Notes under the pieces: model-generated
The model's database searches: none
What the model saw: only the letters and a program-made list of their open reading frames with translations
Told to the model about the DNA's origin: nothing
Part shown: one piece after another, positions 1 to 57,125 of the stretch
Position numbering within the stretch: position 1 is the stretch's first letter
Layout: each line of letters starts with the position of its first letter
Assembly (NCBI GenBank): GCA_000961595.1
Contig: LADO01000002.1
Location: 1-57,125, forward strand
From: Peptococcaceae bacterium BRH_c4b
GTDB lineage: Bacteria > Bacillota > Desulfotomaculia > Desulfotomaculales > Desulfocucumaceae
Length of the DNA: 57,125 nucleotides
Reading direction: 5' to 3'
Position numbers and translations under genes: made by a program

Positions 1-5
1 TCTAA

Positions 6-38
6 GGGTTCGGTAGGGGAATAACCCCTTCCGAACCC
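6..38. terminator. Strong inverted repeat at window edge
   Basis: GGGTTCGG (6-13) pairs with CCGAACCC (31-38), and an inner AGGGG/CCCCT stem continues it, leaving a 5-base loop. It looks like the terminator of a gene lying left of the window, but there is no clear T-tract. From here to about 340 I see no credible gene; a 63-codon frame at 70-261 lacks a ribosome binding site and resembles no known family. Confidence 0.5.
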
Positions 39-354
39 AAGGCTCACTTATATTAATAAAGACCTGACTGTGTGGTTGTTTTGCCGCGCCAGACTGCATG
101 TGACTCAATTCCGAACACTGCCGGCTAACCGTAGAAATAAAGGTGCGAACGGTAAAAAACGGTTCCCGTTCAAAACTTTCTGTATATTCTGCCGTTCAAG
201 ACCCTATAACTGCAGTTCAGTCTCAAAATATATGCTGCCAAAAAAGTTTTCATTATTATAATAGTAATAAAAATGAGTATCAGATATATTTAGCTTCCAT
301 AATTTGACATGCGGATACAATATTATAGATATATTGTATGAAGGAGAGGATAGT

Positions 355-654
355 ATGTGTGAAGTCACCGATATTCATGCTCAGGTACGCGAGATGGAAT
401 CCATCATAATCTCACAGCCGGGAGTGGAAGATGTGGTGGTAATTTCTGTGGAAGACGGAAATGGCGAGAACCAGTTGAAAGCTTTTGTGGAACCAGCCGA
501 AGATACAATCCCCAGCAAGCAAGGCATTATGCACGCCTGTCAGAATAAATCAAAATACGGCCGTGTGCCGAATACCATCATTTTCGGCGAGATTCCCCGC
601 ACCCTCTCGGGTAAGGTTCTCAGACTAAGGCTGCTGGAAGCTTCAGGCGCCTGA
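355..654 (+). CDS. Stand-alone acyl-CoA synthetase C-terminal domain (AMP-binding_C)
   Basis: This 99-residue protein matches only the C-terminal domain of AMP-forming acyl/acetyl-CoA synthetases. It contains a VEDVVVIS strand near residue 25 and ends with the PRTLSGKVLRLRL motif, whose Lys activates the carboxylate in full-length enzymes. The N-terminal adenylate-forming domain is absent. The start is the ATG at 355, five bases after AAGGAGAGGA; an upstream in-frame start at 304 has no ribosome binding site. A possible -35 TTGACA lies at 304-309, and a clear terminator follows at 680-705, so it appears monocistronic. It could be a regulatory or partner subunit, or a gene remnant kept with its own translation signals. 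The domain call is secure; the function is unknown. Confidence 0.75.
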   Translation: MCEVTDIHAQVREMESIIISQPGVEDVVVISVEDGNGENQLKAFVEPAEDTIPSKQGIMHACQNKSKYGRVPNTIIFGEIPRTLSGKVLRLRLLEASGA

Positions 655-679
655 AAAATAGCCATACCAAACAAGAGTC

Positions 680-705
680 AGGGCGGCATTAATTAATGCC
701 GCCCT
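680..705 (+). terminator. Rho-independent terminator
   Basis: Perfect 11-bp stem AGGGCGGCATT/AATGCCGCCCT with an AATT loop, followed by TTTAT. It ends the AMP-binding_C gene and lies at the convergent junction with pheA. Confidence 0.85.
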
Positions 706-713
706 TTATGCTG

Positions 714-1838
714 TTAATCAAACCTCTTCTTTTGCATGGCCACAAAGTGATCCATGAGCAAACGGTATACATCTTCCACCAGTTCAGTGCTGGTATTTTT
801 TATCTCTGCCAGATGCCTTACTTTTTTTATCACATCTTCTTCCCGGGCCGGATCCCTCACTTTTTCCGGGGTATCCTTCCATTCCGCCACCTTTGCCACC
901 AGCCGCGTCCGGATGCCCAAAAGGTCCACTATCTGAGTGTCCACCATATCTATTTCCGCCCGGAGTTCAGTAATAGCCTCATGCCGCAGCACCTTGCAGG
1001 GTTTTTCCCGGTGTGCCGCAGTGTCAGCCGGGTAGGAACCGATAATTTTTACCTCCGCAGCCCTGGCGGCAACAGCAGTTATCGCTTCGGCAACCTTGGG
1101 CTCACTGCGATGCCCATCCAAATCAATAAAAAATAGATATTCCCCCAGATGTTTCCTGGCCGGACGGGATTCTATCCGGGTAAGGTTTATGTCTCGAAGG
1201 GCAAAGTCCCTCAGGATGCTGTAAAGTGAACCCGGACGGTTGGCACCTGTAACAATCAGCGATGTTTTGCAGCCGGGGGATAAAGGACAATCCTCGCTGC
1301 CCAGTACAGCAAAGCGAGTGGCGTTATCCCGGCAGTCCTGTATACTTTCCCACAATACGTTAAGGCCGTGGCACTGTGCGGCCTTAACGTTAGACACTGC
1401 CCCCCACGGCTCCCGGGACCGGGCAACCAGCCTGGCGGCTTCGGAGGTACTGGGCGTTTCCACCAACCTAACCCCGGGTAATTTTTCCTCCAAAAAAATT
1501 CTACATTGGGCCAGAGCCTGGGGGTGAGACATTATCCTGGTTAAATCTTTTAAAACAACACCGGGGCGAGCCAGGAGGTGCTGGGATATACTTAGAACTA
1601 CTTCGCCTTTAATCTTCAAATCAAAGCGGTGCGCCAGCAGATCCATGCTCTGGACCACAGAACCCTCGGTGGAGTTTTCCAGAGGTACCACCCCTTCATC
1701 CACCTCTCCACTAGCAACGGCAGCCATAATACTGCTCACGGAATCATAACATACCATATCGGCGCCAGCACCGGCATATTTTAAGGCCGCTTCCTGGGTA
1801 AAAGTACCGGGCGGACCCAGATAACCAATTTTTTTCAT
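714..1838 (-). CDS. pheA: Prephenate dehydratase-ACT-chorismate mutase fusion
   Basis: The protein makes phenylpyruvate from chorismate via prephenate. Residues 1-180 are a prephenate dehydratase (GPPGTFTQEAAL at the N-terminus, then SIQDCRDNATRF around 165-176). Residues about 190-270 form an ACT domain with the ESRP effector-binding motif. Residues about 285-374 are an AroQ-type chorismate mutase helix bundle (ITELRAEIDMVDTQIVDLL, then REEDVIKKV). The order PDT-ACT-CM is the reverse of the classical enterobacterial P-protein (CM-PDT-ACT). It starts with ATG 30 bases downstream of aroF on the same strand, so the two probably share one transcript under the Phe-type T-box. ACT feedback inhibition by Phe is expected from the family. 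Confidence 0.93.
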   Translation of the reverse strand: MKKIGYLGPPGTFTQEAALKYAGAGADMVCYDSVSSIMAAVASGEVDEGVVPLENSTEGSVVQSMDLLAHRFDLKIKGEVVLSISQHLLARPGVVLKDLTRIMSHPQALAQCRIFLEEKLPGVRLVETPSTSEAARLVARSREPWGAVSNVKAAQCHGLNVLWESIQDCRDNATRFAVLGSEDCPLSPGCKTSLIVTGANRPGSLYSILRDFALRDINLTRIESRPARKHLGEYLFFIDLDGHRSEPKVAEAITAVAARAAEVKIIGSYPADTAAHREKPCKVLRHEAITELRAEIDMVDTQIVDLLGIRTRLVAKVAEWKDTPEKVRDPAREEDVIKKVRHLAEIKNTSTELVEDVYRLLMDHFVAMQKKRFD

Positions 1839-1868
1839 ATCAGCAACTCCAGTCGAACCTGTATAAAT

Positions 1869-2897
1869 CTAAATATTTTCAGCAATATAGTATATTAATT
1901 GTTCAGTGCTCTCCCATCCAAGACATGCATCCGTTATTGATTTCCCATGAATGTTTTCACCTATGCCTTGATTACCTTCTACAAGATAGCTTTCAATCAT
2001 TAAACCTTTTATCATTTTTTTAAGTAAGCTATCATATTTTCTACTCATTAATACTTCTCTTGCTATTCTTGGCTGTTCGTAATAACATTTCATAGAATTC
2101 GCATGGTTTGTGTCCACAATAATAGCCGGATTTAATAGCTGTTGTTTTTCATACACTTTAGCAATGTTAATTAAATCTTCATAATGATAGTTAGGAATAT
2201 TTCTACCATAAGAATCCACGGCACCTCTTAATATGGCATGAGTAAGCGGGTTGCCTGTGGTTTCAATTTCCCATCCATCGTATATAAAAGTATGACCGTT
2301 CTGTGCAGCTTTAATTGAGTTTAACATTACAGAAAAGTCACCGCCAGTAGGATTTTTCATACCGACAGGTGTATCAATTCCACTTGCAGTTAGTCTATGC
2401 TTCTGATTTTCTACTGAACGAGCCCCAACTGCAATATATCCTAATATATCAGAGAGATACGTATAGTTTTCCGGGTAGAGCATTTCATCGGCTGCAGGCA
2501 TGTAAAATTCGCATAATGCTCTAATATGCAACTTTCTGATAGCCTTTATACCAGTGAATAAATCTGGTTCTTTACATGGGTCTGGTTGGTGCACCATGCC
2601 TTTATAGCCTTCACCAGTAGTTCGTGGCTTATTTGTATAGATTCTAGGTATTATTATAATTGAATCTTTTACCTTTTCTTGAACTTTTGCAATTTTTCCA
2701 ATATATTCACAGACAGAATCTTCATTATCAGCAGAACATGGACCTATGATAAGGAGAAATCTATTATCCTTATTTTCAAAAACTCTTTTAATATCATTAT
2801 CTCTATTTATTTTTATATCTTTAATATGTTTTGGTAAAGGCATCTGTTCTATAATTTCTTCAGCAGTAGGTATTCTTTGAATAAATTTCATACACAT
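1869..2897 (-). CDS. aroF: 3-deoxy-7-phosphoheptulonate (DAHP) synthase, class I
   Basis: Catalyses PEP plus erythrose-4-phosphate to DAHP, the first shikimate-pathway step. The 342-residue protein has the AroF/G/H class I signatures LLIIGPCSADN (about 47-57), IPRIYTNKPRTTGEGYKG, GARSVENQ, GMKNPTGGDF and VDTNHANS. The start is ATG 2897 (MCMKFIQR), eight bases after AAAGGAG; the longer frame to 2990 would run into the leader. It is the first gene behind the tandem T-box and is followed by pheA. Its base composition is strikingly AT-rich against pheA and against its own leader, and the protein reads like clostridial/Bacillus-type enzymes, suggesting a transferred gene placed under a resident T-box. 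Confidence 0.93.
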   Translation of the reverse strand: MCMKFIQRIPTAEEIIEQMPLPKHIKDIKINRDNDIKRVFENKDNRFLLIIGPCSADNEDSVCEYIGKIAKVQEKVKDSIIIIPRIYTNKPRTTGEGYKGMVHQPDPCKEPDLFTGIKAIRKLHIRALCEFYMPAADEMLYPENYTYLSDILGYIAVGARSVENQKHRLTASGIDTPVGMKNPTGGDFSVMLNSIKAAQNGHTFIYDGWEIETTGNPLTHAILRGAVDSYGRNIPNYHYEDLINIAKVYEKQQLLNPAIIVDTNHANSMKCYYEQPRIAREVLMSRKYDSLLKKMIKGLMIESYLVEGNQGIGENIHGKSITDACLGWESTEQLIYYIAENI

Positions 2898-2991
2898 GTT
2901 ACATTCTCCTTTGCAACTTTTATATAATAAGCACAAAACTACTATTTTCATTGCTAAAGCCATCCGGTTCCATATAATCCCCCCCGTCAAT

Positions 2992-3116
2992 AAAAAACAC
3001 CGTTCTCATCCCAGAGACGAAAACGGTGCGTCTTCGCGGTACCACCCTGATTGGCCAAAAGGCCCTCTCAATAAAAGATACGCAGAACAGCTACCCATAC
3101 GTGATAAGCAAAAATA
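2992..3116 (-). promoter_or_regulatory. Second T-box antiterminator/terminator module (partial duplication)
   Basis: A second T-box sequence AGGGTGGTACCGCG (minus strand, 3048-3035) is followed by a terminator hairpin with stem arms at 2998-3028 and a run of six T. Only about 65 bases separate it from the first terminator, too short for another stem I with a specifier loop. It therefore looks like a duplicated decision element without its own codon-reading domain, sitting between the full T-box and aroF. The bulge is again UGGU, fitting a tRNA ending ACCA. Confidence 0.85.
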
Positions 3117-3410
3117 AAAGCTTTTCGTCCCAAGGACGAAAAGCTTTGCTTTCCGCGATACCACCCTGATTGGAGCCATGTTTACAGCACGGCACCCTCT
3201 CGACTAAAGTACGGGAACAATGTTCCGATACCCTTTTCCGTGTAACGTCGGAAAAATACGGCCCGGCCTACGCGCCATTAACCGGTTTCAGCCTGCATCT
3301 CCGGGGAGAACTTCAACTGGACGTTCCGTGGAAGCGCTCACAGTCGAAGACGCCCCCTCCCTGTACGGCCGGACCCGGCTTACTTTTCCCCTTCATTGAC
3401 TTTAATATAT
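3117..3410 (-). promoter_or_regulatory. T-box leader, probable tRNA-Phe specifier, controlling aroF-pheA
   Basis: On the minus strand the leader has an AGTA loop-E strand near 3385 and, opposite, GAA-G-UUC-U near 3310. In T-boxes the specifier codon sits one base after GAA, so the codon reads UUC (Phe). Stem I is closed by GGGGAAA with TTCTCCCC. The conserved T-box AGGGTGGTATCGCG lies at 3167-3154 and is followed by a perfect 14-bp terminator stem (3147-3134 with 3130-3117) and a T-rich tail. Uncharged tRNA-Phe would bind the UGGU bulge and allow read-through into aroF and pheA. The specifier assignment is my own folding by eye; the T-box identification is firm. Confidence 0.9.
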
Positions 3411-3416
3411 GCCATT

Positions 3417-3445
3417 ATTATAAACAAACAGACCCGGCCTGGCAA
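3417..3445 (-). promoter_or_regulatory. Sigma-A promoter of the T-box/aroF/pheA transcript
   Basis: Minus strand: -35 TTGCCA (3445-3440), 17-base spacer, -10 TATAAT (3422-3417). The predicted start is near 3410, just upstream of T-box stem I. Confidence 0.8.
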
Positions 3446-3537
3446 GTGAAAAAACAATATAATGACAAACAAAAATCTGATTAAGCATATATTTTAACCG
3501 TTTGGTCAAGTTTTACTACCTTTTAACATTAAATGCG

Positions 3538-3565
3538 TTGACTTCTAATACATATGCTATATAAT
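3538..3565 (+). promoter_or_regulatory. Sigma-A type promoter of the 44-residue small gene
   Basis: -35 TTGACT (3538-3543), 16-base spacer, -10 TATAAT (3560-3565). It stands about 68 bases before the small coding frame at 3633 and is divergent from the aroF promoter. Confidence 0.7.
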
Positions 3566-3632
3566 CATAATATTCCGGAAAACATGTTTTGTAGTATAGT
3601 TTACCGGGAAATTATAGAAAGGAGGAATTTGT

Positions 3633-3767
3633 GTGACGAGAGAACTCATCAATGAAATTCTGGAAAGCATTGGTCTTGAAAGAATTGAGCACGATGACGG
3701 GCCTGAAGAAAATCCATTACATTTGCCCGGTGATGCTGAAGCAAGAGAAAAAGCCTGTGTTAATTAA
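3633..3767 (+). CDS. Small hypothetical protein, 44 residues
   Basis: An intact GTG-initiated frame ending in TAA. It is preceded by AAAGGAGG at proper distance and by a strong promoter at 3538-3565, and is followed by a large terminator-like hairpin at 3817-3865. The product is acidic and hydrophilic (begins VTRELINEILESIGLERIEH, ends EAREKACVN), with a single Cys near the C-terminus and no membrane segment. I do not recognise it. It is a complete transcription unit in its own right, which argues for a real small protein. An upstream GTG at 3631 is immediately followed by a stop and cannot be used. Confidence 0.6.
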   Translation: MTRELINEILESIGLERIEHDDGPEENPLHLPGDAEAREKACVN

Positions 3768-3816
3768 ATATTAACGGTTTGAGGGGGTAATTTCAATTGG
3801 ATAAGCTCTCAACAGA

Positions 3817-3865
3817 AAAATGACACTGGGGTAGGAAGCGAAAGCACCTGCCCCAGTGTCATTTT
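3817..3865 (+). terminator. Long terminator-like hairpin
   Basis: AAAATGACACTGGGG pairs with CCCCAGTGTCATTTT, extended by TAGG/CCTG; the loop is about 11 bases and T-rich sequence follows. It ends the small-gene transcript. The stretch from here to 4230 otherwise holds only two more hairpins. Confidence 0.75.
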
Positions 3866-4000
3866 ATAACCAATTGTCTCAAGCAACAATCCTTGCCTTT
3901 AAAAATAACACCCTCCTCAATAAAGTCCGTTTTATTATAAATATGCTAACAATACCCTGGTTTAACTAATTTTAACATAAGCACTACAAAAGTACTAAAT

Positions 4001-4034
4001 AAAAGCCGGTGCCTTGTAGAAGGAGCCGGCTTTT
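4001..4034. terminator. Intergenic hairpin
   Basis: AAAAGCCGG pairs with CCGGCTTTT around a 16-base loop. It could terminate on either strand; its parent gene is unclear. Confidence 0.5.
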
Positions 4035-4063
4035 AGGTTGTGGCCGGGCTATAAAAGAAAAAG

Positions 4064-4090
4064 ACAGTGCTTCCAATTCGGAAACACTGT
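4064..4090 (-). terminator. Probable terminator of the TM1266-type gene
   Basis: ACAGTG-TTCC pairs with GGAA-CACTGT; reading on the minus strand, a T-rich stretch follows. It lies 140 bases beyond the stop of the gene at 4230-4487. Confidence 0.6.
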
Positions 4091-4229
4091 TTATAAAAAA
4101 AATAGGAATCTTTAGATGCATTAGGTAATATTCGACACAATATTTTTTTATCCTTTATTTTTTAACAAATAAACACAAAAAAACCGCTATCAGCCATCGC
4201 CCAGCCTGCCCGTTATCCGGTCAGGTTTT

Positions 4230-4487
4230 TCACCCAAGAGCCCCACCCAGCACGACACTCTTTACCGTAACCCCATGGACGCCCTGCAGGTCGCTCTCCA
4301 GTTTTGACAGTTGATCATCATCGGACTGGGTAACCAGGGTAATAATCCCCCTTTTTCGACCGGGGTCCGGTATCCCGCTGCGCATAACTATATGCGATCC
4401 ATGCCTGGTCAAAATCTCCTGAACCTCCGGGCCATGGCAGGCCCGGTCCTCCACCAGCAGGCCCACTATACAAATTTGACGGTCCAT
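4230..4487 (-). CDS. TM1266-type putative iron-only hydrogenase system regulator
   Basis: An 85-residue ACT-like (ferredoxin-fold) protein. It begins MDRQICIVGLLVEDR, has a central RSGIPDPGRKRGIITLV segment, and ends with GVHGVTVKSVVLGG, the pattern of the TM1266 family that usually sits beside the hydE/hydF/hydG maturases of [FeFe]-hydrogenase. In that family it is proposed to bind a ligand and regulate hydrogenase genes; this is family knowledge and not firmly proven. No hydrogenase or maturase gene is present in this window, so it is an orphan copy here. An AAAGGGG motif precedes the ATG by about 12 bases. Confidence 0.75.
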   Translation of the reverse strand: MDRQICIVGLLVEDRACHGPEVQEILTRHGSHIVMRSGIPDPGRKRGIITLVTQSDDDQLSKLESDLQGVHGVTVKSVVLGGALG

Positions 4488-4550
4488 TTTATAATATCTT
4501 TCCCCTTTATTGTTTTATTGTATTAAACGACCTCAACCCTTGAAACAATG

Positions 4551-5003
4551 TCAAACATCATTACCATCCAGCGCTTCCCGCCGCAAGATAAAGTCTGATA
4601 GATAAGCCAGCGTCGACAGGCCGGCAATATTTAAAAAATAGCTGTATGAAAGTTTCCAGTTGAGAAAGGCAATAGCGCCGGCGCTGTACATCAGTGCTTC
4701 CAACGCCAGAAATATCGTGGAGATGTATATGATATAAAGCATCCTTTTACCCCATGTCGTGGGCAGCCAGTTTAGAAACAGCAGTGAAGAAGCGTATACA
4801 TTTATAATTTGCATTACCGGCAGCCTGCCGATATAGATGTAGCCCCGGGGATATAAGTACAAATTATACTTGGTCCCGAAGTAGTCTACGGTAACCATAA
4901 GCAGGACTCCAAGCAGAGCTGCTTTCCAGAGCATTACAAACCTTTTGCCCACCAGAAAATATACCAGTCCCCATACCGCCGCCGTGTAAATAACATAATG
5001 CAA
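4551..5003 (-). CDS. Integral membrane protein, CBO0543-like
   Basis: A 150-residue protein with about five hydrophobic segments (roughly residues 3-20, 25-42, 58-78, 85-108, 115-138). It is rich in aromatic residues with a YNLYLYPRGYIYIGRLP stretch, and resembles the small CBO0543-type membrane proteins of Bacilli and Clostridia, whose function is unknown. It ends in a charged tail. Its neighbour at 4230 is on the same strand 63 bases downstream, so they could be co-transcribed. No catalytic motif is visible. Confidence 0.6.
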   Translation of the reverse strand: MHYVIYTAAVWGLVYFLVGKRFVMLWKAALLGVLLMVTVDYFGTKYNLYLYPRGYIYIGRLPVMQIINVYASSLLFLNWLPTTWGKRMLYIIYISTIFLALEALMYSAGAIAFLNWKLSYSYFLNIAGLSTLAYLSDFILRREALDGNDV

Positions 5004-5144
5004 CGGGTATCACTTCCTGATTATGTTTTTTTATAGTTTACCCGGGCTTAATGATATCTATCGATATTCCATATGATTCCAATTGACTGTTTCCCGTTAC
5101 AAAAATATAATTAACACACAAACATGCGTTTGGTGGTTATGGAA

Positions 5145-6338
5145 ATGAAAAGGGTAATCCTCCTTGCGGACATGAACAGTTTTTTTGCCAGCTGCCACCA
5201 GGCGATTCAGCCGGAACTTCAGAACAAGGAAGTTGTGGTGGCCGGCGATCCCCAAAAAAGAACGGGTATAGTCCTGGCGGCCTCCTACCCCGCCAAGGCC
5301 CTGGGCATAAAGACGGGCATGGCGCTATGGGAGGCCAGGCTGCTGTGCCCCCACGGCCATTTTTTCAAGCCGGACTATTCCCTGTACATGGATTTTTCCA
5401 GCAGAATACTGGGCATCATACGGGATTTTACCGATTTGGTGGAGCCCTTCTCCATTGATGAAGCATTTGCCGACCTCACCGGGGTGAGAAACCTGTGGGG
5501 GCCGCCGGAAGATATCGCCGGTGCCCTGAAGGAACGCATCCGCTCGGAGGTGGGCGTTTTTTGCAGCGTCGGCATGGGGCCGAACAAATTAATCGCCAAA
5601 ATGGCGGCTGGCCTGCAGAAGCCCAACGGCCTTACCATACTGAAGACTGTTGACGATTTTAAAAGGGTCTTCTGGCCCCTGCCGGTGAGGAAACTGTTCG
5701 GCATCGGGCCCAGATACGAAAAACATTTACGTAAATACAACATACACACCACCGGGGAGCTTGCCAATTTCCCCCTGGATATACTTAAAAAGCGCTGGGG
5801 CAAAAACGGGGAGATGCTCTGGCTCTGTGCCAACGGCATGGATTACAGCCCGGTGGTGCCGGGATCTCTTGACGTTGCCAAAAGCATAGGGCAGCAGCGG
5901 ACACTGCCCAGGGATCTCCGGGGCTTCAGGGAAATACAGGTGGTGATACTGGAACTCTGCGAAATGGTCGCCCGGCGCGTACGCCAGGGGGGATACGTGG
6001 GCCGCACCGTGAGCCTTACCCTGCGGGATACGCAGCTCAATTTTTTATCCAGATCCCAGAGCATGGCCGGCCACACTAACCTGGCCGATGATATCTACCT
6101 CACCGCCTGCAAGCTCCTGCAGGCCCACTGGAATGACTCCCGGCCGGTAAGGCTGGTGGGCATAGCCCTTGGTAATTTAATTAAAAACGGCCCCATTCAG
6201 CCTGACATTTTTGGCCGGCAGGAACGGCGGCTCAGCCTGGCCCTGGCCTGTGACGCCATACGGGACCGCTTCGGGGAAAAAGCCATCACAAGGGGGATAT
6301 CCCTTACGGAGGTGAGTATAAATGGCCGACAAAGATAA
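5145..6338 (+). CDS. Y-family DNA polymerase (DinB/UmuC-like)
   Basis: A translesion DNA polymerase of about 397 residues. The palm motif LLADMNSFFASCHQ is at the N-terminus, the acidic pair SIDEAFADLTG is near residue 105, and the helix-hairpin-helix segment KLFGIGPRYEKHLRKY is near 190. A little-finger domain follows. I place the start at ATG 5145, eight bases after GGTGG; ATGs at 5124 and 5139 are also in frame. It is the first gene of the repair cluster: its 3' end overlaps the next small gene, and Ku and LigD follow. Whether it is closer to PolY1 or PolY2 cannot be decided by eye. Confidence 0.9.
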   Translation: MKRVILLADMNSFFASCHQAIQPELQNKEVVVAGDPQKRTGIVLAASYPAKALGIKTGMALWEARLLCPHGHFFKPDYSLYMDFSSRILGIIRDFTDLVEPFSIDEAFADLTGVRNLWGPPEDIAGALKERIRSEVGVFCSVGMGPNKLIAKMAAGLQKPNGLTILKTVDDFKRVFWPLPVRKLFGIGPRYEKHLRKYNIHTTGELANFPLDILKKRWGKNGEMLWLCANGMDYSPVVPGSLDVAKSIGQQRTLPRDLRGFREIQVVILELCEMVARRVRQGGYVGRTVSLTLRDTQLNFLSRSQSMAGHTNLADDIYLTACKLLQAHWNDSRPVRLVGIALGNLIKNGPIQPDIFGRQERRLSLALACDAIRDRFGEKAITRGISLTEVSINGRQR

Positions 6339-6630
6339 CGTGCTATGGGAAAAACACCGCATGTTCCTGCCGGAAATGCGCAAACTGGCCGTCCACCGCT
6401 GCGGGGACTGCCTTTTTTTCGTAAACATACAGGGCCGGAAAGAAACCAGGAAAGGGTGCGTTGTAAATATCAGGGCCTATAATTCCCTGCGGGAAAGGGT
6501 TCCCGCAACGGTACACGCAGCTGAAGTTATAAAAAGGGTGGGTCTGGAGGGGCTGGAACTGTGCCTGCAAAAGAACAGTCTCGAGGCCCAGAGCTGCGCC
6601 AGGTTCCGTTTGAATAGTCCGGGCTTATAA
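6322..6630 (+). CDS. Small Cys-containing protein coupled to the Y-family polymerase
   Basis: A 102-residue hydrophilic protein whose ATG lies inside the 3' end of the polymerase gene and is preceded by GGAGGTGA, indicating translational coupling. Near residue 28 it has HRCGDCLFFVN, then GCVVNI, and two more Cys towards the C-terminus, suggesting a possible metal site. The N-terminal LWEKHRMFLPEM loosely recalls YolD proteins (WxxMMLPEH), which also accompany Y-family polymerases, but the rest does not fit clearly. The function is unknown; position suggests a polymerase accessory factor. Confidence 0.65.
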   Translation: MADKDNVLWEKHRMFLPEMRKLAVHRCGDCLFFVNIQGRKETRKGCVVNIRAYNSLRERVPATVHAAEVIKRVGLEGLELCLQKNSLEAQSCARFRLNSPGL

Positions 6631-6692
6631 GCGGCCCGCATCAGAATAAGGGGGCCGGGAATAATACCTTAAAAAAGAAGCGTGGTGAAAAA

Positions 6693-7550
6693 ATGCGCCC
6701 TATCTGGAAAGGCGCCATTAGCTTCGGCCTGGTTTTCGTCCCAGTAAAGCTCTATGCGGCCACGGAGCAAAAGGACATAAAATTCAACTACCTGCATGAA
6801 AAATGCAAAACACCAGTACAGTACAAGCGTTACTGCCCCACCTGCCAGGCGGAGGTACCCATGGAAGAAATCGTTAAAGGGTATGAATATGAAAAGGGCC
6901 GGTATGTCATTATGAAGGAAGATGACTTCGACAAACTGTCCGGGGCTGACGGCGGGAAAAGCATTGAAATACTGGATTTTGTGGATTTAAGGGAAATAGA
7001 CCCCGTTTATTACGAAAAGCCTTATTACCTGGCTCCGGGAGAAAGCGGCGCCAAAGTTTACGAGCTTTTACGGCGATCCATGGGAGAAACAGGCAAGGTG
7101 GCGGTGGCCAGGGTAGTCATCCGCAACCGGGAATCACTGGCCACCATCAGGGTGGGGGATAAAAATGTTTTAATCATGAGCACCATGCATTACCCGGATG
7201 AAATAAGACAGGCAGATATACTGCCCGAAATGAACTACCAGGTGAACCTGCACGATAATGAAGTCAAAATGGCGGTGGGTCTGATCAGCAGCCTGTCGGC
7301 GGAATTTCAGCCGGAAAAATATGTGGATACCTACAGGCAAAACCTGATGGAGGTCATCCAGTCTAAAATCGCCGGTGAAGCGGTTGAAATACCCGCCAGG
7401 CCGGAAACGGGCAAGGTGGTTGACCTGATGGAGGCATTAAAGGCCAGTATAGATCTGGCCAAAAAGGACCGTAAGGACGCACCCCCGGAAGAAAAGCCCG
7501 CCCGGGAAGCAAAGGCGCCCAGAGCGACAGCCAGGCGAAAAACTTCATGA
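6693..7550 (+). CDS. ku: Ku protein, bacterial NHEJ end-binding factor
   Basis: A 285-residue bacterial Ku. It begins MRPIWKGAISFGLVFVPVKL, has C/C-x2-C residues (YKRYCPTCQAEV) near 45, KGYEYEKGRYV, and the central FVDLREIDPVYYEKPYYLAP segment. The Ku core homodimer threads onto double-strand ends and recruits LigD. After about residue 255 comes a Lys/Arg/Ala/Pro-rich tail (KKDRKDAPPEEKPAREAKA), as in other bacterial Ku proteins where basic tails aid DNA binding. It is followed by the LigD ligase gene after 84 bases. Confidence 0.96.
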   Translation: MRPIWKGAISFGLVFVPVKLYAATEQKDIKFNYLHEKCKTPVQYKRYCPTCQAEVPMEEIVKGYEYEKGRYVIMKEDDFDKLSGADGGKSIEILDFVDLREIDPVYYEKPYYLAPGESGAKVYELLRRSMGETGKVAVARVVIRNRESLATIRVGDKNVLIMSTMHYPDEIRQADILPEMNYQVNLHDNEVKMAVGLISSLSAEFQPEKYVDTYRQNLMEVIQSKIAGEAVEIPARPETGKVVDLMEALKASIDLAKKDRKDAPPEEKPAREAKAPRATARRKTS

Positions 7551-7601
7551 ACCATGGTAAACCTGCCGGACAACAAATCCAGTTGGGATGGAGGCTAAAA
7601 G

Positions 7602-8558
7602 ATAAAAACAGGAAGACTGCCCGTCATTCGCCCCATGCTGGCCGTTAGCTCCGAACCCTTTGACAGCCCCGGGCACCTGTATGAAATTAAATGGGACGGC
7701 TACCGTGGGCTGGCCTACCTGGACGGCGGGACTGAAATATTATCCCGCAACCTGCTCGACATTGGTTTAAAATTTCCGGAGCTGGGCCAGTTACACAAAA
7801 AAGTCGGAGGACAGCCGGCCATCATTGACGGAGAGATTGTAGTATTTGAAAACGGCAAACCTTCCTTTGCCGGGATACAATCCCGGGGCAGGAGCGCCTT
7901 GCCCGGGCGGATAAACCAGGGGTCCATCGAACGTCCGGCGGTCTTTGTTGCATTTGATGTACTATACCGGGAGGGAAAGTCCGTAATGGATCTGCCCTTG
8001 GGGGAGCGGAAGAAGTTGCTGGGGGAAATTGTTTCCCCCGGAGATGAGATCATATTGTCCCAGTATATTTCGGAAAGCGGTGTAGACTTTTATAACGCCT
8101 GCGCTGGGGAAGACCTGGAAGGGGTTGTGGCCAAAGCATTGGAAAGCCCGTATTTACCGGGCCGGCGCTCTCCTTACTGGAAAAAGTTCAGGCACACCCA
8201 GGAAGCGGATCTGATCATCTGCGGCTACCAGCCAAGCCGGGACGGCAGATCCCTGGGCTCACTGGTTCTGGGAGCCAGCCTGGAAGACCGGCTGGTCTAC
8301 CAGGGCAAGGTGGGTACTGGCTTCAGTAACAGTGAGGCCGAGTCGCTGCTTGATGCTCTGGGCAAAATTGAAACCAACTTTGCGGTACTGAACGTGCCCC
8401 CCGCCGAAAAAAAACAAACCAGATGGGTAAAGCCCTTGCTGGTTTGCACGGTAAACTATCTCACCACCACAGCGGAGGGCTACCTACGGCACCCGGTTTA
8501 CCGCGGCCTGCGCTGGGATAAATCTCCCGGGGAATGCCTGGTGGCAACTGAACAATAG
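7602..8558 (+). CDS. ligD: ATP-dependent DNA ligase, LigD ligase-domain protein
   Basis: A separate ligase component of NHEJ. It shows nucleotidyltransferase motif I YEIKWDGYRG (adenylated Lys), motif III FVAFDVLY, motif IV EGVVAKALESPY, motif V YWKKFR, and a C-terminal OB fold. No nuclease or polymerase domain is fused. Homologues usually begin a few residues before PMLA, yet the first in-frame ATG (7635) has no ribosome binding site. GGATGGAGG at 7585-7593 is instead placed eight bases before an in-frame ATA at 7602 (IKTGRLPVIRPMLA). I therefore propose ATA 7602 as start; CTG 7617 or ATG 7635 are alternatives. Confidence 0.93.
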   Translation: MKTGRLPVIRPMLAVSSEPFDSPGHLYEIKWDGYRGLAYLDGGTEILSRNLLDIGLKFPELGQLHKKVGGQPAIIDGEIVVFENGKPSFAGIQSRGRSALPGRINQGSIERPAVFVAFDVLYREGKSVMDLPLGERKKLLGEIVSPGDEIILSQYISESGVDFYNACAGEDLEGVVAKALESPYLPGRRSPYWKKFRHTQEADLIICGYQPSRDGRSLGSLVLGASLEDRLVYQGKVGTGFSNSEAESLLDALGKIETNFAVLNVPPAEKKQTRWVKPLLVCTVNYLTTTAEGYLRHPVYRGLRWDKSPGECLVATEQ

Positions 8559-8589
8559 GCAATACAAATACGTGTCTGAGGTCGATGCC

Positions 8590-9495
8590 ATGACCGGGCA
8601 AATTACTTTAATCGAAGGCCGCCAGGTAAAACTCACCAACCTGGAAAAACTTCTTTGGCCCGAAGAATATACCAAAGCACACCTGATCAGGTACTACCTG
8701 GAAATGGCTCCTTATATACTGCCGCATATACATAACCGGCCGGTTGTGATGAAACGCTACCCCGACGGCATAACCGGAGAATATTTCTATCAGAAAGAAT
8801 GTCCGGATTATGCCCCGGAATGGATTAGAACACACCCGGTGGAACACAGTGAGAAAACCATCAACTACATTGTTTGCAATGATTCCGCCACCCTGGCCTG
8901 GCTGGCAAACAATGCCTGCATTGAGATACACGCCTGGCTGGCAAAAACTGATGACCTGGCAAGACCGGATCTGGCGGTGATAGATCTTGACCCGGCGGAG
9001 GGAGCGTCCTTCCGCGATACCCTGGACATCGCCCTGCTGGCCCGCAAGGCACTGGAGGAATTCGGCCTGGAAAGCTTCCCCAAAACCTCCGGAGCCAGCG
9101 GGCTGCATCTCTTTATACCCCTTGAGCCATCCTACTCGTGGCAGGAGGTCACCGGCGCCATGAAATACGTGGCGGAATTGATAGCCCGTATCTATCCCCA
9201 AAAAGCCACCATAGAAAGAAAGGTGGAAAGAAGGCCCCGGGGTGTGGTTTACATTGATTATCTGCAAAACGGAAGGGGAAAAACCATGGCCTTCCAGTAC
9301 GGTCTCCGCCCCCTGCCCGGGGCGCCGGTTTCAACACCCCTGCTCTGGGAGGAAATTGAAAAGGGTGATATAATGCCGGTAAAATTCAACCTTAAAACCA
9401 TATTCCAGCGACTTGATTCCATGGGAGACGTATACGGCAGGCTGCTGAATCTGAGGCAGCGTCTGGATAGCCTACTGAAGACGGCAAAAAAATAA
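8590..9495 (+). CDS. ligD: LigD polymerase-domain protein (NHEJ primase-polymerase)
   Basis: A 301-residue LigD PolDom, an archaeo-eukaryotic primase-type polymerase that fills in ends before ligation. Visible signatures are LTNLEKLLWPEE at the N-terminus, GITGEYFYQKE, the catalytic AVIDLDPAEG acidic pair near residue 140, KTSGASGLHLFIPL, and DYLQNGRGKTMAFQYGLRPLPGAPVS. The start is ATG 8590, preceded by GAGGT; a GTG at 8572 is the longer alternative. It is the last gene of the repair cluster, 13 to 31 bases after the ligase gene, giving a split-LigD organisation. Confidence 0.93.
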   Translation: MTGQITLIEGRQVKLTNLEKLLWPEEYTKAHLIRYYLEMAPYILPHIHNRPVVMKRYPDGITGEYFYQKECPDYAPEWIRTHPVEHSEKTINYIVCNDSATLAWLANNACIEIHAWLAKTDDLARPDLAVIDLDPAEGASFRDTLDIALLARKALEEFGLESFPKTSGASGLHLFIPLEPSYSWQEVTGAMKYVAELIARIYPQKATIERKVERRPRGVVYIDYLQNGRGKTMAFQYGLRPLPGAPVSTPLLWEEIEKGDIMPVKFNLKTIFQRLDSMGDVYGRLLNLRQRLDSLLKTAKK

Positions 9496-9610
9496 TAGAC
9501 TAGGGAAAATCACTTATACTTCCCCCACATCAAACGTACGTGCCTTACTAAGTAGTCACTCCTGCAATTCCACCTTTTATAATTGCATTTCTTTTTAATA
9601 ACTTAATAAC

Positions 9611-10300
9611 TTAGTTAACCGGTACCCCTGGGTATTCGACGCAGACTGAAACCATATCCGTTCGGTAAATCGGTCCGCTTTGCGGGGTTCCGCAATTTAC
9701 CGTAACCTTGTAGGATACCAACCCTGGCTGTTCCAGGTGAACAGGAATAACAATTTCCTTTTCCCTGATCATACATTCTAAATTCCCCTGAAGAAGTGAG
9801 GATTGTTTTCTGACAGGTTTCAGCAGTTCCTTGAAAGCAGGGTCGGAAGCCATTGCCCTGAGCTTTAAAACCAACAGGTTTTCTTTATGCCGGCGCCGTT
9901 TACCGGTTGTTTGGCAGGCCAGTTCGTAAGTTGACACCTTATGCCGGGCGCAGAGTTCAGCTGGCGGGATCCGTAGTTGGGCTGTCTCCATTGAAATCTC
10001 GTTAACTCTGACGATAGGTTTATGTGATTCAGTTAGTTGAACCTTGATTGGCAGGATGTCCCCCACCTCGTAAAACCTCTTTGGAATATCCAGGTGGAAG
10101 TGGTGGCATTGGCTACTTCCTGTAAAAGACCGGCATAAGTAGCTTCAATACCGATGCCGATGGTGTGAATACGGGTATTGTAAGTGGTAATATCCACTCC
10201 CGGGTGAGCCGGCACGCTGGAATGAGGACCGGCAACCCAGCCGCCGCTGTCGATTATTTCGTAATGGCCGCCTACCTGCGTGACTTTACTCCTGGCATGT
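9611..10300 (-). pseudogene. Frameshifted VWA-type protein gene
   Basis: On the minus strand the upstream part reads as the end of a von Willebrand A fold (TRIHTIGIGIEATYAGLLQEVANAT, shown here only to locate it at 10175-10100). A frame change in an ACCACTTCC stretch near 10100 is then needed to continue into HFHLDIPKRFYEVGDILPI and the 151-codon frame that ends at 9611. Upstream an AAGGAGG...ATG pair (about 10313-10295) begins MPGVKSRR and hits a stop, so a second lesion or truncation is likely; the N-terminal half of a VWA domain with its metal site is missing. The C-terminal 150 residues resemble nothing I know. Confidence 0.6.
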
Positions 10301-10488
10301 TAACATCCTCCTTAGCGCTGGAAAACTCCACAAAAGGACAGGTACAGCAAGAAGCCGTTAAAGCGGCTAATGAAATGGATAATGTTTTAAAAGGACTGAT
10401 GGAGGTAACGCAAAACACAGCAAACAAGCTGGGTTCGGGGGACTTGAAACAGGATCAAATAAAGGATGAATTAAAAAACAATTTTTGA
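10297..10488 (+). CDS. Possible small amphipathic protein or gene fragment
   Basis: A frame of 63 codons ending at TGA 10488. Its product (SLALENSTKGQVQQEAVKAA, then ELKNNF at the end) looks like a charged helical protein with sensible codon use. The start is unclear: no ribosome binding site precedes the ATG at 10297, and that stretch overlaps the initiation region of the divergent broken VWA gene. It may be the 3' part of a gene truncated by the same rearrangement. Confidence 0.3.
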   Translation: MLTSSLALENSTKGQVQQEAVKAANEMDNVLKGLMEVTQNTANKLGSGDLKQDQIKDELKNNF

Positions 10489-10652
10489 CCTGGCTGGGGA
10501 ATTAAACATTGCTTCTTATTTGCTCACGAGATTAATATACGTTTTATTCATTACCGGGACAACATGATCCCGAAGCTTTTATACTGGCCGGTTATCCTTT
10601 TAGTTTTACTGGTAATTACTGTTATAACTTTTTATTAACAACATTAGTACTG

Positions 10653-10678
10653 AAAAAGCCGGAAGATTACTCCCGGCT
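10653..10678 (-). terminator. Terminator overlapping the end of the rhomboid gene
   Basis: Minus strand: AGCCGG/CCGGCT stem with a 10-base loop followed by TTTTTC; the stem includes the stop codon region of the rhomboid gene. Confidence 0.7.
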
Positions 10679-11359
10679 GTAGTAATAGTTATCCCGCCTG
10701 CGCGCCGGCAACAGTTTAATCATAATCGCACCGGCCACAAATCCTCCCACATGTGCCCACCAGGCCACCGTGTTGGCTGTGCCTCCGATGGAGGCGGCGC
10801 CGTTGAATAACTGCAAAACAAACCATATGGCCAGAAATATGACGGCAGGAATTTCCACAATGGTAAAAAATATAAAAATAGGCAGCAACGTAAGAACCCT
10901 GGAGCGGGGAAAGGCTATTAAATAAGCCCCCAGTATTCCCGCTATCGCTCCGCTGGCACCGATTATAGGCACCTGGGAAGCCGGGTTCGACAAAAAATGG
11001 GCAATGCCGCCCGCCACACCGGAAGCCAGGTAAAAAAGCAGATAGCGCAAATGGCCCAGGCGGTCCTCCACGTTATCTCCAAAAACCCATAAGTAAAGCA
11101 TGTTGCCCAGCACGTGCACCCAGCCGCCGTGTAAAAACATTGCTGTTATAAAGGTCAGCAGCACGGGTACCAGTGACGTTCCACTGGCCAGCGCATAGCT
11201 TAAATCCGCCGGCACCACCCCGAAATGCAGATAAACCTGGTTCAGCATATCCACGGGGAGCATAAACTGCCTGTAAAATATGTATATGTTCAGGGCAATC
11301 AGTATCCAGGTGACATAGGGCCTGGTACTGGATCGCACGCTATCGCGCAGGGGAATCAT
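10667..11359 (-). CDS. Rhomboid family intramembrane serine protease
   Basis: A 230-residue polytopic protein with the rhomboid signature set: HGGWVHVLGNMLYLWVFGDN in TM2, catalytic Ser in GASGAIAG, catalytic His in HVGGFVAG, and six or more membrane segments. The start is ATG 11359 (MIPLRDSVRSS), which follows GAGGTGA; the longer frame to 11377 lacks a site. The family cleaves membrane proteins within the bilayer; the substrate here is unknown. A terminator overlaps its end, so it is probably transcribed alone or with the small upstream membrane gene. Confidence 0.93.
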   Translation of the reverse strand: MIPLRDSVRSSTRPYVTWILIALNIYIFYRQFMLPVDMLNQVYLHFGVVPADLSYALASGTSLVPVLLTFITAMFLHGGWVHVLGNMLYLWVFGDNVEDRLGHLRYLLFYLASGVAGGIAHFLSNPASQVPIIGASGAIAGILGAYLIAFPRSRVLTLLPIFIFFTIVEIPAVIFLAIWFVLQLFNGAASIGGTANTVAWWAHVGGFVAGAIMIKLLPARRRDNYYYSRE

Positions 11360-11406
11360 TGCTGTCACCTCACACAATATAATTTTACATCAAGATCCGA
11401 CACTTT

Positions 11407-11586
11407 TCACATAAAAAATCTCTTCCTATACCTGGGTGTAAAGGCATCATCCGGCGGGTAGCCGTCATGTCCACGTTGGCCGCCACTGTTTTCATCGCGG
11501 CTAGGCAAAGATCCTGCCAACATGCCTGCCAATAAAACAACCATACCCGCCCAGGTGATTTTACTTTGTTTCAGGTATTCTATCAT
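11407..11586 (-). CDS. Small single-pass membrane protein
   Basis: 59 residues: short N-terminus MIEYLKQSKI, one hydrophobic segment (about residues 12-28, rich in V, L, A, G), then a polar Gly/Asp/Arg-rich tail ending RYRKRFFM. The start is ATG 11586, eight bases after CAGGAG; a TTG six bases upstream would sit directly on that site. It lies 47 bases upstream of the rhomboid gene on the same strand. Function unknown. Confidence 0.5.
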   Translation of the reverse strand: MIEYLKQSKITWAGMVVLLAGMLAGSLPSRDENSGGQRGHDGYPPDDAFTPRYRKRFFM

Positions 11587-11833
11587 ATGCAACTCCTGTT
11601 CCGGTGTTTTGACAAAATTGCTGAATACTTGCGCGTTTTTATCATCCCCATACGATTAATAATTTTATCCTCTTCAATAATTGGTTTGATTTTACATAAT
11701 CTTCTTATGCTATAAAGAAGATTCAAAAATAAAATCAACAAATGCCATTATCTGTCGTTTTTAGCTAGAAAATATATATTTGGTATTCATAGGAATTTGA
11801 ATATTTTTGTCAAATAAAAAATATATCAGAACT

Positions 11834-11861
11834 AAAGCAGCATCATTGTGGTGCTGCTTTT
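11834..11861 (+). terminator. Hairpin in AT-rich intergenic region
   Basis: AAAGCAGCA pairs with TGCTGCTTT, 9-base loop, followed by TTAATTTTC. The 11587-12024 gap is otherwise AT-rich sequence without a credible gene; the hairpin is separated from any upstream plus-strand gene. Confidence 0.6.
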
Positions 11862-12024
11862 AATTTTCCATAAACCGGTAGTTTTTTATGAACAGCCCTC
11901 ACCGGGACGAACTATATGAGAAGTTTCTTGCCTTGGCTTTACTCCGGTAAGTGGCTGGGACACACCGTTGGACGTAAATTGCATGGTTTATGCTATCAAT
12001 ACAACAGAAAGGAAGGTATACAAG

Positions 12025-14262
12025 ATGGAAGAAGAAAGAAAAGGGAAATTAACGCTAACCGTCAACGTACGACTGGAACAGGCACAGGAGCAGGAACTGC
12101 CGGAGGTGATGCTTTACGCCTTCGACGTAACGGGCCAGTTCCTGACCGAGGTATCCGTGCCAAAAGGTGAGCAGAGCCAGGTGAAGTTGCAGGTGCCGTC
12201 AAAACTTGTAGGCACTGCAGTGCGATTGGTCCTCGGACCTGTCCTGGCTGAGGAGCAAGAGGAAGTGCCCCCATGGATGGCCGCGTTAATTCACCGGGGT
12301 GAGACGCAGAAAAAGACCCCTTCCCTGGCCGCCCTGCGTAGGGTGGCGTACGAGAAACGGATCCGCCTGGACGCGGAAAAGAACATCATCAATGTAACGG
12401 TCTTCTCTCCCGAATGGACGAAGTGGCTCTTCTGCCCCTGTGTTGTCCGGGGCCGGCTGGTCAAGCGCGTATCCCTGCCCGATGGCACGACGAAGGAACT
12501 TGGTGTCTGTGGCGCCTGCGTAAAGATCTACGAGGTGGACAAGATTCCTATGATCATCCTGCAGCTGCCGGAACGAGACCTTTTCCGCTTGCGGGACGAC
12601 TTGCGGGTCTTCATTGAGAAACAACCAGAGGTCTGGCCGCCTACCACGCCGGTAACCATCAACCCTCAGCCGGAGCCTTCCGGGGTGATGATCGAAACTT
12701 TAAGAGCTGATATGGAGGCCGCGCCGTTAACAATGGAAACCCGGTCCAAGCTGGAACCGGTCTTCCAGGCGACCTCCGCCAATGAACTCCGTACCGCTCT
12801 GATCTCCAGGGCGGATATACTGGCCGTGTATATCTGCGCCTTGAAGTGGCTTTGGTATAAGTTACACACTGACTTGATCAAGTGCTGCTGCACCGATGAA
12901 CAAGGGCGCTTTAAGACGACTATCTGGTACCGCTGCACCGGCGACAAGCCTGACCTGTACTTCAAGGCCGTCCAGTGCATCGGAGGCACTTTGCACACCC
13001 TCTATAATCCGGTCGTGGCCTGCCATACCCACTGGAACTACGTGTGCGGCACCGATATAGTGCTGGAGACGGACGATCCGGCGGCGATCACCTGTGTTCC
13101 GCCGGACCCTGTGGATCCGCCGCCAGGGGTGTCTGTTTGGGTAATGCCGTGGGGCGTGGGTGGCGTGCGGCTGGACGCCATTAAGAGCAGCGGACTGACC
13201 GACTTCACTGACGGAGACGGAACATGGATCGATGCGCCCTTTGGCGGCCGGCTGGGCTTCCGGCACGGCTATTCAAGCGGCATTCCGTCCAACACGTCCG
13301 GTAAGCCTTTATACTACCGCTGGCAGTATAACAAACTCGACAGCGCCGGGAACGAGACCGAATGGCGTGATTTCGCGCCACCGGTAGCGGAGACCGTGGT
13401 GCGCCACTACGTGGATTATGACCTCGCCCATCCCGATCTGCCGCCGACCTTTCCCGCCTACCCGCTTGGCCCGCAGGAAAAAAACAATATGCACCTCTAC
13501 GAGTTCAAGCCGCACCAGCCGCCCCAGATTCCCGGCCACAAGCGGGAGTGGCCCGTTGATGACTGGTTTAATGACATCTATTCCGGCATTCTCCAGTCGT
13601 CCAACCTGCCGGGCGGGGTCTTGAGTGCGGCGGGCAAGTATAAGATTAAATTGGAGATCTACGATAAAGACGGGACGCTGCTCAATCCCGGACCCGGCAC
13701 TTTCGATTTCATCGTGCCCACGGGTGTCGCCTCGGACGGAACGACGATCCTTACACGCAATGCCAATGCCGGCGAGATCCAGGGCGGCGGCTTCATCTTC
13801 TACCTGCATGTGGACAACAACAAGTGCCAGGCCGAGATCTACGAGGCGAGTATAAAGGGAGTTGCTGCGGGTCCCTGCGGATTCATCAGCTACGATGCCG
13901 GGGATGACGTCCGGCTATCATTCCGCGTCCACCATCCCAAAGGCTATGCCAGGTTTAAGTTCACCACTGTCCGGGGCAGCTCGGGATACGCGGCGGCGGC
14001 CTGCGCGCCCGCTAATCCGGACGTAGCCTGGGCAAACGCCCCGCTGCTAACCGACACTCCAGTCAACGGCTTCAGCCTTGACATTCCGGACGTCTTCAGC
14101 AAGGATGTGGACGAGGCCGCTATACGTGGCGGCTGCCCAAAGGCTGCCTTCGGTGAAAACATCTATGTGGCCGCGACGGCGACTAACGGCTGGGTCAGAT
14201 TATCCGGGCTGGACGCCTCTGCAATGCCGAAAGCCTTCGCCCTGGAGCCGAACAAACCGTAA
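12025..14262 (+). CDS. Large hypothetical protein of a two-gene metallopeptidase-like module
   Basis: 745 residues, start ATG 12025 after GAAAGGAAGG. No signal peptide and no membrane segment. The N-terminal part (1-100) reads as a beta-rich domain (KLTLTVNVRLEQ...FLTEVSVPKGE). A central Cys-containing segment (LFCPCVVRGRLVKRVSLPDG, then VCGACVKIYEVDKIP and LPERDLFRLRDDL) could form a metal site. After residue 370 there is a Pro/Asp-rich linker (PPDPVDPPPG) and beta-sandwich-like sequence to the end. I recall the RGRLVKR-LPDG-type core in uncharacterised bacterial proteins but cannot assign a function. Its partner follows after 149 bases; codon use is GC-rich. Confidence 0.8.
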   Translation: MEEERKGKLTLTVNVRLEQAQEQELPEVMLYAFDVTGQFLTEVSVPKGEQSQVKLQVPSKLVGTAVRLVLGPVLAEEQEEVPPWMAALIHRGETQKKTPSLAALRRVAYEKRIRLDAEKNIINVTVFSPEWTKWLFCPCVVRGRLVKRVSLPDGTTKELGVCGACVKIYEVDKIPMIILQLPERDLFRLRDDLRVFIEKQPEVWPPTTPVTINPQPEPSGVMIETLRADMEAAPLTMETRSKLEPVFQATSANELRTALISRADILAVYICALKWLWYKLHTDLIKCCCTDEQGRFKTTIWYRCTGDKPDLYFKAVQCIGGTLHTLYNPVVACHTHWNYVCGTDIVLETDDPAAITCVPPDPVDPPPGVSVWVMPWGVGGVRLDAIKSSGLTDFTDGDGTWIDAPFGGRLGFRHGYSSGIPSNTSGKPLYYRWQYNKLDSAGNETEWRDFAPPVAETVVRHYVDYDLAHPDLPPTFPAYPLGPQEKNNMHLYEFKPHQPPQIPGHKREWPVDDWFNDIYSGILQSSNLPGGVLSAAGKYKIKLEIYDKDGTLLNPGPGTFDFIVPTGVASDGTTILTRNANAGEIQGGGFIFYLHVDNNKCQAEIYEASIKGVAAGPCGFISYDAGDDVRLSFRVHHPKGYARFKFTTVRGSSGYAAAACAPANPDVAWANAPLLTDTPVNGFSLDIPDVFSKDVDEAAIRGGCPKAAFGENIYVAATATNGWVRLSGLDASAMPKAFALEPNKP

Positions 14263-14325
14263 AGCAAAGCGGTACCGCAGTGAGAAGGCTGTCGCTGACG
14301 TGGCTGAGCCTTCAAGCGTACTTCA

Positions 14326-14354
14326 CCCCTAAGCAGGGCTCATCGCTTAGGGGG
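14326..14354 (+). other. Inverted repeat between the two module genes
   Basis: CCCCTAAGC pairs with GCTTAGGGG around a 10-base loop, in the 149-base gap between the module genes. No T-tract follows, so it may stabilise or process the transcript rather than end it. Confidence 0.5.
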
Positions 14355-14411
14355 CATATAAGGCCGTCTCATCTCAAGGGGCAGAATACAACCTGAAAAG
14401 GAGGTTCAACC

Positions 14412-17342
14412 ATGAGAGTCATTTACAAACCCGATCTGAAAGCAAATTTGTCGTTGGATGATGCAGACTGCGTCCGGTCTATCCACCATTTCCAGGAATA
14501 TTGGGCATCGGACAAGAAAAGTCCCCTTTCGGCGGCAATCGACTACCTGCACCAGATGACGGCCGTTCTTGATGTGCCGAAAGCTCAGCTTAAGAACATG
14601 GATCAGCGGATTTCGTTTCTTACGCCCATGAAGCAGGGAATTGAATATCATCTGTCCGAGGAAAAGCAACTATTTGACTCAACCACATTGGGCTTTTACC
14701 AGACCTATCTGAACGTCCCTGTGTGGCAAGCCGGATTTACGGTGACGGTAAAGCACGGCCCTTACCGGATCATCAGTGCTGTAAACACAAGCCAGGAGGG
14801 TTTCGACGCAAAACTTCCGGCGCCGGAGTTGATCGAGCGCTACAGAAAACTCTTCACCCTTGCTGAAATCGAAAAACAGCAACGCCGTCTGGAAACAGGA
14901 AATGAAAAGGATGAACCCGCGACAGCGGATTTCGTGCGCAAACTGGTTGAAAGCAGCAAATTAAATGAAACTTCCAATGCGACCCATAACGACAATGCAC
15001 GCCTGATACGGGGCCGGTTCTACGTCTATAAATACGACGAGAACAACCGGCTTCCCGGGACTCGACACCAGTCAATCACGGAGTCGCAAACAACACAAGA
15101 ACCGGTACTGCCTCTGCCGCCGGTGGATAAAAAAATCAAGCATGGCCAATATTATGTAGTTGCCGAAATCACCTTTTCGTTTTCAACAGAGAAGTATGAG
15201 CGGCTTAACTGGCTCGCTCTTGTTGAGCTCGAAACAGGCTCCGTGCTGTACCTGCGGGCGCTGGCTGGTTATGTCAGGGGAAGGGTGTTCCAGTACGACC
15301 CCATTACGTCCAGTGGGAATCCGGCGCTAACGGCTGATCAGAGCAACGCCGTGTTGAACCCCCGGCGCACCTGGGTGGACCCCCTTCTCAATCTGGATGC
15401 CCCTGCTGCCGGCGTGCAATCGCTACGGGGTACGTATGCCAATGTCACGAACGTGAACATTCCAAACATTGCCCCTCCCACCGAACCGATCGGGACAGAT
15501 TTTGATTACGACGTTCGCACCAACGATTTTGCGGCGGTTAACGCCTACTACCACGTGGACCGTTTCTTTCATTTGGTGGAAAGCCTCGGCTTCCCGATTG
15601 CCACCTATTGCGCCAATACATCGTTCCCGATTGAGGTGGATCATCGTGACAGGATGCAGACCCTGGACGGCATCGAGATGAACGCGCATTGCGTCGGTGA
15701 CGGTATGGGCGGCATTGATTATGTAGGCTTCGCACTCAATGATCTGACAGATACCACAAACCCGGTGGGCCGGGCATGCGACTGGTGGTGTCACCTGCAT
15801 GAACTGGGTGCACACGGTATTCTGTATGAACATGTTGGTTCCGCCAACTTTGGATTTTCCCACGGCCCCGGTGACGCTATAGCGGCAATCGTTATCGATC
15901 CGGAGTCGCAGGCACCGGATCGTTTCAGATATGCTCCCTGGCGTCCCGGCCTCGACCGCCGGTTTGACCGGGATGTGGCAGCCGGCTGGGCCTGGGACGG
16001 CGTCCATGATGATAATAATTATAAATCCGGGGAAATTCTTGCAACCACGCTGTTCCGGGCATACCGGTCCATAGGCGGCGACTCTCCTGATCTGTCCCGG
16101 CGGCAATTTGCCTCCAAGATGATGCTCTATCTTATCCTGCGCACGATCCAGGACCTCATCTTCAACCCGGGCACCCCCTTGGCCTTCGCCGACGCGCTGA
16201 TTGCGATAGATGCGCTTAACTGGACGACCGAGGGGGTCTATGGCGGCGTCTATCACAAGGTAATTCGCTGGTCATTTGAAAAGCAGGGCTTATATCAGGC
16301 TCCGGGAGCGCTACCGCCGTTCACCGGCGCAGGGCAACCTCCAGAGTTCGATGTGTATATCGACGATGGCCGTGGCGGTGAGTATCAATACCAGGATGTC
16401 CATTATAAGAACACCTCTATCTGGAACCGGCGGAGTCCGGATGGGGGGACCACCCACGAGGAACCGGCTCTAAGTGCCGCCAATTATGCCTATGTCAGGA
16501 TCAAGAACCGGGGTACACAAACAGCCACCAACGTCATAGTGCGGGGCTATCACTGCAAGCCGGGAGCTGGAGTCATCTGGCCGAACGACTTTCAATCTTT
16601 CACGACTGCTGAACTGCCAGCACCAGGAGGCGGCACGCTGTTGGGCAACAATGCTGAAGAAAAAATCGTCGGACCATTTGAATGGACGCCTATCGTCAAT
16701 ACCTGGGGTCACGACTGTATGCTAATGATCGTATTGGCCGATGGTGACCCCAGCAACGTCGACAATTTCACCCTTGGTGAATTCATTCAGGATTGGCGGC
16801 TCGTGCCGAACGACAACAACATCGGCCAGCGAAACGTTGTCCTGGCTCCTGGCGGCGGCGGCACGGAAGGCCTAATCCAGGGATTGCATGGATACAGTTT
16901 CTGGGTTGGCAATCCCAATTTAAAGACCTCCACTATGGAACTGCGGGTACAACTGCCGAAGCTGTTGGCTTCAAGTGGCTGGCACCTTACCTTCAAAGGT
17001 ATCCCGAACAACCGTTTCGAGCTGCAGTCCGGCAAGCAACGCGAAATCGTCATAGATCTAAGGCCCGGAAAAGGCTTTGACAAGAATCAGGTAGAGAGAG
17101 CGGCGGACAGAGACATTCAAATTTCCGTCTATGCCGATGGTGCGTTGATCGGAGGCATGGCGTACCGTCTCGATCCTGAGATCAGGCAGCCTTACAACAC
17201 CATCCGCAAGCCGGAATGTACGGAAAAGGCCCAGGAACTGCTGGAGTGTCTGAACATCTCCGGCCAACAGGTGAAGAAAGTACATGTCCAAAAGGTTACA
17301 GTGGACATCCAATTATGCGATGACGATTGTAATTGCTGCTGA
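14412..17342 (+). CDS. Large metallopeptidase-like protein (M4/M36-related) with C-terminal Ig-like region
   Basis: 976 residues, start ATG 14412 after AAAAGGAGG. Residues about 85-145 resemble an FTP/thermolysin propeptide (FYQTYLNVPVWQAGFTVTV). Residues about 330-620 resemble the gluzincin catalytic half: DYDVRTNDFAAVNAYYHVDR, then WWCHLHELGAHGILYEHV and GFSHGPGDAIAAI. The putative zinc motif reads HELGAH, HExxxH rather than HExxH. Residues about 640-900 look like Ig/CARDB-type beta-sandwiches (FDVYIDDGRGGEYQY, YVRIKNRGTQTATNVIVRGY). The tail is CDDDCNCC. There is no secretion signal, unusual for this family, so it may act inside the cell or leave by a non-Sec route. It is probably an operon partner of the 12025 gene. 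Confidence 0.75.
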   Translation: MRVIYKPDLKANLSLDDADCVRSIHHFQEYWASDKKSPLSAAIDYLHQMTAVLDVPKAQLKNMDQRISFLTPMKQGIEYHLSEEKQLFDSTTLGFYQTYLNVPVWQAGFTVTVKHGPYRIISAVNTSQEGFDAKLPAPELIERYRKLFTLAEIEKQQRRLETGNEKDEPATADFVRKLVESSKLNETSNATHNDNARLIRGRFYVYKYDENNRLPGTRHQSITESQTTQEPVLPLPPVDKKIKHGQYYVVAEITFSFSTEKYERLNWLALVELETGSVLYLRALAGYVRGRVFQYDPITSSGNPALTADQSNAVLNPRRTWVDPLLNLDAPAAGVQSLRGTYANVTNVNIPNIAPPTEPIGTDFDYDVRTNDFAAVNAYYHVDRFFHLVESLGFPIATYCANTSFPIEVDHRDRMQTLDGIEMNAHCVGDGMGGIDYVGFALNDLTDTTNPVGRACDWWCHLHELGAHGILYEHVGSANFGFSHGPGDAIAAIVIDPESQAPDRFRYAPWRPGLDRRFDRDVAAGWAWDGVHDDNNYKSGEILATTLFRAYRSIGGDSPDLSRRQFASKMMLYLILRTIQDLIFNPGTPLAFADALIAIDALNWTTEGVYGGVYHKVIRWSFEKQGLYQAPGALPPFTGAGQPPEFDVYIDDGRGGEYQYQDVHYKNTSIWNRRSPDGGTTHEEPALSAANYAYVRIKNRGTQTATNVIVRGYHCKPGAGVIWPNDFQSFTTAELPAPGGGTLLGNNAEEKIVGPFEWTPIVNTWGHDCMLMIVLADGDPSNVDNFTLGEFIQDWRLVPNDNNIGQRNVVLAPGGGGTEGLIQGLHGYSFWVGNPNLKTSTMELRVQLPKLLASSGWHLTFKGIPNNRFELQSGKQREIVIDLRPGKGFDKNQVERAADRDIQISVYADGALIGGMAYRLDPEIRQPYNTIRKPECTEKAQELLECLNISGQQVKKVHVQKVTVDIQLCDDDCNCC

Positions 17343-17466
17343 TCGCAAGGAGATCCCGTAAGGGGCCTCGAGTTTTATGAGTCATTGATTATCCGGCAGT
17401 ACCATAAAAAGAAACTTCGTGCGCTGCTGACAACAGCACATGTGAGGCGAACAACAAAAGGCTGAA

Positions 17467-17504
17467 AGCGGCTTGGTAAAGCGCGTACGCTTTACCAAGC
17501 CGCT
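17467..17504. terminator. Perfect 17-bp hairpin, probably bidirectional terminator
   Basis: AGCGGCTTGGTAAAGCG and its exact complement flank a 4-base loop (CGTA), followed by AATTTTAAA. It separates the two-gene module (plus) from hisG (minus). Confidence 0.8.
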
Positions 17505-17565
17505 AATTTTAAAGTATGTAGCCATCCTTGTTAGGAGATTGTTTCAAAACATACATAATCGTCTA

Positions 17566-18435
17566 TCAAGGTATAACTTTGTTTAGCGGGTATTCAATGA
17601 TGTCCCTGGCACCTGAGCGGAGAAGCAGCGGGATCAGTTCCCTGGATGTTTTCTCATCCACCACGGTTTCCACCGCTACCCAGTCGCTATTATACAACTG
17701 CGACACGGTTGGATGCTTCATGGCAGGCAGAACCGACAGCACGTCGTTGATCTTGTCACCGGGCACATTCATTTTCAGGCCCACCTTCAAATCCGCCGTC
17801 AGTGCACCCTTCAGCAAAACCGCCAGGTTTTGCAATTTTTCTCTCTTCCAGGATTCCTCCCAAGATGCCCTGTTGGCGTGGAGCCTTGTGGTGGACTCCA
17901 GTATCGTGGCAATCACCCTGAGATTATTGGCCTTTAGCGAGCTGCCGGTTTCCGTAAGGTCGGCAATGGCATCGACCAGTTCCGGAACTTTAACCTCAGT
18001 GGCGCCGTATGAAAACTCAACTGTTGCCCTTACGCCGTTTTGCGTCAAATATTTTTTAGTCACCCGGACCAATTCGGTGGCAATCCTTTTTCCATCAAGC
18101 TCTTTCACCGTTTGGATATTACTGTCGTTGGCCACCGCCAGCACCAGCCGGATGGGATTGGTGGTCTGCTTGGAATAGGCCAGATCCGCCACTTCCACTA
18201 CATCCGCCTCGTTTTCCTTAATCCAGTCCAGGCCGCTTAAGCCCGCGTCCAAAACGCCCTCGTTAACATAGCGGGGAATCTCCTGTGCCCGCATCAGCAC
18301 CACTTCCATTTCGGGATCGTCAATGGACGGAAAATAGGACCTGCTCCGCACCGCCAGATTAAAACCGGCCCTTTTAAACAGCTGAAAGGTCGCCTCCTGC
18401 AGGCTCCCCTTTGGTAATCCCAATCTTAGTTTCAT
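17566..18435 (-). CDS. hisG: ATP phosphoribosyltransferase, long form
   Basis: The first enzyme of histidine biosynthesis, joining ATP and PRPP. The 289-residue length and the C-terminal regulatory ACT-like domain ([20 protein letters not shown]) mark the long HisG form that does not need HisZ. The N-terminus [27 protein letters not shown] and the PRPP-loop region [10 protein letters not shown] are visible. The start is ATG 18435 after AGGAGG. No other his gene lies in the window; it is a solitary hisG flanked by a terminator and an intergenic repeat. Confidence 0.94.
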
Positions 18436-18531
18436 ATATATTCCTCCTATGGTTAACTAAACATAAATTTTCATAGTAGACATCCATGCCGTAAACGGCA
18501 CCATCCGAGTATGAAAATCCAGAACACTTTA

Positions 18532-18597
18532 TGTCATTCTGAACGAAGTAAAGAATCCAAGATCCTTCGCTAACGCTCAGGATGACATTTCCCTAAA
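18532..18597. repeat. Imperfect palindromic intergenic repeat (TGTCATTCTGA type)
   Basis: About 66 bases starting TGTCATTCTGAACGAAGTA and ending CGCTCAGGATGACA, an imperfect inverted repeat. I recognise the TGTCATxCTGAGCGAAG...CGCTCAGGATGACA pattern as a dispersed intergenic element seen in many bacterial genomes. It lies in the hisG upstream region; the rest of 18436-18747 holds nothing else evident. Confidence 0.7.
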
Positions 18598-18747
18598 CTT
18601 ATTTTCAGGGTAGGTCTCAGCTTAAACTCACTATCATATGTTAACGCTTTATCATGCTAAAGCCTTGCAGAGAAAAGTATAACCTTCTATTAAAAGGCTG
18701 TCAATAATCTTTTTTAACCCAGTATTTTTTCATTTCCAGCAAATGCA

Positions 18748-21700
18748 TTATAACACCGGCACTGCCGTACCGGAGCTAAAAAAATACAGATACTTTTCCT
18801 TAATCTTTTCACCGGTGATTGTCTCCACCGCCCGGGCGTAGATATTGAGCTGGGTGCGGTGACGCCGGGCCGCCTCGCTGTCGGCGCTGCTTACCCGGTC
18901 CGTTTTGTAATCAATCAGCACCAACCCATCTGACTCCCTGAACAGGCAGTCAATCACTCCCTGTACCAGTACGGTTTCCCCGGCAGCAATTTTCCCGGAC
19001 AGGTCCGGGTATACCTCCCCTGCCGGCAGGCCCAGACTAAAGGGAACCTCCCGGCGCACGTCCTCCGAGGCTAGCAGCCTGCCGCCCAGAGCAGTACAAA
19101 AAAACGCGGCAATTGCACCCGCATCAATGCCCTGCGCCTGTTCCCGGGTTAAAAGCTCCCCGGCTTCCATAGCCGCCACCTGCTCCTTTATGCCCTCCGG
19201 ATCCAGCGAACTCCTAAAATCAACATGCTGCATAACCAGGTGCAGTGCCGTACCCGCCTCGGCAGCGGTAAGTCCCGTTTCTCCCGTGACAAATCCCGGG
19301 CGCAGGTAGGCATGCACACCGGAGCCCGGGCCGCACATCAGCCGGTAAACACTGTCTGGGTCCTGCTCTTCCTGCTCGAACCGGCGCTTTACCTCCGTAA
19401 CGGACAGCTTGGCCGCCCGCCCCTGCACCGCAGCCTGGGGATAAACCCAATTCAGCCTTTCCTCCACCTCCGGACTGGCTGGAGTGTCCGTAGTTATTTT
19501 TTCCCCGCGCTTAATCTTTTCCAGCAGGTCAGCCCCCCCGGCTGTGTGGCTTTGGCCGGCTCCCCCGCTTACCGGAGGACCCCATGTTATGATTAACCAG
19601 CGGGATCGACCGCAGGCCTCCGGGGAAACGCTATGTTGTTCATTTCCCGCCAGATCGCACAATGAAGCCCCGTCAGGATGCCCGGACAGTGCCGGCCCCA
19701 GCCAGTCCAGATATGAATTGGCCGTGGCCAGCAGGGCATCGTGTAGTTCCACCCCGTCCCCGGTTCCTTCCCCGCACCAGCCCTCCGCAGTCCTGACCAG
19801 ATCCCGGGAGGTTCCCACCAGCACCAGCTTTTCCCTGGCCCTGGTCAGGGCCACATACAGTATTCTCATTTCCTCGGCCAGTGACTCCATTTTAAGCCTT
19901 CCCCTGATGGCTATTTTAGCCAGAGTAGGATAGCTTACCCGGAGTTGCAGGTCAACCCTGTCCGGCCCCAGGCCCATGGACTTATGCAGGAGAACGTCGC
20001 TGTTCAGGTCGGCGGTATTAAATTTTTTCCCCAGCCCGGCCACGAATACCACCGGGAATTCCAGTCCCTTGCTTTTATGTATGCTCATGATCCTGACCAC
20101 ATTTTCACTTTCACCCAGGGTGCGGGCCGCCCCCAGATCGCTACCCCCCTCCCGGATGCGCTGAATAAACCTGAGAAAGCCAAACAGCCCCCTTAAAGTG
20201 GTGGCCTCGTATTGCCGGGCCCGGTCATGGAGAGAGCGCAGGTTGGCCTGGCGCTGGGTCCCCCCCGGCATAGCTCCGGCATAATCATAGAAGCCTGTTT
20301 CCCGGTATATATTCCAGATAAGATCGGCCAGGGTGCCCCGGCGGGCCATGATTCGCCAGCGTTCCAGGTCCAGCAGGAAAGACTCAACTTTATGGCGCAG
20401 CACACCTTTCCCGCTGCGGGCGAAAATAGTAACGGCGTCGTAAAAATCCCCACCCCGGTGGCTAAGGGCTACTTCCGCCAGTTCCCCGGCATTTAGTCCC
20501 ACCAGCGGAGAGCGCAGCACCCCCGCCAGGGGTATGTCCTGCCTGGGGTTATCTATTATTTTAAGCAATGAAAGTATTGTTTCCACTTCCACCGCGTTAA
20601 AATAGCCACCCCCGGGCTCGGCGTAAGCCGGTACTCCCGCCCGGCCGAATTCTTCCGTGAAGGCTGCCGCCCAGTCCCTGGTAGCCCGCAGCAGCACCAC
20701 TATGTCCCGGTACGTTACGAACCGGTAGGCCCCTGTCAGCCGGTCGTATATCTTGAGTGCCTTCCGCCCCTCCGCGCCTTCCACCATATCTCTGATCAGG
20801 CCGGCCACAAGCCTGGCTTCCGCCCCGGCAACACCGGGTTCTTCGCTTTCAGGAAACCCCTCCTGAGCTCCTTTGTCCAGGGCGTCATCATTATTTTCAT
20901 TACCGGTTGAATTTACGTCATATTCCCTGCCGTTAACCCGATCAATTAAATGTATCTCCACCTCGCCGGTGGCAATGTGATCACCGGCTTCAGACGGCGC
21001 ATACCCGGCCCCGCAGACCAGCTCTGCCTTTCGGTCATAAACCATTTCCCCCACTCCGGGGGTCATAATCCGCCTGAAAATAAAGTTGACCGCCTCCAGA
21101 ACCCCGTCCCGGCTGCGAAAGTTTTTGGCCAGGTCTATTTTGCGGCCCTCGCCGCCCTCATCTTCAGTGTAATGACTGTATTTATACATGAAAAGACCGG
21201 GTTCGGCCAGCCGGAAACGATATATGCTCTGTTTTACGTCCCCCACCATAAAAAGGTTGGGCCTTTCCTCTCCCTGACGGGAAGCCAGTAATAATATAGC
21301 TTCCTGGACGGGATTAATGTCCTGGTATTCATCCACCAACACCTCTTCGAACCGCTCCCTTAACTCCAGGGCCACAGGGGAGGGAACGATATATTGGCCT
21401 GAAGCTTCCCCGGTCTGATTATCCTCACTCAGTATCCGCAGGCAGTAGTGCTCCAGGTCGCTGAAATCCACCAGTCCCCGGGACTGCTTGGCCTTGCGGT
21501 AGGCCTCACCGAATTCCCGGGCAAGCTGTCCCAGGGTGTCCATGAGAGGCGCCATAGCTTTAATATCCGCCAGGTAATCTTCCTGTTCCCGGGCAAAATA
21601 TTTCTGACGGAGATCGGATAACCTCTTTTTCGCCCCGTCCCGGAGGCCGGTGACCTGCTTTTTAATTTGTTCGTCCACGTCCTTGCCGGCCCGGCTCAGC

Positions 21701-22545
21701 TTTTGAAAGGATATGGCAGAGAACACACTATACATGTTCTGCCAGCTGTTACGGCTGGCGGCCTCCAGTTCCTGCACCAGGGCGATTTCATCCGCCAGGT
21801 TCCCCATGTAGGCTGCCGGTCCGCCGGGGCGCCGGCACAGGGCCAGGGCCCTTTCCAGGGCAAACCGTACCGCTCCCAGTTCCAGCAGAATAGTGCCCTT
21901 GATCTCCTGCGCCCAGTATAAATCATCAATATTTATTTCCGGCGGCAGGTCAAACCGGTCCGTTTTTTCCTTCAGCCAGCGCTCAGGCTCCGGATTGCTG
22001 CGGGAAAAATCATATAATCTCTGGATCAGGTCCATCAGCCGGCCGTCGTCCCTTTCACCGCCGAAGGACTCCACCATATCCTCAAAGGCGGGGTCACCAG
22101 AGGCATAGCGGCTTTCTAAAAGCTCCTCCAGAACGTCCAGGCGCAGCAGTGTGGCTTCGGTCTCATCCGCCACCCTGAAGCCGGGATCCAGCCCGACCCT
22201 GTAAAAGTGCTGCTTTAATACATCCAGGCAGAAGGAATGCAAGGTGGTAATCTGCGCCCGGTTCAGCAGGGCCAGTTGCAGGGCCAGCCTGCGGGAGGGG
22301 GTAACGGCAAGCTCCTTTTCCAGGGCTGCCCTGACCCGCTCCCGCATTTCAGCTGCGGCAGCGTTGGTGAAGGTTACCACCAGCAGGCTGTCCACATCCA
22401 CAGGCTCTGCCGGACTGGTAATACGGCGGATGATGCGCTCCACCAGCACCGCCGTCTTGCCGGCCCCGGCCGCTGCAGCCACCAGTAAGTTGCATCCCTT
22501 AGTGTTGATGGCCTTTTGTTGTTCCACGGTCCATTTACTATCCAT
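18748..22545 (-). CDS. addA: ATP-dependent helicase/nuclease subunit A
   Basis: A 1265-residue UvrD/SF1 helicase with nuclease. It has Walker A AAAAGAGKTAVLVERI at residues 23-38, VDEYQDINPVQEAI near 400, VGDVKQSIYRFR, SIHKSKGLEFPVVFVAGLG, and ALTRAREKLVLVG. The C-terminal RecB-like nuclease has GVIDCLFRESDGLVLIDYKTDR with catalytic Asp and Lys. AddAB resects double-strand breaks for homologous recombination and contains a Chi-recognition function in Bacilli. It follows addB on the same strand with a 114-base gap occupied by short repeats. Confidence 0.96.
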   Translation of the reverse strand: MDSKWTVEQQKAINTKGCNLLVAAAAGAGKTAVLVERIIRRITSPAEPVDVDSLLVVTFTNAAAAEMRERVRAALEKELAVTPSRRLALQLALLNRAQITTLHSFCLDVLKQHFYRVGLDPGFRVADETEATLLRLDVLEELLESRYASGDPAFEDMVESFGGERDDGRLMDLIQRLYDFSRSNPEPERWLKEKTDRFDLPPEINIDDLYWAQEIKGTILLELGAVRFALERALALCRRPGGPAAYMGNLADEIALVQELEAASRNSWQNMYSVFSAISFQKLSRAGKDVDEQIKKQVTGLRDGAKKRLSDLRQKYFAREQEDYLADIKAMAPLMDTLGQLAREFGEAYRKAKQSRGLVDFSDLEHYCLRILSEDNQTGEASGQYIVPSPVALELRERFEEVLVDEYQDINPVQEAILLLASRQGEERPNLFMVGDVKQSIYRFRLAEPGLFMYKYSHYTEDEGGEGRKIDLAKNFRSRDGVLEAVNFIFRRIMTPGVGEMVYDRKAELVCGAGYAPSEAGDHIATGEVEIHLIDRVNGREYDVNSTGNENNDDALDKGAQEGFPESEEPGVAGAEARLVAGLIRDMVEGAEGRKALKIYDRLTGAYRFVTYRDIVVLLRATRDWAAAFTEEFGRAGVPAYAEPGGGYFNAVEVETILSLLKIIDNPRQDIPLAGVLRSPLVGLNAGELAEVALSHRGGDFYDAVTIFARSGKGVLRHKVESFLLDLERWRIMARRGTLADLIWNIYRETGFYDYAGAMPGGTQRQANLRSLHDRARQYEATTLRGLFGFLRFIQRIREGGSDLGAARTLGESENVVRIMSIHKSKGLEFPVVFVAGLGKKFNTADLNSDVLLHKSMGLGPDRVDLQLRVSYPTLAKIAIRGRLKMESLAEEMRILYVALTRAREKLVLVGTSRDLVRTAEGWCGEGTGDGVELHDALLATANSYLDWLGPALSGHPDGASLCDLAGNEQHSVSPEACGRSRWLIITWGPPVSGGAGQSHTAGGADLLEKIKRGEKITTDTPASPEVEERLNWVYPQAAVQGRAAKLSVTEVKRRFEQEEQDPDSVYRLMCGPGSGVHAYLRPGFVTGETGLTAAEAGTALHLVMQHVDFRSSLDPEGIKEQVAAMEAGELLTREQAQGIDAGAIAAFFCTALGGRLLASEDVRREVPFSLGLPAGEVYPDLSGKIAAGETVLVQGVIDCLFRESDGLVLIDYKTDRVSSADSEAARRHRTQLNIYARAVETITGEKIKEKYLYFFSSGTAVPVL

Positions 22546-22565
22546 TTCCGTACCCCTGTTTAATT

Positions 22566-22668
22566 AAAGTCCAAAGTCTAAAGTCTAAAGTCTAAAGTTC
22601 AGAGTTCCAAAGTCCTTGGTTTCCAGCCTTCATTGACTTTCGACCTTCGACCTTTGACATTAGACTTT
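22566..22668. repeat. AAAGTCT heptamer repeats with inverted copies
   Basis: Five near-identical 7-base units (AAAGTCC, AAAGTCT three times, AAAGTTC) at 22566-22600 are followed by complementary GACTTT/GACCTTT units at 22635-22668. The two arrays could fold into a long hairpin. They fill the addB-addA junction, the second array overlapping the addB stop region. Confidence 0.7.
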
Positions 22669-25600
22669 TAAGGCAGCCATTATTTTCGCCCAGATTTCCT
22701 CAACCGGCTCATTGGCCAGCAGGCGGTATTTATTATCTTTAATTACAGGATCGAACCGGCAAACCGGTTTGAAGGGACAGTATGTACAGGCCGAGGAGTT
22801 CCCCAGCCGGTATGGCTTTATGCCCACCTCGCCGGAGTTTATTTCCAGACCTGTAGCTGTTAGCATCCGCCGCAGATATTCTATAAGCAGGGCAAACTGG
22901 TCCTCAGTCAGCACCGGGGCGCTTTTATAAAAACCGTTTTTGCCCAGGGCCACCGCGATCAGGTCGGAGTAGCCATCTATGTCCGAATCCATCATTTTTA
23001 CCACTTCCGGGTCAGCCAGAGCCAAACCTTTCATCTTCAATTCTTTCAGCAGCAGCATATCCGCCTGCTCCTGCCCCAGGGGGGCCGGTATTTTCAGCAT
23101 GGGATCAGCCACCCTGAAATAAAACATCCCCCCGGGAAGAGCAGGGCTGCCGGTGAGATCCCGGTAATTGTCCAGGGCCACCACAAGGTAGGTAAGCAAT
23201 TGAATGTCCAACCCGTTATATATCCCGGAAAGGTTCAGGTCCCTGAAACCGGATTTGTAATCCACAACTCTTAAATAGTGTCCCTTCCCGGACGATGCCG
23301 CGTCCAGCCTGTCAATTCTACCGTATAACTCCATGGCCAGCCCGCCGCCGGGAAGCTGCAGCACCAGTGGAGGCAGAGCGTCTTTGCCGGCGCCGAAGGC
23401 AAGCTCCAGCGCCACCGGGCGGAATACGCCCCGCCGGGAATGTTCCGCCAGCACGGCAGCCGCCCGGGTTAACTGGCGTTTTAATTTGTTCAGCAGATTG
23501 CGGTGGCGTGCACTGCTCAGCAGTATTTCGTTTTGCAGCCGGGGGGCGAGTATTTCCACCACCTCGCCTACCATTTTTTTAATATCGTTATTGTTGACGG
23601 AGCCCCAGTCCAGGGAGCCTTGCTTCAAACGGTCACCGTACATTTTCAGGGCCGCGTGGAAAAACTGGCCCATATCCGGAGCGCTCAGCTTTTGTACGAC
23701 CCTTTCCTTCAATTTAACTCCGTAAGCAAGGAAATGGGAAAACGGGCAGGAGCGGAACTTTTCCAGCCGGGATACGCTGGTTCTGAGCCGCTTTCCGTAC
23801 AGGGTACGGCTGGCAGCGGCGGAAAGTGGCCTTTCAGTATTGGTGTGAAACAACCCGGAGGAGATGATATTAAGTTTGTCCCTGTACTCTTCCCGGCCCG
23901 CAAACCAGTTGTAAACATCCCTCCAGAGCGGTGTTACGGGACGCCCCTCCAGCACATTCCTGAGTCTTCCCCCGAGATAGGTGAGGCAACGGCCGGGAGC
24001 TGCTATAAAACCGGCATCACTTGCCCCGGCATCGTCCGGCTCAACTCCCAGTATTTTTTCCCCGCTGCCGGGCAGCAGTTCCTTAATCCGGCCAATAACC
24101 GGCGAAGGGGTAAGCGCCCGGCCCTCCTCATCGGCCAGGGGATAACTGAGATACAGTTTTTCTGCTGCCCTGGTCAGGGCCAGGTATACAAGGTACTGTT
24201 CGTCCAGCACCTTTCGTCTGGTGGTGGGCGCAAGCTCCAGCCCAGCAGCAGCCAGCCGCTCCCTCTCGCCGTCGGTGAAAACTCCGTCCCCGGTAAGCCG
24301 GGCGGGCAGCACCCCGTCACCCACCCCCAATACCAGAGCAGCTTTTACGGAGGGACTGCGGGACCGGTCCAGGCTGCCAACCACTATATGGTCCATACCA
24401 GGCGGGATCAGCCCCAGTCTCATGCTTTCCAGGCCGGCATCCAGAACAGCGGCGTATTCAGACAGAGGTAACTGCTCCTCTCCCAGGGCGGCCACCATTT
24501 CTTCCAGCAACTTGACCAGGCCGTTCCAGATCTGCCCGTGTTCCCTGGCCTCTTCCAGACTACCATTTTTTTCGGCCAGGGTCTTCCACTCCTCCAGGCG
24601 GGCAGGAATCCCCAGTTCCTCCAACATAGTAAAAAGAGCTGCGGAAATATCCCGCACCGTAACGCCGGAGCGGGATATTTTCCAATGCAGGCTTAAAAGC
24701 TCCCGGGAGGCCAGCACCCTGGCCCGGTTAATCCTTGTCAGTTTGTCAATATACTGGCTACTGTCAGCGTCGTATTCCTCCAGGCTGTCCCGGTGGTAAT
24801 ATACCCAGTCCCTGTCCCCGGTCCAGGCCTTTCCTTTAAGCCCGAAAGCCAGCACGTAATTTTCCAGCAAATCCGCATCATCTCTGGCCAGGGGCGCCAA
24901 ATCCGTTTTAAGGTAGCGGAATAAGGGTTCGTAAGCCCAGCCCCCGCTCACCGTCTCCAGCGCTGAACGCACCAGTTCCACCAGTGGGTGGTGCATAACC
25001 GTCCTTTTCCGGTCAATAAAATAAGGTATGTCATAATCGTCAAAAACTGTGGTTAACAATAAATGATAGGTGTCCAAATCCCTCAGCAGCACGGCAATAT
25101 CCCGCCAGCGGCAGCCCCGGTCACGGCACAGGGCAATAATTTCCCTGGCGGCAGCCTCCACCTCGGCCCTGCGGGAGGTCGCCGCCACCAGTTCCACCTC
25201 ACCCCGGCCTTCATAAACAGCAGCAGGCCGTCTAAAAAACCAGCGTTCCAGGTGGGCTAGAGCGGGTGCGGCGGTAAAACGGCAGGGCACCGTGTCATCC
25301 CTGATTACGGGCTCCTCCAAAACCACCCCGGCTTTTTGAGACAGCAGCACAAGCTTATGATATGTTTCCAGAGTGGGAAAGAAAACATCGTCCTCGCCGG
25401 ATTCGGCATCTACAGCGCGACCGTCCAGGCACAGTACCACATTTACCCGGGACGCTGCTGCCAGCAAACTCTCAATTACACCATATTCCTGGGGAGTAAA
25501 ACCGGTAAAGCCATCTATCCATATTTCCGCTCCGCTCACCGTAGCTGATTGCGCCAACTTCGCGGACAACAAATTCAGATAGTCGTCCGGGTCGGTGTAG

Positions 25601-26127
25601 CGCCCCTGCATAAAGGAATCCAGGTCTTCATACAACAGGGCCAGATCATCTAGCTTGCCGGCCAGCAGGCTTTGACCGCCGGCGGCCAGGGCCGCTCTTT
25701 TTTTCCTGAGGTCGTCCGGTCCCACCCGGTAAAGTTTCATCTCCGCAATAGCGCCGGCCAGAGTATCGGCAAATCCCCTCTGCCCCGCCGCCCGCTGAAA
25801 CACTTTCAATTCACCGCGGCGGCACTCCAGCAGCCTGCGTAAAACCATTCTTTTTCCCAAGTCGCCGATGGGTGTCCTGGCCCCCCCGCCCACCTCCTGC
25901 AGCACACGCCAGGCCAGGCGCCGGAAGCTGAGCACCTGGGCGCGCATGATGCCCCCACTGCCCAGGGAAGATACCAGAGCTATTTCGTACTGAAAGCTGG
26001 CCTGTTCCGGCACCAGCATGATCAGGGGGTGGCCCATGGGGTCCGACAGGCTTTTTGCAGTTATTTCCTCCAGGCAGGCCCGGGTTTTACCCGTTCCGGC
26101 CCGGCCCAGCATAAATTTCAAGGACAA
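22660..26127 (-). CDS. addB: ATP-dependent helicase/nuclease subunit B
   Basis: A 1155-residue partner of AddA. The N-terminal Walker A is GRAGTGKT. The C-terminal nuclease has GRIDRLDA and VVDYKSG, and the four Cys that hold the 4Fe-4S cluster are visible as FRSCPFSH plus ACTYCPFKPVC. I place the start at TTG 26127 (MSLKFMLGRAGTGKT), six bases after GGAGGG; this fits homologues that begin just before Walker A. The frame is open up to 26304 but that extension looks non-coding. It is the first gene of the addBA operon. Confidence 0.94.
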   Translation of the reverse strand: MSLKFMLGRAGTGKTRACLEEITAKSLSDPMGHPLIMLVPEQASFQYEIALVSSLGSGGIMRAQVLSFRRLAWRVLQEVGGGARTPIGDLGKRMVLRRLLECRRGELKVFQRAAGQRGFADTLAGAIAEMKLYRVGPDDLRKKRAALAAGGQSLLAGKLDDLALLYEDLDSFMQGRYTDPDDYLNLLSAKLAQSATVSGAEIWIDGFTGFTPQEYGVIESLLAAASRVNVVLCLDGRAVDAESGEDDVFFPTLETYHKLVLLSQKAGVVLEEPVIRDDTVPCRFTAAPALAHLERWFFRRPAAVYEGRGEVELVAATSRRAEVEAAAREIIALCRDRGCRWRDIAVLLRDLDTYHLLLTTVFDDYDIPYFIDRKRTVMHHPLVELVRSALETVSGGWAYEPLFRYLKTDLAPLARDDADLLENYVLAFGLKGKAWTGDRDWVYYHRDSLEEYDADSSQYIDKLTRINRARVLASRELLSLHWKISRSGVTVRDISAALFTMLEELGIPARLEEWKTLAEKNGSLEEAREHGQIWNGLVKLLEEMVAALGEEQLPLSEYAAVLDAGLESMRLGLIPPGMDHIVVGSLDRSRSPSVKAALVLGVGDGVLPARLTGDGVFTDGERERLAAAGLELAPTTRRKVLDEQYLVYLALTRAAEKLYLSYPLADEEGRALTPSPVIGRIKELLPGSGEKILGVEPDDAGASDAGFIAAPGRCLTYLGGRLRNVLEGRPVTPLWRDVYNWFAGREEYRDKLNIISSGLFHTNTERPLSAAASRTLYGKRLRTSVSRLEKFRSCPFSHFLAYGVKLKERVVQKLSAPDMGQFFHAALKMYGDRLKQGSLDWGSVNNNDIKKMVGEVVEILAPRLQNEILLSSARHRNLLNKLKRQLTRAAAVLAEHSRRGVFRPVALELAFGAGKDALPPLVLQLPGGGLAMELYGRIDRLDAASSGKGHYLRVVDYKSGFRDLNLSGIYNGLDIQLLTYLVVALDNYRDLTGSPALPGGMFYFRVADPMLKIPAPLGQEQADMLLLKELKMKGLALADPEVVKMMDSDIDGYSDLIAVALGKNGFYKSAPVLTEDQFALLIEYLRRMLTATGLEINSGEVGIKPYRLGNSSACTYCPFKPVCRFDPVIKDNKYRLLANEPVEEIWAKIMAALKV

Positions 26128-26505
26128 ACCAAACCCTCCAGAGGATAATAATTCATTTATTTTTACATTTCCAATATCATAACATAAAGTTTTTGGACTG
26201 GGCTTTATTACTTTTTCCGGATAATGCCAAAGACCTGCATGAAGGCATTTCTTAGTAGCGACTACATCACCCACAAAACCACCTGGCGATATTTTTATTA
26301 ACATTTTATCCCGGCCAAATAAATTAACTCAGAGTTAGTTACAAAACAAAAGCTCTGCAGTATAATTGAAAATCAAGCAAAAAATAACTTTAAGGAAGCA
26401 TACTTTGATTTGAAAATGAATTATTACTTAAAAATATCGTCTGGTCCATACAAATGTGAATCTACTTAATATGGGGGAAAAATGAACTAAGAGTCGATAT
26501 ATGTA

Positions 26506-26534
26506 TTGCCAAAGAGATAAATAGGCTATATAAT
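26506..26534 (+). promoter_or_regulatory. Sigma-A promoter of the riboswitch operon
   Basis: -35 TTGCCA (26506-26511), 17-base spacer, -10 TATAAT (26529-26534). Transcription would begin near 26541, right at the 5' edge of the riboswitch aptamer. Confidence 0.85.
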
Positions 26535-26540
26535 GAATTA

Positions 26541-26626
26541 ATGGCAAACTTTGCCGAAAGGAAAGGGCGCAAAGCTACGGGCCTTATGGGTTGTGACTTT
26601 CAATCCAATGGCAGCCGGGTTGCCTT
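26541..26626 (+). ncRNA. Cyclic di-GMP-I (GEMM) riboswitch
   Basis: The aptamer matches the GEMM pattern: GGCAAAC at 26543-26549, a GAAA tetraloop hairpin (TTGCC-GAAA-GGAAAG), GGGCGCAAAGCTACGGGCC at 26565-26583, a variable hairpin, and GGCAGCCGGGTTGCC at 26610-26624. GGCAA and TTGCC close stem P1. A promoter ends seven bases upstream and a terminator begins 14 bases downstream, so it is a transcriptional switch for the exported-protein genes from 26846. A variant of this fold senses 3',3'-cGAMP; the G in the GGCAAAC context suggests c-di-GMP, but I cannot prove it. Confidence 0.9.
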
Positions 26627-26637
26627 GGGTGGTTATA

Positions 26638-26677
26638 AAACCAAACCTGAGTTTAAAGATCAGGTTTGGTTTTTTTA
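26638..26677 (+). terminator. Riboswitch expression-platform terminator
   Basis: AAACCAAACCTGA pairs with TCAGGTTTGGTTT, followed by a T run. Directly upstream, GGGTGGTT could pair with AACCAAACC as a competing antiterminator, which would link it to the aptamer. Confidence 0.85.
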
Positions 26678-26845
26678 CGACATAATCCGACAAAGTCATT
26701 AAAACTCCGAGTCATTCTTAAACATCAGGACAACTTTCTTAATTATAAGTTTGACGATTCTACCAAATATAAATTTTCAAATAATAAGGCCATAGAACTG
26801 TTGGTCTTCTAAAAATTAACAAATTCAATATTAAGGAGTAACATC

Positions 26846-27817
26846 ATGGTTATTGCAAGGATGACAAAGCTGTTATTGTTTGGCCTGTTGGGATTCGGGT
26901 TGGCGCTAACCACATTAACTACATATGCCTATGCTGTGGAATTGAATGGCGTTAGTATGGGTCCATCAATAGTAGACAGAACCATTAAGCCGGGAGAAAG
27001 CTTTGAACAGATATTTACTGTACAGAATAAAACCGATGGAACTGTCAAAATTGAAGCATACTTACAAGATTTCCGCATTGAAAATAATCAATGGAATAAA
27101 GTCGAGAAGCCCGACGCCCGCTGGTCACCGATGACCTGGGCCACTGTCGTCAGCGCACCGGAAAAGCTGGACCATTTAGAACAGGGAAAAATTTGTGTAA
27201 GGTTTGATGTTCCTGAAAACGCAGAAAAGGGTGAACATGTAACTTATTTTAATACTAAGTTTATTCCGGTTGCTGCAGAACAAAAAGGGACTCTATCCGC
27301 CGGCATTAGCGTTGCGTCGGAAATTCGCTCGTTAGTTTACGTTAAAGTCACAGACGCCGAGGGAAAATTTGATTTAAAACAAGCCTGGCGGCTGAATAAA
27401 GCAGGCACTGGTTTCTGGCATTATGGCAAGCCAACTTTTACAACTGTTGTAGCCAATACAGGCAATGTACACCTGGAGGTGCGGGGTAACGTAGTCATTA
27501 AAGACGGGATTAGGAATCAGAAAACAGAACTTAACATACCTGTGTTTAACATTTTGCCCGGTACAGAGAAAAAGATGGAAACCACCTGGAATGAAGCACC
27601 CTTCATTGGATATTTTCAAGGAAAAATGCAGTTGACTTACGATGGAATCAATTTTGAAGAGCGGGAGTTTTCCTTTGTAGTTGTGCCGCTGCTGACACTG
27701 GCAGGCACTGTGTTGACCATTACTGTAATTATTCTTGCCATTGTTCTGTATATTCGCAAACTGCAAAGGCGGTTAGCGGCAGCGGAACAACGGCAAAATA
27801 ATAATCCCGGAATGTAA
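26846..27817 (+). CDS. DUF916/WxL-associated-like exported membrane-anchored protein
   Basis: 323 residues: Sec signal peptide (about 1-31, cut near AYA/VELN), two Ig-like beta-sandwich regions, one C-terminal membrane helix (about 283-305) and a short basic cytoplasmic tail (YIRKLQRRLAAAEQRQ). The GESFEQIFTVQNKTDGTVKI segment and the EKGEHVTYFNTKF to ASEIRSLVYVKV region follow the pattern of DUF916 proteins, which accompany WxL surface proteins and pilus-like chaperones. Start ATG after AAGGAG. Preceded by the c-di-GMP riboswitch and followed by two more secreted proteins. Role in surface assembly is inferred. Confidence 0.75.
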   Translation: MVIARMTKLLLFGLLGFGLALTTLTTYAYAVELNGVSMGPSIVDRTIKPGESFEQIFTVQNKTDGTVKIEAYLQDFRIENNQWNKVEKPDARWSPMTWATVVSAPEKLDHLEQGKICVRFDVPENAEKGEHVTYFNTKFIPVAAEQKGTLSAGISVASEIRSLVYVKVTDAEGKFDLKQAWRLNKAGTGFWHYGKPTFTTVVANTGNVHLEVRGNVVIKDGIRNQKTELNIPVFNILPGTEKKMETTWNEAPFIGYFQGKMQLTYDGINFEEREFSFVVVPLLTLAGTVLTITVIILAIVLYIRKLQRRLAAAEQRQNNNPGM

Positions 27818-27895
27818 GGCAAATTTCGGACTCTATTTACGAAAATCGTTAAACAATGTTCCGGGTAAAATTAGCAAAAAAGGAGGTGAATTCAA

Positions 27896-28366
27896 GTGAA
27901 AAAAAGTATGGCAATTCTATTTGTAGTGGGGTTGTTGCTGGCTAGCGTAGGGATAGTACAGGCCAATACCTTGAGCATTAATGCTAATGTTTCATCTGCA
28001 ATAAGCCTGGCACTCGACCCGGCGACCTTAACTTTTAACGGCGTACAACAGGGTACTCCCTCAGCTTCTCAGCCGTTGACGGCCACCACCACTGGCTCCG
28101 GGAATTATCAACTTCAGTTGTCGAGCACAACCTTCACCGCAGCCGGAGGAATAACCCAACCAACCACTGTATTGCAGTATAAGGAAACTGCAGCCGTCCC
28201 ATATGTGAATGCGACAGCTACTGCTACAAATATGCTGGCTGCTCCTGGCACCGCTGTTGTTGCCCCTGGGGATGCAAAGACATTTGATTTTCGCGTTAAT
28301 TTCCCAGCCAACGCTGTTAACGGCGCTTACGCTGCAACCGTCACAATCACTGCTGCCCCGCTTTAA
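27896..28366 (+). CDS. Secreted beta-sandwich protein, WxL/pilin-like
   Basis: 156 residues, start GTG 27896 after AAGGAGGTGA. A classic signal peptide (1-23, ending VQA/NTLS) precedes a Ser/Thr/Ala/Asn-rich mature part without Cys, with alternating hydrophobic strands (SAISLALDPATLTFNGV, GNYQLQLSSTTF, FDFRVNFPANAVNGAYAATV) typical of Ig-like surface or fimbrial subunits. The C-terminal AYAATVTITA strand resembles spore coat U or WxL repeats. It lies 79 bases after the DUF916-like gene and should be in the same riboswitch-controlled transcript; likely the abundant surface subunit. Confidence 0.7.
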   Translation: MKKSMAILFVVGLLLASVGIVQANTLSINANVSSAISLALDPATLTFNGVQQGTPSASQPLTATTTGSGNYQLQLSSTTFTAAGGITQPTTVLQYKETAAVPYVNATATATNMLAAPGTAVVAPGDAKTFDFRVNFPANAVNGAYAATVTITAAPL

Positions 28367-28368
28367 AA

Positions 28369-28438
28369 AGCATTGTCAAAACCAAATAATCCGATCTCAG
28401 GGTGCCACCTAAAACGGAATGTGGTTAGGACAATGCTT
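28369..28438 (+). other. Structured inverted repeat after the surface-subunit gene
   Basis: AAGCATTGTC (28369-28378) pairs exactly with GACAATGCTT (28429-28438), and inside ACCA faces TGGT. It has no T-tract, so it may protect the 3' end of the upstream message or be a processing site. Confidence 0.5.
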
Positions 28439-28486
28439 AAGGCTATTTTAACACAATACACATGACAGAACAAATATGACAACAGT

Positions 28487-28523
28487 AACAGCGCCTAGGA
28501 CATAAGTACTAGGCGCTGTGTTG
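28487..28523 (+). terminator. Rho-independent terminator
   Basis: AACAGCGCCTAG pairs with CTAGGCGCTGTGTT around a 10-base loop, followed by TTGTTATT. It separates the first two exported proteins from the third, so the third may be expressed by read-through or from its own promoter. Confidence 0.75.
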
Positions 28524-28561
28524 TTATTGATCATCCGGCAATGTTTTTAACGGAAATATCT

Positions 28562-29086
28562 ATGAACAGACGGACGGTAATAATGTTTTGTTTTTTATTG
28601 GGACTGTTTTGCCTGGCGGTATATCCCGCAGGAGGGGACATTTCCGAAAACGACAATAATAATAAGGAATATATTGAATTAAGTACAGAAGATAAAGCGT
28701 TGGGATTTCCTAAAGCCACCATAGGTCAAATAAGCGAAGAACAGAGAATTACTACCATTGTGCAGGGAAATGACCGTTACCAACTATACATCCAGGCAAC
28801 TTCTCTTGTAACAGATGATTCTAAAGAGCTACCGCCGTCAGTAATAGAATTCAAAGAAGAGTCGGAACAGTTTTGGCTGCATGCGTCTGATGCTCTGATA
28901 CCAGTATTGTCAACACCGGCAAAAGCTAAAAACAAAGGAGACCAAAAAAGAATTGCTATTCGCTTAAATATTCCAGAATCAGCTGTCCCCGGTTTGTATA
29001 CAGGTGAAATGACTGTCATTGCAAGTGTATGCCAATTTCCCCAGGAAATTGAAAGCCCGGAATCTGCTGAATCTATCCCTGAATAA
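28562..29086 (+). CDS. Secreted protein, third member of the riboswitch cluster
   Basis: 174 residues from ATG 28562 (MNRRTVIMFCFLLGLFCLAV), chosen because it gives a standard signal peptide; an upstream ATG at 28541 would put seven extra residues before it. Neither has a strong ribosome binding site. The mature part is acidic, beta-rich and shares the plan of the second protein: an early strand block, a QLYIQATSLV strand, then RIAIRLNIPESAVPGLYTGEMTVI, similar to FRVNFPANAVNGAYAATV. It is thus a distant paralogue. No Cys in the mature part. Confidence 0.65.
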   Translation: MNRRTVIMFCFLLGLFCLAVYPAGGDISENDNNNKEYIELSTEDKALGFPKATIGQISEEQRITTIVQGNDRYQLYIQATSLVTDDSKELPPSVIEFKEESEQFWLHASDALIPVLSTPAKAKNKGDQKRIAIRLNIPESAVPGLYTGEMTVIASVCQFPQEIESPESAESIPE

Positions 29087-29087
29087 T

Positions 29088-29128
29088 AAAACCCCGTCCG
29101 GAGATAAACCTGTGCCGGCGGGGGTTTT
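29088..29128 (+). terminator. Terminator of the exported-protein cluster
   Basis: AAAACCCCGTCCGG pairs with CCGGCGGGGGTTTT, 13-base loop, immediately after the stop codon at 29086. Confidence 0.8.
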
Positions 29129-29251
29129 AAATAATCGTTCTAATAAAAATGAAAGGGAACACACCTCTATATTGGGTATTCCTATACCGACGGGGAATGT
29201 CCCCAATTCAAAGCATGGCTCCGGGGTTGGAGGTATGTCCCCAACTGCAGA

Positions 29252-29413
29252 TCATCTTTTCTTGCGGAAGAAAAACGGCACTATGGCTGTTAACGCCAAC
29301 CCCAAAAGCACGGCATTGGTCCAGTTCACCGAACCATAAACAAGGTACTGGACATAAGCGTTACCGAAAAACGTCAGCGCGGCCACCATTATTAAACGGT
29401 AGTCAAATCTCAA
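29252..29413 (-). CDS. Small membrane protein downstream of glpX
   Basis: A 53-residue frame on the minus strand, start TTG 29413 (RFDYRLIMVAALTFFGNAY), ending FFFRKKR. Two hydrophobic segments are separated by a short polar YGSVNWTN turn, with a basic C-terminus, typical of a two-pass small membrane protein. GGTTAGGGG precedes the start by nine bases; earlier TTG codons sit too close to it, and an internal ATG at 29389 is an alternative. It begins 41 bases after glpX and could be co-transcribed. Function unknown. Confidence 0.5.
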   Translation of the reverse strand: MRFDYRLIMVAALTFFGNAYVQYLVYGSVNWTNAVLLGLALTAIVPFFFRKKR

Positions 29414-29454
29414 CAGCAACAACCCCTAACCGTTAATTGTCCAGTTGATTATAC

Positions 29455-30426
29455 TTAATCGGTAAACACCAGATTGGGTTTGCGGGTCAGGCGGTGAACA
29501 GCTTTAATGTACCTGATGGTGCCTGTTTTGTACCTCATCACCAGGGAATGAGTTTCCCCCATGTCGCCTCCGGTAAAACGAACCCCTCTCAGCAATTCGC
29601 CGTCTGTTACCCCGGTGGCAGCAAAGATGGCGTCGTCACCCTTAACCATGTCATCCATGTATAAAATGCGTGTTATATCAGTTATGCCCATCTCTTTGCA
29701 GCGTGCCCTGTCCTCGTCATCCTCCGGCCACAGCCTGGCCTGCATCTCGCCGCCCAAACATTTGAGAGCAGCCGCAGCGATAACGCCCTCCGGCGCCCCG
29801 CCGATCCCAACGCACAAGTCAATACCTGTCCCGGGTATGGCTGTATAAATGGCGGAGCCCACATCACCGTCACCGATGAGCCTCACCCTGGCACCGGTCT
29901 TGCGCACGGCCTCTATTAATTCCTGATGCCTGTCCCTTTCCAGAATCATTACGGTGCAGTCGTTAATCCGCTTATTATTGGCCCTGGCCACTATCTCCAG
30001 TGTTTTTTCGATGGGGTCGTCGAGTCTTATTTTACCTGCGGCCCGGGGCCCAACAGCGATTTTTTCCATATACATGTCCGGCGCGTGGAGCAGGTTCCCC
30101 CGGTCGGCTATGGCGATAACAGACATAGCGTTGGGCAGCCCCTTGGCCAGAATATTGGTGCCTTCCAGCGGGTCCACCGCCACATCCACCTCCGGTGAAG
30201 CCGCGCAGCCCACCTTTTCACCGATATACAGCATGGGGGCTTCGTCCATTTCCCCCTCCCCTATTACCACCGTACCGTTGATGCTGATGGTATCAAACAT
30301 GGCCCGCATGGCGTTGGTTGCCGCATCGTCCGCCTCGTGCTTACGGCCTCTCCCCATCCACTGGGCGCAGGCCAGCGCCGCTACCTCGGTAACCCTTACC
30401 AGTTCCAGTGTAAGTTCACGATCCAC
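29455..30426 (-). CDS. glpX: Fructose-1,6-bisphosphatase class II
   Basis: 323 residues of the GlpX family, which hydrolyses fructose 1,6-bisphosphate in gluconeogenesis. Visible signatures are [18 protein letters not shown] near 50-67, the metal-binding [11 protein letters not shown] near 80-90, and [17 protein letters not shown] near 185. Full length with no fused domain. It lies on the minus strand with the small membrane gene downstream; the upstream BON gene is separated by a terminator, so glpX probably has its own promoter. Confidence 0.95.
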
Positions 30427-30610
30427 TTTGTCACTCTCCCGAAAATGTATTTTTGGTCACGCTATTCAATTATTCATTTATTTTTGACGTCCGCAAACGC
30501 CAAGCAGGTATTAGGTATACATTATGCCTATGCCGGATTTAACTATTCTACGCCTCCGGAACAATTCCCTGCCTAAGATGTCATATTGTACCTTCTTTAC
30601 GAAATAAAAA

Positions 30611-30639
30611 GCAAACCGCCAGGCATGCCTGTGGTTTGC
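30611..30639 (-). terminator. Terminator of the BON-domain gene
   Basis: GCAAACC/GGTTTGC stem with an inner CAGGCATGCCTG palindrome; on the minus strand it is followed by TTTTTATTT. Confidence 0.8.
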
Positions 30640-30692
30640 CCTCACTTAGAATGTGAATTTTTTTACCGGCTGTCAGGTCAGTCTGTCCAGGG

Positions 30693-31211
30693 TCATTTCT
30701 TCAGTACTCTCCCGGCGTTGTTAACCTGGTGGTGAAAAATCTGTCCAAGATCGTCCAGATCATAATTATCCGTGTTAATTTTTAGCTGGCTTACCACAGA
30801 TTTTACGCCCCTGGCTCTTGAAGCCGCCCTTATGGCAGCTTTTTCCTCCTCTGCGCCGCCCACCGTACCGACCAGAAAAACGTTGCCTTTGACGCTTTGC
30901 GCTCCCACATGGCGCAAATTGACCTCCGGATCGGCATTCAGTTCCTCGGTTACTTCAAAAAGCACATCCCCATCCGTAATAGAACCATCAGTGCTGATGG
31001 ATACTCCGTTTTCCACCCTTTTTATGCCGCCCACGGAAGAGGCAATCTGATTAACCTGTTCCTTCTCCGAAAGAGTATCCATGATACCGGTAACCTGTGC
31101 CTCCCCGTCTATTACTTCAGCCTTCAATTTATAATTCCTGGTCCGGATGTCGGAGTCCAGAGCGTCCTGCAGTTTACGCCGCAACTCCTCATCCCTATTC
31201 CCGCTGCTCAT
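30693..31211 (-). CDS. Protein with two BON domains
   Basis: 172 residues, no signal peptide. Two BON units of about 65 residues are visible: the first around IRTRNYKLKAEVIDGEAQVTG...VGGIKRVENGVSI (residues 18-75), the second around VNLRHVGAQ...NVFLVGTVGGAEEEKAA...VKSVVSQLKI (95-150). BON domains bind membranes or act in osmotic stress proteins such as OsmY; here the protein is predicted cytoplasmic or spore-associated. It stands alone between two terminators. Confidence 0.85.
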   Translation of the reverse strand: MSSGNRDEELRRKLQDALDSDIRTRNYKLKAEVIDGEAQVTGIMDTLSEKEQVNQIASSVGGIKRVENGVSISTDGSITDGDVLFEVTEELNADPEVNLRHVGAQSVKGNVFLVGTVGGAEEEKAAIRAASRARGVKSVVSQLKINTDNYDLDDLGQIFHHQVNNAGRVLKK

Positions 31212-31426
31212 TCGTGATAATTCCCCCTGTCTATTTGGAAATCACATTTCCGCCGTCTTAGGGCTATTCTTCCCGGTTTTTTAAAATAACTTTTTGTTAT
31301 TATTTGTTAATTTTAAACTGTACAAGGTAACCTTTCCCGCCGGGGAAATAAAAACAATCATAATAACAATTGATAAATCCCGGAATAATAAATAGGCTCT
31401 CAATAATTATAAAAGGAGGGATTTTT

Positions 31427-31597
31427 ATGCGCGAGGGACTCATACCCACAGTACTGGGTACGGCAGTTACAGCTACCGGACTGGCCCTGCGTATGGCGAA
31501 CCCTGCTCTCGGCTGGGGCATCGCCGGCTTTGGCCTGGCCCACGTGGTGCTGGGCGCCATAGACCTGGTAGAGCACCAGCATGAGGAAAGATTTTGA
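31427..31597 (+). CDS. Small membrane protein
   Basis: 56 residues from ATG 31427, preceded by AAAGGAGGG. Two short hydrophobic Gly/Ala-rich helices (LIPTVLGTAVTATGLALRM and LGWGIAGFGLAHVVLGAIDL) are followed by a HQHEERF tail. Charged at both ends, no enzyme motif. It is a single-gene unit closed by the terminator at 31605-31633. The Gly-rich helices recall small spore or membrane-organising proteins, but I cannot name a family. Confidence 0.7.
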   Translation: MREGLIPTVLGTAVTATGLALRMANPALGWGIAGFGLAHVVLGAIDLVEHQHEERF

Positions 31598-31604
31598 GAG
31601 CGCT

Positions 31605-31633
31605 AACAGGAGAGGCATACACCTCTCCTGTTT
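31605..31633 (+). terminator. Rho-independent terminator
   Basis: AACAGGAGAGG pairs with CCTCTCCTGTT around CATACA, followed by TCTACTACTATTTATT. Confidence 0.85.
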
Positions 31634-31668
31634 CTACTACTATTTATTGTTATTAAACAGTACGCAAC

Positions 31669-32499
31669 TCACACATCTGTTTTTGATACGTAGCCTTTTA
31701 TGATAACAGTTGTTTCACCAGGTTTACCGTTACCTACAGGCTGTCCTCCTATACTTACCAGCGGCATTACACCTATAAGAGAATTGGTGATGAACGCCTC
31801 CCGGCAATGTTTCAGCTCCTCCGGCATAATCTTTCTTTCCTCAACCGCAATGCCCCTTTGCCTGCAGGTATCCAGCACCGCCTGTCTCATTATTCCCGGC
31901 AGCAATCCGCTTTCCGGGTGCGGTGTACGCACACTGTCATCAACCACTAAAAAAATGTTACTGACCGTGCCCTCGGCCAGTTCTCCTCTGGTATTTAAAA
32001 ACAATCCTTCGTCCAGTCCCCTGCCCGCTATTTCCCGCCGGGCCAGAACATTTTCAAAAAAACAGGTTGTTTTATGTCTGACCAGGGGCGACCGCTCATT
32101 TCTGGGAAAGGAAACAAAACCGGCGGCAAAGCCCTTTTCATATTGCTCAGGTGTGTATGGTAGTTTTCTGGTGCTAATGACAATATGCGCCGGCTCTCCG
32201 TCCGCTCCCGCAGTAAGGGTTATACGCGCCGCCCCCCTGCTGATACTATTCCCGGCCATGGTTTCCCGTAGCATAAAAACTATTTTCCCGGCAGTATAAG
32301 GAATCTCCAGGTGAAGTTGGGCGGCGGAACTAACCAGTCTCTCTAGATGCTTTTCAACCATTACCGGTTGGCCGCTTCTAATAAGTATTGTTTCAAACAG
32401 TCCCTGCCCGTACAGCACCCCGCCGCCCTGGGCAGGAATCAGCGCCTCGGCGGCCGGCAAAAATTTTCCGTTAATACATACAACCTTATTATCGTTCAA
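31669..32499 (-). CDS. pabC: Aminodeoxychorismate lyase (class IV aminotransferase fold)
   Basis: 276 residues of fold-type IV PLP enzymes. It shows GVLYGQGLFETILIRSG near 27-43, the PLP Lys in SPLVRHKTTCFFENV near 137, and the cofactor-binding LNTRGELAEGTVSNIFLV near 170. It releases pyruvate from aminodeoxychorismate to give p-aminobenzoate. By sequence alone it could be a D-amino acid or branched-chain aminotransferase, but it directly follows pabA-pabB, so PabC is the best call. Gap to pabB is 18 bases. Confidence 0.88.
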   Translation of the reverse strand: MNDNKVVCINGKFLPAAEALIPAQGGGVLYGQGLFETILIRSGQPVMVEKHLERLVSSAAQLHLEIPYTAGKIVFMLRETMAGNSISRGAARITLTAGADGEPAHIVISTRKLPYTPEQYEKGFAAGFVSFPRNERSPLVRHKTTCFFENVLARREIAGRGLDEGLFLNTRGELAEGTVSNIFLVVDDSVRTPHPESGLLPGIMRQAVLDTCRQRGIAVEERKIMPEELKHCREAFITNSLIGVMPLVSIGGQPVGNGKPGETTVIIKGYVSKTDV

Positions 32500-32517
32500 T
32501 GTAACCCCCCTGCCATT

Positions 32518-34059
32518 TCATCCTGACACCCCTTCCTCAAGCCCCAGCGCCCTCACCAGAGCCCTGGCCTTGTCCAGTGTTTCCAGATACTCAGCCTCGG
32601 GGTCGGAATCGATGGTTATGCCTCCACCAACCTGAAAGTATATTTTACCACCTGTAAATACCAGGGTACGAATTACTATATTTAAATCGGCATCCCCGTC
32701 AAAGCCCAGGTATCCGATTGAACCGCAGTATATACCCCGGCGCACAGGCTCCAGTTCCTCTATAATTTCCATCGCCCTTATTTTCGGCGCACCGGTTATG
32801 GAGCCGCCGGGAAAAGTTGCCAGCAGCAAATCTACCAGATCCTTGCCCTGCTCCAGTTCTCCCACCACCGTTGAAACCAGGTGGAAAACCGTAGCGTATT
32901 CCTCGATGCGGTACAGTTCGGATACTTTCACCGAGCCCGCCTGGCATACCCGGCCCAGGTCATTCCTCTCCAAATCCACGATCATGACCAGTTCAGCCCG
33001 GTCTTTGGCACTGTTCCAGAGTTCGTTGCGCCAGCGCTGGTCTTCCACCGGGTCCCCGCCCCGGGGCCGGGTGCCCTTAATGGGCCTGGTTTCGATAAGA
33101 TCACCGTGCACACTAAGGAATCTTTCCGGTGACGCGCTGACCACCACCGGATCGCCAAAATCCAGAAATGCCGCCATGGGGGCAGGGTTGATGGCCCTCA
33201 GTTTTTTATATACCTGCCAGGGGTCCTCCCTGGCAGGCAGGAAAAAGCGTTGGGAGATGTTGACCTGAAAAATGTCCCCCGCCGCTATATACTCCCTGGC
33301 CTTTTCCACCACGGCGCAGTATCCGTCCCGGTTAAAATCAGTATGTAACAGGTCATTAGGCGTTTTTTCCATCAGCGTATAGTAATCTTCCCGGCCAGTT
33401 CCCCAATCCTTTACAGATCCCCTGGCCCGCCTACCACCGCCGGTTGGCACGGAAATCGCGGCATCAATTGTACCCGCTATTTTATCTGATATGTTGGTGC
33501 CAAGCAGTATTTCTTCCAGATAACGCAGGCGCTCCTCTGCCCTTGTCTGTGTCTGCCGCCCCGTCCCGGGAAGCCCGGTGGAAACTATGTGCACATCCCC
33601 GGCCTCATGGTCCACCGCCACCACCAAATCGTAAAATCCCAGGCAGCAGTCCGGCAAATTAACATCATCCGCTGCTGACTCCGGCATCTTTTCAATTTGC
33701 CGTCCCAGATCGTAGGCAAAATAACCCACTGCGCCGCCCACCAGCGGAAAAGATTTTTGGTATTCGGGAATTTTATATTTAAACAACAACTTTTTTAAAT
33801 ATTCAAAGGGGCTATCCCGCCTGCTCTCAGTAACATATTCCCCCGAGCGCTCAATATCGGGACGCAGCAACTGAAGATTGTCACCCCGGGAGCGGAATAC
33901 CAGGAAGGGAGAAGCGGATACAAAGGAATACCTTGTCAACCCTTCCACATGCATGGCGCTGTCCAGTACAAACCCAAAGGGCAAGGCTTTCAGCTTTTCA
34001 TAGATGGCTACCGCATCTGGAGCAACATCTATTTTTTTATGCAGAGGCAGCACCCGCAT
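32518..34059 (-). CDS. pabB: Aminodeoxychorismate synthase component I
   Basis: About 513 residues of the chorismate-binding TrpE/PabB family. The motif [12 protein letters not shown] carries Lys where anthranilate synthases have Ala (PIAGT); that Lys marks PabB, which forms 4-amino-4-deoxychorismate. Other signatures are [19 protein letters not shown] and [21 protein letters not shown]. The start region overlaps the 3' end of pabA: ATG 34059 and GTG 34053 both follow GGGGAGGG, so coupling is likely. It works with PabA glutaminase and PabC to make PABA for folate. Confidence 0.92.
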
Positions 34060-34630
34060 AGCCCTCCCCAATATTCAAAAAATTGGCCAGCATTGCCTTG
34101 CCGTAAGGAGTTAATATGGATTCCGGGTGAAACTGCACACCTTCCACGTAATATTCCCGGTGACGCAAACCCATAATCTCACCTTCAGCCGTTCGGGCAG
34201 TTACCTCCAGACAATCCGGCAGTGATTCGTCCTCCACCAGCAGCGAATGATAGCGCCCCACCACCAGGGTATCCGGCAGTCCCCTGAAAATTCCCCTGCC
34301 GTCGTGGGTGATAGCAGACGTTTTGCCGTGCACGGGCCTTCCCGCCCTGACCACCCTGCCCCCGAAGGCCTGTCCAATAGCCTGGTGCCCCAGGCAAACT
34401 CCCAGGATAGGAATTTTACCGGTAAAAGCATTGATGACAGCCAGGGATATACCCGCCTCGTCCGGTGAGCAGGGACCGGGAGAAATGATTATATGCTCAG
34501 GGGCCATATTTTTGATGGCGGACAGGGAAACACCGTCATTGCGCCGGACCACCACCTCCCTGCCCATTTCCCTGAGATACTGAACAAGGTTATATACAAA
34601 GGAATCATAATTATCAATCATCAGGATCAT
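34037..34630 (-). CDS. pabA: Glutamine amidotransferase component of PABA/anthranilate synthase
   Basis: 197 residues, class I glutamine amidotransferase. The N-terminus is [19 protein letters not shown], followed by [15 protein letters not shown], the nucleophile Cys in [15 protein letters not shown] near residue 80, and His/Glu in VQFHPESI near 172. It supplies ammonia to PabB, and in many Firmicutes also to TrpE. The start ATG 34630 is preceded by GGAGGTG. It is the first gene of pabA-pabB-pabC, and its leader carries (G/U)AG triplets and a terminator, suggesting tryptophan-dependent control. Confidence 0.93.
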
Positions 34631-34661
34631 GGAATCACACCTCCAAGGTAAGGGGACAAAT

Positions 34662-34689
34662 AAAAAAGACCAGCACTATTAAGCCGGTC
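34662..34689 (-). terminator. Leader terminator upstream of pabA
   Basis: Minus strand: GACCGGC pairs with GCTGGTC (7 bp with one G-U), followed by TTTTTT. It ends about 32 bases before the pabA start codon, so it is an attenuator rather than the end of another gene. Confidence 0.75.
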
Positions 34690-34703
34690 CTCACCCCAAG
34701 AAT

Positions 34704-34761
34704 CTACGAGTCGTCTCTTCTAATCTCTTTTTCTCCCCAAATCTCCGCTATATCTCTACTA
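34704..34761 (-). promoter_or_regulatory. TRAP-like (G/U)AG triplet array in the pab leader
   Basis: Read on the minus strand, this 58-base stretch contains TAG, TAG, GAG, TAG, GAG, GAG, GAG, TAG, GAG and TAG. Several are separated by exactly two bases and many fall on a 5-base period (starts at offsets 12, 17, 27 and 35, 40, 45). TRAP (MtrB) binds RNA with up to 11 such triplets spaced by 2-3 bases and controls trp and pabA/trpG genes. It lies just before the leader terminator. TRAP binding is an inference; no mtrB is in the window. Confidence 0.45.
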
Positions 34762-34920
34762 TAAATTGTCTCAAGAGTTCAAAATTAGTTTAACACCAAT
34801 GAAATTATTTTTCAATACTCAAAAAGTCAGTTTGTATGATTATTCATTTAAAAACCACAAAACATGACCGCAGTGGCTGCACACATGATTATCGGCGCTT
34901 ACATTGGCCCATTTTTCCCT

Positions 34921-36096
34921 TTACCACACCTGCAGCACCAGGCATTTTAAATAATAGGTCTCCGGAGAGGCCATAAGCATGGGGTGATCCTTGGCCTGCC
35001 GCCGCATTTCCACCAGTCTGAGCTGTCTCCCGGCGTCGTGACCGGCCTCTGCCACCACCTCCCGGAAAAGTTCCTCGCTCATATGATACGAGCAGGAACA
35101 GGTAACCAGAAAACCTCCCGGGGGCAACAGCTTCATAGCCCGCAGGTTAATTTCCTTGTAACCCCTGACAGCCCCCTCCAGCGCCTTTTTGGACTTGGTA
35201 AAGGCAGGCGGGTCCAAAATAATCAGGTCGAATTTATCCCCTGCCCTTTCCAGCGCCCTCAACTCATCAAAGCTGTTGGCCTCCTTGAATGTGCACAGCT
35301 GGTCATACCCGTTTCTGGTCACGTTTCGTCGGGCCACCTCCAGGGCATTTCCCGCTATATCGACCCCCAGCACCTCCCTGGCGCCGAATCTGGCCGCGTA
35401 AGTGGTAAAGGTACCTGTATGGCAAAAGCAGTCCAGCACCCTTGCCCCGGGAGCCAGATACTGCATAGTCATCCTGTTTTCCCGCTGATCGAGAAAATAG
35501 CCTGTTTTTTGTCCCCCTTCCAGGTCCACCTCAAATATCAGGCCGTTTTCCTCAATTTCCACCAGCGGTTCAATGGACCCTTTAATAATACCGGTCCTCA
35601 GAGGCAGCCCCTCCAGTTTCCTAACGCCGGCGTCGTTTCTTTCGTAAATCCCCCTTGGCTTCAGAATTTCATCCAGCAATTCCACAATGGTATCTTTATA
35701 CACGTCAATACCCAGAGCCAGGGTTTGCACGGAAAGGTAATCTCCGAATTTATCCACTATCAGCGCCGGCAGGAAGTCGGCCTCGGCAAACACCACCCGG
35801 CAGGCGTTGGTGCCGCTGACCGTTCTTTGGCGGTAATCCCAGGCAGCGGCAAGCCTTTTCCGGAAAAATTCCCTGTCTACGGTTTCATGCTTATCTCTGG
35901 TCATTATGCGTACAAGTATCTGGGAGGCCGGATTGATATACCCGCGGCCCAGGAATTTCCCCCGAAAATCAACCACTTCCACAATATCCCCGGGTTGAAA
36001 GTCTCCACCGATGCTTTCAACCTCTGTACCGTACACCCAGGGATGTCCCGCAGCCACCCTTTTATGTCTCCCGTGGGCCAGCTTTACCACAGCCAC
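34921..36096 (-). CDS. Class I rRNA large-subunit methyltransferase, RlmI/YwbD-like
   Basis: About 391 residues: an N-terminal PUA domain (KLAHGRHKRVAAGHPWVYGTEV, FRGKFLGRGYINPASQILVR), a middle linker domain, then a Rossmann SAM methyltransferase (VLDCFCHTGTFTTYAARFGA, LGVDIAGNALEVARRN) with the m5C-type DPPAFTKSKKALEG motif and TCSCSYHMS catalytic Cys region. The start is GTG 36096, six bases after AAAGGAGAG; the longer frame to 36132 includes the ribosome binding site. The family methylates 23S rRNA cytosine. It appears monocistronic. Confidence 0.92.
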   Translation of the reverse strand: MAVVKLAHGRHKRVAAGHPWVYGTEVESIGGDFQPGDIVEVVDFRGKFLGRGYINPASQILVRIMTRDKHETVDREFFRKRLAAAWDYRQRTVSGTNACRVVFAEADFLPALIVDKFGDYLSVQTLALGIDVYKDTIVELLDEILKPRGIYERNDAGVRKLEGLPLRTGIIKGSIEPLVEIEENGLIFEVDLEGGQKTGYFLDQRENRMTMQYLAPGARVLDCFCHTGTFTTYAARFGAREVLGVDIAGNALEVARRNVTRNGYDQLCTFKEANSFDELRALERAGDKFDLIILDPPAFTKSKKALEGAVRGYKEINLRAMKLLPPGGFLVTCSCSYHMSEELFREVVAEAGHDAGRQLRLVEMRRQAKDHPMLMASPETYYLKCLVLQVW

Positions 36097-36260
36097 AACA
36101 ATCTCTCCTTTTATTTTACAGCTAAGGCACAATGATAAATTATGTTATTTTCCGTCCTTGAAACAATATTAATATTCAGTAAGCATTCCCATTATCAAAT
36201 ATTCGAGCCATAACTAGTCGCCCGAATATTCCTGAAGGATTTTCAGGGCCGCTTCAAATT

Positions 36261-36893
36261 TTACATGGGTAAAACAAAGCGCCAGATCATTATGAAGTGT
36301 AATACAGATCCAAGTGAAACGAACATGTGGAAAATCTCGTGAAACCCAAATTTATTCGGTAAAAAGTTGAGGGCCTTTGTTGCGTAGATAATTCCACCAA
36401 TCGTATAGGCCACTCCACCTAGAAACAATAAAATAATGGCTCCGACTGGGAAGCTTTGAACAAGTTTAAGAAGAGGGATAAGTGCCATCCACCCTAACAA
36501 AATGTAGAACACAGTAGATACTGACCGGTGAACACCAATAAAGAATACCTTTTGCATTATCCCAATTAAAGATAATGTCCAAATGGCACTTAGCATTGTC
36601 CATTTCCACATGCCTTCCAAACCATAATATAAGACTGGAGTATATGTACCAGCAATTAAGAAAAAAATCGATATATGATCAATTTTCCTTAAAACACGTT
36701 CTTTTTCGGGAGTAGTCTTAACCCAATGATAAATAGTACTCGCCCCATATAAAATAATAACACTCACACCGTAAATCATCATTGTTACGAGTTTTGAAGT
36801 TTTGTTCTGAGAAAAAATGATTAAGAACACCAGCCCCAAAAGACCAGCCAAAAAAGTTATAAGGTGCGTCCACGTGTTAACTGGATCCTTCAC
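36261..36893 (-). CDS. Hemolysin III / YplQ-type membrane protein
   Basis: About 210 residues with seven predicted membrane helices. Family signatures are NTWTHLITFLAGLLGL at the start, the SVIILYGASTIYHW segment, KIDHISIFFLIAGTYTPV, and the C-terminal GFHEIFHMFVSLGSVLHF with conserved His. It belongs to the PAQR/HlyIII family, whose Ser/His/Asp residues suggest a metal-dependent hydrolase. I chose GTG 36893 (MKDPVNTWTH) by homology; ATG 36926 is a possible longer start. Clearly AT-rich, Bacillus-like codon use; first of an AT-rich block of accessory genes. Confidence 0.9.
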   Translation of the reverse strand: MKDPVNTWTHLITFLAGLLGLVFLIIFSQNKTSKLVTMMIYGVSVIILYGASTIYHWVKTTPEKERVLRKIDHISIFFLIAGTYTPVLYYGLEGMWKWTMLSAIWTLSLIGIMQKVFFIGVHRSVSTVFYILLGWMALIPLLKLVQSFPVGAIILLFLGGVAYTIGGIIYATKALNFLPNKFGFHEIFHMFVSLGSVLHFIMIWRFVLPM

Positions 36894-37006
36894 AACTATC
36901 CCCCGCTTACAATTACTTTTATACATGTTCTGGTTATTACCGTAACGTCCCAACTGATATATACAATGACAAGCTTGACGATAAACAGACAAAAACTTTA
37001 TTGTTT

Positions 37007-37639
37007 TTATTTCTCCACTTTACCTGTGGCTAAACCAATTCCCATACCAATTAAAGTAGTTCCAACTAAACAATTGAAGATTTTGGTCACCTTTGCTTTG
37101 TTAAGTAGACGCATCACACTGTGCCCAAAGATTCCATAAATCATCATGCAACTAAAAGCTATAACGGCTAAGATTGAAAAAATTATAATAAACTGAAACA
37201 TGGTGTTATGTTGAGTATCTATAAATTGAGGAAACAAAGCTGTGAAGAAGATAATTGCTTTAGGATTTCCTGCGGTGACAAAGAAAGCTTCTAAATAGCG
37301 TTTGCTAAAATTAGAATATACATTGTTATTTTCATTTACCTGTAAAGCCAAATCTGTTGGAGCAAAGAAGGTTTTTATCCCTATATAGATTAAGTAAATC
37401 GCTCCTATATATTTTATAATATTAAATACGTTTTCTGATTGAAGTAAAATTGCACCCAGCCCTGCAATAGATAAAAAGGCCTGAATCAGGGTGGCCGTCA
37501 GATTGCCGAAAGCAGTGGCTAAAGTTCGTTTCGCTCCATATTTTATCCCGTGGTTTAAGGCTAAGATCATACTTGGCCCGGGCGTAATGGAAGCAATAAA
37601 AACTGTAGCAGTATAAATAAGAATGAATTCTAAACTCAT
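37007..37639 (-). CDS. LysE/RhtB family amino acid exporter
   Basis: 210 residues, six predicted membrane helices. The N-terminus has the family motif FIASITPGPSMILALNHGIKYG, followed by SIAGLGAILLQSENVF and GAIYLIYIGIKTFFAP. The segment TAGNPKAIIFFTALFPQF is the second LysE signature. Exports amino acids or related compounds; the substrate cannot be told. The start ATG follows AGGAGGG. AT-rich, same strand as the hemolysin III gene 114 bases downstream. Confidence 0.92.
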   Translation of the reverse strand: MSLEFILIYTATVFIASITPGPSMILALNHGIKYGAKRTLATAFGNLTATLIQAFLSIAGLGAILLQSENVFNIIKYIGAIYLIYIGIKTFFAPTDLALQVNENNNVYSNFSKRYLEAFFVTAGNPKAIIFFTALFPQFIDTQHNTMFQFIIIFSILAVIAFSCMMIYGIFGHSVMRLLNKAKVTKIFNCLVGTTLIGMGIGLATGKVEK

Positions 37640-37723
37640 GGTACCCTCCTAAAATAAGGCATACAGTCAGATCGGATTAAACGTAGCCATAAGTGGCGTT
37701 GTTAGACGATGTCAACTTTTAGC

Positions 37724-38446
37724 TTAAATCAGCCCTTTCAAGAACCTCTGCCTTAAGCCCTCTTCATACTTTTCTATGGCATATCGCAACATTGTCCGCG
37801 GCATTTCCTTATAGTGTTCTTTGAGAAAGTTAAACTCCACTTCTAAATTTCGGTTGCCAATTTCTCTAAGCATCCAACCTACAGCTTTATGAATCAGGTC
37901 ATGTTTATGGTTTATTAAAACCTTAGCAATTTTTAAAGTATCATCGAACTGATAATTTCGTATAAAATGATATGTTGTCATTATGGCAATTCTTTGCTTC
38001 CAGAGGTGGTCTGAGCTGGCAAACACGTATAGTAAGTCTTTTTCTCTATCCAAAAAATATGGGCCAAGTATTTTATCTGCAGAGGAATCTACTAAATCCC
38101 AATTGTTAATATAATAAGTATTGTTCAAGTACAAATCCACAATAGCCTTTTTTTCTGCTTCAGTTTTTGCTTTCTCATATTTGAGAACCAAGAAAAAAAG
38201 TGCCGTTAAACGATATTCATGTATGGGCTCTCTTAACAATTTATCAATTTCATCCAGCGTAATGTCTTTATAATATTTCCGTGCTATCTTTCTTTGACTG
38301 GGAACAGTAACTCCAATAAACTGATCTCCCTCGCCATAACCGCCAGGAAAGGCTTGAAAAAACTTCGGTAAAAATTCTGCCTTCTCAAAGTTTATGTGTT
38401 TTTCCAAGTCGTCTTTAACAGCCTGTATATATTTCAATGTTTTCAC
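37724..38446 (-). CDS. DNA alkylation repair glycosylase, AlkD-like
   Basis: 240 residues made almost entirely of paired helices (HEAT-like), as in AlkD. The Trp and Asp that line the AlkD active site are seen in INNWDLVDSSADKI near residues 115-128, with LWKQRIAIM and HKAVGWMLREIG after. AlkD removes 3-methyladenine and 7-methylguanine without base flipping. The annotated GTG start lacks a site; a TTG at 38437 is five bases after GGGGTGA and may be the real start. AT-rich neighbour of the LysE gene. Confidence 0.9.
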   Translation of the reverse strand: MKTLKYIQAVKDDLEKHINFEKAEFLPKFFQAFPGGYGEGDQFIGVTVPSQRKIARKYYKDITLDEIDKLLREPIHEYRLTALFFLVLKYEKAKTEAEKKAIVDLYLNNTYYINNWDLVDSSADKILGPYFLDREKDLLYVFASSDHLWKQRIAIMTTYHFIRNYQFDDTLKIAKVLINHKHDLIHKAVGWMLREIGNRNLEVEFNFLKEHYKEMPRTMLRYAIEKYEEGLRQRFLKGLI

Positions 38447-38645
38447 CCCAAAACAAACTGAAATCTTCCTTGAATAGGTTCCGTAACTTCCTCAACCAGA
38501 GACAAGACATTCCTGCTCAATTATTTCACCCTTTCCGAGTTCAACCTAAACCCAACAACGCAGGTTAGCATTATTTATAACATTAATTCTGTTTTTTAGA
38601 AGAATTTCCTTTATGTTCGATATGGAAATAGCAATGCCCAGGATT

Positions 38646-38670
38646 AAAACCGCCTGAAAAGGCGGTTTTT
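38646..38670. terminator. Bidirectional terminator
   Basis: AAAACCGCCT pairs with AGGCGGTTTT around GAAA, followed by T. A second GC-rich hairpin (GGGAGG...CCTCCC) follows at about 38690-38722. The 38447-38735 gap holds nothing else. Confidence 0.8.
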
Positions 38671-38735
38671 GGAAGTGCCGGATCCCTTTTGGGAGGAAGG
38701 CCCCGTCAGGGGGCTGGCCTCCCGTCGAGTACTAC

Positions 38736-38936
38736 TCAGGCCTTAGCAGAATCCTTTTTTGTATCATTGTTTTGTTCTTGATCTATTTTTTCACTTATTT
38801 TATTCAATTCTGAAATAATCTCTTGTAGAGCCCATAAATGCAACCTTCGGTACTCAATATTACTTGATAACTTTTGAACCCGCCGGGATTTATTTTCTAG
38901 CCCCATGCTTTTTAATTCCTCAATTATATTTTTCAT
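38736..38936 (-). CDS. Small coiled-coil-like hypothetical protein
   Basis: 66 residues from ATG 38936 (MKNIIEELKSMGLENKSRRV), eight bases after GGGAGG; the longer frame to 39098 overlaps the next gene and has no site. The protein is strongly charged and helical (LWALQEIISELNKISEKIDQ) with a hydrophilic KKDSAKA tail. No known family is recognised. It lies 75 bases downstream of the DUF2284 gene on the same strand. Confidence 0.5.
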   Translation of the reverse strand: MKNIIEELKSMGLENKSRRVQKLSSNIEYRRLHLWALQEIISELNKISEKIDQEQNNDTKKDSAKA

Positions 38937-39010
38937 TGTCATAACCTCCCATTGATTAATTTGTGTATTAGATTTATGGTGGCTTGTATTAATTCTAAAA
39001 AATAAAAAAA

Positions 39011-39652
39011 TTATGCAATAAACACTATTCCTACGGCTGAGGCAGATGGTATTGTTGAATGATGTACCTTTTCGGGCCCTATAGGATATATATCCCAACC
39101 AACGGTTGCTACAAGTTTATATACATCAATACCCATTGCTTCCATGGAAGGTCTGGCTACTCTGGGAAACTTGCATCGACCACTATCTAAAAACTGACAA
39201 ATCTCATCATTGCACAAATAGGATCTGCAACTTCCACATGATAATCCCATGGCTAGATAATAACCATCCTGAAATGCTGCTATCTCTACCTCTGCAACAA
39301 TCTTTGCAATTTGACGTTCATGAAGCTTTGCATTTTTTAAAGATATTTTTCTGTCTGCAAAGTCCTCCGCAGGTTCAACATTATATTTTATTAAAATAGC
39401 ATAATTACATTTACGTATGGCTTTTTTAAACACTTCAACATCTGGTGTAAAGGGAGGACAGTTAGCGCAGGATTGAAAGTGGAAACACCTGGGTATACGG
39501 CATTTTAATTTAACCATTTCATTAATATCGATAATATTTGTATTAATTATGACTGCGGAAGTACGTTGTTCTTCGGCCATTTTTACATACTTATCTAGAT
39601 TTATTAGTAATTCATTTTGATCTTTGCATTGATTAATTTTTTTGATATGCAT
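39011..39652 (-). CDS. DUF2284 predicted metal-binding protein
   Basis: 213 residues from ATG 39652, ten bases after AAAGGGG. Cys-rich motifs of DUF2284 are present: CRIPRCFHFQSCANCPPFTP near residues 52-71, LSCGSCRSYLCNDEIC near 138, and GRCKFPRVARPSMEAMGID. The many Cys suggest an iron-sulfur or zinc site. Homologues are found in anaerobes with unknown function. The C-terminal sequence HHSTIPSASAVGIVFIA is also typical. AT-rich gene within the accessory block. Confidence 0.85.
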   Translation of the reverse strand: MHIKKINQCKDQNELLINLDKYVKMAEEQRTSAVIINTNIIDINEMVKLKCRIPRCFHFQSCANCPPFTPDVEVFKKAIRKCNYAILIKYNVEPAEDFADRKISLKNAKLHERQIAKIVAEVEIAAFQDGYYLAMGLSCGSCRSYLCNDEICQFLDSGRCKFPRVARPSMEAMGIDVYKLVATVGWDIYPIGPEKVHHSTIPSASAVGIVFIA

Positions 39653-40433
39653 TAAGTTTAATCCCCTTTCTATGTTGAAAATAAGCTTTCTATTGTGCAT
39701 TTTTTGTTCGTAGCAGTTATCCCACCCACCAGTCCACTATTGACCATTCTGTCGATCTGCCGCCGACTCTGTGGGATCTTTAGCATTTACCAGCATCTTT
39801 TTGTCGAAGTACCGGGCATCCCGGGTATTCTGCAGTATTTTGGCAAAAGTTCTTTTTCATTCCCTCCTCCATAAACTGGTAACATCCCCCTGAACGTCTT
39901 TATCTCTAGGTTTATTCTCGCCTACCGGGGATCATGGGTTTTTCTTTTGCAACTATTTGGCCCTTCGTTAGTCAATGAGTCGTAGCAGCCTTAGCGTTCC
40001 ACCCCCTTCAGGAGTCAAGCCAGAATTAATATTCTGATTACATAACCAACCTCCTTTGGCAGCACTTATCTTTTAGGCGATCATCCGTTCCGGGTTACCC
40101 GCTTCTATGTAGTATTATAAATAAAAAATAATTATAAATTAAGTGCAATACACAGAAATTTCAAAATCTTTCTTTATTTTGCCGTTATTGCAAGATTGCA
40201 TGGCGCAACCCACCGCTTTTCATATAGTGCATAGAGGGAATTCAGGATGTTATAATAAGAGGTGCACTTGTATACATTCCAGTGTACTTTTTCCAGATTC
40301 ACTTAAATAACTTTTTGGATCTTTCGCATGAGGAAAACAAACGGATACCATTGATATTGATATTTTGGTAGAATTACATAAATATTAATAAAGACGGAAA
40401 ATTCATAAATACAATATGAACCGGAGGTAAAAA
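39653..40433. other. Long intergenic region, possible remnant or structured RNA
   Basis: 780 bases without an intact gene. On the minus strand around 39900-39780 a 35-codon stretch reads RDARYFDKKMLVNAKDPTES and looks coding, but the frame containing the GGAGGAGGG-ATG start near 39870 ends after 26 codons, so it resembles a frameshifted remnant. Between about 39880 and 40060 (minus), complementary ATCCCC/GGGGAT and GGTAA-like pairs and an AAAGGAGG followed by ATG-TAA suggest structured or degenerate DNA. I cannot assign it. Confidence 0.3.
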
Positions 40434-41108
40434 ATGGCCGTTTTTAATGAAATAGCAGATTCATACGACGGGTGGTATAACAGTAAGCTGGGATCATTTG
40501 TAGATACTGTTGAAACAGGGCTGGCATTTAAGCTTTTTAATGTAGAAAAAGATATGACGGTTTTGGATGTTGGTTGCGGTACTGGAAATTTCAGTATAAA
40601 ACTGGCCAATTTGGGATGTAAAGTAACCGGTATAGATATTTCCGACCGAATGCTCGACTTAGGTAGAAAAAAGGCCCGTAGTCTGGGACTGGATATAGAA
40701 TTTTATAGCATGGATGTCTATGACATGGCCTTTAAGGACAATCATTTCGATGCCGCTTTTTCTATGGCTGCCTTTGAATTCATAACAAAACCTGAAAAAG
40801 CTGTGGAAGAGATGTTCAGGGTGACCAAAACAGGAGGGGCCATACTAATCGGAACAATAAATAAGGATTCCAGATGGGGAGAATTGTACATTGAAAAAGG
40901 CCGGCGGGATGACAGCGACATATTCAGGTACGCTCATTTCAAAACTCCGGATGACCTGAAAGAGCTCAACAAAGATAGATTGATAAATTACGGCCAGTGC
41001 CTGTTTATACCACCTGACATCGCAGAAGAGGAAATAAGCATGGAAAGGGAATTGAAGCTTTCAAAAACTGAAAGGGGCGGATTTATATGTGCCTTGTGGA
41101 AGAAGTAA
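40434..41108 (+). CDS. Class I SAM-dependent methyltransferase
   Basis: 224 residues. SAM-binding motif I VLDVGCGTGNFSIKLA near residue 43, motif II TGIDISDRMLD, motif III AAFSMAAFEFIT, then a MFRVTKTGGAILIGT post-motif. Small-molecule methyltransferase of the UbiE/Methyltransf_11 type; substrate unknown. Start ATG after CCGGAGG. The 3' end overlaps the next gene by 22 bases, so it is coupled with the YkoF-like protein. Confidence 0.9.
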   Translation: MAVFNEIADSYDGWYNSKLGSFVDTVETGLAFKLFNVEKDMTVLDVGCGTGNFSIKLANLGCKVTGIDISDRMLDLGRKKARSLGLDIEFYSMDVYDMAFKDNHFDAAFSMAAFEFITKPEKAVEEMFRVTKTGGAILIGTINKDSRWGELYIEKGRRDDSDIFRYAHFKTPDDLKELNKDRLINYGQCLFIPPDIAEEEISMERELKLSKTERGGFICALWKK

Positions 41109-41371
41109 TTTCTTGCCAGATATCATTCAATCCTATTAACAGCCGTAACTACCTGGGAGAAATAGAAAAGGTCTTACATATTATAAGGTCTTATGATGTC
41201 GAGTATAGTATAGGAATACTTTCCACAAGCATGGTCGGAGATAAAGAGAAAATATTCACCTTGATCAGGGAATTATATGAGTCCATGAAAAAAGTCTGCG
41301 GCTTTTCCATGGATATAAAAATATCAAATATTTGTGGTTGTGATTACCCCGGATCTCCAGAGCGCTGCTGA
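41087..41371 (+). CDS. YkoF-like thiamine/HMP-binding family protein
   Basis: 94 residues of the YkoF/MTH1187 ferredoxin-like fold: ISCQISFNPINSRNYLGEIE, YSIGILSTSMVGDKEKIF and VCGFSMDIKISNICGCDYP. YkoF binds thiamine and relatives in B. subtilis. Here it overlaps a methyltransferase gene with no thiamine transporter nearby, so its ligand is open. The Cys-x-Cys at the C-terminus and the ERC end are a variation. A terminator follows. Confidence 0.75.
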   Translation: MCLVEEVISCQISFNPINSRNYLGEIEKVLHIIRSYDVEYSIGILSTSMVGDKEKIFTLIRELYESMKKVCGFSMDIKISNICGCDYPGSPERC

Positions 41372-41483
41372 TTCGACTATTAATACGGGTGAAAACTCCT
41401 TATCGTTTCCGGTTGTCGCCGATATGGCAATTGCACATAAGTTTTGGCAAAAGAATTCCTGACAATTCCTTCATTGTAAGCAA

Positions 41484-41516
41484 AAAAAGCCACTCTTTAT
41501 CCAACGAGTGACTTTT
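41484..41516 (+). terminator. Rho-independent terminator
   Basis: AAAAAGCCACTC pairs with GAGTG-ACTTTT with a 10-base loop. It ends the methyltransferase-YkoF unit; the remainder of 41372-41603 holds nothing evident. Confidence 0.75.
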
Positions 41517-41603
41517 CTGTCATGCGAAAACTGGGACGATTCTAGAGACTGGTAGTTGCTCCGTCCTGGAGTAGCGCATGCTGGTCTTGTTTTTTTCTAC
41601 AGA

Positions 41604-42065
41604 CTATCCTCGCATGTCCTGATTGATTTTATCTACCTGCTGCTTAATTTCCCTGGCCTTATCCCCCTGGGGATTCCCCCTGGCCTCCCTTTCGGCCTTT
41701 TGTATCAGACTGAACAGTTTTTTATCCGAAGTAAGGCGCACGGTATATCCTTTATTCGTATCCTTTATTCGTTTATAGGCTTCCTCCCTGATTTTTTTCA
41801 AGCGCAGCCTTTGGAAGCCGGTAACCTTAATGGCGGCTGATATCTCTTTATTAATTACCACCGCCGTAGCGTCTTCCACACCCTCTACGGTTTTTACCGT
41901 TTGCTTGACCTTTTCCGCCATTTCCGGGTCAAATTGCACCTGTTCCCGGACTTGCCCTCTCTGTTGCGCCTGCTGCGGTTTCTTGGCTGGCGAATTAAGC
42001 GTACCGCAGGCGGGGAGAGCGCATATGATTATAATCGATAAAATTATTACGGCTGCTTTCTTCAT
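41604..42065 (-). CDS. YhcN/YlaJ family sporulation lipoprotein
   Basis: 153 residues with a lipoprotein signal peptide (MKKAAVIILSIIIICALPAC; lipobox LPAC, Cys 20). A Gln-rich linker (KKPQQAQQRGQVREQ) leads to the YhcN/YlaJ domain (VKTVEGVEDATAVVINKEIS, IKVTGFQRLRLKKIREE). This family is anchored in spore membranes and influences germination in Bacilli. The start ATG follows GAAAGGTGA. It is the last gene of the spoVAC-AD-AEb operon. Confidence 0.88.
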   Translation of the reverse strand: MKKAAVIILSIIIICALPACGTLNSPAKKPQQAQQRGQVREQVQFDPEMAEKVKQTVKTVEGVEDATAVVINKEISAAIKVTGFQRLRLKKIREEAYKRIKDTNKGYTVRLTSDKKLFSLIQKAEREARGNPQGDKAREIKQQVDKINQDMRG

Positions 42066-42083
42066 TTAATGAATCACCTTTCT

Positions 42084-42437
42084 TCAACCCTTGGGCTTAA
42101 AAAGAAGCGCTGCCAGGAAACCAAATATAATGGCGGCGGAGATGCCGGCACTGGTAACCTCAAAGATACCGGTCAGTATCCCCACCAGACCGGTACGCTG
42201 TGCCTCCGCCATGGCCCCGTGCACCAGAGCGTTGCCGAAGCTGGTTATAGGCACTGTAGCGCCCGCGCCGGCGAAATCTATAAGGGGTTCGTAGAGGCCC
42301 AGGCCGTCCAGTATGGCTCCGGCCACCACCAGAATGCTCATTACATGGGCGGGGGTGAGTTTGGCTACGTCCAGCATCAGTTGCCCTATGACACAAATCA
42401 GTCCTCCCACCACAAAGGCCCAAATATATACTTGCAT
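42084..42437 (-). CDS. spoVAE: Stage V sporulation protein AE (SpoVAEb type)
   Basis: 117 residues with three to four membrane helices: [39 protein letters not shown], then [20 protein letters not shown] and [18 protein letters not shown]. The motif [12 protein letters not shown] matches SpoVAC/SpoVAE membrane proteins that form the dipicolinate channel of spores. Start ATG 42437 after AGGGGTGA; the longer frame to 42545 overlaps spoVAD. Follows spoVAD by four bases. Confidence 0.92.
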
Positions 42438-42441
42438 ATAA

Positions 42442-43452
42442 TCACCCCTGAAGATCATACTCAATGGAAACTGCGTGGGCGATGCAGGGTATGCTTTCCT
42501 TCTGCTGGTACGAGAGGGGGGAAAGCAGCGCGCCGGTGGCCACAATCAGCACCTTTTGCAGTTCCCCTTTTTTCATCCTGTTAAATATATGCCCGTAGGT
42601 AACCACCGCCGAGCAGCCGCAGCCGCTCCCCCCCGACTGAACAGGCTGATCGGCGCTGTATACCAGCAACCCGCAGTCCGTAAAGATTTCTTCCGGAATG
42701 CTAATGCCATGCTTATCAAAAAGATCCGCCGCAATTTCATGACCCACCCGGCCTAAATCCCCGGTGGCAATAAGATCATACTCGCCCGGGGATATGCCCA
42801 TGTCCCTCAGGTGCGCCGTTATAGTGTCCACTGCCGCCGGGGCCATGGCCCCCCCCATATTAAACGGGTCGGAGATGCCCATGTCCACCACCCTGCCGAT
42901 GGTGGCCGAGGTTACCCTCGGTCCTTCGCCGGGACCCAACACTGCAGCGCCAGCGCCGGTAACCGTCCACTGGGCGGTGGGCGGCTTTTGGGCTCCGTAT
43001 TCATTGGGATAGCGGTACTGTTTTTCAACGGCTGCGTTATGGCTGCTGGTGCCGCATAAAACATAGCCCGCCGCCTTGCTGTCCACCAGCAGGGCACCCA
43101 GGGCAAGGCTCTCCATGGAGGTTGAACAGGCCCCGTACAGCCCCAGAAAGGGCACTGCCAGAGTCCTGGCGGAAAAGCTGCTGGAAATGATCTGGTTTAG
43201 CAGGTCACCGCTCAATAAAAACTGGATATCCTGTTTCTGCAGGCCCGCCTTTTTAATGGCTATTTCGAAGGCCTCTTCCATCATCTTTGTTTCGGCTTTC
43301 TCATAGCTGTCCTGGCCCAGCCACAAATCCCCATGCAGCAGATCAAAATCATCCTGCAGCGGCCCCTGGGCCTCCATCGGCCCGCCAATCGCAGCCGTCG
43401 CCAGAATGGTGGGGCGGTTTTCGAAAATCCATGTCTGATGCCCTTTGAGCAT
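42442..43452 (-). CDS. spoVAD: Stage V sporulation protein AD
   Basis: 336 residues with thiolase-like fold. Begins [17 protein letters not shown]; the segment [20 protein letters not shown] contains the thiolase-type Cys region, then [16 protein letters not shown] and [16 protein letters not shown]. SpoVAD binds Ca-dipicolinate and helps its uptake into the forespore. The gene is between spoVAC (4 bases upstream) and spoVAE, typical operon order. Expressed in the forespore under sigma G by family knowledge. Confidence 0.96.
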
Positions 43453-43456
43453 GACC

Positions 43457-43933
43457 CTAGCCCCCCAGCATGGACAGTATTGTTTTAATCAGAACCACGA
43501 CAAAAGCGGAGAACACGCCAAATACTATAACCGATCCGGCAAGTTTGAACATTTTACCGCCCACTCCCAGCACAAACCCCTCGGTCCTGTGCTCGATGGC
43601 AGCCGAGGCAATGGAATTGGCGAAACCGGTAACCGGCACAGCCGTACCGGCGCCGGCCCACTGGGCAATATGATCATAAACACCCAGTGAGGTAAGAATT
43701 ACAGATATCAGTACCAATACGGCAACGGTGGGATTTCCTGCCGTCTTTTCGGTAAAATCAAAATTCCAGAGGAAGAAATCCTGTATAAACTGTCCCAGCA
43801 GGCATATGGCGCCACCCACCAGAAAGGCCCTGAAGCAGTTGGCCAGCACGGGCCGGCGGGGTTCCCGCACCTTGGCAAAATCGTGGTACTCCTGCTGCAC
43901 GGGAGTCAATTTCTTTTTCTTTTTATCTGACAT
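43457..43933 (-). CDS. spoVAC: Stage V sporulation protein AC
   Basis: 158 residues with a basic N-terminus (MSDKKKKKLTPVQQEYHDFA) and about five membrane helices. The signature AGAGTAVPVTGFANSIASAA is shared with SpoVAE. SpoVAC behaves as a mechanosensitive channel component for dipicolinate in Bacillus. It is followed by spoVAD and preceded by a DUF421 gene 11 bases upstream, as in the heat-resistance-associated spoVA2mob operon. Confidence 0.95.
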   Translation of the reverse strand: MSDKKKKKLTPVQQEYHDFAKVREPRRPVLANCFRAFLVGGAICLLGQFIQDFFLWNFDFTEKTAGNPTVAVLVLISVILTSLGVYDHIAQWAGAGTAVPVTGFANSIASAAIEHRTEGFVLGVGGKMFKLAGSVIVFGVFSAFVVVLIKTILSMLGG

Positions 43934-43944
43934 ATTCCGGCCCC

Positions 43945-44805
43945 CTATCTTTTCAACCAGGGTTCAAGTTCGTTAATTGCATCCCCGAGAATTGCCGCAG
44001 AATTTCCGTATACCTTTTTGGCCCGGGGCTGCCTGGTGGAAAGAGCGTACAGTTCGCAGTCCGCCTGGCATTTTTTTAAGGTGGCAAAGACAAGATCCTT
44101 TGTTTTTGGCTGCGGAACCTGAATGGCGTCGTCGAAAAGATCCATGTACAACTGGCCGGCGGAATCAACCTGGGCAATGAATACATTCTCCGGGGCCACA
44201 CCGGCCTTTTCCAGTTCCGTGTGCAGCCACCCCCTGTTGAGCCCCATGGCAGTCAGGGGCTCATCCATGATCACACTGTCCATGATCACAGTCTGGGGCT
44301 CGCTTTCCCGTCCTAACTTCATGCCCATGCTTTTTGCGGTAACGGGCTGCTGATTTTTATTCAGCAACACGCTTACCTCGCCCGTGGGCTCCAGCACGGC
44401 AAATTCAACATCGGCGAAATTAAAAACGCTTTTCTGGCGCAGCTGGCTTAACAGATCTTCCGGGGTAAGGCGGGCTTCTAATAAATTGTCTTCAAGTACC
44501 TTGCCGTGATTTATCAGCACCGTTTCCTTCCCTTGGACTATATCCCGCACTGACTTGTACTTTATGGACAGTACATAGATCAGAGCCGGTAGCACCGTCC
44601 AAACCGCCAGGACTATAATCCCACCGGCCAGGTTCCTGACTATGTTCAGTGAAACAACGGCGGCAACCACCCCTATGGCAATCGCCGCTACCAGATCAAA
44701 ATATGTCAGACGTGAAGTCTGCCTTTTACCTATCAGCCGGACCAGCAGCAATGTGAGCAGGAACAGTCCGCCGGAGCGCAACAGCATATTCAACCATTCG
44801 GGCAT
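43945..44805 (-). CDS. DUF421 (YetF/YcaP-type) membrane protein, long form
   Basis: 286 residues. Three N-terminal membrane helices (about 8-25, 38-57, 62-80) carry the DUF421 motif RLIGKRQTSRLTYFDLVAAIAIG. The cytoplasmic part has VLINHGKVLEDNLLEARLTPEDLL and FADVEFAVLEPTGEVSVL. About 60 extra C-terminal residues (VFATLKKCQADCELYALSTR) extend past the usual DUF421 end and carry two Cys. DUF421 members in Bacilli (YetF, YrbG) localise in the spore inner membrane. Same strand as spoVAC, 11 bases upstream. Confidence 0.9.
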   Translation of the reverse strand: MPEWLNMLLRSGGLFLLTLLLVRLIGKRQTSRLTYFDLVAAIAIGVVAAVVSLNIVRNLAGGIIVLAVWTVLPALIYVLSIKYKSVRDIVQGKETVLINHGKVLEDNLLEARLTPEDLLSQLRQKSVFNFADVEFAVLEPTGEVSVLLNKNQQPVTAKSMGMKLGRESEPQTVIMDSVIMDEPLTAMGLNRGWLHTELEKAGVAPENVFIAQVDSAGQLYMDLFDDAIQVPQPKTKDLVFATLKKCQADCELYALSTRQPRAKKVYGNSAAILGDAINELEPWLKR

Positions 44806-44831
44806 GATGGCTAACTCCTTGCTATGTTTTA

Positions 44832-45038
44832 CTAAAACCCTTTATACTGTGGTTCTGCAAACTCCAATACGCTTATCCTTTGCTCCAGGTCATCTATAAC
44901 CTGGCCGACGCGCTCTGAGTTGCGCCGGTATACAGTTTTTGCCTCGCCGTTTTCCCCATGCAGTGCAAACATATCCAGGGTGGCCCGGATTCCTTTCAGG
45001 CTGGCCAGGGTCTGCTTGGCCTGCGCACTGACGGTCAT
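44832..45038 (-). CDS. DUF1657 protein, copy 1
   Basis: 68 residues: MTVSAQAKQTLASLKGIRAT, then helical sequence to the C-terminal AEPQYKGF motif shared with copy 2. Small, soluble, predicted coiled coil. DUF1657 genes accompany DUF421 and spoVA genes in spore-forming Firmicutes. Start ATG follows AGAGGTGA. It precedes the long DUF421 gene by 26 bases, so it is the first gene of the operon after the terminator at 45130-45157. Confidence 0.88.
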   Translation of the reverse strand: MTVSAQAKQTLASLKGIRATLDMFALHGENGEAKTVYRRNSERVGQVIDDLEQRISVLEFAEPQYKGF

Positions 45039-45129
45039 CAGCCATCACCTCTTTGCCTTATTTTGTTTTTTCATGCAGTTTTCTATGCACTCCAAAGTGT
45101 TGTATCAGTTTCTTTTGCCTTGCCGTCAT

Positions 45130-45157
45130 AAAAAGGAAGGCCAAAGCCTTCCTTTTT
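45130..45157 (-). terminator. Terminator between the two DUF1657 genes
   Basis: AAAAAGGAAGGC pairs perfectly with GCCTTCCTTTTT around CAAA. It would end transcripts from the upstream DUF1657 copy, or let only part of them read into the spoVA operon. Confidence 0.85.
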
Positions 45158-45198
45158 ATCTACTCCTTTAAAACTACTCCCTTAAAAATCCCTTATAT

Positions 45199-45405
45199 TT
45201 AAAACCCCTTATATTGTGGCTCCTCTTGTTCCATTTGCTTAATCCTGGGCTCCAGCGTGTTAACAATGGCCCCTGTCTTATTGGCGGCGTCGGTATAAAG
45301 CTGTTTCGCCTGCTGGTTCTGGGTCTGCAGGGCAAAGGATTCCAGACTGGCCTGGGCATTTTTAAGACCGACCAGTGTTTGTTTTACCTGGGCCGCTACG
45401 GTCAA
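45199..45405 (-). CDS. DUF1657 protein, copy 2
   Basis: 68 residues, a paralogue of copy 1: TVAAQVKQTLVGLKNAQASL at the N-terminus and EEPQYKGF at the end. I choose TTG 45405 as start, eight bases after GGGAGG, because it gives the same first residues as copy 1. An ATG at 45411 is only two bases from that site. A terminator follows in the direction of copy 1. Confidence 0.85.
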   Translation of the reverse strand: MTVAAQVKQTLVGLKNAQASLESFALQTQNQQAKQLYTDAANKTGAIVNTLEPRIKQMEQEEPQYKGF

Positions 45406-45645
45406 TGTCATTTCCTCCCATACCATTAATTATTTTCAGCTAGCTTATGCGCTTATGGATTTTTTTATTCAAGAAAGGCATTCCTTATAACGCTAGCGGA
45501 TAAGCAGATATAAATAGCCAATTCCGGCAGCACAAATAATAAACGAGCATAAATTATTAACCGTATTACAATACAACGACATGGAAATGATATGTCTGTA
45601 AAATATACAACACTATAAATAAAAGCAACTCGGGGAGTGTTAAAA

Positions 45646-46326
45646 ATGCTCATAGTGTTCATACGCACCGTAATATTAGTTGCCCTGGTCGTAACCGGCC
45701 TGCGTGTAATGGGAAAAAGACAAGTCGGACAACTCCAGCCGTACGAACTGGTAATAATCATACTTCTTTCGGAATTGGCAGCAATCCCCATAGGCAACAG
45801 CGGCATACCGCTGGCCTACGCCGTGATCCCCATTTTAACCCTGGTTGTAATCCATATTTTTCTATCTTATATTTCCCTGAAAAGCGAAGGAGCCCGGGGC
45901 ATTATCTGCGGCACACCCAGCGTACTGATAGAAAACGGTAAAATAGTGGAGAAGGAACTGATCAGTCTAAGGTACAACATAAACGAGCTGACAGAACAGC
46001 TCCGGGCCAAAAATATTCCCAATATAGCCGATGTTGAATTCGCCATTCTGGAGACCAGTGGCCACCTCAGTGTTATACCTAAATCCCAGAAAAGACCGGT
46101 GGTTCCGGCGGATATGAACCTGCCCACCAACTACGAGGGCCTCCCGGTGACGTTGATTATTGATGGGTTTGTTTTCGATAAAAATCTGTCTAAAATAAGT
46201 CTTAACCGGGAATGGCTGCAGGCGGAACTGCAAAAGTTCGGCCTAAGTGACTTCCGGGAAGTGCTTTTTGCCAGCATCGACTCCGAAGGCAAATTATTCT
46301 ACCAGCAAAAGGCGAAAGCGATATGA
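45646..46326 (+). CDS. DUF421 membrane protein, short form
   Basis: 226 residues from ATG 45646, eight bases after GGGGAG. Three N-terminal membrane helices with VTGLRVMGKRQVGQLQPYEL, then the cytoplasmic domain LIENGKIVEKELISLRYNIN, PNIADVEFAILETSGHLSV and SLNREWLQAELQKFG. Same plan as the 43945 protein without its Cys tail. It is divergent from the DUF1657 copy 2 and is followed after 13 bases by a DUF4363 gene, a frequent pairing in spore-formers. Confidence 0.9.
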   Translation: MLIVFIRTVILVALVVTGLRVMGKRQVGQLQPYELVIIILLSELAAIPIGNSGIPLAYAVIPILTLVVIHIFLSYISLKSEGARGIICGTPSVLIENGKIVEKELISLRYNINELTEQLRAKNIPNIADVEFAILETSGHLSVIPKSQKRPVVPADMNLPTNYEGLPVTLIIDGFVFDKNLSKISLNREWLQAELQKFGLSDFREVLFASIDSEGKLFYQQKAKAI

Positions 46327-46339
46327 GGAGTTGAAATCT

Positions 46340-46720
46340 ATGAAGCTGTTATGGTTAGTTTTAGTTGCTTTTGTAATAGTACTGGGGCTGGGCGTATGGG
46401 CGAACATCCAGTTGAATACATCCACCACCGGGCTGGTGCAAAAAATCGACCTTATAGAATCCGATATTTCGAACCAAAGATGGGACCATGCCTATAAAAA
46501 CACCCTGGCATTTGAGAAAGCATGGAGAGAAAACGCAAAATGGTGGCCCACTATACTGGACCACCAGGAGATGGACAATATAGAATTTTCACTGGCCAAA
46601 TTCAAGGAATACGTGGCCGAGAAAAACAACGTACTTTCCCTGGCCCAGCTGTCGGAACTAAAGCTGATGATCCGGCATATCCCGGAAAAGGAGGCTATAA
46701 GCCTTCAAAATATTTTATAG
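46340..46720 (+). CDS. DUF4363 protein
   Basis: 126 residues from ATG 46340, preceded by GAGGAG. One N-terminal membrane helix or uncleaved signal (LLWLVLVAFVIVLGLGVWAN), then a helical extracytoplasmic domain with Trp-rich repeats (ISNQRWDHAYKN, WRENAKWWPTILDHQEMDNI). Likely faces the outside of the membrane and partners with the DUF421 protein encoded 13 bases upstream. Function unknown; spore-membrane role inferred from the neighbourhood. Confidence 0.8.
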   Translation: MKLLWLVLVAFVIVLGLGVWANIQLNTSTTGLVQKIDLIESDISNQRWDHAYKNTLAFEKAWRENAKWWPTILDHQEMDNIEFSLAKFKEYVAEKNNVLSLAQLSELKLMIRHIPEKEAISLQNIL

Positions 46721-46740
46721 CCCCGGGACTGTCATGCTAT

Positions 46741-47538
46741 TTACTCATTGATGATAGAATCCCCGGATGAAATCAAACCTTTTAATTTTTTCAGTGCCTG
46801 TCGCTCCAGGCGTGACACCTGAACCTGGGAGAGTCCCAGCCTGGCGGCGATATCGGCCTGGGTCCGGTCATCGAAAAACCGCCAGATCAATATCTTTCTG
46901 TCTCTCTCGGGCAGGCTAAGCAGCATTTCCTTAACCGCTATCATGTCCAGCCAGGGAATGTCATCCCCGTCACCTTCGTTACCATGCAGTTGATCCAGCA
47001 AAAAGATGGGGTCCCCGTCATCCTGATGCAGTGTTTCGTATATAGATGCCGGTGTCTGGGCTGCTTCCAGGGCGTTTACTATTTCCTCCCGGGACAGACC
47101 CATGTCTTCGGCCACTTCCCCCACCGAAGGCTCCCGGCCCATCTTTCCGGTAAGCCTTTCCCTGGTCTGCTGGATCCTGTATGCCAGTTCCTTTACTGAA
47201 CGGCTGACTTTTACCGGACTGTCATCCCGTAAAAACCTTCGGATTTCTCCCACAATCATAGGAACGGCATAAGTGGAAAATTTAACATCATAGGACAGGT
47301 CAAATTTATCAATGGCCTTCATCAGGCCGATACAACCGATCTGAAAAAGATCCTCCAGCTCATAGCCCCGGTTTTGAAAGCGCTTAACCAGATTAAAAAC
47401 CAGCTTAAGGTTACAGTTCACCAACCGGTCTCTGGCAAAGCTGTCGCCCTGTTGCGCCTTTTGGAGCAAATCCCGCATTTCTTCGTCCTTTAAGAGGGGG
47501 AAACGGGGCAGGTTCATCTCAATCAATCTGTTACCCAT
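46741..47538 (-). CDS. sigF: RNA polymerase sporulation sigma factor F
   Basis: 265 residues with region 2 (RDRLVNCNLKLVFNLVKRF, DLFQIGCIGLMKAIDKFD, KFSTYAVPMIVGEIRRFLR), region 3 (REPSVGEVAEDMGLSREEI) and region 4 helix-turn-helix (TQADIAARLGLSQVQVSRLE). It is the first forespore-specific sigma factor. Last gene of spoIIAA-spoIIAB-sigF, 10 bases after spoIIAB; activity is held by SpoIIAB and released by SpoIIAA. Start ATG after GAGGGTGG. Converges with the DUF4363 gene without a clear terminator. Confidence 0.97.
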   Translation of the reverse strand: MGNRLIEMNLPRFPLLKDEEMRDLLQKAQQGDSFARDRLVNCNLKLVFNLVKRFQNRGYELEDLFQIGCIGLMKAIDKFDLSYDVKFSTYAVPMIVGEIRRFLRDDSPVKVSRSVKELAYRIQQTRERLTGKMGREPSVGEVAEDMGLSREEIVNALEAAQTPASIYETLHQDDGDPIFLLDQLHGNEGDGDDIPWLDMIAVKEMLLSLPERDRKILIWRFFDDRTQADIAARLGLSQVQVSRLERQALKKLKGLISSGDSIINE

Positions 47539-47548
47539 GTAACCACCC

Positions 47549-47995
47549 TCAGTGGCCCGGCATGACGGCGGCCAGGCTATTTAACTGCTTAAACATTCTT
47601 ACCCTGGTACCCTTGCCCGGAGCCGAATCTACCTCCAGTTTATCCGTAAATGACTGCATAAAGGCAAAACCCAGGCCCATTCTTTCCGGATCGGTGGAAT
47701 AAGCCGGTGTCATCGCCCTGGCAATATCCTTTATACCGGCGCCACTGTCCACCACTATTATCTCCAGGGCATCTTTGTATAGTATGACTTCCACCTGCAC
47801 AGTTTCACCTATCCTGTTCCTGTAGCCGTGAATAATGGAGTTGGTAACCGCTTCGGATACGGCCACCTTTAACTCGTCCAGGTCGCCCAGGGTAAAGTCA
47901 AGTTGCGACGCAAATGCCGCTACCGCCACCCGGGCAAAGGCTACATTTTCAGGCAGGCTGTTAAATTCGATACTCATGCGGTTAATTAATTGCAT
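47549..47995 (-). CDS. spoIIAB: Anti-sigma F factor, serine kinase
   Basis: 148 residues of the GHKL kinase fold: N box ELKVAVSEAVTNSIIHGYRN near 45, G1 VVDSGAGIKD and G2 MGLGFAFMQSF. SpoIIAB binds and inhibits sigma F and phosphorylates SpoIIAA on Ser. The start ATG 47995 follows AGGAGG by seven bases. Spaced 11 bases from spoIIAA. Confidence 0.97.
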   Translation of the reverse strand: MQLINRMSIEFNSLPENVAFARVAVAAFASQLDFTLGDLDELKVAVSEAVTNSIIHGYRNRIGETVQVEVILYKDALEIIVVDSGAGIKDIARAMTPAYSTDPERMGLGFAFMQSFTDKLEVDSAPGKGTRVRMFKQLNSLAAVMPGH

Positions 47996-48006
47996 CTAAA
48001 AACCTC

Positions 48007-48345
48007 CTATACGGCCCCGGCAACGGCTTCTTCTTCTGAGCGGTATTCTCCCATAATCCTTAGCAATCCCGATAGCTCCAGTATCTTTTTAACCTGAGGC
48101 ATGGGGGCCACCAGGGATACCCTTCCGCCCGAGGCGGCCAATCGCTTGTACCTGCCCAGCAGCACACCAAGTCCCGAACTGTCTATATACGATACACTCT
48201 TTAGATTAATAATCAGGTGTCCGGTTTCATACTGCTCCAGGGCGGTATCGATAGATGTGCGCAATCTTTCCGACACGCCCAGATCAATTTCCCCCGCTGG
48301 CCTTACCACCACGGCCCCCTGCATAGTATCAATATTAATCAGCAA
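48007..48345 (-). CDS. spoIIAA: Anti-anti-sigma F factor
   Basis: 112 residues of the STAS fold. The phosphorylated Ser lies in SYIDSSGLGVLLGRYKRL near residue 57, and GEIDLGVSERLR is typical of the N-terminal part. Unphosphorylated SpoIIAA displaces sigma F from SpoIIAB. The start codon is TTG 48345 after a GGGGGG run. First gene of the tricistron; dacF lies upstream behind a hairpin. Confidence 0.96.
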   Translation of the reverse strand: MLINIDTMQGAVVVRPAGEIDLGVSERLRTSIDTALEQYETGHLIINLKSVSYIDSSGLGVLLGRYKRLAASGGRVSLVAPMPQVKKILELSGLLRIMGEYRSEEEAVAGAV

Positions 48346-48495
48346 CTGGGTCCCCCCCTGACAGCTTGTAAATATTTATACTTTCCACACCTGATACAGC
48401 CATTCCTGCTAAATCTTACCAGAATTATTGTCGAAATGCAAAAAAGGACCGCAACTGTCCCAAAGGTTTAGGTCTTTTTATCTTGTTGCCGGTGA

Positions 48496-48533
48496 ATACC
48501 CGGGGATCGGGCTGCCGCCCGATCCCCGGGTAT
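48496..48533. other. Perfect 17-bp hairpin between dacF and spoIIAA
   Basis: ATACCCGGGGATCGGGC and its exact complement flank TGCC. No T-tract follows on either strand. A weaker GGACC/GGTC hairpin bounded by A and T runs lies at about 48442-48480. Either may punctuate the dacF-spoIIA transcript. Confidence 0.6.
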
Positions 48534-48574
48534 GTGCCAGGAGACTGTTGTAAGCAATTTTTAGGAGCAGCCTC

Positions 48575-49771
48575 CTATTGCAGCCCGTGGAATTTATTAA
48601 ACGCCCTGTTCATCTGGGTAAAAATAGACGCCTTGTTTATGCTCCGTTCCGCCACCAGTGGAACCCGCAGCACTTCACGACCATTTTTAACCACCACGTA
48701 GTTCCCTATTTCCTGACCTTTTTGAACAGGAGCATTAATCTGTTCCGGTACATCTATCCTGGAAGTGAACCCCTTTTCCTCCCCCTTGGGGACGACCAGG
48801 CCCACATTTCCAGCAGTGATAAGGTTCACGCTTCTTTCCACGCCTTTACCCACGGGGATGGATTTTACTTTTATACCGGCATCCGCCACGTTCACTGCCT
48901 TGTACCTGGCGTAACCGTAGTTATACAGTTTTATGGACTCCCTGTAATGGCTCTTAACCTCCGGGGTGCCCAGTACCACTGCCACCAACCTCAAACCGTC
49001 ACGAATGCAGGACGAAGCCAGGCAGTATTTAGCCTCATTGGTCCAACCGGTTTTACCGGCATCTACCCCGGGGTACCATTTTAAAAGCTTGTTGTTACTC
49101 CATAGTTTGAAATCCCCGCCCCTCAGGTCATATTCGTAAATACTTGAAATATTCCTGAAAAGGGGCGATTTCAGACATTCACGCAATACTACCGCCAAAT
49201 CCCTGGCTGAAGAATAATGGCCCTCAGCCGGCAATCCGGTAGGATTGGCGAAATGGGTGTGCTTCAGTCCCAATTCCCTGGCACGCTGGTTCATGGCCTC
49301 CACAAAAGCCTCTTCGCTACCGCTTATATGTTCAGCCACCGCCACACTGGCATCATTGGCCGAGCCCACCGCCACAGCTATGAGCATTTCCTTCATGGTC
49401 ATTTCTTCGCCCGGCTCCAGAAATATCTGCGATCCGCCCATGTGCCAGGCATTTTCAGTGACAGTCACTTTGTCCGTCAGCTTTACCTTACCGCTTTCCA
49501 CGGCATCAGTGGCCAGTAAAAGTGTCATAAGTTTGGTGACACTGGCCATGGGCAGCTCTTTGTCGGGTTCTTTTTCGAAAATAATTTGGCCGGAGTTTGC
49601 TTCCATCAATACGGCGCTTTCCGCAGTTGTATTCAGGGGGGCCTTTTTACCCGCTTTCTCTCCGGTTTCCGTCTTGTCAGCAGAAGGGGGGACGGCAAAA
49701 ACTGGTGCAGACAGCGCAAGGATTGTAATTATAGATAATAACGCGATTCTTAATAAAATTTTCCCGGGCAT
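48575..49771 (-). CDS. dacF: D-alanyl-D-alanine carboxypeptidase (DacF type)
   Basis: About 398 residues from ATG 49771 with signal peptide (MPGKILLRIALLSIITILAL). Penicillin-binding motifs: SxxK in MASVTKLMTLL, SxN in VGSANDASVAVAE, KTG in DAGKTGWTNEAKY. A C-terminal beta domain typical of PBP5-type enzymes follows. Trims peptidoglycan side chains; DacF contributes to spore cortex structure. The choice of start rests on AAAGG eight bases upstream; ATG 49780 would sit on it. Placed before spoIIAA as in B. subtilis. Confidence 0.93.
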   Translation of the reverse strand: MPGKILLRIALLSIITILALSAPVFAVPPSADKTETGEKAGKKAPLNTTAESAVLMEANSGQIIFEKEPDKELPMASVTKLMTLLLATDAVESGKVKLTDKVTVTENAWHMGGSQIFLEPGEEMTMKEMLIAVAVGSANDASVAVAEHISGSEEAFVEAMNQRARELGLKHTHFANPTGLPAEGHYSSARDLAVVLRECLKSPLFRNISSIYEYDLRGGDFKLWSNNKLLKWYPGVDAGKTGWTNEAKYCLASSCIRDGLRLVAVVLGTPEVKSHYRESIKLYNYGYARYKAVNVADAGIKVKSIPVGKGVERSVNLITAGNVGLVVPKGEEKGFTSRIDVPEQINAPVQKGQEIGNYVVVKNGREVLRVPLVAERSINKASIFTQMNRAFNKFHGLQ

Positions 49772-49960
49772 TCTATTCATCCTTTCTAATGTTTTCAGAA
49801 ATTGGGCCATATTCTATTATGCGACAGGAAAACAAATTTATACCGGGAAAAAATGTAATCCTTGCACTTGCAGAGCACAATGTCATAAATTATCGGGCAT
49901 TGCTATTGCAATTACATTGAACTATAATCAAAAAAATGATTACCGGGAGGTTATTAAGAC

Positions 49961-50455
49961 GTGATAGAAATTGATGCAAAATGCAGGACTTATTTGGAAG
50001 ACATAGCCAAAAGATGGCTGGCCCATGACGGACTCTGGTTTCAGGCGGTGGAAAAATCTCACGGTATTGATGAGGCCGTCAGGCTGGATATAGAAGCGAT
50101 GGAAAAGTTCACTGTTAACGAAGCACAAAGGATCATGAAATTGGCAGAGATTAAGCCGGGAGGCGGGCTGCCGGCACTCAAGGAAGCCCTGCAGTGGAGG
50201 CTGTATGCTTTTATCAACCAGCAGGAAATAATCGAAAAAGATGAAAACACCCTTATTTTTAAAATGGTTAACTGCAGGGTACAGTTCGCCCGGGAAAGAA
50301 AGGGCATGGCCCTGCACCCCTGCAAGCCCGTAGGCCTGGTGGAATATGCCGGTTTCGCCTCTACCATCGACCCCAGGATAAAAACAAAGTGCCTGGGTTG
50401 TCCCCCTGATGAAAAAAAGGATGCCTTCTACTGTGCCTGGGAATTTAGCATATAA
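49961..50455 (+). CDS. DUF6125-like Cys-containing protein
   Basis: 164 residues, start GTG 49961 after GGGAGG. Soluble. The first 60 residues are helical (YLEDIAKRWLAHDGLWFQAV), and later Cys occur in NCRVQFAR, HPCKPVGLVEYAGFAS, TKCLGCPPDEKK and FYCAWEF, arranged as if to bind a metal or cluster. I connect it to DUF6125 from the C-terminal YCAWEF pattern. Function unknown. It is on the plus strand amid minus-strand sporulation genes, with its own terminator at 50462-50494. Confidence 0.7.
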   Translation: MIEIDAKCRTYLEDIAKRWLAHDGLWFQAVEKSHGIDEAVRLDIEAMEKFTVNEAQRIMKLAEIKPGGGLPALKEALQWRLYAFINQQEIIEKDENTLIFKMVNCRVQFARERKGMALHPCKPVGLVEYAGFASTIDPRIKTKCLGCPPDEKKDAFYCAWEFSI

Positions 50456-50461
50456 TTAAAC

Positions 50462-50494
50462 TGCCCCCGAAACACAACCGGTGTATCGGGGGCA
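50462..50494 (+). terminator. Rho-independent terminator
   Basis: TGCCCCCGA pairs with TCGGGGGCA around a 15-base loop, seven bases after the DUF6125-like stop codon. Confidence 0.75.
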
Positions 50495-50611
50495 ATACCG
50501 ATTACCTTGACGCACACTGCCACATCCTGCGACTGACAACTACGGTAAGTATCTTCTATTCCACCATATAATATTATTTATTATCAGCACGATCCAAATA
50601 CAGCGGCTTCA

Positions 50612-50980
50612 TCACTCCCCGGACAGAATACTTTCGGCCATTTCCCTGTAATAAGCTTCCAGTACAGGCTTGAAGTCCAGATAGTCCCTTACTATGTTTT
50701 CCTCCAGGTCGGTCCTGAACTCTTCATCCCTGCTGTATATTACTATTCCGTTAATTATATTGAATTTCAAATTTACGGGCATCCGCTGGATAAACAAAAG
50801 GTCAACGGAAAAGGGACGCAGCTTTTCCTCAAAAGCCAGCTGTGTATTTATTTCCATAGAAAGGTCATGTTTTACTCTATGCGCATCGTAATGAACCTGC
50901 TCAGGTGATTTTTCCTTTTTGCGCAATACAATGCCGGCGGCAAAGTCGATGCCTACCCATTTTTTATTGAATGACCTCAT
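50612..50980 (-). pseudogene. 5'-truncated MntA-type nucleotidyltransferase
   Basis: The C-terminal part matches MNT-fold antitoxin nucleotidyltransferases: SVDLLFIQRMPVNLKFNIIN, IYSRDEEFRTDLEENIV, DYLDFKPVLEAYYREM. The catalytic GSxxRG and DxD region that should precede it is absent. Upstream the frame runs into the 3' end of pdp (which stops at 50964). In that family it neutralises a HEPN partner such as HepT; no HEPN gene is present here. It probably lost its 5' end when pdp or flanking DNA inserted. Confidence 0.55.
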
Positions 50981-52265
50981 ATATGTAATTGATTGGCTTT
51001 GGCTCGGTATCGCAGAAAGAGTATGCACTTCGTACCATATTTTCAGCTTCATTATATTCCTCAAGGTTTGTGTGCAATAAGCAGATTGTATCCCCGGCGT
51101 TGACCTTATCCCCTACTTTCTTAACCATAGTCAGGCCGGCAGAGTAATCTATCAGGTCATCCTTCTTCTTTCGCCCTGCCCCGAGAAGCATTGCTGAAAC
51201 TCCTATGGCTTCAGCATTGATGGCCGTTACATATCCTTCCTGAGAGGCCTTAACTTCCACATGATATTTTGCTTGCGGAAGCTTGCCAGGGTTATCAATT
51301 ACTTCAGGATTCCCACCCTGGATTTTTATAAGCTGTTTAAATGTATTGACAACCTGACCGGAATGAATGATCTTCTGAAGCCCTTTATAGGCATTATGGA
51401 AGTCAGTATAAGCTTCACCTAACACAGCCATGTAAGACGCTATTGTGAGAGCCACAGTAGTTAAATCCTTTGCGCCCCTGCCCTGCAATACTTCTAACGC
51501 TTCCCTTACCTCATTCGCATTGCCGACCTCATGTCCTAAAGGTTGGCTCATGTCCGTTATAACAGCTATGGTCTTTCTGTTAAGCGACTTCCCTATTTCA
51601 ACCATTGTTTGAGCCAATTCCCTGGCTTCAGCCAACGACTTCATAAAAGCTCCCGAACCAACCTTTACGTCCAATACAATAGCATCAGCCCCGGAAGCAA
51701 TCTTCTTACTCATTACCGATGCGGCTATCAAGGGAACACTATCTACCGTAGCCGTAACATCTCTCAAAGCATAAATCTTCTTATCAGCAGGGGTTAAATT
51801 TGCACTCTGTCCTGCTATAGCCATCTTATAAGTATTCACGTTATGAATGAACTCATCCCTGGAAAAGTTCGTTTTGAATCCTTCAATGGCTTCTAGTTTA
51901 TCAATCGTCCCTCCTGTGTGACCCAGTCCTTTTCCAGACATTTTTGCAACTGGTATTCCTACGGATGCAACCAGAGGAATAACGATTAAACTTACTTTAT
52001 CTCCAACGCCACCTGTAGAATGCTTATCGACTTTGATTCCTTTAATCTCCGATAAGTCTACCTGATCACCTGAGTTAATAATGGTAAGGGTGAGGTTAGC
52101 TGTTTCTTTTTTATTCATTCCTTTGAAGTATATTGCCATTAAAAAGGCCGACATCTGATAATCCGGTATCTCTCCAGAGGTGTATCCCTCAACTATAAAG
52201 TTAATCTCAGCCTGGGTTAATTCTCCACCTTGCTTCTTCTTATTAATAAGGTCAACCATCCTCAT
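50964..52265 (-). CDS. pdp: Pyrimidine-nucleoside phosphorylase
   Basis: 433 residues: MRMVDLINKKKQGGELTQAE, the glycosyltransferase family 3 signature DKHSTGGVGDKVSLIVIPLV near residue 83, KMSGKGLGHTGGTIDKLEA, and a C-terminal barrel-sandwich domain (VTAINAEAIG, DLIDYSAGLTMVKKVGDKVN). Cleaves uridine and thymidine with phosphate. More AT-rich than deoB and dacF around it, hinting at replacement by transfer. Located downstream of deoB as in the B. subtilis drm-pnp pair. Confidence 0.95.
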   Translation of the reverse strand: MRMVDLINKKKQGGELTQAEINFIVEGYTSGEIPDYQMSAFLMAIYFKGMNKKETANLTLTIINSGDQVDLSEIKGIKVDKHSTGGVGDKVSLIVIPLVASVGIPVAKMSGKGLGHTGGTIDKLEAIEGFKTNFSRDEFIHNVNTYKMAIAGQSANLTPADKKIYALRDVTATVDSVPLIAASVMSKKIASGADAIVLDVKVGSGAFMKSLAEARELAQTMVEIGKSLNRKTIAVITDMSQPLGHEVGNANEVREALEVLQGRGAKDLTTVALTIASYMAVLGEAYTDFHNAYKGLQKIIHSGQVVNTFKQLIKIQGGNPEVIDNPGKLPQAKYHVEVKASQEGYVTAINAEAIGVSAMLLGAGRKKKDDLIDYSAGLTMVKKVGDKVNAGDTICLLHTNLEEYNEAENMVRSAYSFCDTEPKPINYIYEVIQ

Positions 52266-52375
52266 ATGAGCATCACCCCTTAATGAGCTACCCTTTTATA
52301 CTCTTTCCGTTTCCATCTTTCCACCTGGTCCTCAATGACAGGGAAAGCATTATAACGTCATACATACGCACAGCT

Positions 52376-53569
52376 TCATTCACCGTCCCGCTTAAGTATC
52401 TCCCCAAGGAAGCTTTTGCCCGAACCTGTTGTAATTCCGAAAATTTCAGCGATGGTGGCGGCTACATCGGCAAAGGTTTCCCTAATCCCCAGGTTGACCC
52501 CGCCTCTGAGAAGTCTGCCGTAAACCAGCAGGGGTACATACTCCCTGCTGTGGTCAGTACTGGAGGTGGTGGGGTCGCAGCCGTGATCAGCGGTTATGAT
52601 AAGCATGTCATCGTCCCTCAGAGCCATTATAAAGTCCGGTAGCTTCCGGTCAAATTCCTCCAGAGCTCCGGCATACCCCTCGGGATTATTGCGATGGCCA
52701 TATAGCATGTCAAAATCCACCAGGTTGGCGAAGATGAAACCCCCGCCCTGCCTGCGTATCAGTTCCAGGGTTTTTTCCATGCCGTCCGGGTTGCCGCTAC
52801 TATGTACCGCTTCGGTTATGCCCTCGCCGGCGAATATATCCTCAATTTTTCCCACGGCCTGTACCCTGCAGCCGCTGCTGTGCAGCAGGTTAAGTATTGT
52901 TTCACCGGGTGGCTTCAAGGAAAAGTCATGTCGGTTGGTTGTGCGTTTAAAACTACCGGGGCGGCCCACAAAGGGGCGGGCAATCACCCTTCCCACCGCG
53001 TGCTCACCGCTGAGCAGTTTCCTGGCCACCCGGCACATACTGTACAATTCTTCCAGAGGAATTATTTCCTCATGGGCGGCAATCTGGAAAACACTATCGG
53101 CAGAGGTGTACACAATGGGGTAGCCTGTTTTTATATGCTCCTCCCCAAGCTCCTCTATGATTGCCGTTCCCGAGGCAGCTTTGTTAGCCAGGGTTTTCCT
53201 GCCAATCTTTTCTTCGAAGGTTTTTATTATTTCAGGGGAAAAGCCGTGGGGATAGACCGGAAAAGGCTGGTCCAGTATCACGCCGGACATTTCCCAGTGG
53301 CCGGTGGTAGTGTCCTTGCCGGCGGATCTTTCGGCCATTTTACCGTATGCCCCGGTAGGGTTATCCTCGGGGGGCACTCCCTTTATTTTAGCAATGTTGC
53401 CGAGTCCGAGCAGTCCCAGGTTGGGCAATTTAAGTCCGCCCACGGCCTCGGCGGTGTTGACCAGGGTGTTGCTGCCGGTATCCCCGTATGCACCGGCATC
53501 CGGCAGCGCCCCTATGCCCACGCTGTCCAGCACGATCAGTATTACTCTGTTTATTTTTGCATTTCCCAT
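52376..53569 (-). CDS. deoB: Phosphopentomutase
   Basis: 397 residues of the alkaline-phosphatase superfamily: [20 protein letters not shown] at the N-terminus, [15 protein letters not shown] with the phosphorylated Thr, and [20 protein letters not shown] near the C-terminus with metal ligands. Interconverts ribose 1- and 5-phosphate forms. The start ATG 53569 follows GAGGAG; the longer frame to 53605 overlaps xerD. It feeds or receives products of pdp. Confidence 0.96.
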
Positions 53570-53608
53570 GGTTCCGGCTCCTCTATGTGTGTTTTCGGAT
53601 TGCACCAG

Positions 53609-54496
53609 TCAAGCCCGGGGGTGCGACTGCCTGTACACCTCTTTCAAACGGCTCTTGGTCAGGTGTGTGTAAATCTGGGTGGTGGTTATATCGGCATGCC
53701 CGAGCAATTCCTGCAGCGAACGGAGATCCGCGCCGTTTTCCAGCATATGTGTGGCAAAGGAGTGCCTCAGTGTGTGGGGAGTTATATCTTTCCTTATCCC
53801 TCCCCGGCGGGCGTAATTTTTTATTATCTTCCAAAAACCCTGCCTGGTAAGACGGCTGCCCAGGCGGTTGATAAAAAGAGCCGGTGTGGCCTTGCCTCTG
53901 GTAAGCCTGCCCCTGGCCCCGGACAGATACTCCTGCACGGAATTGGCGGCAACCCGCCCCATGGGCACAATTCTTTCCTTAGCCCCTTTGCCCAGGCATC
54001 TTATATATTTTTGTTCAATGTTCACATCTCCAACGTTAAGGCCGGTCAACTCAGAAACCCTGATACCGCAAGCGTATATGACTTCCAGCATGGCCTTGTC
54101 CCGCAATCCGGCCGGCGTATCCCTGCGGGGCTGATTCAGCAACACATCTACCTCGGAAACAGAAAGCACCCCCGGCAGCTTCAGGCTTCTCTTTCCCGAT
54201 TCTATATTTTCCGTGGGATCACGGTCGGTTATGCCCTCACCGAGGCAATATTTATAAAATGATTTTATGGCTGCCAGCCTGCGGGACGAAGTAGTGGACG
54301 CCATACCCTCACGTTTCAGACTAATCAGGTAGGCCATAACAGCTGACCTGGCGGAGTCGCCCATAGGGTCGTAGCCTTTATTCCGGCAAAACTCTTCAAA
54401 AAAAAGCAGATCCGACTGATAGGACTGCAGTGTGTTGTAAGCCAGTCCTCTCTCAATGGATATATAATCCATGTACTGCCGGATAATACTTTTCAT
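53609..54496 (-). CDS. xerD: Tyrosine recombinase XerD
   Basis: 295 residues with N-terminal SAM-like core-binding domain (LAYNTLQSYQSDLLFFEEFC) and C-terminal catalytic domain: Arg in CGIRVSELTGL, Lys in the beta-hairpin, HxxR in HTLRHSFATHML, His in LLGHADITTTQIYTHL with nucleophile Tyr. With XerC resolves chromosome dimers at dif. The start is ATG 54496, eight bases after GGAGG. Preceding deoB as in the ripX-drm-pnp order of B. subtilis. Confidence 0.96.
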   Translation of the reverse strand: MKSIIRQYMDYISIERGLAYNTLQSYQSDLLFFEEFCRNKGYDPMGDSARSAVMAYLISLKREGMASTTSSRRLAAIKSFYKYCLGEGITDRDPTENIESGKRSLKLPGVLSVSEVDVLLNQPRRDTPAGLRDKAMLEVIYACGIRVSELTGLNVGDVNIEQKYIRCLGKGAKERIVPMGRVAANSVQEYLSGARGRLTRGKATPALFINRLGSRLTRQGFWKIIKNYARRGGIRKDITPHTLRHSFATHMLENGADLRSLQELLGHADITTTQIYTHLTKSRLKEVYRQSHPRA

Positions 54497-54541
54497 ACCC
54501 AAAACCTCCCCGGCTAAAAACGCAACGGATACGGTATTTAA

Positions 54542-54607
54542 ATCGAGTAGGGGCAGTTAAAACTGCCCCTCTCACAGAACCGTGCATGCGGGCCATCGCA
54601 CACGGCT
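54542..54607 (-). mobile_element. Isolated group II intron 3' end (domains V and VI)
   Basis: Minus strand: AGCCGTGTGCG, a short loop, then CGCATGCACGGTTC (54607-54576) has the domain V layout, with the AGC triad, a two-base bulge on the 3' strand and a stem closed by GCCGTG/CACGGT. It is followed by GAGAGGGGCAGTTTTAACTG and CCCCT (domain VI hairpin, 54571-54549) and an ACTCGAT end. Domain V is about two bases short of 34 with an altered loop, and no intron body or reverse transcriptase is present, so it is a remnant. Confidence 0.6.
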
Positions 54608-54631
54608 ATCCCCTGTTTTACCCTTGAAAGC

Positions 54632-55738
54632 TCAAATTTTTATCAGCTCATATTTCCGGGAGCCCAGCCCGATGGCTTCACCGTAGGCAAGTTGGACCCG
54701 CCAGTCCACCCTGGGGTGCACCGCCCTGAATATGTCACCGCTGTCTTCTTTACCGGCAATTCTGGAATTGGGAAGTCCCCTTTCTTTGTTGACCAGGTCG
54801 ACGCTAGCCTGGTCCAGGGCCACCGGATCCAGAGAAGCCAGCATACCGATGTCCCGTACCAGAGGAGCGTCCGTCCAGCCAAAGCAGTCACAGTCGGGGG
54901 AAACATTGTTTACAAAATTGATAAAGCCTGCCTTGCCGGCTTTATTTTTCAGCACTCCGGCGGCGTACTCCACAATTTTTTCCTGAATCATATCCGGTTT
55001 GGTCTTCCAGTTTATTGCTATGGCCTGGACAGGGCAGGTGACGGTGCACTCTCCGCAGCCAATGCAGCTTTTTTCATCCACCGCAGCCTTTTTGTCCTCG
55101 CCCACGGCTATGGCACCGGCAGGACACCACTGGCTGCATTTGGAGCAGCCCAGGCATTTTCCAATATTTACGCTGGGGAGAACGTCGGAATGCATCATCT
55201 GCTTCCCGCTTCTGGAGCCAGAGCCCATACCCACATTTTTAAGGGTGCCCCCGAAACCCGTGGCTTCATGACCCTTGAAATGAGAAATGGCGATCAGTGC
55301 GTCCGCGTGCACTATAGCGCTACCTATCTTTACCTCTTTAAAATGCTTTAAACCCACCGGCACGGTAACGTAATCCTTGCCGTTCAGCCCATCAGCAATA
55401 ACTAAGGGCGCATCCATCACCGCGTAGGCAAAGCCGTTTTCAATGGCTGTCTGCAAATGGTCCACTGCGTTGGCCCGGCTGCCAACGTAAAGTGTATTAG
55501 CATCGGTGAGAAAGGGCTTGCCGCCCAGTTCCTTGACCCGGTTTACAATTCTACGGGTAAACTGGGGCCGGATATAGCCTGTATTGCCCCTCTCCCCGAA
55601 GTGAATTTTGAGCGCCACCAGATCGCCTGGTTTGATCAGCTCTTTCATACCGGCGGCCTCAAACAGCTTTTCCAACTTATTCAAAAGGCTTTTACCATGT
55701 TCAGCCCTCATATCCGTAAAATAAACCTTCGACGGCAT
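54632..55738 (-). CDS. DUF362 protein with two 4Fe-4S ferredoxin motifs
   Basis: 368 residues from ATG 55738, seven bases after GGAGG. The N-terminal and C-terminal parts form a DUF362 domain (LVALKIHFGERGNTGYIRPQ, HADALIAISHFKGHEATGFG, GTLKNVGMGSGSRSGKQMMH, SLDPVALDQASVDLVNKERG). Inserted near residues 200-250 are CLGCSKCSQWCPAGAI and CIGCGECTVTCPVQAI, two classical 4Fe-4S clusters. Common in anaerobes as an electron-transfer or cofactor-related protein of uncertain role. Sits between yqzK-like and xerD where B. subtilis has no such gene. Confidence 0.88.
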   Translation of the reverse strand: MPSKVYFTDMRAEHGKSLLNKLEKLFEAAGMKELIKPGDLVALKIHFGERGNTGYIRPQFTRRIVNRVKELGGKPFLTDANTLYVGSRANAVDHLQTAIENGFAYAVMDAPLVIADGLNGKDYVTVPVGLKHFKEVKIGSAIVHADALIAISHFKGHEATGFGGTLKNVGMGSGSRSGKQMMHSDVLPSVNIGKCLGCSKCSQWCPAGAIAVGEDKKAAVDEKSCIGCGECTVTCPVQAIAINWKTKPDMIQEKIVEYAAGVLKNKAGKAGFINFVNNVSPDCDCFGWTDAPLVRDIGMLASLDPVALDQASVDLVNKERGLPNSRIAGKEDSGDIFRAVHPRVDWRVQLAYGEAIGLGSRKYELIKI

Positions 55739-55842
55739 ATGCATACCTCCCATGCTTTGTATTCTTATGATGTTACGTTTTACATATAAAATTCTATTCC
55801 AGATGGATTTTTCCTGTCTGGATAATTATATCCTAATTAACA

Positions 55843-55869
55843 ACAAAAAAAAGCCCGGCTATGGCCAGA
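55843..55869 (-). terminator. Terminator of the spoIIM-yqzK-like pair
   Basis: Minus strand: TCTGGC pairs with GCCGGG (two G-U pairs), loop CATA, followed by CTTTTTTTT. It begins right after the stop codon at 55870. Confidence 0.6.
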
Positions 55870-56136
55870 CTAATCCTTTAAGTAAAATTCCCGCAGCTGC
55901 TGGATAATACCATCCCCGTCCTCCCATGTGGGCAGGGGATCTTCCTGTGGCTGGCGGAACACCTTCAGGGGATTACCGCTGGGCTGCCTGTCATCCACCC
56001 AGCGCCCGTAAAACCACCCGGCATCCTTTACCAGGCCGTATAGCTGGCCTGCCAGTATGGCCAGAATGGCAAACGCCAGCAATAACCTGATCAAAGCAAG
56101 CAACTTATTCCTCAAACCAGATATAACGATAAACAT
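55870..56136 (-). CDS. YqzK/DUF4227-like membrane protein
   Basis: 88 residues from ATG 56136, four bases after GGAGGG. One membrane helix (LLALIRLLLAFAILAILAGQ), then WFYGRWVDDRQPSGNPLKVF, a pattern recalling DUF4227 (YqzK), followed by a charged tail (WEDGDGIIQQLREFYLKD). In B. subtilis yqzK lies between spoIIM-fur and ripX (xerD), the same place as here. Function unknown. It follows spoIIM by 32 bases. Confidence 0.7.
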   Translation of the reverse strand: MFIVISGLRNKLLALIRLLLAFAILAILAGQLYGLVKDAGWFYGRWVDDRQPSGNPLKVFRQPQEDPLPTWEDGDGIIQQLREFYLKD

Positions 56137-56168
56137 AGTACCCTCCGTATTTAGCCCGCCGTCTTGAA

Positions 56169-56825
56169 CTAACTCCCCGTCGGGGTTGCAAGACCGCTCT
56201 GCAGAGCTTCCGCCGCCATTTTGGTAAGCCACGGCGATACGTACGATTCTACCATTCCCGCCCCCAAAGTTACAGCCAGCACCACCAGCATTATGGTGGT
56301 ATACATGACATAGTTGGGCAGGACCGGTAACCTGGTATTAAAATTTCTTTTTAACAGCAGCATGCCAAAAGCCAGTGACGAAGCCACGCCCACCAGCAGT
56401 GCCGGTATGTAAAGCAGATTATGTGGAACCACCGACACCAGGGCCATTAGTATACCTCCCGCCGCCAAATCCCTTACCAGAAAGCCCACCGCAAAGCCCA
56501 GCACAAATCCCCGGGCAAAAAGAATGGCCAGTGTAACCGGCATGCCTATAACCGTCAGTCCCAGTATATAAATTGCCCCTACCATCACGGCTCCGTTTAG
56601 CAGCGAGTTCCTGGCCACCCGCTGATGATCAAGGTTGAATTCATCCAAATCCCTGACAAATCCCTGCAGGTAGCGGCTTACTTCTTCCGACTGCTTACTG
56701 TCCAGGCGCTCCACACTCAACGCGCCCACGGTAATACCAAGGGTAAAAACCAACAGCGCCGTTAAAAGGTAAGGCCAGCCCCGCATCATTAAAGCTGAAA
56801 AAAATTTCTTTCTGGCCCCAGGCAT
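56169..56825 (-). CDS. spoIIM: Stage II sporulation protein M
   Basis: About 218 residues from ATG 56825 (MPGARKKFFSAL) after GGGGGGAG. Five predicted membrane helices; signatures YLLTALLVFTLGITVGALSV, the external loop EEVSRYLQGFVRDLDEFN and LVSVVPHNLLYIPALLVGVA. SpoIIM belongs to the SpoIID-SpoIIM-SpoIIP complex that degrades septal peptidoglycan during engulfment. It starts the conserved row spoIIM-yqzK-xerD-deoB-pdp-dacF-spoIIA. Confidence 0.94.
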   Translation of the reverse strand: MPGARKKFFSALMMRGWPYLLTALLVFTLGITVGALSVERLDSKQSEEVSRYLQGFVRDLDEFNLDHQRVARNSLLNGAVMVGAIYILGLTVIGMPVTLAILFARGFVLGFAVGFLVRDLAAGGILMALVSVVPHNLLYIPALLVGVASSLAFGMLLLKRNFNTRLPVLPNYVMYTTIMLVVLAVTLGAGMVESYVSPWLTKMAAEALQSGLATPTGS

Positions 56826-56948
56826 GCGCACTCCCCCCATGAACCTGTCCATTAAATGTTTATGGGAGCGGCAAAAAAAATATGCCTTTGCGGCATGATA
56901 TTACTAAACTCCCGGAGAGGTTTAATCCGTAAAAGTGCTGGGTGCCGG

Positions 56949-57125
56949 CTATTTCTTTCTCATTAAATCCATAATAAATTTGTATATAAATTCGGCGGCC
57001 AATATATCCTCCAGTGAATTACCGCTGGCGGCCACCACCGCTATGCCGGCGTCCAGCCGGTCTGCCGCGCCGGCAGCACGGCGGGCGGCCTCCATGGCCG
57101 GAGCTGTACCTTTCTTTTGCAGCGT
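56949..57125 (-). CDS. C-terminal part of an unidentified protein (cut by window edge)
   Basis: The last 58 codons of a minus-strand gene, ending at TAG 56951-56949. The visible part is Ala-rich and helical (APAMEAARRAAGAADRLDAG, then VVAASGNSLEDILAAEFIYK) with a basic end (DLMRKK). I do not recognise it from this fragment. It lies 123 bases upstream of spoIIM on the same strand. Confidence 0.6.
   Translation of the reverse strand, partial: TLQKKGTAPAMEAARRAAGAADRLDAGIAVVAASGNSLEDILAAEFIYKFIMDLMRKK

What the first reader, a model, noticed from the sequence alone, without database searches (positions are those of the whole stretch)
26506..29128. c-di-GMP riboswitch controlling a three-gene exported surface-protein cluster
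A textbook promoter, a GEMM aptamer with closed P1, a GAAA tetraloop and CGCAAAGC core, and a strong terminator precede a DUF916-like anchored protein and two signal-peptide beta-sandwich proteins that are distant paralogues. The layout suggests a surface fibre, biofilm or attachment system switched by c-di-GMP in a spore-forming anaerobe. I know of no described system with exactly these three proteins.
Basis: partly seen in the sequence, partly recalled or inferred. Interest (0 to 1): 0.75.

Follow-up and report, generated by a model that had tools for sequence, protein, structure and literature searches.

The report
c-di-GMP-switched chaperone–pilin-like surface operon
An RNA switch that senses the bacterial signal c-di-GMP sits in front of three genes for exported proteins: a membrane-anchored assembly-chaperone look-alike and two pilin-like subunits. 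Related clusters recur behind three kinds of c-di-GMP switch across the Bacillota, which points to an uncharacterised surface-attachment structure controlled by c-di-GMP.

Summary
A c-di-GMP-I aptamer lies at 26533-26627 (67.5 bits, cut-off 35), with a consensus promoter in front, a terminator behind, and three exported proteins downstream. One detail is wrong: P1 is not closed, because the predicted transcript starts at about 26540, right at the aptamer. Base G20 (26543) fits c-di-GMP rather than cGAMP. An alternative antiterminator stem is paired in all four orthologous leaders; folding favours an ON switch in three of four (moderate confidence).

Gene 1 is a distant relative of WxL-interacting proteins: its model matches E. 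faecium WxLIP best (Z 15.5), then fimbrial chaperones (Z about 13). Gene 2 is a FimA-like sandwich (Z 10.5); gene 3 is its paralogue. No WxL motif, usher or TasA match was found.

The operon is conserved behind the aptamer in three other genomes. More distant relatives sit beside c-di-GMP-I, c-di-GMP-I-GGC and c-di-GMP-II aptamers. In outer-membrane relatives gene 1 lacks its membrane anchor.

Best reading: a c-di-GMP-controlled, chaperone-assisted surface fibre or complex, membrane-anchored and without an usher. An undescribed conserved RNA lies between genes 2 and 3. Fibre assembly, ligand binding and switch direction are untested.

The parts
26506..26534 (+). sigma-70-type promoter, TTGCCA (26506-26511), 17 nt, TATAAT (26529-26534); predicted start about 26540-26542
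   Evidence: consensus scan, 11 of 12; a -10 box at the same place in the G100 and G101 leaders (read)
26533..26627 (+). c-di-GMP-I (GEMM-I) riboswitch aptamer; ligand-contact bases G20 = 26543, A47 = 26570, C92 = 26623 (numbering of Vibrio Vc2, from own knowledge)
   Evidence: Rfam RF01051, 67.5 bits against cut-off 35
26624..26651 (+). proposed antiterminator: 26624-26630 with 26645-26651 (7 bp), extendable in this leader by GGUU/AACC
   Evidence: 28 of 28 cells paired in 4 orthologues, slid controls 0-57%; duplex better than 97.8-99.8% of shuffles in the four leaders
26637..26676 (+). intrinsic terminator, 14-bp stem then a T run
   Evidence: z -6.1; three pairs with compensatory changes in 4 leaders
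26846..27817 (+). gene 1 (P0001, 323 aa): signal peptide, two Ig-like sandwiches (about 31-170 and 178-279), C-terminal TM helix (within 282-319), basic tail; WxLIP/PapD-like
   Evidence: AlphaFold2 pLDDT 75.8; Foldseek and VIA top match WxLIP 9i25/9i1y; family profile finds EfmWxLIP1 first among PDB sequences, E 0.045
27896..28366 (+). gene 2 (P0002, 156 aa; GTG start): signal peptide and one FimA-like sandwich that ends on its last strand
   Evidence: AlphaFold2 pLDDT 82.1; top matches are FimA, VIA Z 10.5
28366..28455 (+). conserved structured RNA element directly behind gene 2, undescribed
   Evidence: model R1 finds it only at this locus in 4 of 113 genomes, E 7e-16 here; no Rfam match; fold z -4.5
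28488..28519 (+). GC-rich 11-bp hairpin between genes 2 and 3 (attenuator or mRNA stabiliser)
   Evidence: z -6.0; eight pairs of this hairpin show changes on both sides across 4 orthologues
28541..29086 (+). gene 3 (P0003, 181 aa; actual start probably ATG at 28562): signal peptide and diverged paralogue of gene 2 with a polar C-terminal tail
   Evidence: E 1.4e-10 to gene 2; orthologues at 51-52% identity in G100 and G101
29088..29128 (+). terminator-like hairpin that ends the operon
   Evidence: -21.3 kcal/mol, z -2.75; consensus scan

Best explanation
A c-di-GMP-I riboswitch controls, by premature transcription termination, an operon for a chaperone-assisted surface fibre or complex. Steps: (1) Shown by sequence: aptamer, terminator, and an alternative antiterminator stem (26624-26630 with 26645-26651) that excludes the terminator. 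(2) Inferred: with c-di-GMP bound, C92 and the P3 strand are held in the aptamer, so 26624-26634 is free to pair with the terminator's 5' arm and transcription goes on (ON switch, about 0.6). Without ligand, the 3' half of the aptamer and this strand fold into a local hairpin, and the terminator forms. (3) Inferred from fold: gene 1 stays in the membrane through its C-terminal helix and, like WxLIP and fimbrial chaperones, offers an edge strand or hairpin to complete the sandwich of gene 2/3 products outside the membrane. (4) Inferred: gene 2, with its alternating hydrophobic N-terminal strand and a C-terminus that ends on its last strand, is the main subunit and may polymerise by donor-strand exchange; gene 3 is a minor (tip, base or anchor) subunit. 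The hairpin and conserved RNA behind gene 2 probably set the gene 2 : gene 3 ratio. The outcome would be attachment or aggregation when c-di-GMP is high.
For: Aptamer far over cut-off, and orthologous aptamers before the same genes in G007 (72.3 bits), G100 (62.7) and G101 (60.9). Antiterminator paired in all four leaders while the terminator's own stem covaries. In ensembles, aptamer-bound RNA favours the antiterminator in the window (1.0 vs about 0.25) and G100 (1.0 vs 0.73), and delays the terminator in 3 of 4 leaders. Gene 1 model: WxLIP Z 15.5, FimC and other chaperones Z about 13; sequence profile ranks EfmWxLIP1 first in the PDB. Gene 2 model: FimA monomers Z 10.5 with the N-terminal strand included, FimA in pili about 8 without it. 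Independent association: in six f38 genomes each cluster has one c-di-GMP-II and one c-di-GMP-I-GGC aptamer, and each of these 12 directly precedes a small exported sandwich-like gene; c-di-GMP-I does so in G404 and G318. In 0.196 Mb of fetched loci about 0.43 c-di-GMP-I aptamers were expected from the density in five Desulfotomaculia genomes. Class II aptamers are ON switches in C. difficile and a class I aptamer switches a Bacillus adhesin ON (PMC6366702).
Against: No ligand-binding or expression data. The nearest-neighbour model shows no ligand effect on the antiterminator in G007 and G101, and at full length the terminator wins in both states. Functional class I aptamers in C. difficile are all OFF switches. 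No usher (PF00577) in any of nine genomes. Gene 1 has no PF06030 or PF00345 match of its own. The models rest on 4-6 sequences (pTM 0.53 and 0.75), and beta sandwiches are a common fold. Gene 3 was not modelled. The aptamer is absent before the same genes in G272 and G066, so the control is not universal.
Confidence: 0.55

Rival explanations
1. It is a diverged WxL-type surface complex that does not polymerise: gene 1 is a WxL-interacting protein that pins the small sandwich proteins to the cell wall as a platform or carbohydrate binder.
For: WxLIP is the best structural and best sequence-profile match of gene 1, with the same order signal peptide, two Ig-like domains, TM helix. WxL clusters have a small protein plus this partner (PMC10599100). 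Gene 2-like proteins of several relatives carry W-x-L where gene 2 has Y-Q-L (alignment).
Against: Genes 2 and 3 have no W-x-L motif (gene 2 has no Trp); no member of the family matches the WxL domain in Pfam even at E 5; there is no large WxL protein; the gene 2 fold matches pilins best.
Confidence: 0.25
2. OFF switch: c-di-GMP binding promotes the terminator and shuts the operon, so the proteins serve a motile or planktonic phase.
For: Class I aptamers in C. difficile are OFF switches; at full length the terminator is the stable fold in both states.
Against: An OFF switch of the Cd1 type needs the strand after the aptamer to be sequestered by ligand binding through P1; here the transcript starts at the aptamer, and no 5' strand can do that. 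Three of four leaders fold in the ON sense.
Confidence: 0.3
3. The aptamer senses 3',3'-cGAMP (GEMM-Ib).
For: Two orthologous leaders (G100 and G101, Pelotomaculum) and one other aptamer of this genome (L004) have A at position 20, the GEMM-Ib base. An A20G change turned a cGAMP aptamer into a c-di-GMP aptamer (PMC6456294).
Against: The window's aptamer has G20. None of the GGDEF domains read in four genomes has the Ser of Hypr enzymes.
Confidence: 0.04
4. The three proteins are unrelated Ig-like surface or carbohydrate-binding proteins without an assembly partnership.
For: The Ig-like sandwich is common; glycoside hydrolase N-domains also match gene 2 (Z about 8.5-9).
Against: Gene 1- and gene 2-like proteins stay adjacent in very diverged genomes, in both gene orders.
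Confidence: 0.12

Closest known systems
WxL protein cluster (WxLIP = DUF916-DUF3324-TM protein, with small and large WxL proteins; Enterococcus, Lactobacillales)
   Same: Gene 1 architecture and fold; membrane anchor; small exported partner in the same cluster
   Different: No WxL domain or W-x-L motif in genes 2 and 3; gene 1 below family cut-offs; a c-di-GMP riboswitch in front; Desulfotomaculia instead of Lactobacillales
Chaperone-usher pili (FimC/FimA, Caf1M/Caf1, Csu)
   Same: Two-domain PapD-like chaperone fold and FimA-like subunit fold encoded together; possible N-terminal donor strand
   Different: No usher; chaperone is fused to a TM helix; host has no Omp85, so it looks single-membraned
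TasA/TapA fibres of Bacillus (donor-strand fibres of a Gram-positive)
   Same: A surface fibre by strand complementation with a helper protein, without an usher, would be the same principle (PMC10151520, PMC9674648)
   Different: No match of genes 2 or 3 to the TasA/camelysin family PF12389; the helper is a two-domain WxLIP-like membrane protein
c-di-GMP-I riboswitch with terminator platform (Cd1 flgB of C. difficile, OFF; Bc2 cap of B. thuringiensis, ON)
   Same: Aptamer class and transcriptional control of surface genes
   Different: Transcript starts at the aptamer, so no P1; the antiterminator starts at the base after C92

Membership tests
c-di-GMP-I riboswitch (RF01051) | covariance-model score over the curated cut-off | tested here: met
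   67.5 bits against 35
c-di-GMP-I riboswitch (RF01051) | ligand-contact bases G20, A47, C92 | tested here: met
   G26543, A26570, C26623 by alignment
c-di-GMP-I riboswitch (RF01051) | GAAA tetraloop and its receptor | tested here: inconclusive
   GAAA present; the receptor reads CUUA instead of CUAA
c-di-GMP-I riboswitch (RF01051) | expression platform with exclusive terminator and antiterminator | tested here: met
c-di-GMP-I riboswitch (RF01051) | binding of c-di-GMP | not testable with these tools
   needs in-line probing or ITC
GEMM-Ib (cGAMP) riboswitch | A at position 20 | tested here: not met
   G26543 in the window; A in the G100 and G101 leaders and in L004
GEMM-Ib (cGAMP) riboswitch | Hypr GGDEF (Ser for Asp) in the genome | tested here: not met
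   none among the GGDEF domains with a readable motif in G000, G007, G100, G101; a few divergent domains could not be read
WxLIP (WxL-interacting protein) | two Ig-like domains then a TM helix | tested here: met
WxLIP (WxL-interacting protein) | Pfam PF06030 (DUF916) over cut-off | tested here: not met
   gene 1 itself has no match; two of ten relatives match weakly, best E 7.5e-5
WxLIP (WxL-interacting protein) | neighbouring WxL-domain proteins | tested here: not met
   no W-x-L in P0002 or P0003 (read); no WxL-domain match
chaperone-usher pathway | PapD-like two-domain chaperone fold | tested here: met
   FimC Z 13.4, 183 residues, 3.4 A
chaperone-usher pathway | pilin-like subunit fold | tested here: met
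   FimA Z 10.5, 133 residues, 3.3 A
chaperone-usher pathway | outer-membrane usher | tested here: not met
   PF00577 absent in nine genomes, found in the E. coli control
chaperone-usher pathway | donor-strand complementation | not testable with these tools
   only suggested by the model's N-terminal strand
TasA/camelysin | Pfam PF12389 match of the subunit | tested here: not met
   no match for P0002 or P0003

The most novel reading that the evidence does not exclude
A Bacillota-wide, c-di-GMP-riboswitch-controlled assembly pathway that links WxLIP and fimbrial chaperones. In single-membrane hosts the chaperone is tethered to the cytoplasmic membrane and builds donor-strand fibres without an usher. 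In outer-membrane relatives the same protein is soluble and is encoded beside an 880-1110-residue exported protein that may be an unrecognised usher-like barrel.
Probability: 0.33. Interest if true: 0.82.

Novelty: new variant of a known kind. Interest (0 to 1): 0.6.

Why it matters
If right, it adds an uncharacterised, c-di-GMP-controlled surface structure to spore-forming anaerobes (including syntrophic Pelotomaculum, which lives with methanogens). It also offers a test of how fimbrial chaperones and Gram-positive WxL-interacting proteins are related, since one family appears with a membrane anchor in single-membrane hosts and without one in outer-membrane hosts. The recurrence of three aptamer classes at one gene family makes c-di-GMP control of it directly testable.

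Tried and rejected
Single-sequence scan of genome contigs with gene 1 found nothing; the alignment scan found four loci. Plasmid collection: no match to gene 1. Closed or extended P1: folds of leaders that include promoter DNA show a long P1-like stem in G101, but this uses bases upstream of the predicted start and was rejected. cGAMP control through Hypr GGDEF: no Ser-type GGDEF found. Usher by Pfam or PDB profile: none; the PDB profile of the large proteins hits mainly SdrD-B-like and similar repeat domains. Sequence profile of gene 2 against the PDB: no meaningful hit. Identity of the RNA element at 28366-28455: no Rfam family, weak chance hits only. That element outside the four orthologous loci: none in 113 genomes or in nine related loci.
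Full report
WHAT WAS CHECKED. The window is contig 16 of a 3.62-Mb, 66-contig genome with the unnamed handle G000. The operon is isolated: a divergent addB-like gene (22660-26304, -) on one side and a convergent glpX-like gene (29455-30426, -) on the other (names by eye).

THE RIBOSWITCH. RF01051 scores 67.5 bits at 26533-26627, cut-off 35; nothing else in Rfam reaches threshold in the window. The genome has six such aptamers. The promoter TTGCCA-17-TATAAT matches 11 of 12 positions and places the start at about 26540-26542, just before G20 (26543). NMR found no P1 helix in the working Cd1 aptamer (PMC9262584), so this is not disqualifying. The bases that contact the ligand are as in c-di-GMP aptamers: G20, A47 (26570), C92 (26623). 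In GEMM-Ib, position 20 is A, and changing A20 to G changed selectivity from cGAMP to c-di-GMP (PMC6456294).

THE EXPRESSION PLATFORM. The terminator (26637-26673, then T run) folds at -19 kcal/mol, z -6.1. Its 5' arm can instead pair with 26624-26630, the bases that follow C92 directly. This seven-pair antiterminator is paired in 28 of 28 cells over four orthologous leaders, against 0-57% when slid; its variation is one-sided, so the evidence is conservation of complementarity, not covariation. The terminator itself shows compensatory changes at three pairs. With the aptamer imposed, the antiterminator probability just before the terminator's 3' arm emerges rises from about 0.25 to 1.0 in the window and from 0.73 to 1.0 in G100, and is already about 1 in G007 and G101. 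As the 3' arm emerges the terminator is delayed in three of four leaders. This points to ON, with moderate confidence: the energy model ignores the ligand and tertiary contacts, and at full length the terminator wins in either state. Precedents go both ways: C. difficile class I aptamers are OFF, the B. thuringiensis Bc2 class I aptamer is ON for an adhesin, and class II aptamers are ON (PMC6366702).

THE PROTEINS. Gene 1 passes no Pfam or NCBIfam cut-off. Its AlphaFold2 model (pLDDT 75.8, pTM 0.53, four sequences) has a signal helix, two sandwiches and a C-terminal helix. Foldseek's best PDB matches are E. faecium WxLIP (9i25, 9i1y; E 5e-11 and 1.5e-10), then chaperones of fimbriae. VIA-align gives WxLIP Z 15.5 (230 residues, 5.5 A) and FimC Z 13.4 (183 residues, 3.4 A). 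Independently by sequence, a profile of ten family members ranks EfmWxLIP1 first of 177,635 PDB sequences, though only at E 0.045. Gene 2 (pLDDT 82.1, pTM 0.75) matches FimA monomers best, Z 10.5 over residues 17-156; alignments to FimA inside pili start at residue 32-35 with Z about 8. The mature N-terminus (NTLSINANV) alternates hydrophobic residues and the chain ends on its last strand. Gene 3 is a paralogue and was not modelled.

CONSERVATION. Among 113 genomes of the class, gene 1 relatives occur in nine, counting this one. G100 and G101 have all three genes behind the aptamer; G007 has genes 1 and 2 behind the aptamer and another exported protein in third place; G066 has genes 1 and 2 without an aptamer. 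G272, from another family, has the full trio without an aptamer.

RECURRENCE WITH OTHER C-DI-GMP SWITCHES. A phylum-wide profile search (398 genomes) gave 22 genomes with gene 1 relatives. In six genomes of one family (f38) the cluster reads c-di-GMP-II, gene 2-like, gene 1-like, one or more gene 2-like, c-di-GMP-I-GGC, gene 2-like. c-di-GMP-I precedes gene 2-like genes in G404 and G318, and a c-di-GMP-I-GGC aptamer lies in the G368 cluster. Checking the gene after each aptamer, 14 of 15 precede a small exported sandwich-like gene; in G368 the ORF chosen by the script was not informative. The background density of c-di-GMP-I aptamers in five Desulfotomaculia genomes (39 in about 17.9 Mb) predicts 0.43 in the 0.196 Mb scanned. 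The six f38 genomes are related and count as one lineage, and the background was not measured in those families. Even so, association in several lineages with three aptamer classes is strong evidence that c-di-GMP controls this gene family.

ONE OR TWO MEMBRANES. Gene 1 relatives in G272, G066, G382 and G136 end in a TM helix; those in f38, G404 and G412 do not. Omp85 is present in G492, G213 (both f38), G404 and G412 and absent in G000, G007, G100, G101 and G272. So in this sample the anchor goes with the lack of an outer membrane. The outer-membrane relatives also encode an 885-1113-residue exported protein nearby. It has Ig-like N-domains and SdrD-B-like repeats and no PF00577 usher match. 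That it is an usher is a guess.

A CONSERVED RNA INSIDE THE OPERON. Directly behind gene 2 lies an 86-90-nt element (28366-28455) with an outer stem and a conserved core (AGGNUGYCA..CC...CGGA). It occurs at the same place in G100, G101 and G007. A covariance model finds it nowhere else in 113 genomes. Rfam has no match. Behind it a GC-rich hairpin (28488-28519) is kept with changes on both sides at eight of its pairs. Setting the gene 2: gene 3 ratio is the simplest guess, but the conserved core suggests more than a hairpin.

THE A20 PUZZLE. The orthologous leaders of G100 and G101, and one other aptamer of this genome (L004), have A at position 20, as cGAMP aptamers do. No Ser-type (Hypr) GGDEF was found in G000, G007, G100 or G101 among domains with a readable motif. 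Either these A20 aptamers still use c-di-GMP, or cGAMP is made otherwise.

VERDICT. The riboswitch is real and ordinary in kind. The protein system it controls is a new variant near WxLIP complexes and chaperone-built fibres, recurrent with c-di-GMP switches. Shown: sequence features, folds by prediction, conservation, association. Inferred: ligand, direction, partnership, fibre.

Noticed in passing
window 28366-28455; L020:8729-8817; L019:6353-6441 (-); L011:7836-7925: Undescribed conserved structured RNA directly behind gene 2, only at this locus in four genomes, no Rfam match.
   Followed up: partly
window 28488-28519: Covarying GC-rich hairpin between genes 2 and 3, possible attenuator or mRNA stabiliser.
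   Followed up: partly
L085, L086 (G100, G101 leaders), L004:1501-1589 (-): A at aptamer position 20 (cGAMP-type base) although no Hypr-type GGDEF was found; the same operon appears with G20 or A20 in different genera.
   Followed up: partly
L165, L166, L169-L172 (family f38): Clusters of gene 1- and gene 2-like genes flanked by one c-di-GMP-II and one c-di-GMP-I-GGC aptamer each, in a family where the two genomes sampled have Omp85.
   Followed up: partly
L165:8055-10712 (-), L167:2184-5525, L168:1985-4930 (-), L180:3402-5561 (-): Large exported proteins (719-1113 aa) beside the outer-membrane versions; candidate outer-membrane barrel or usher-like proteins with no family match in the middle part.
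   Followed up: partly
L001, L002, L004, L005, L006 downstream regions: By eye, the other five c-di-GMP-I aptamers of this genome precede an RHS/YD-repeat exported protein (L001), a sigma-factor-like protein (L002), a response-regulator-like protein (L004, A20 aptamer), a sensor-kinase-like protein (L005) and an HD-GYP-like protein (L006).
   Followed up: no
L019, gene 1 start (aptamer end 8065 to 7901, -): In P. terephthalicicum the gene 1 signal peptide is split by an apparent frameshift in a run of T; sequencing error or real is unknown.
   Followed up: no
L011:8175-9677: In MAG G007 a 500-residue exported protein of unknown family takes the place of gene 3.
   Followed up: no
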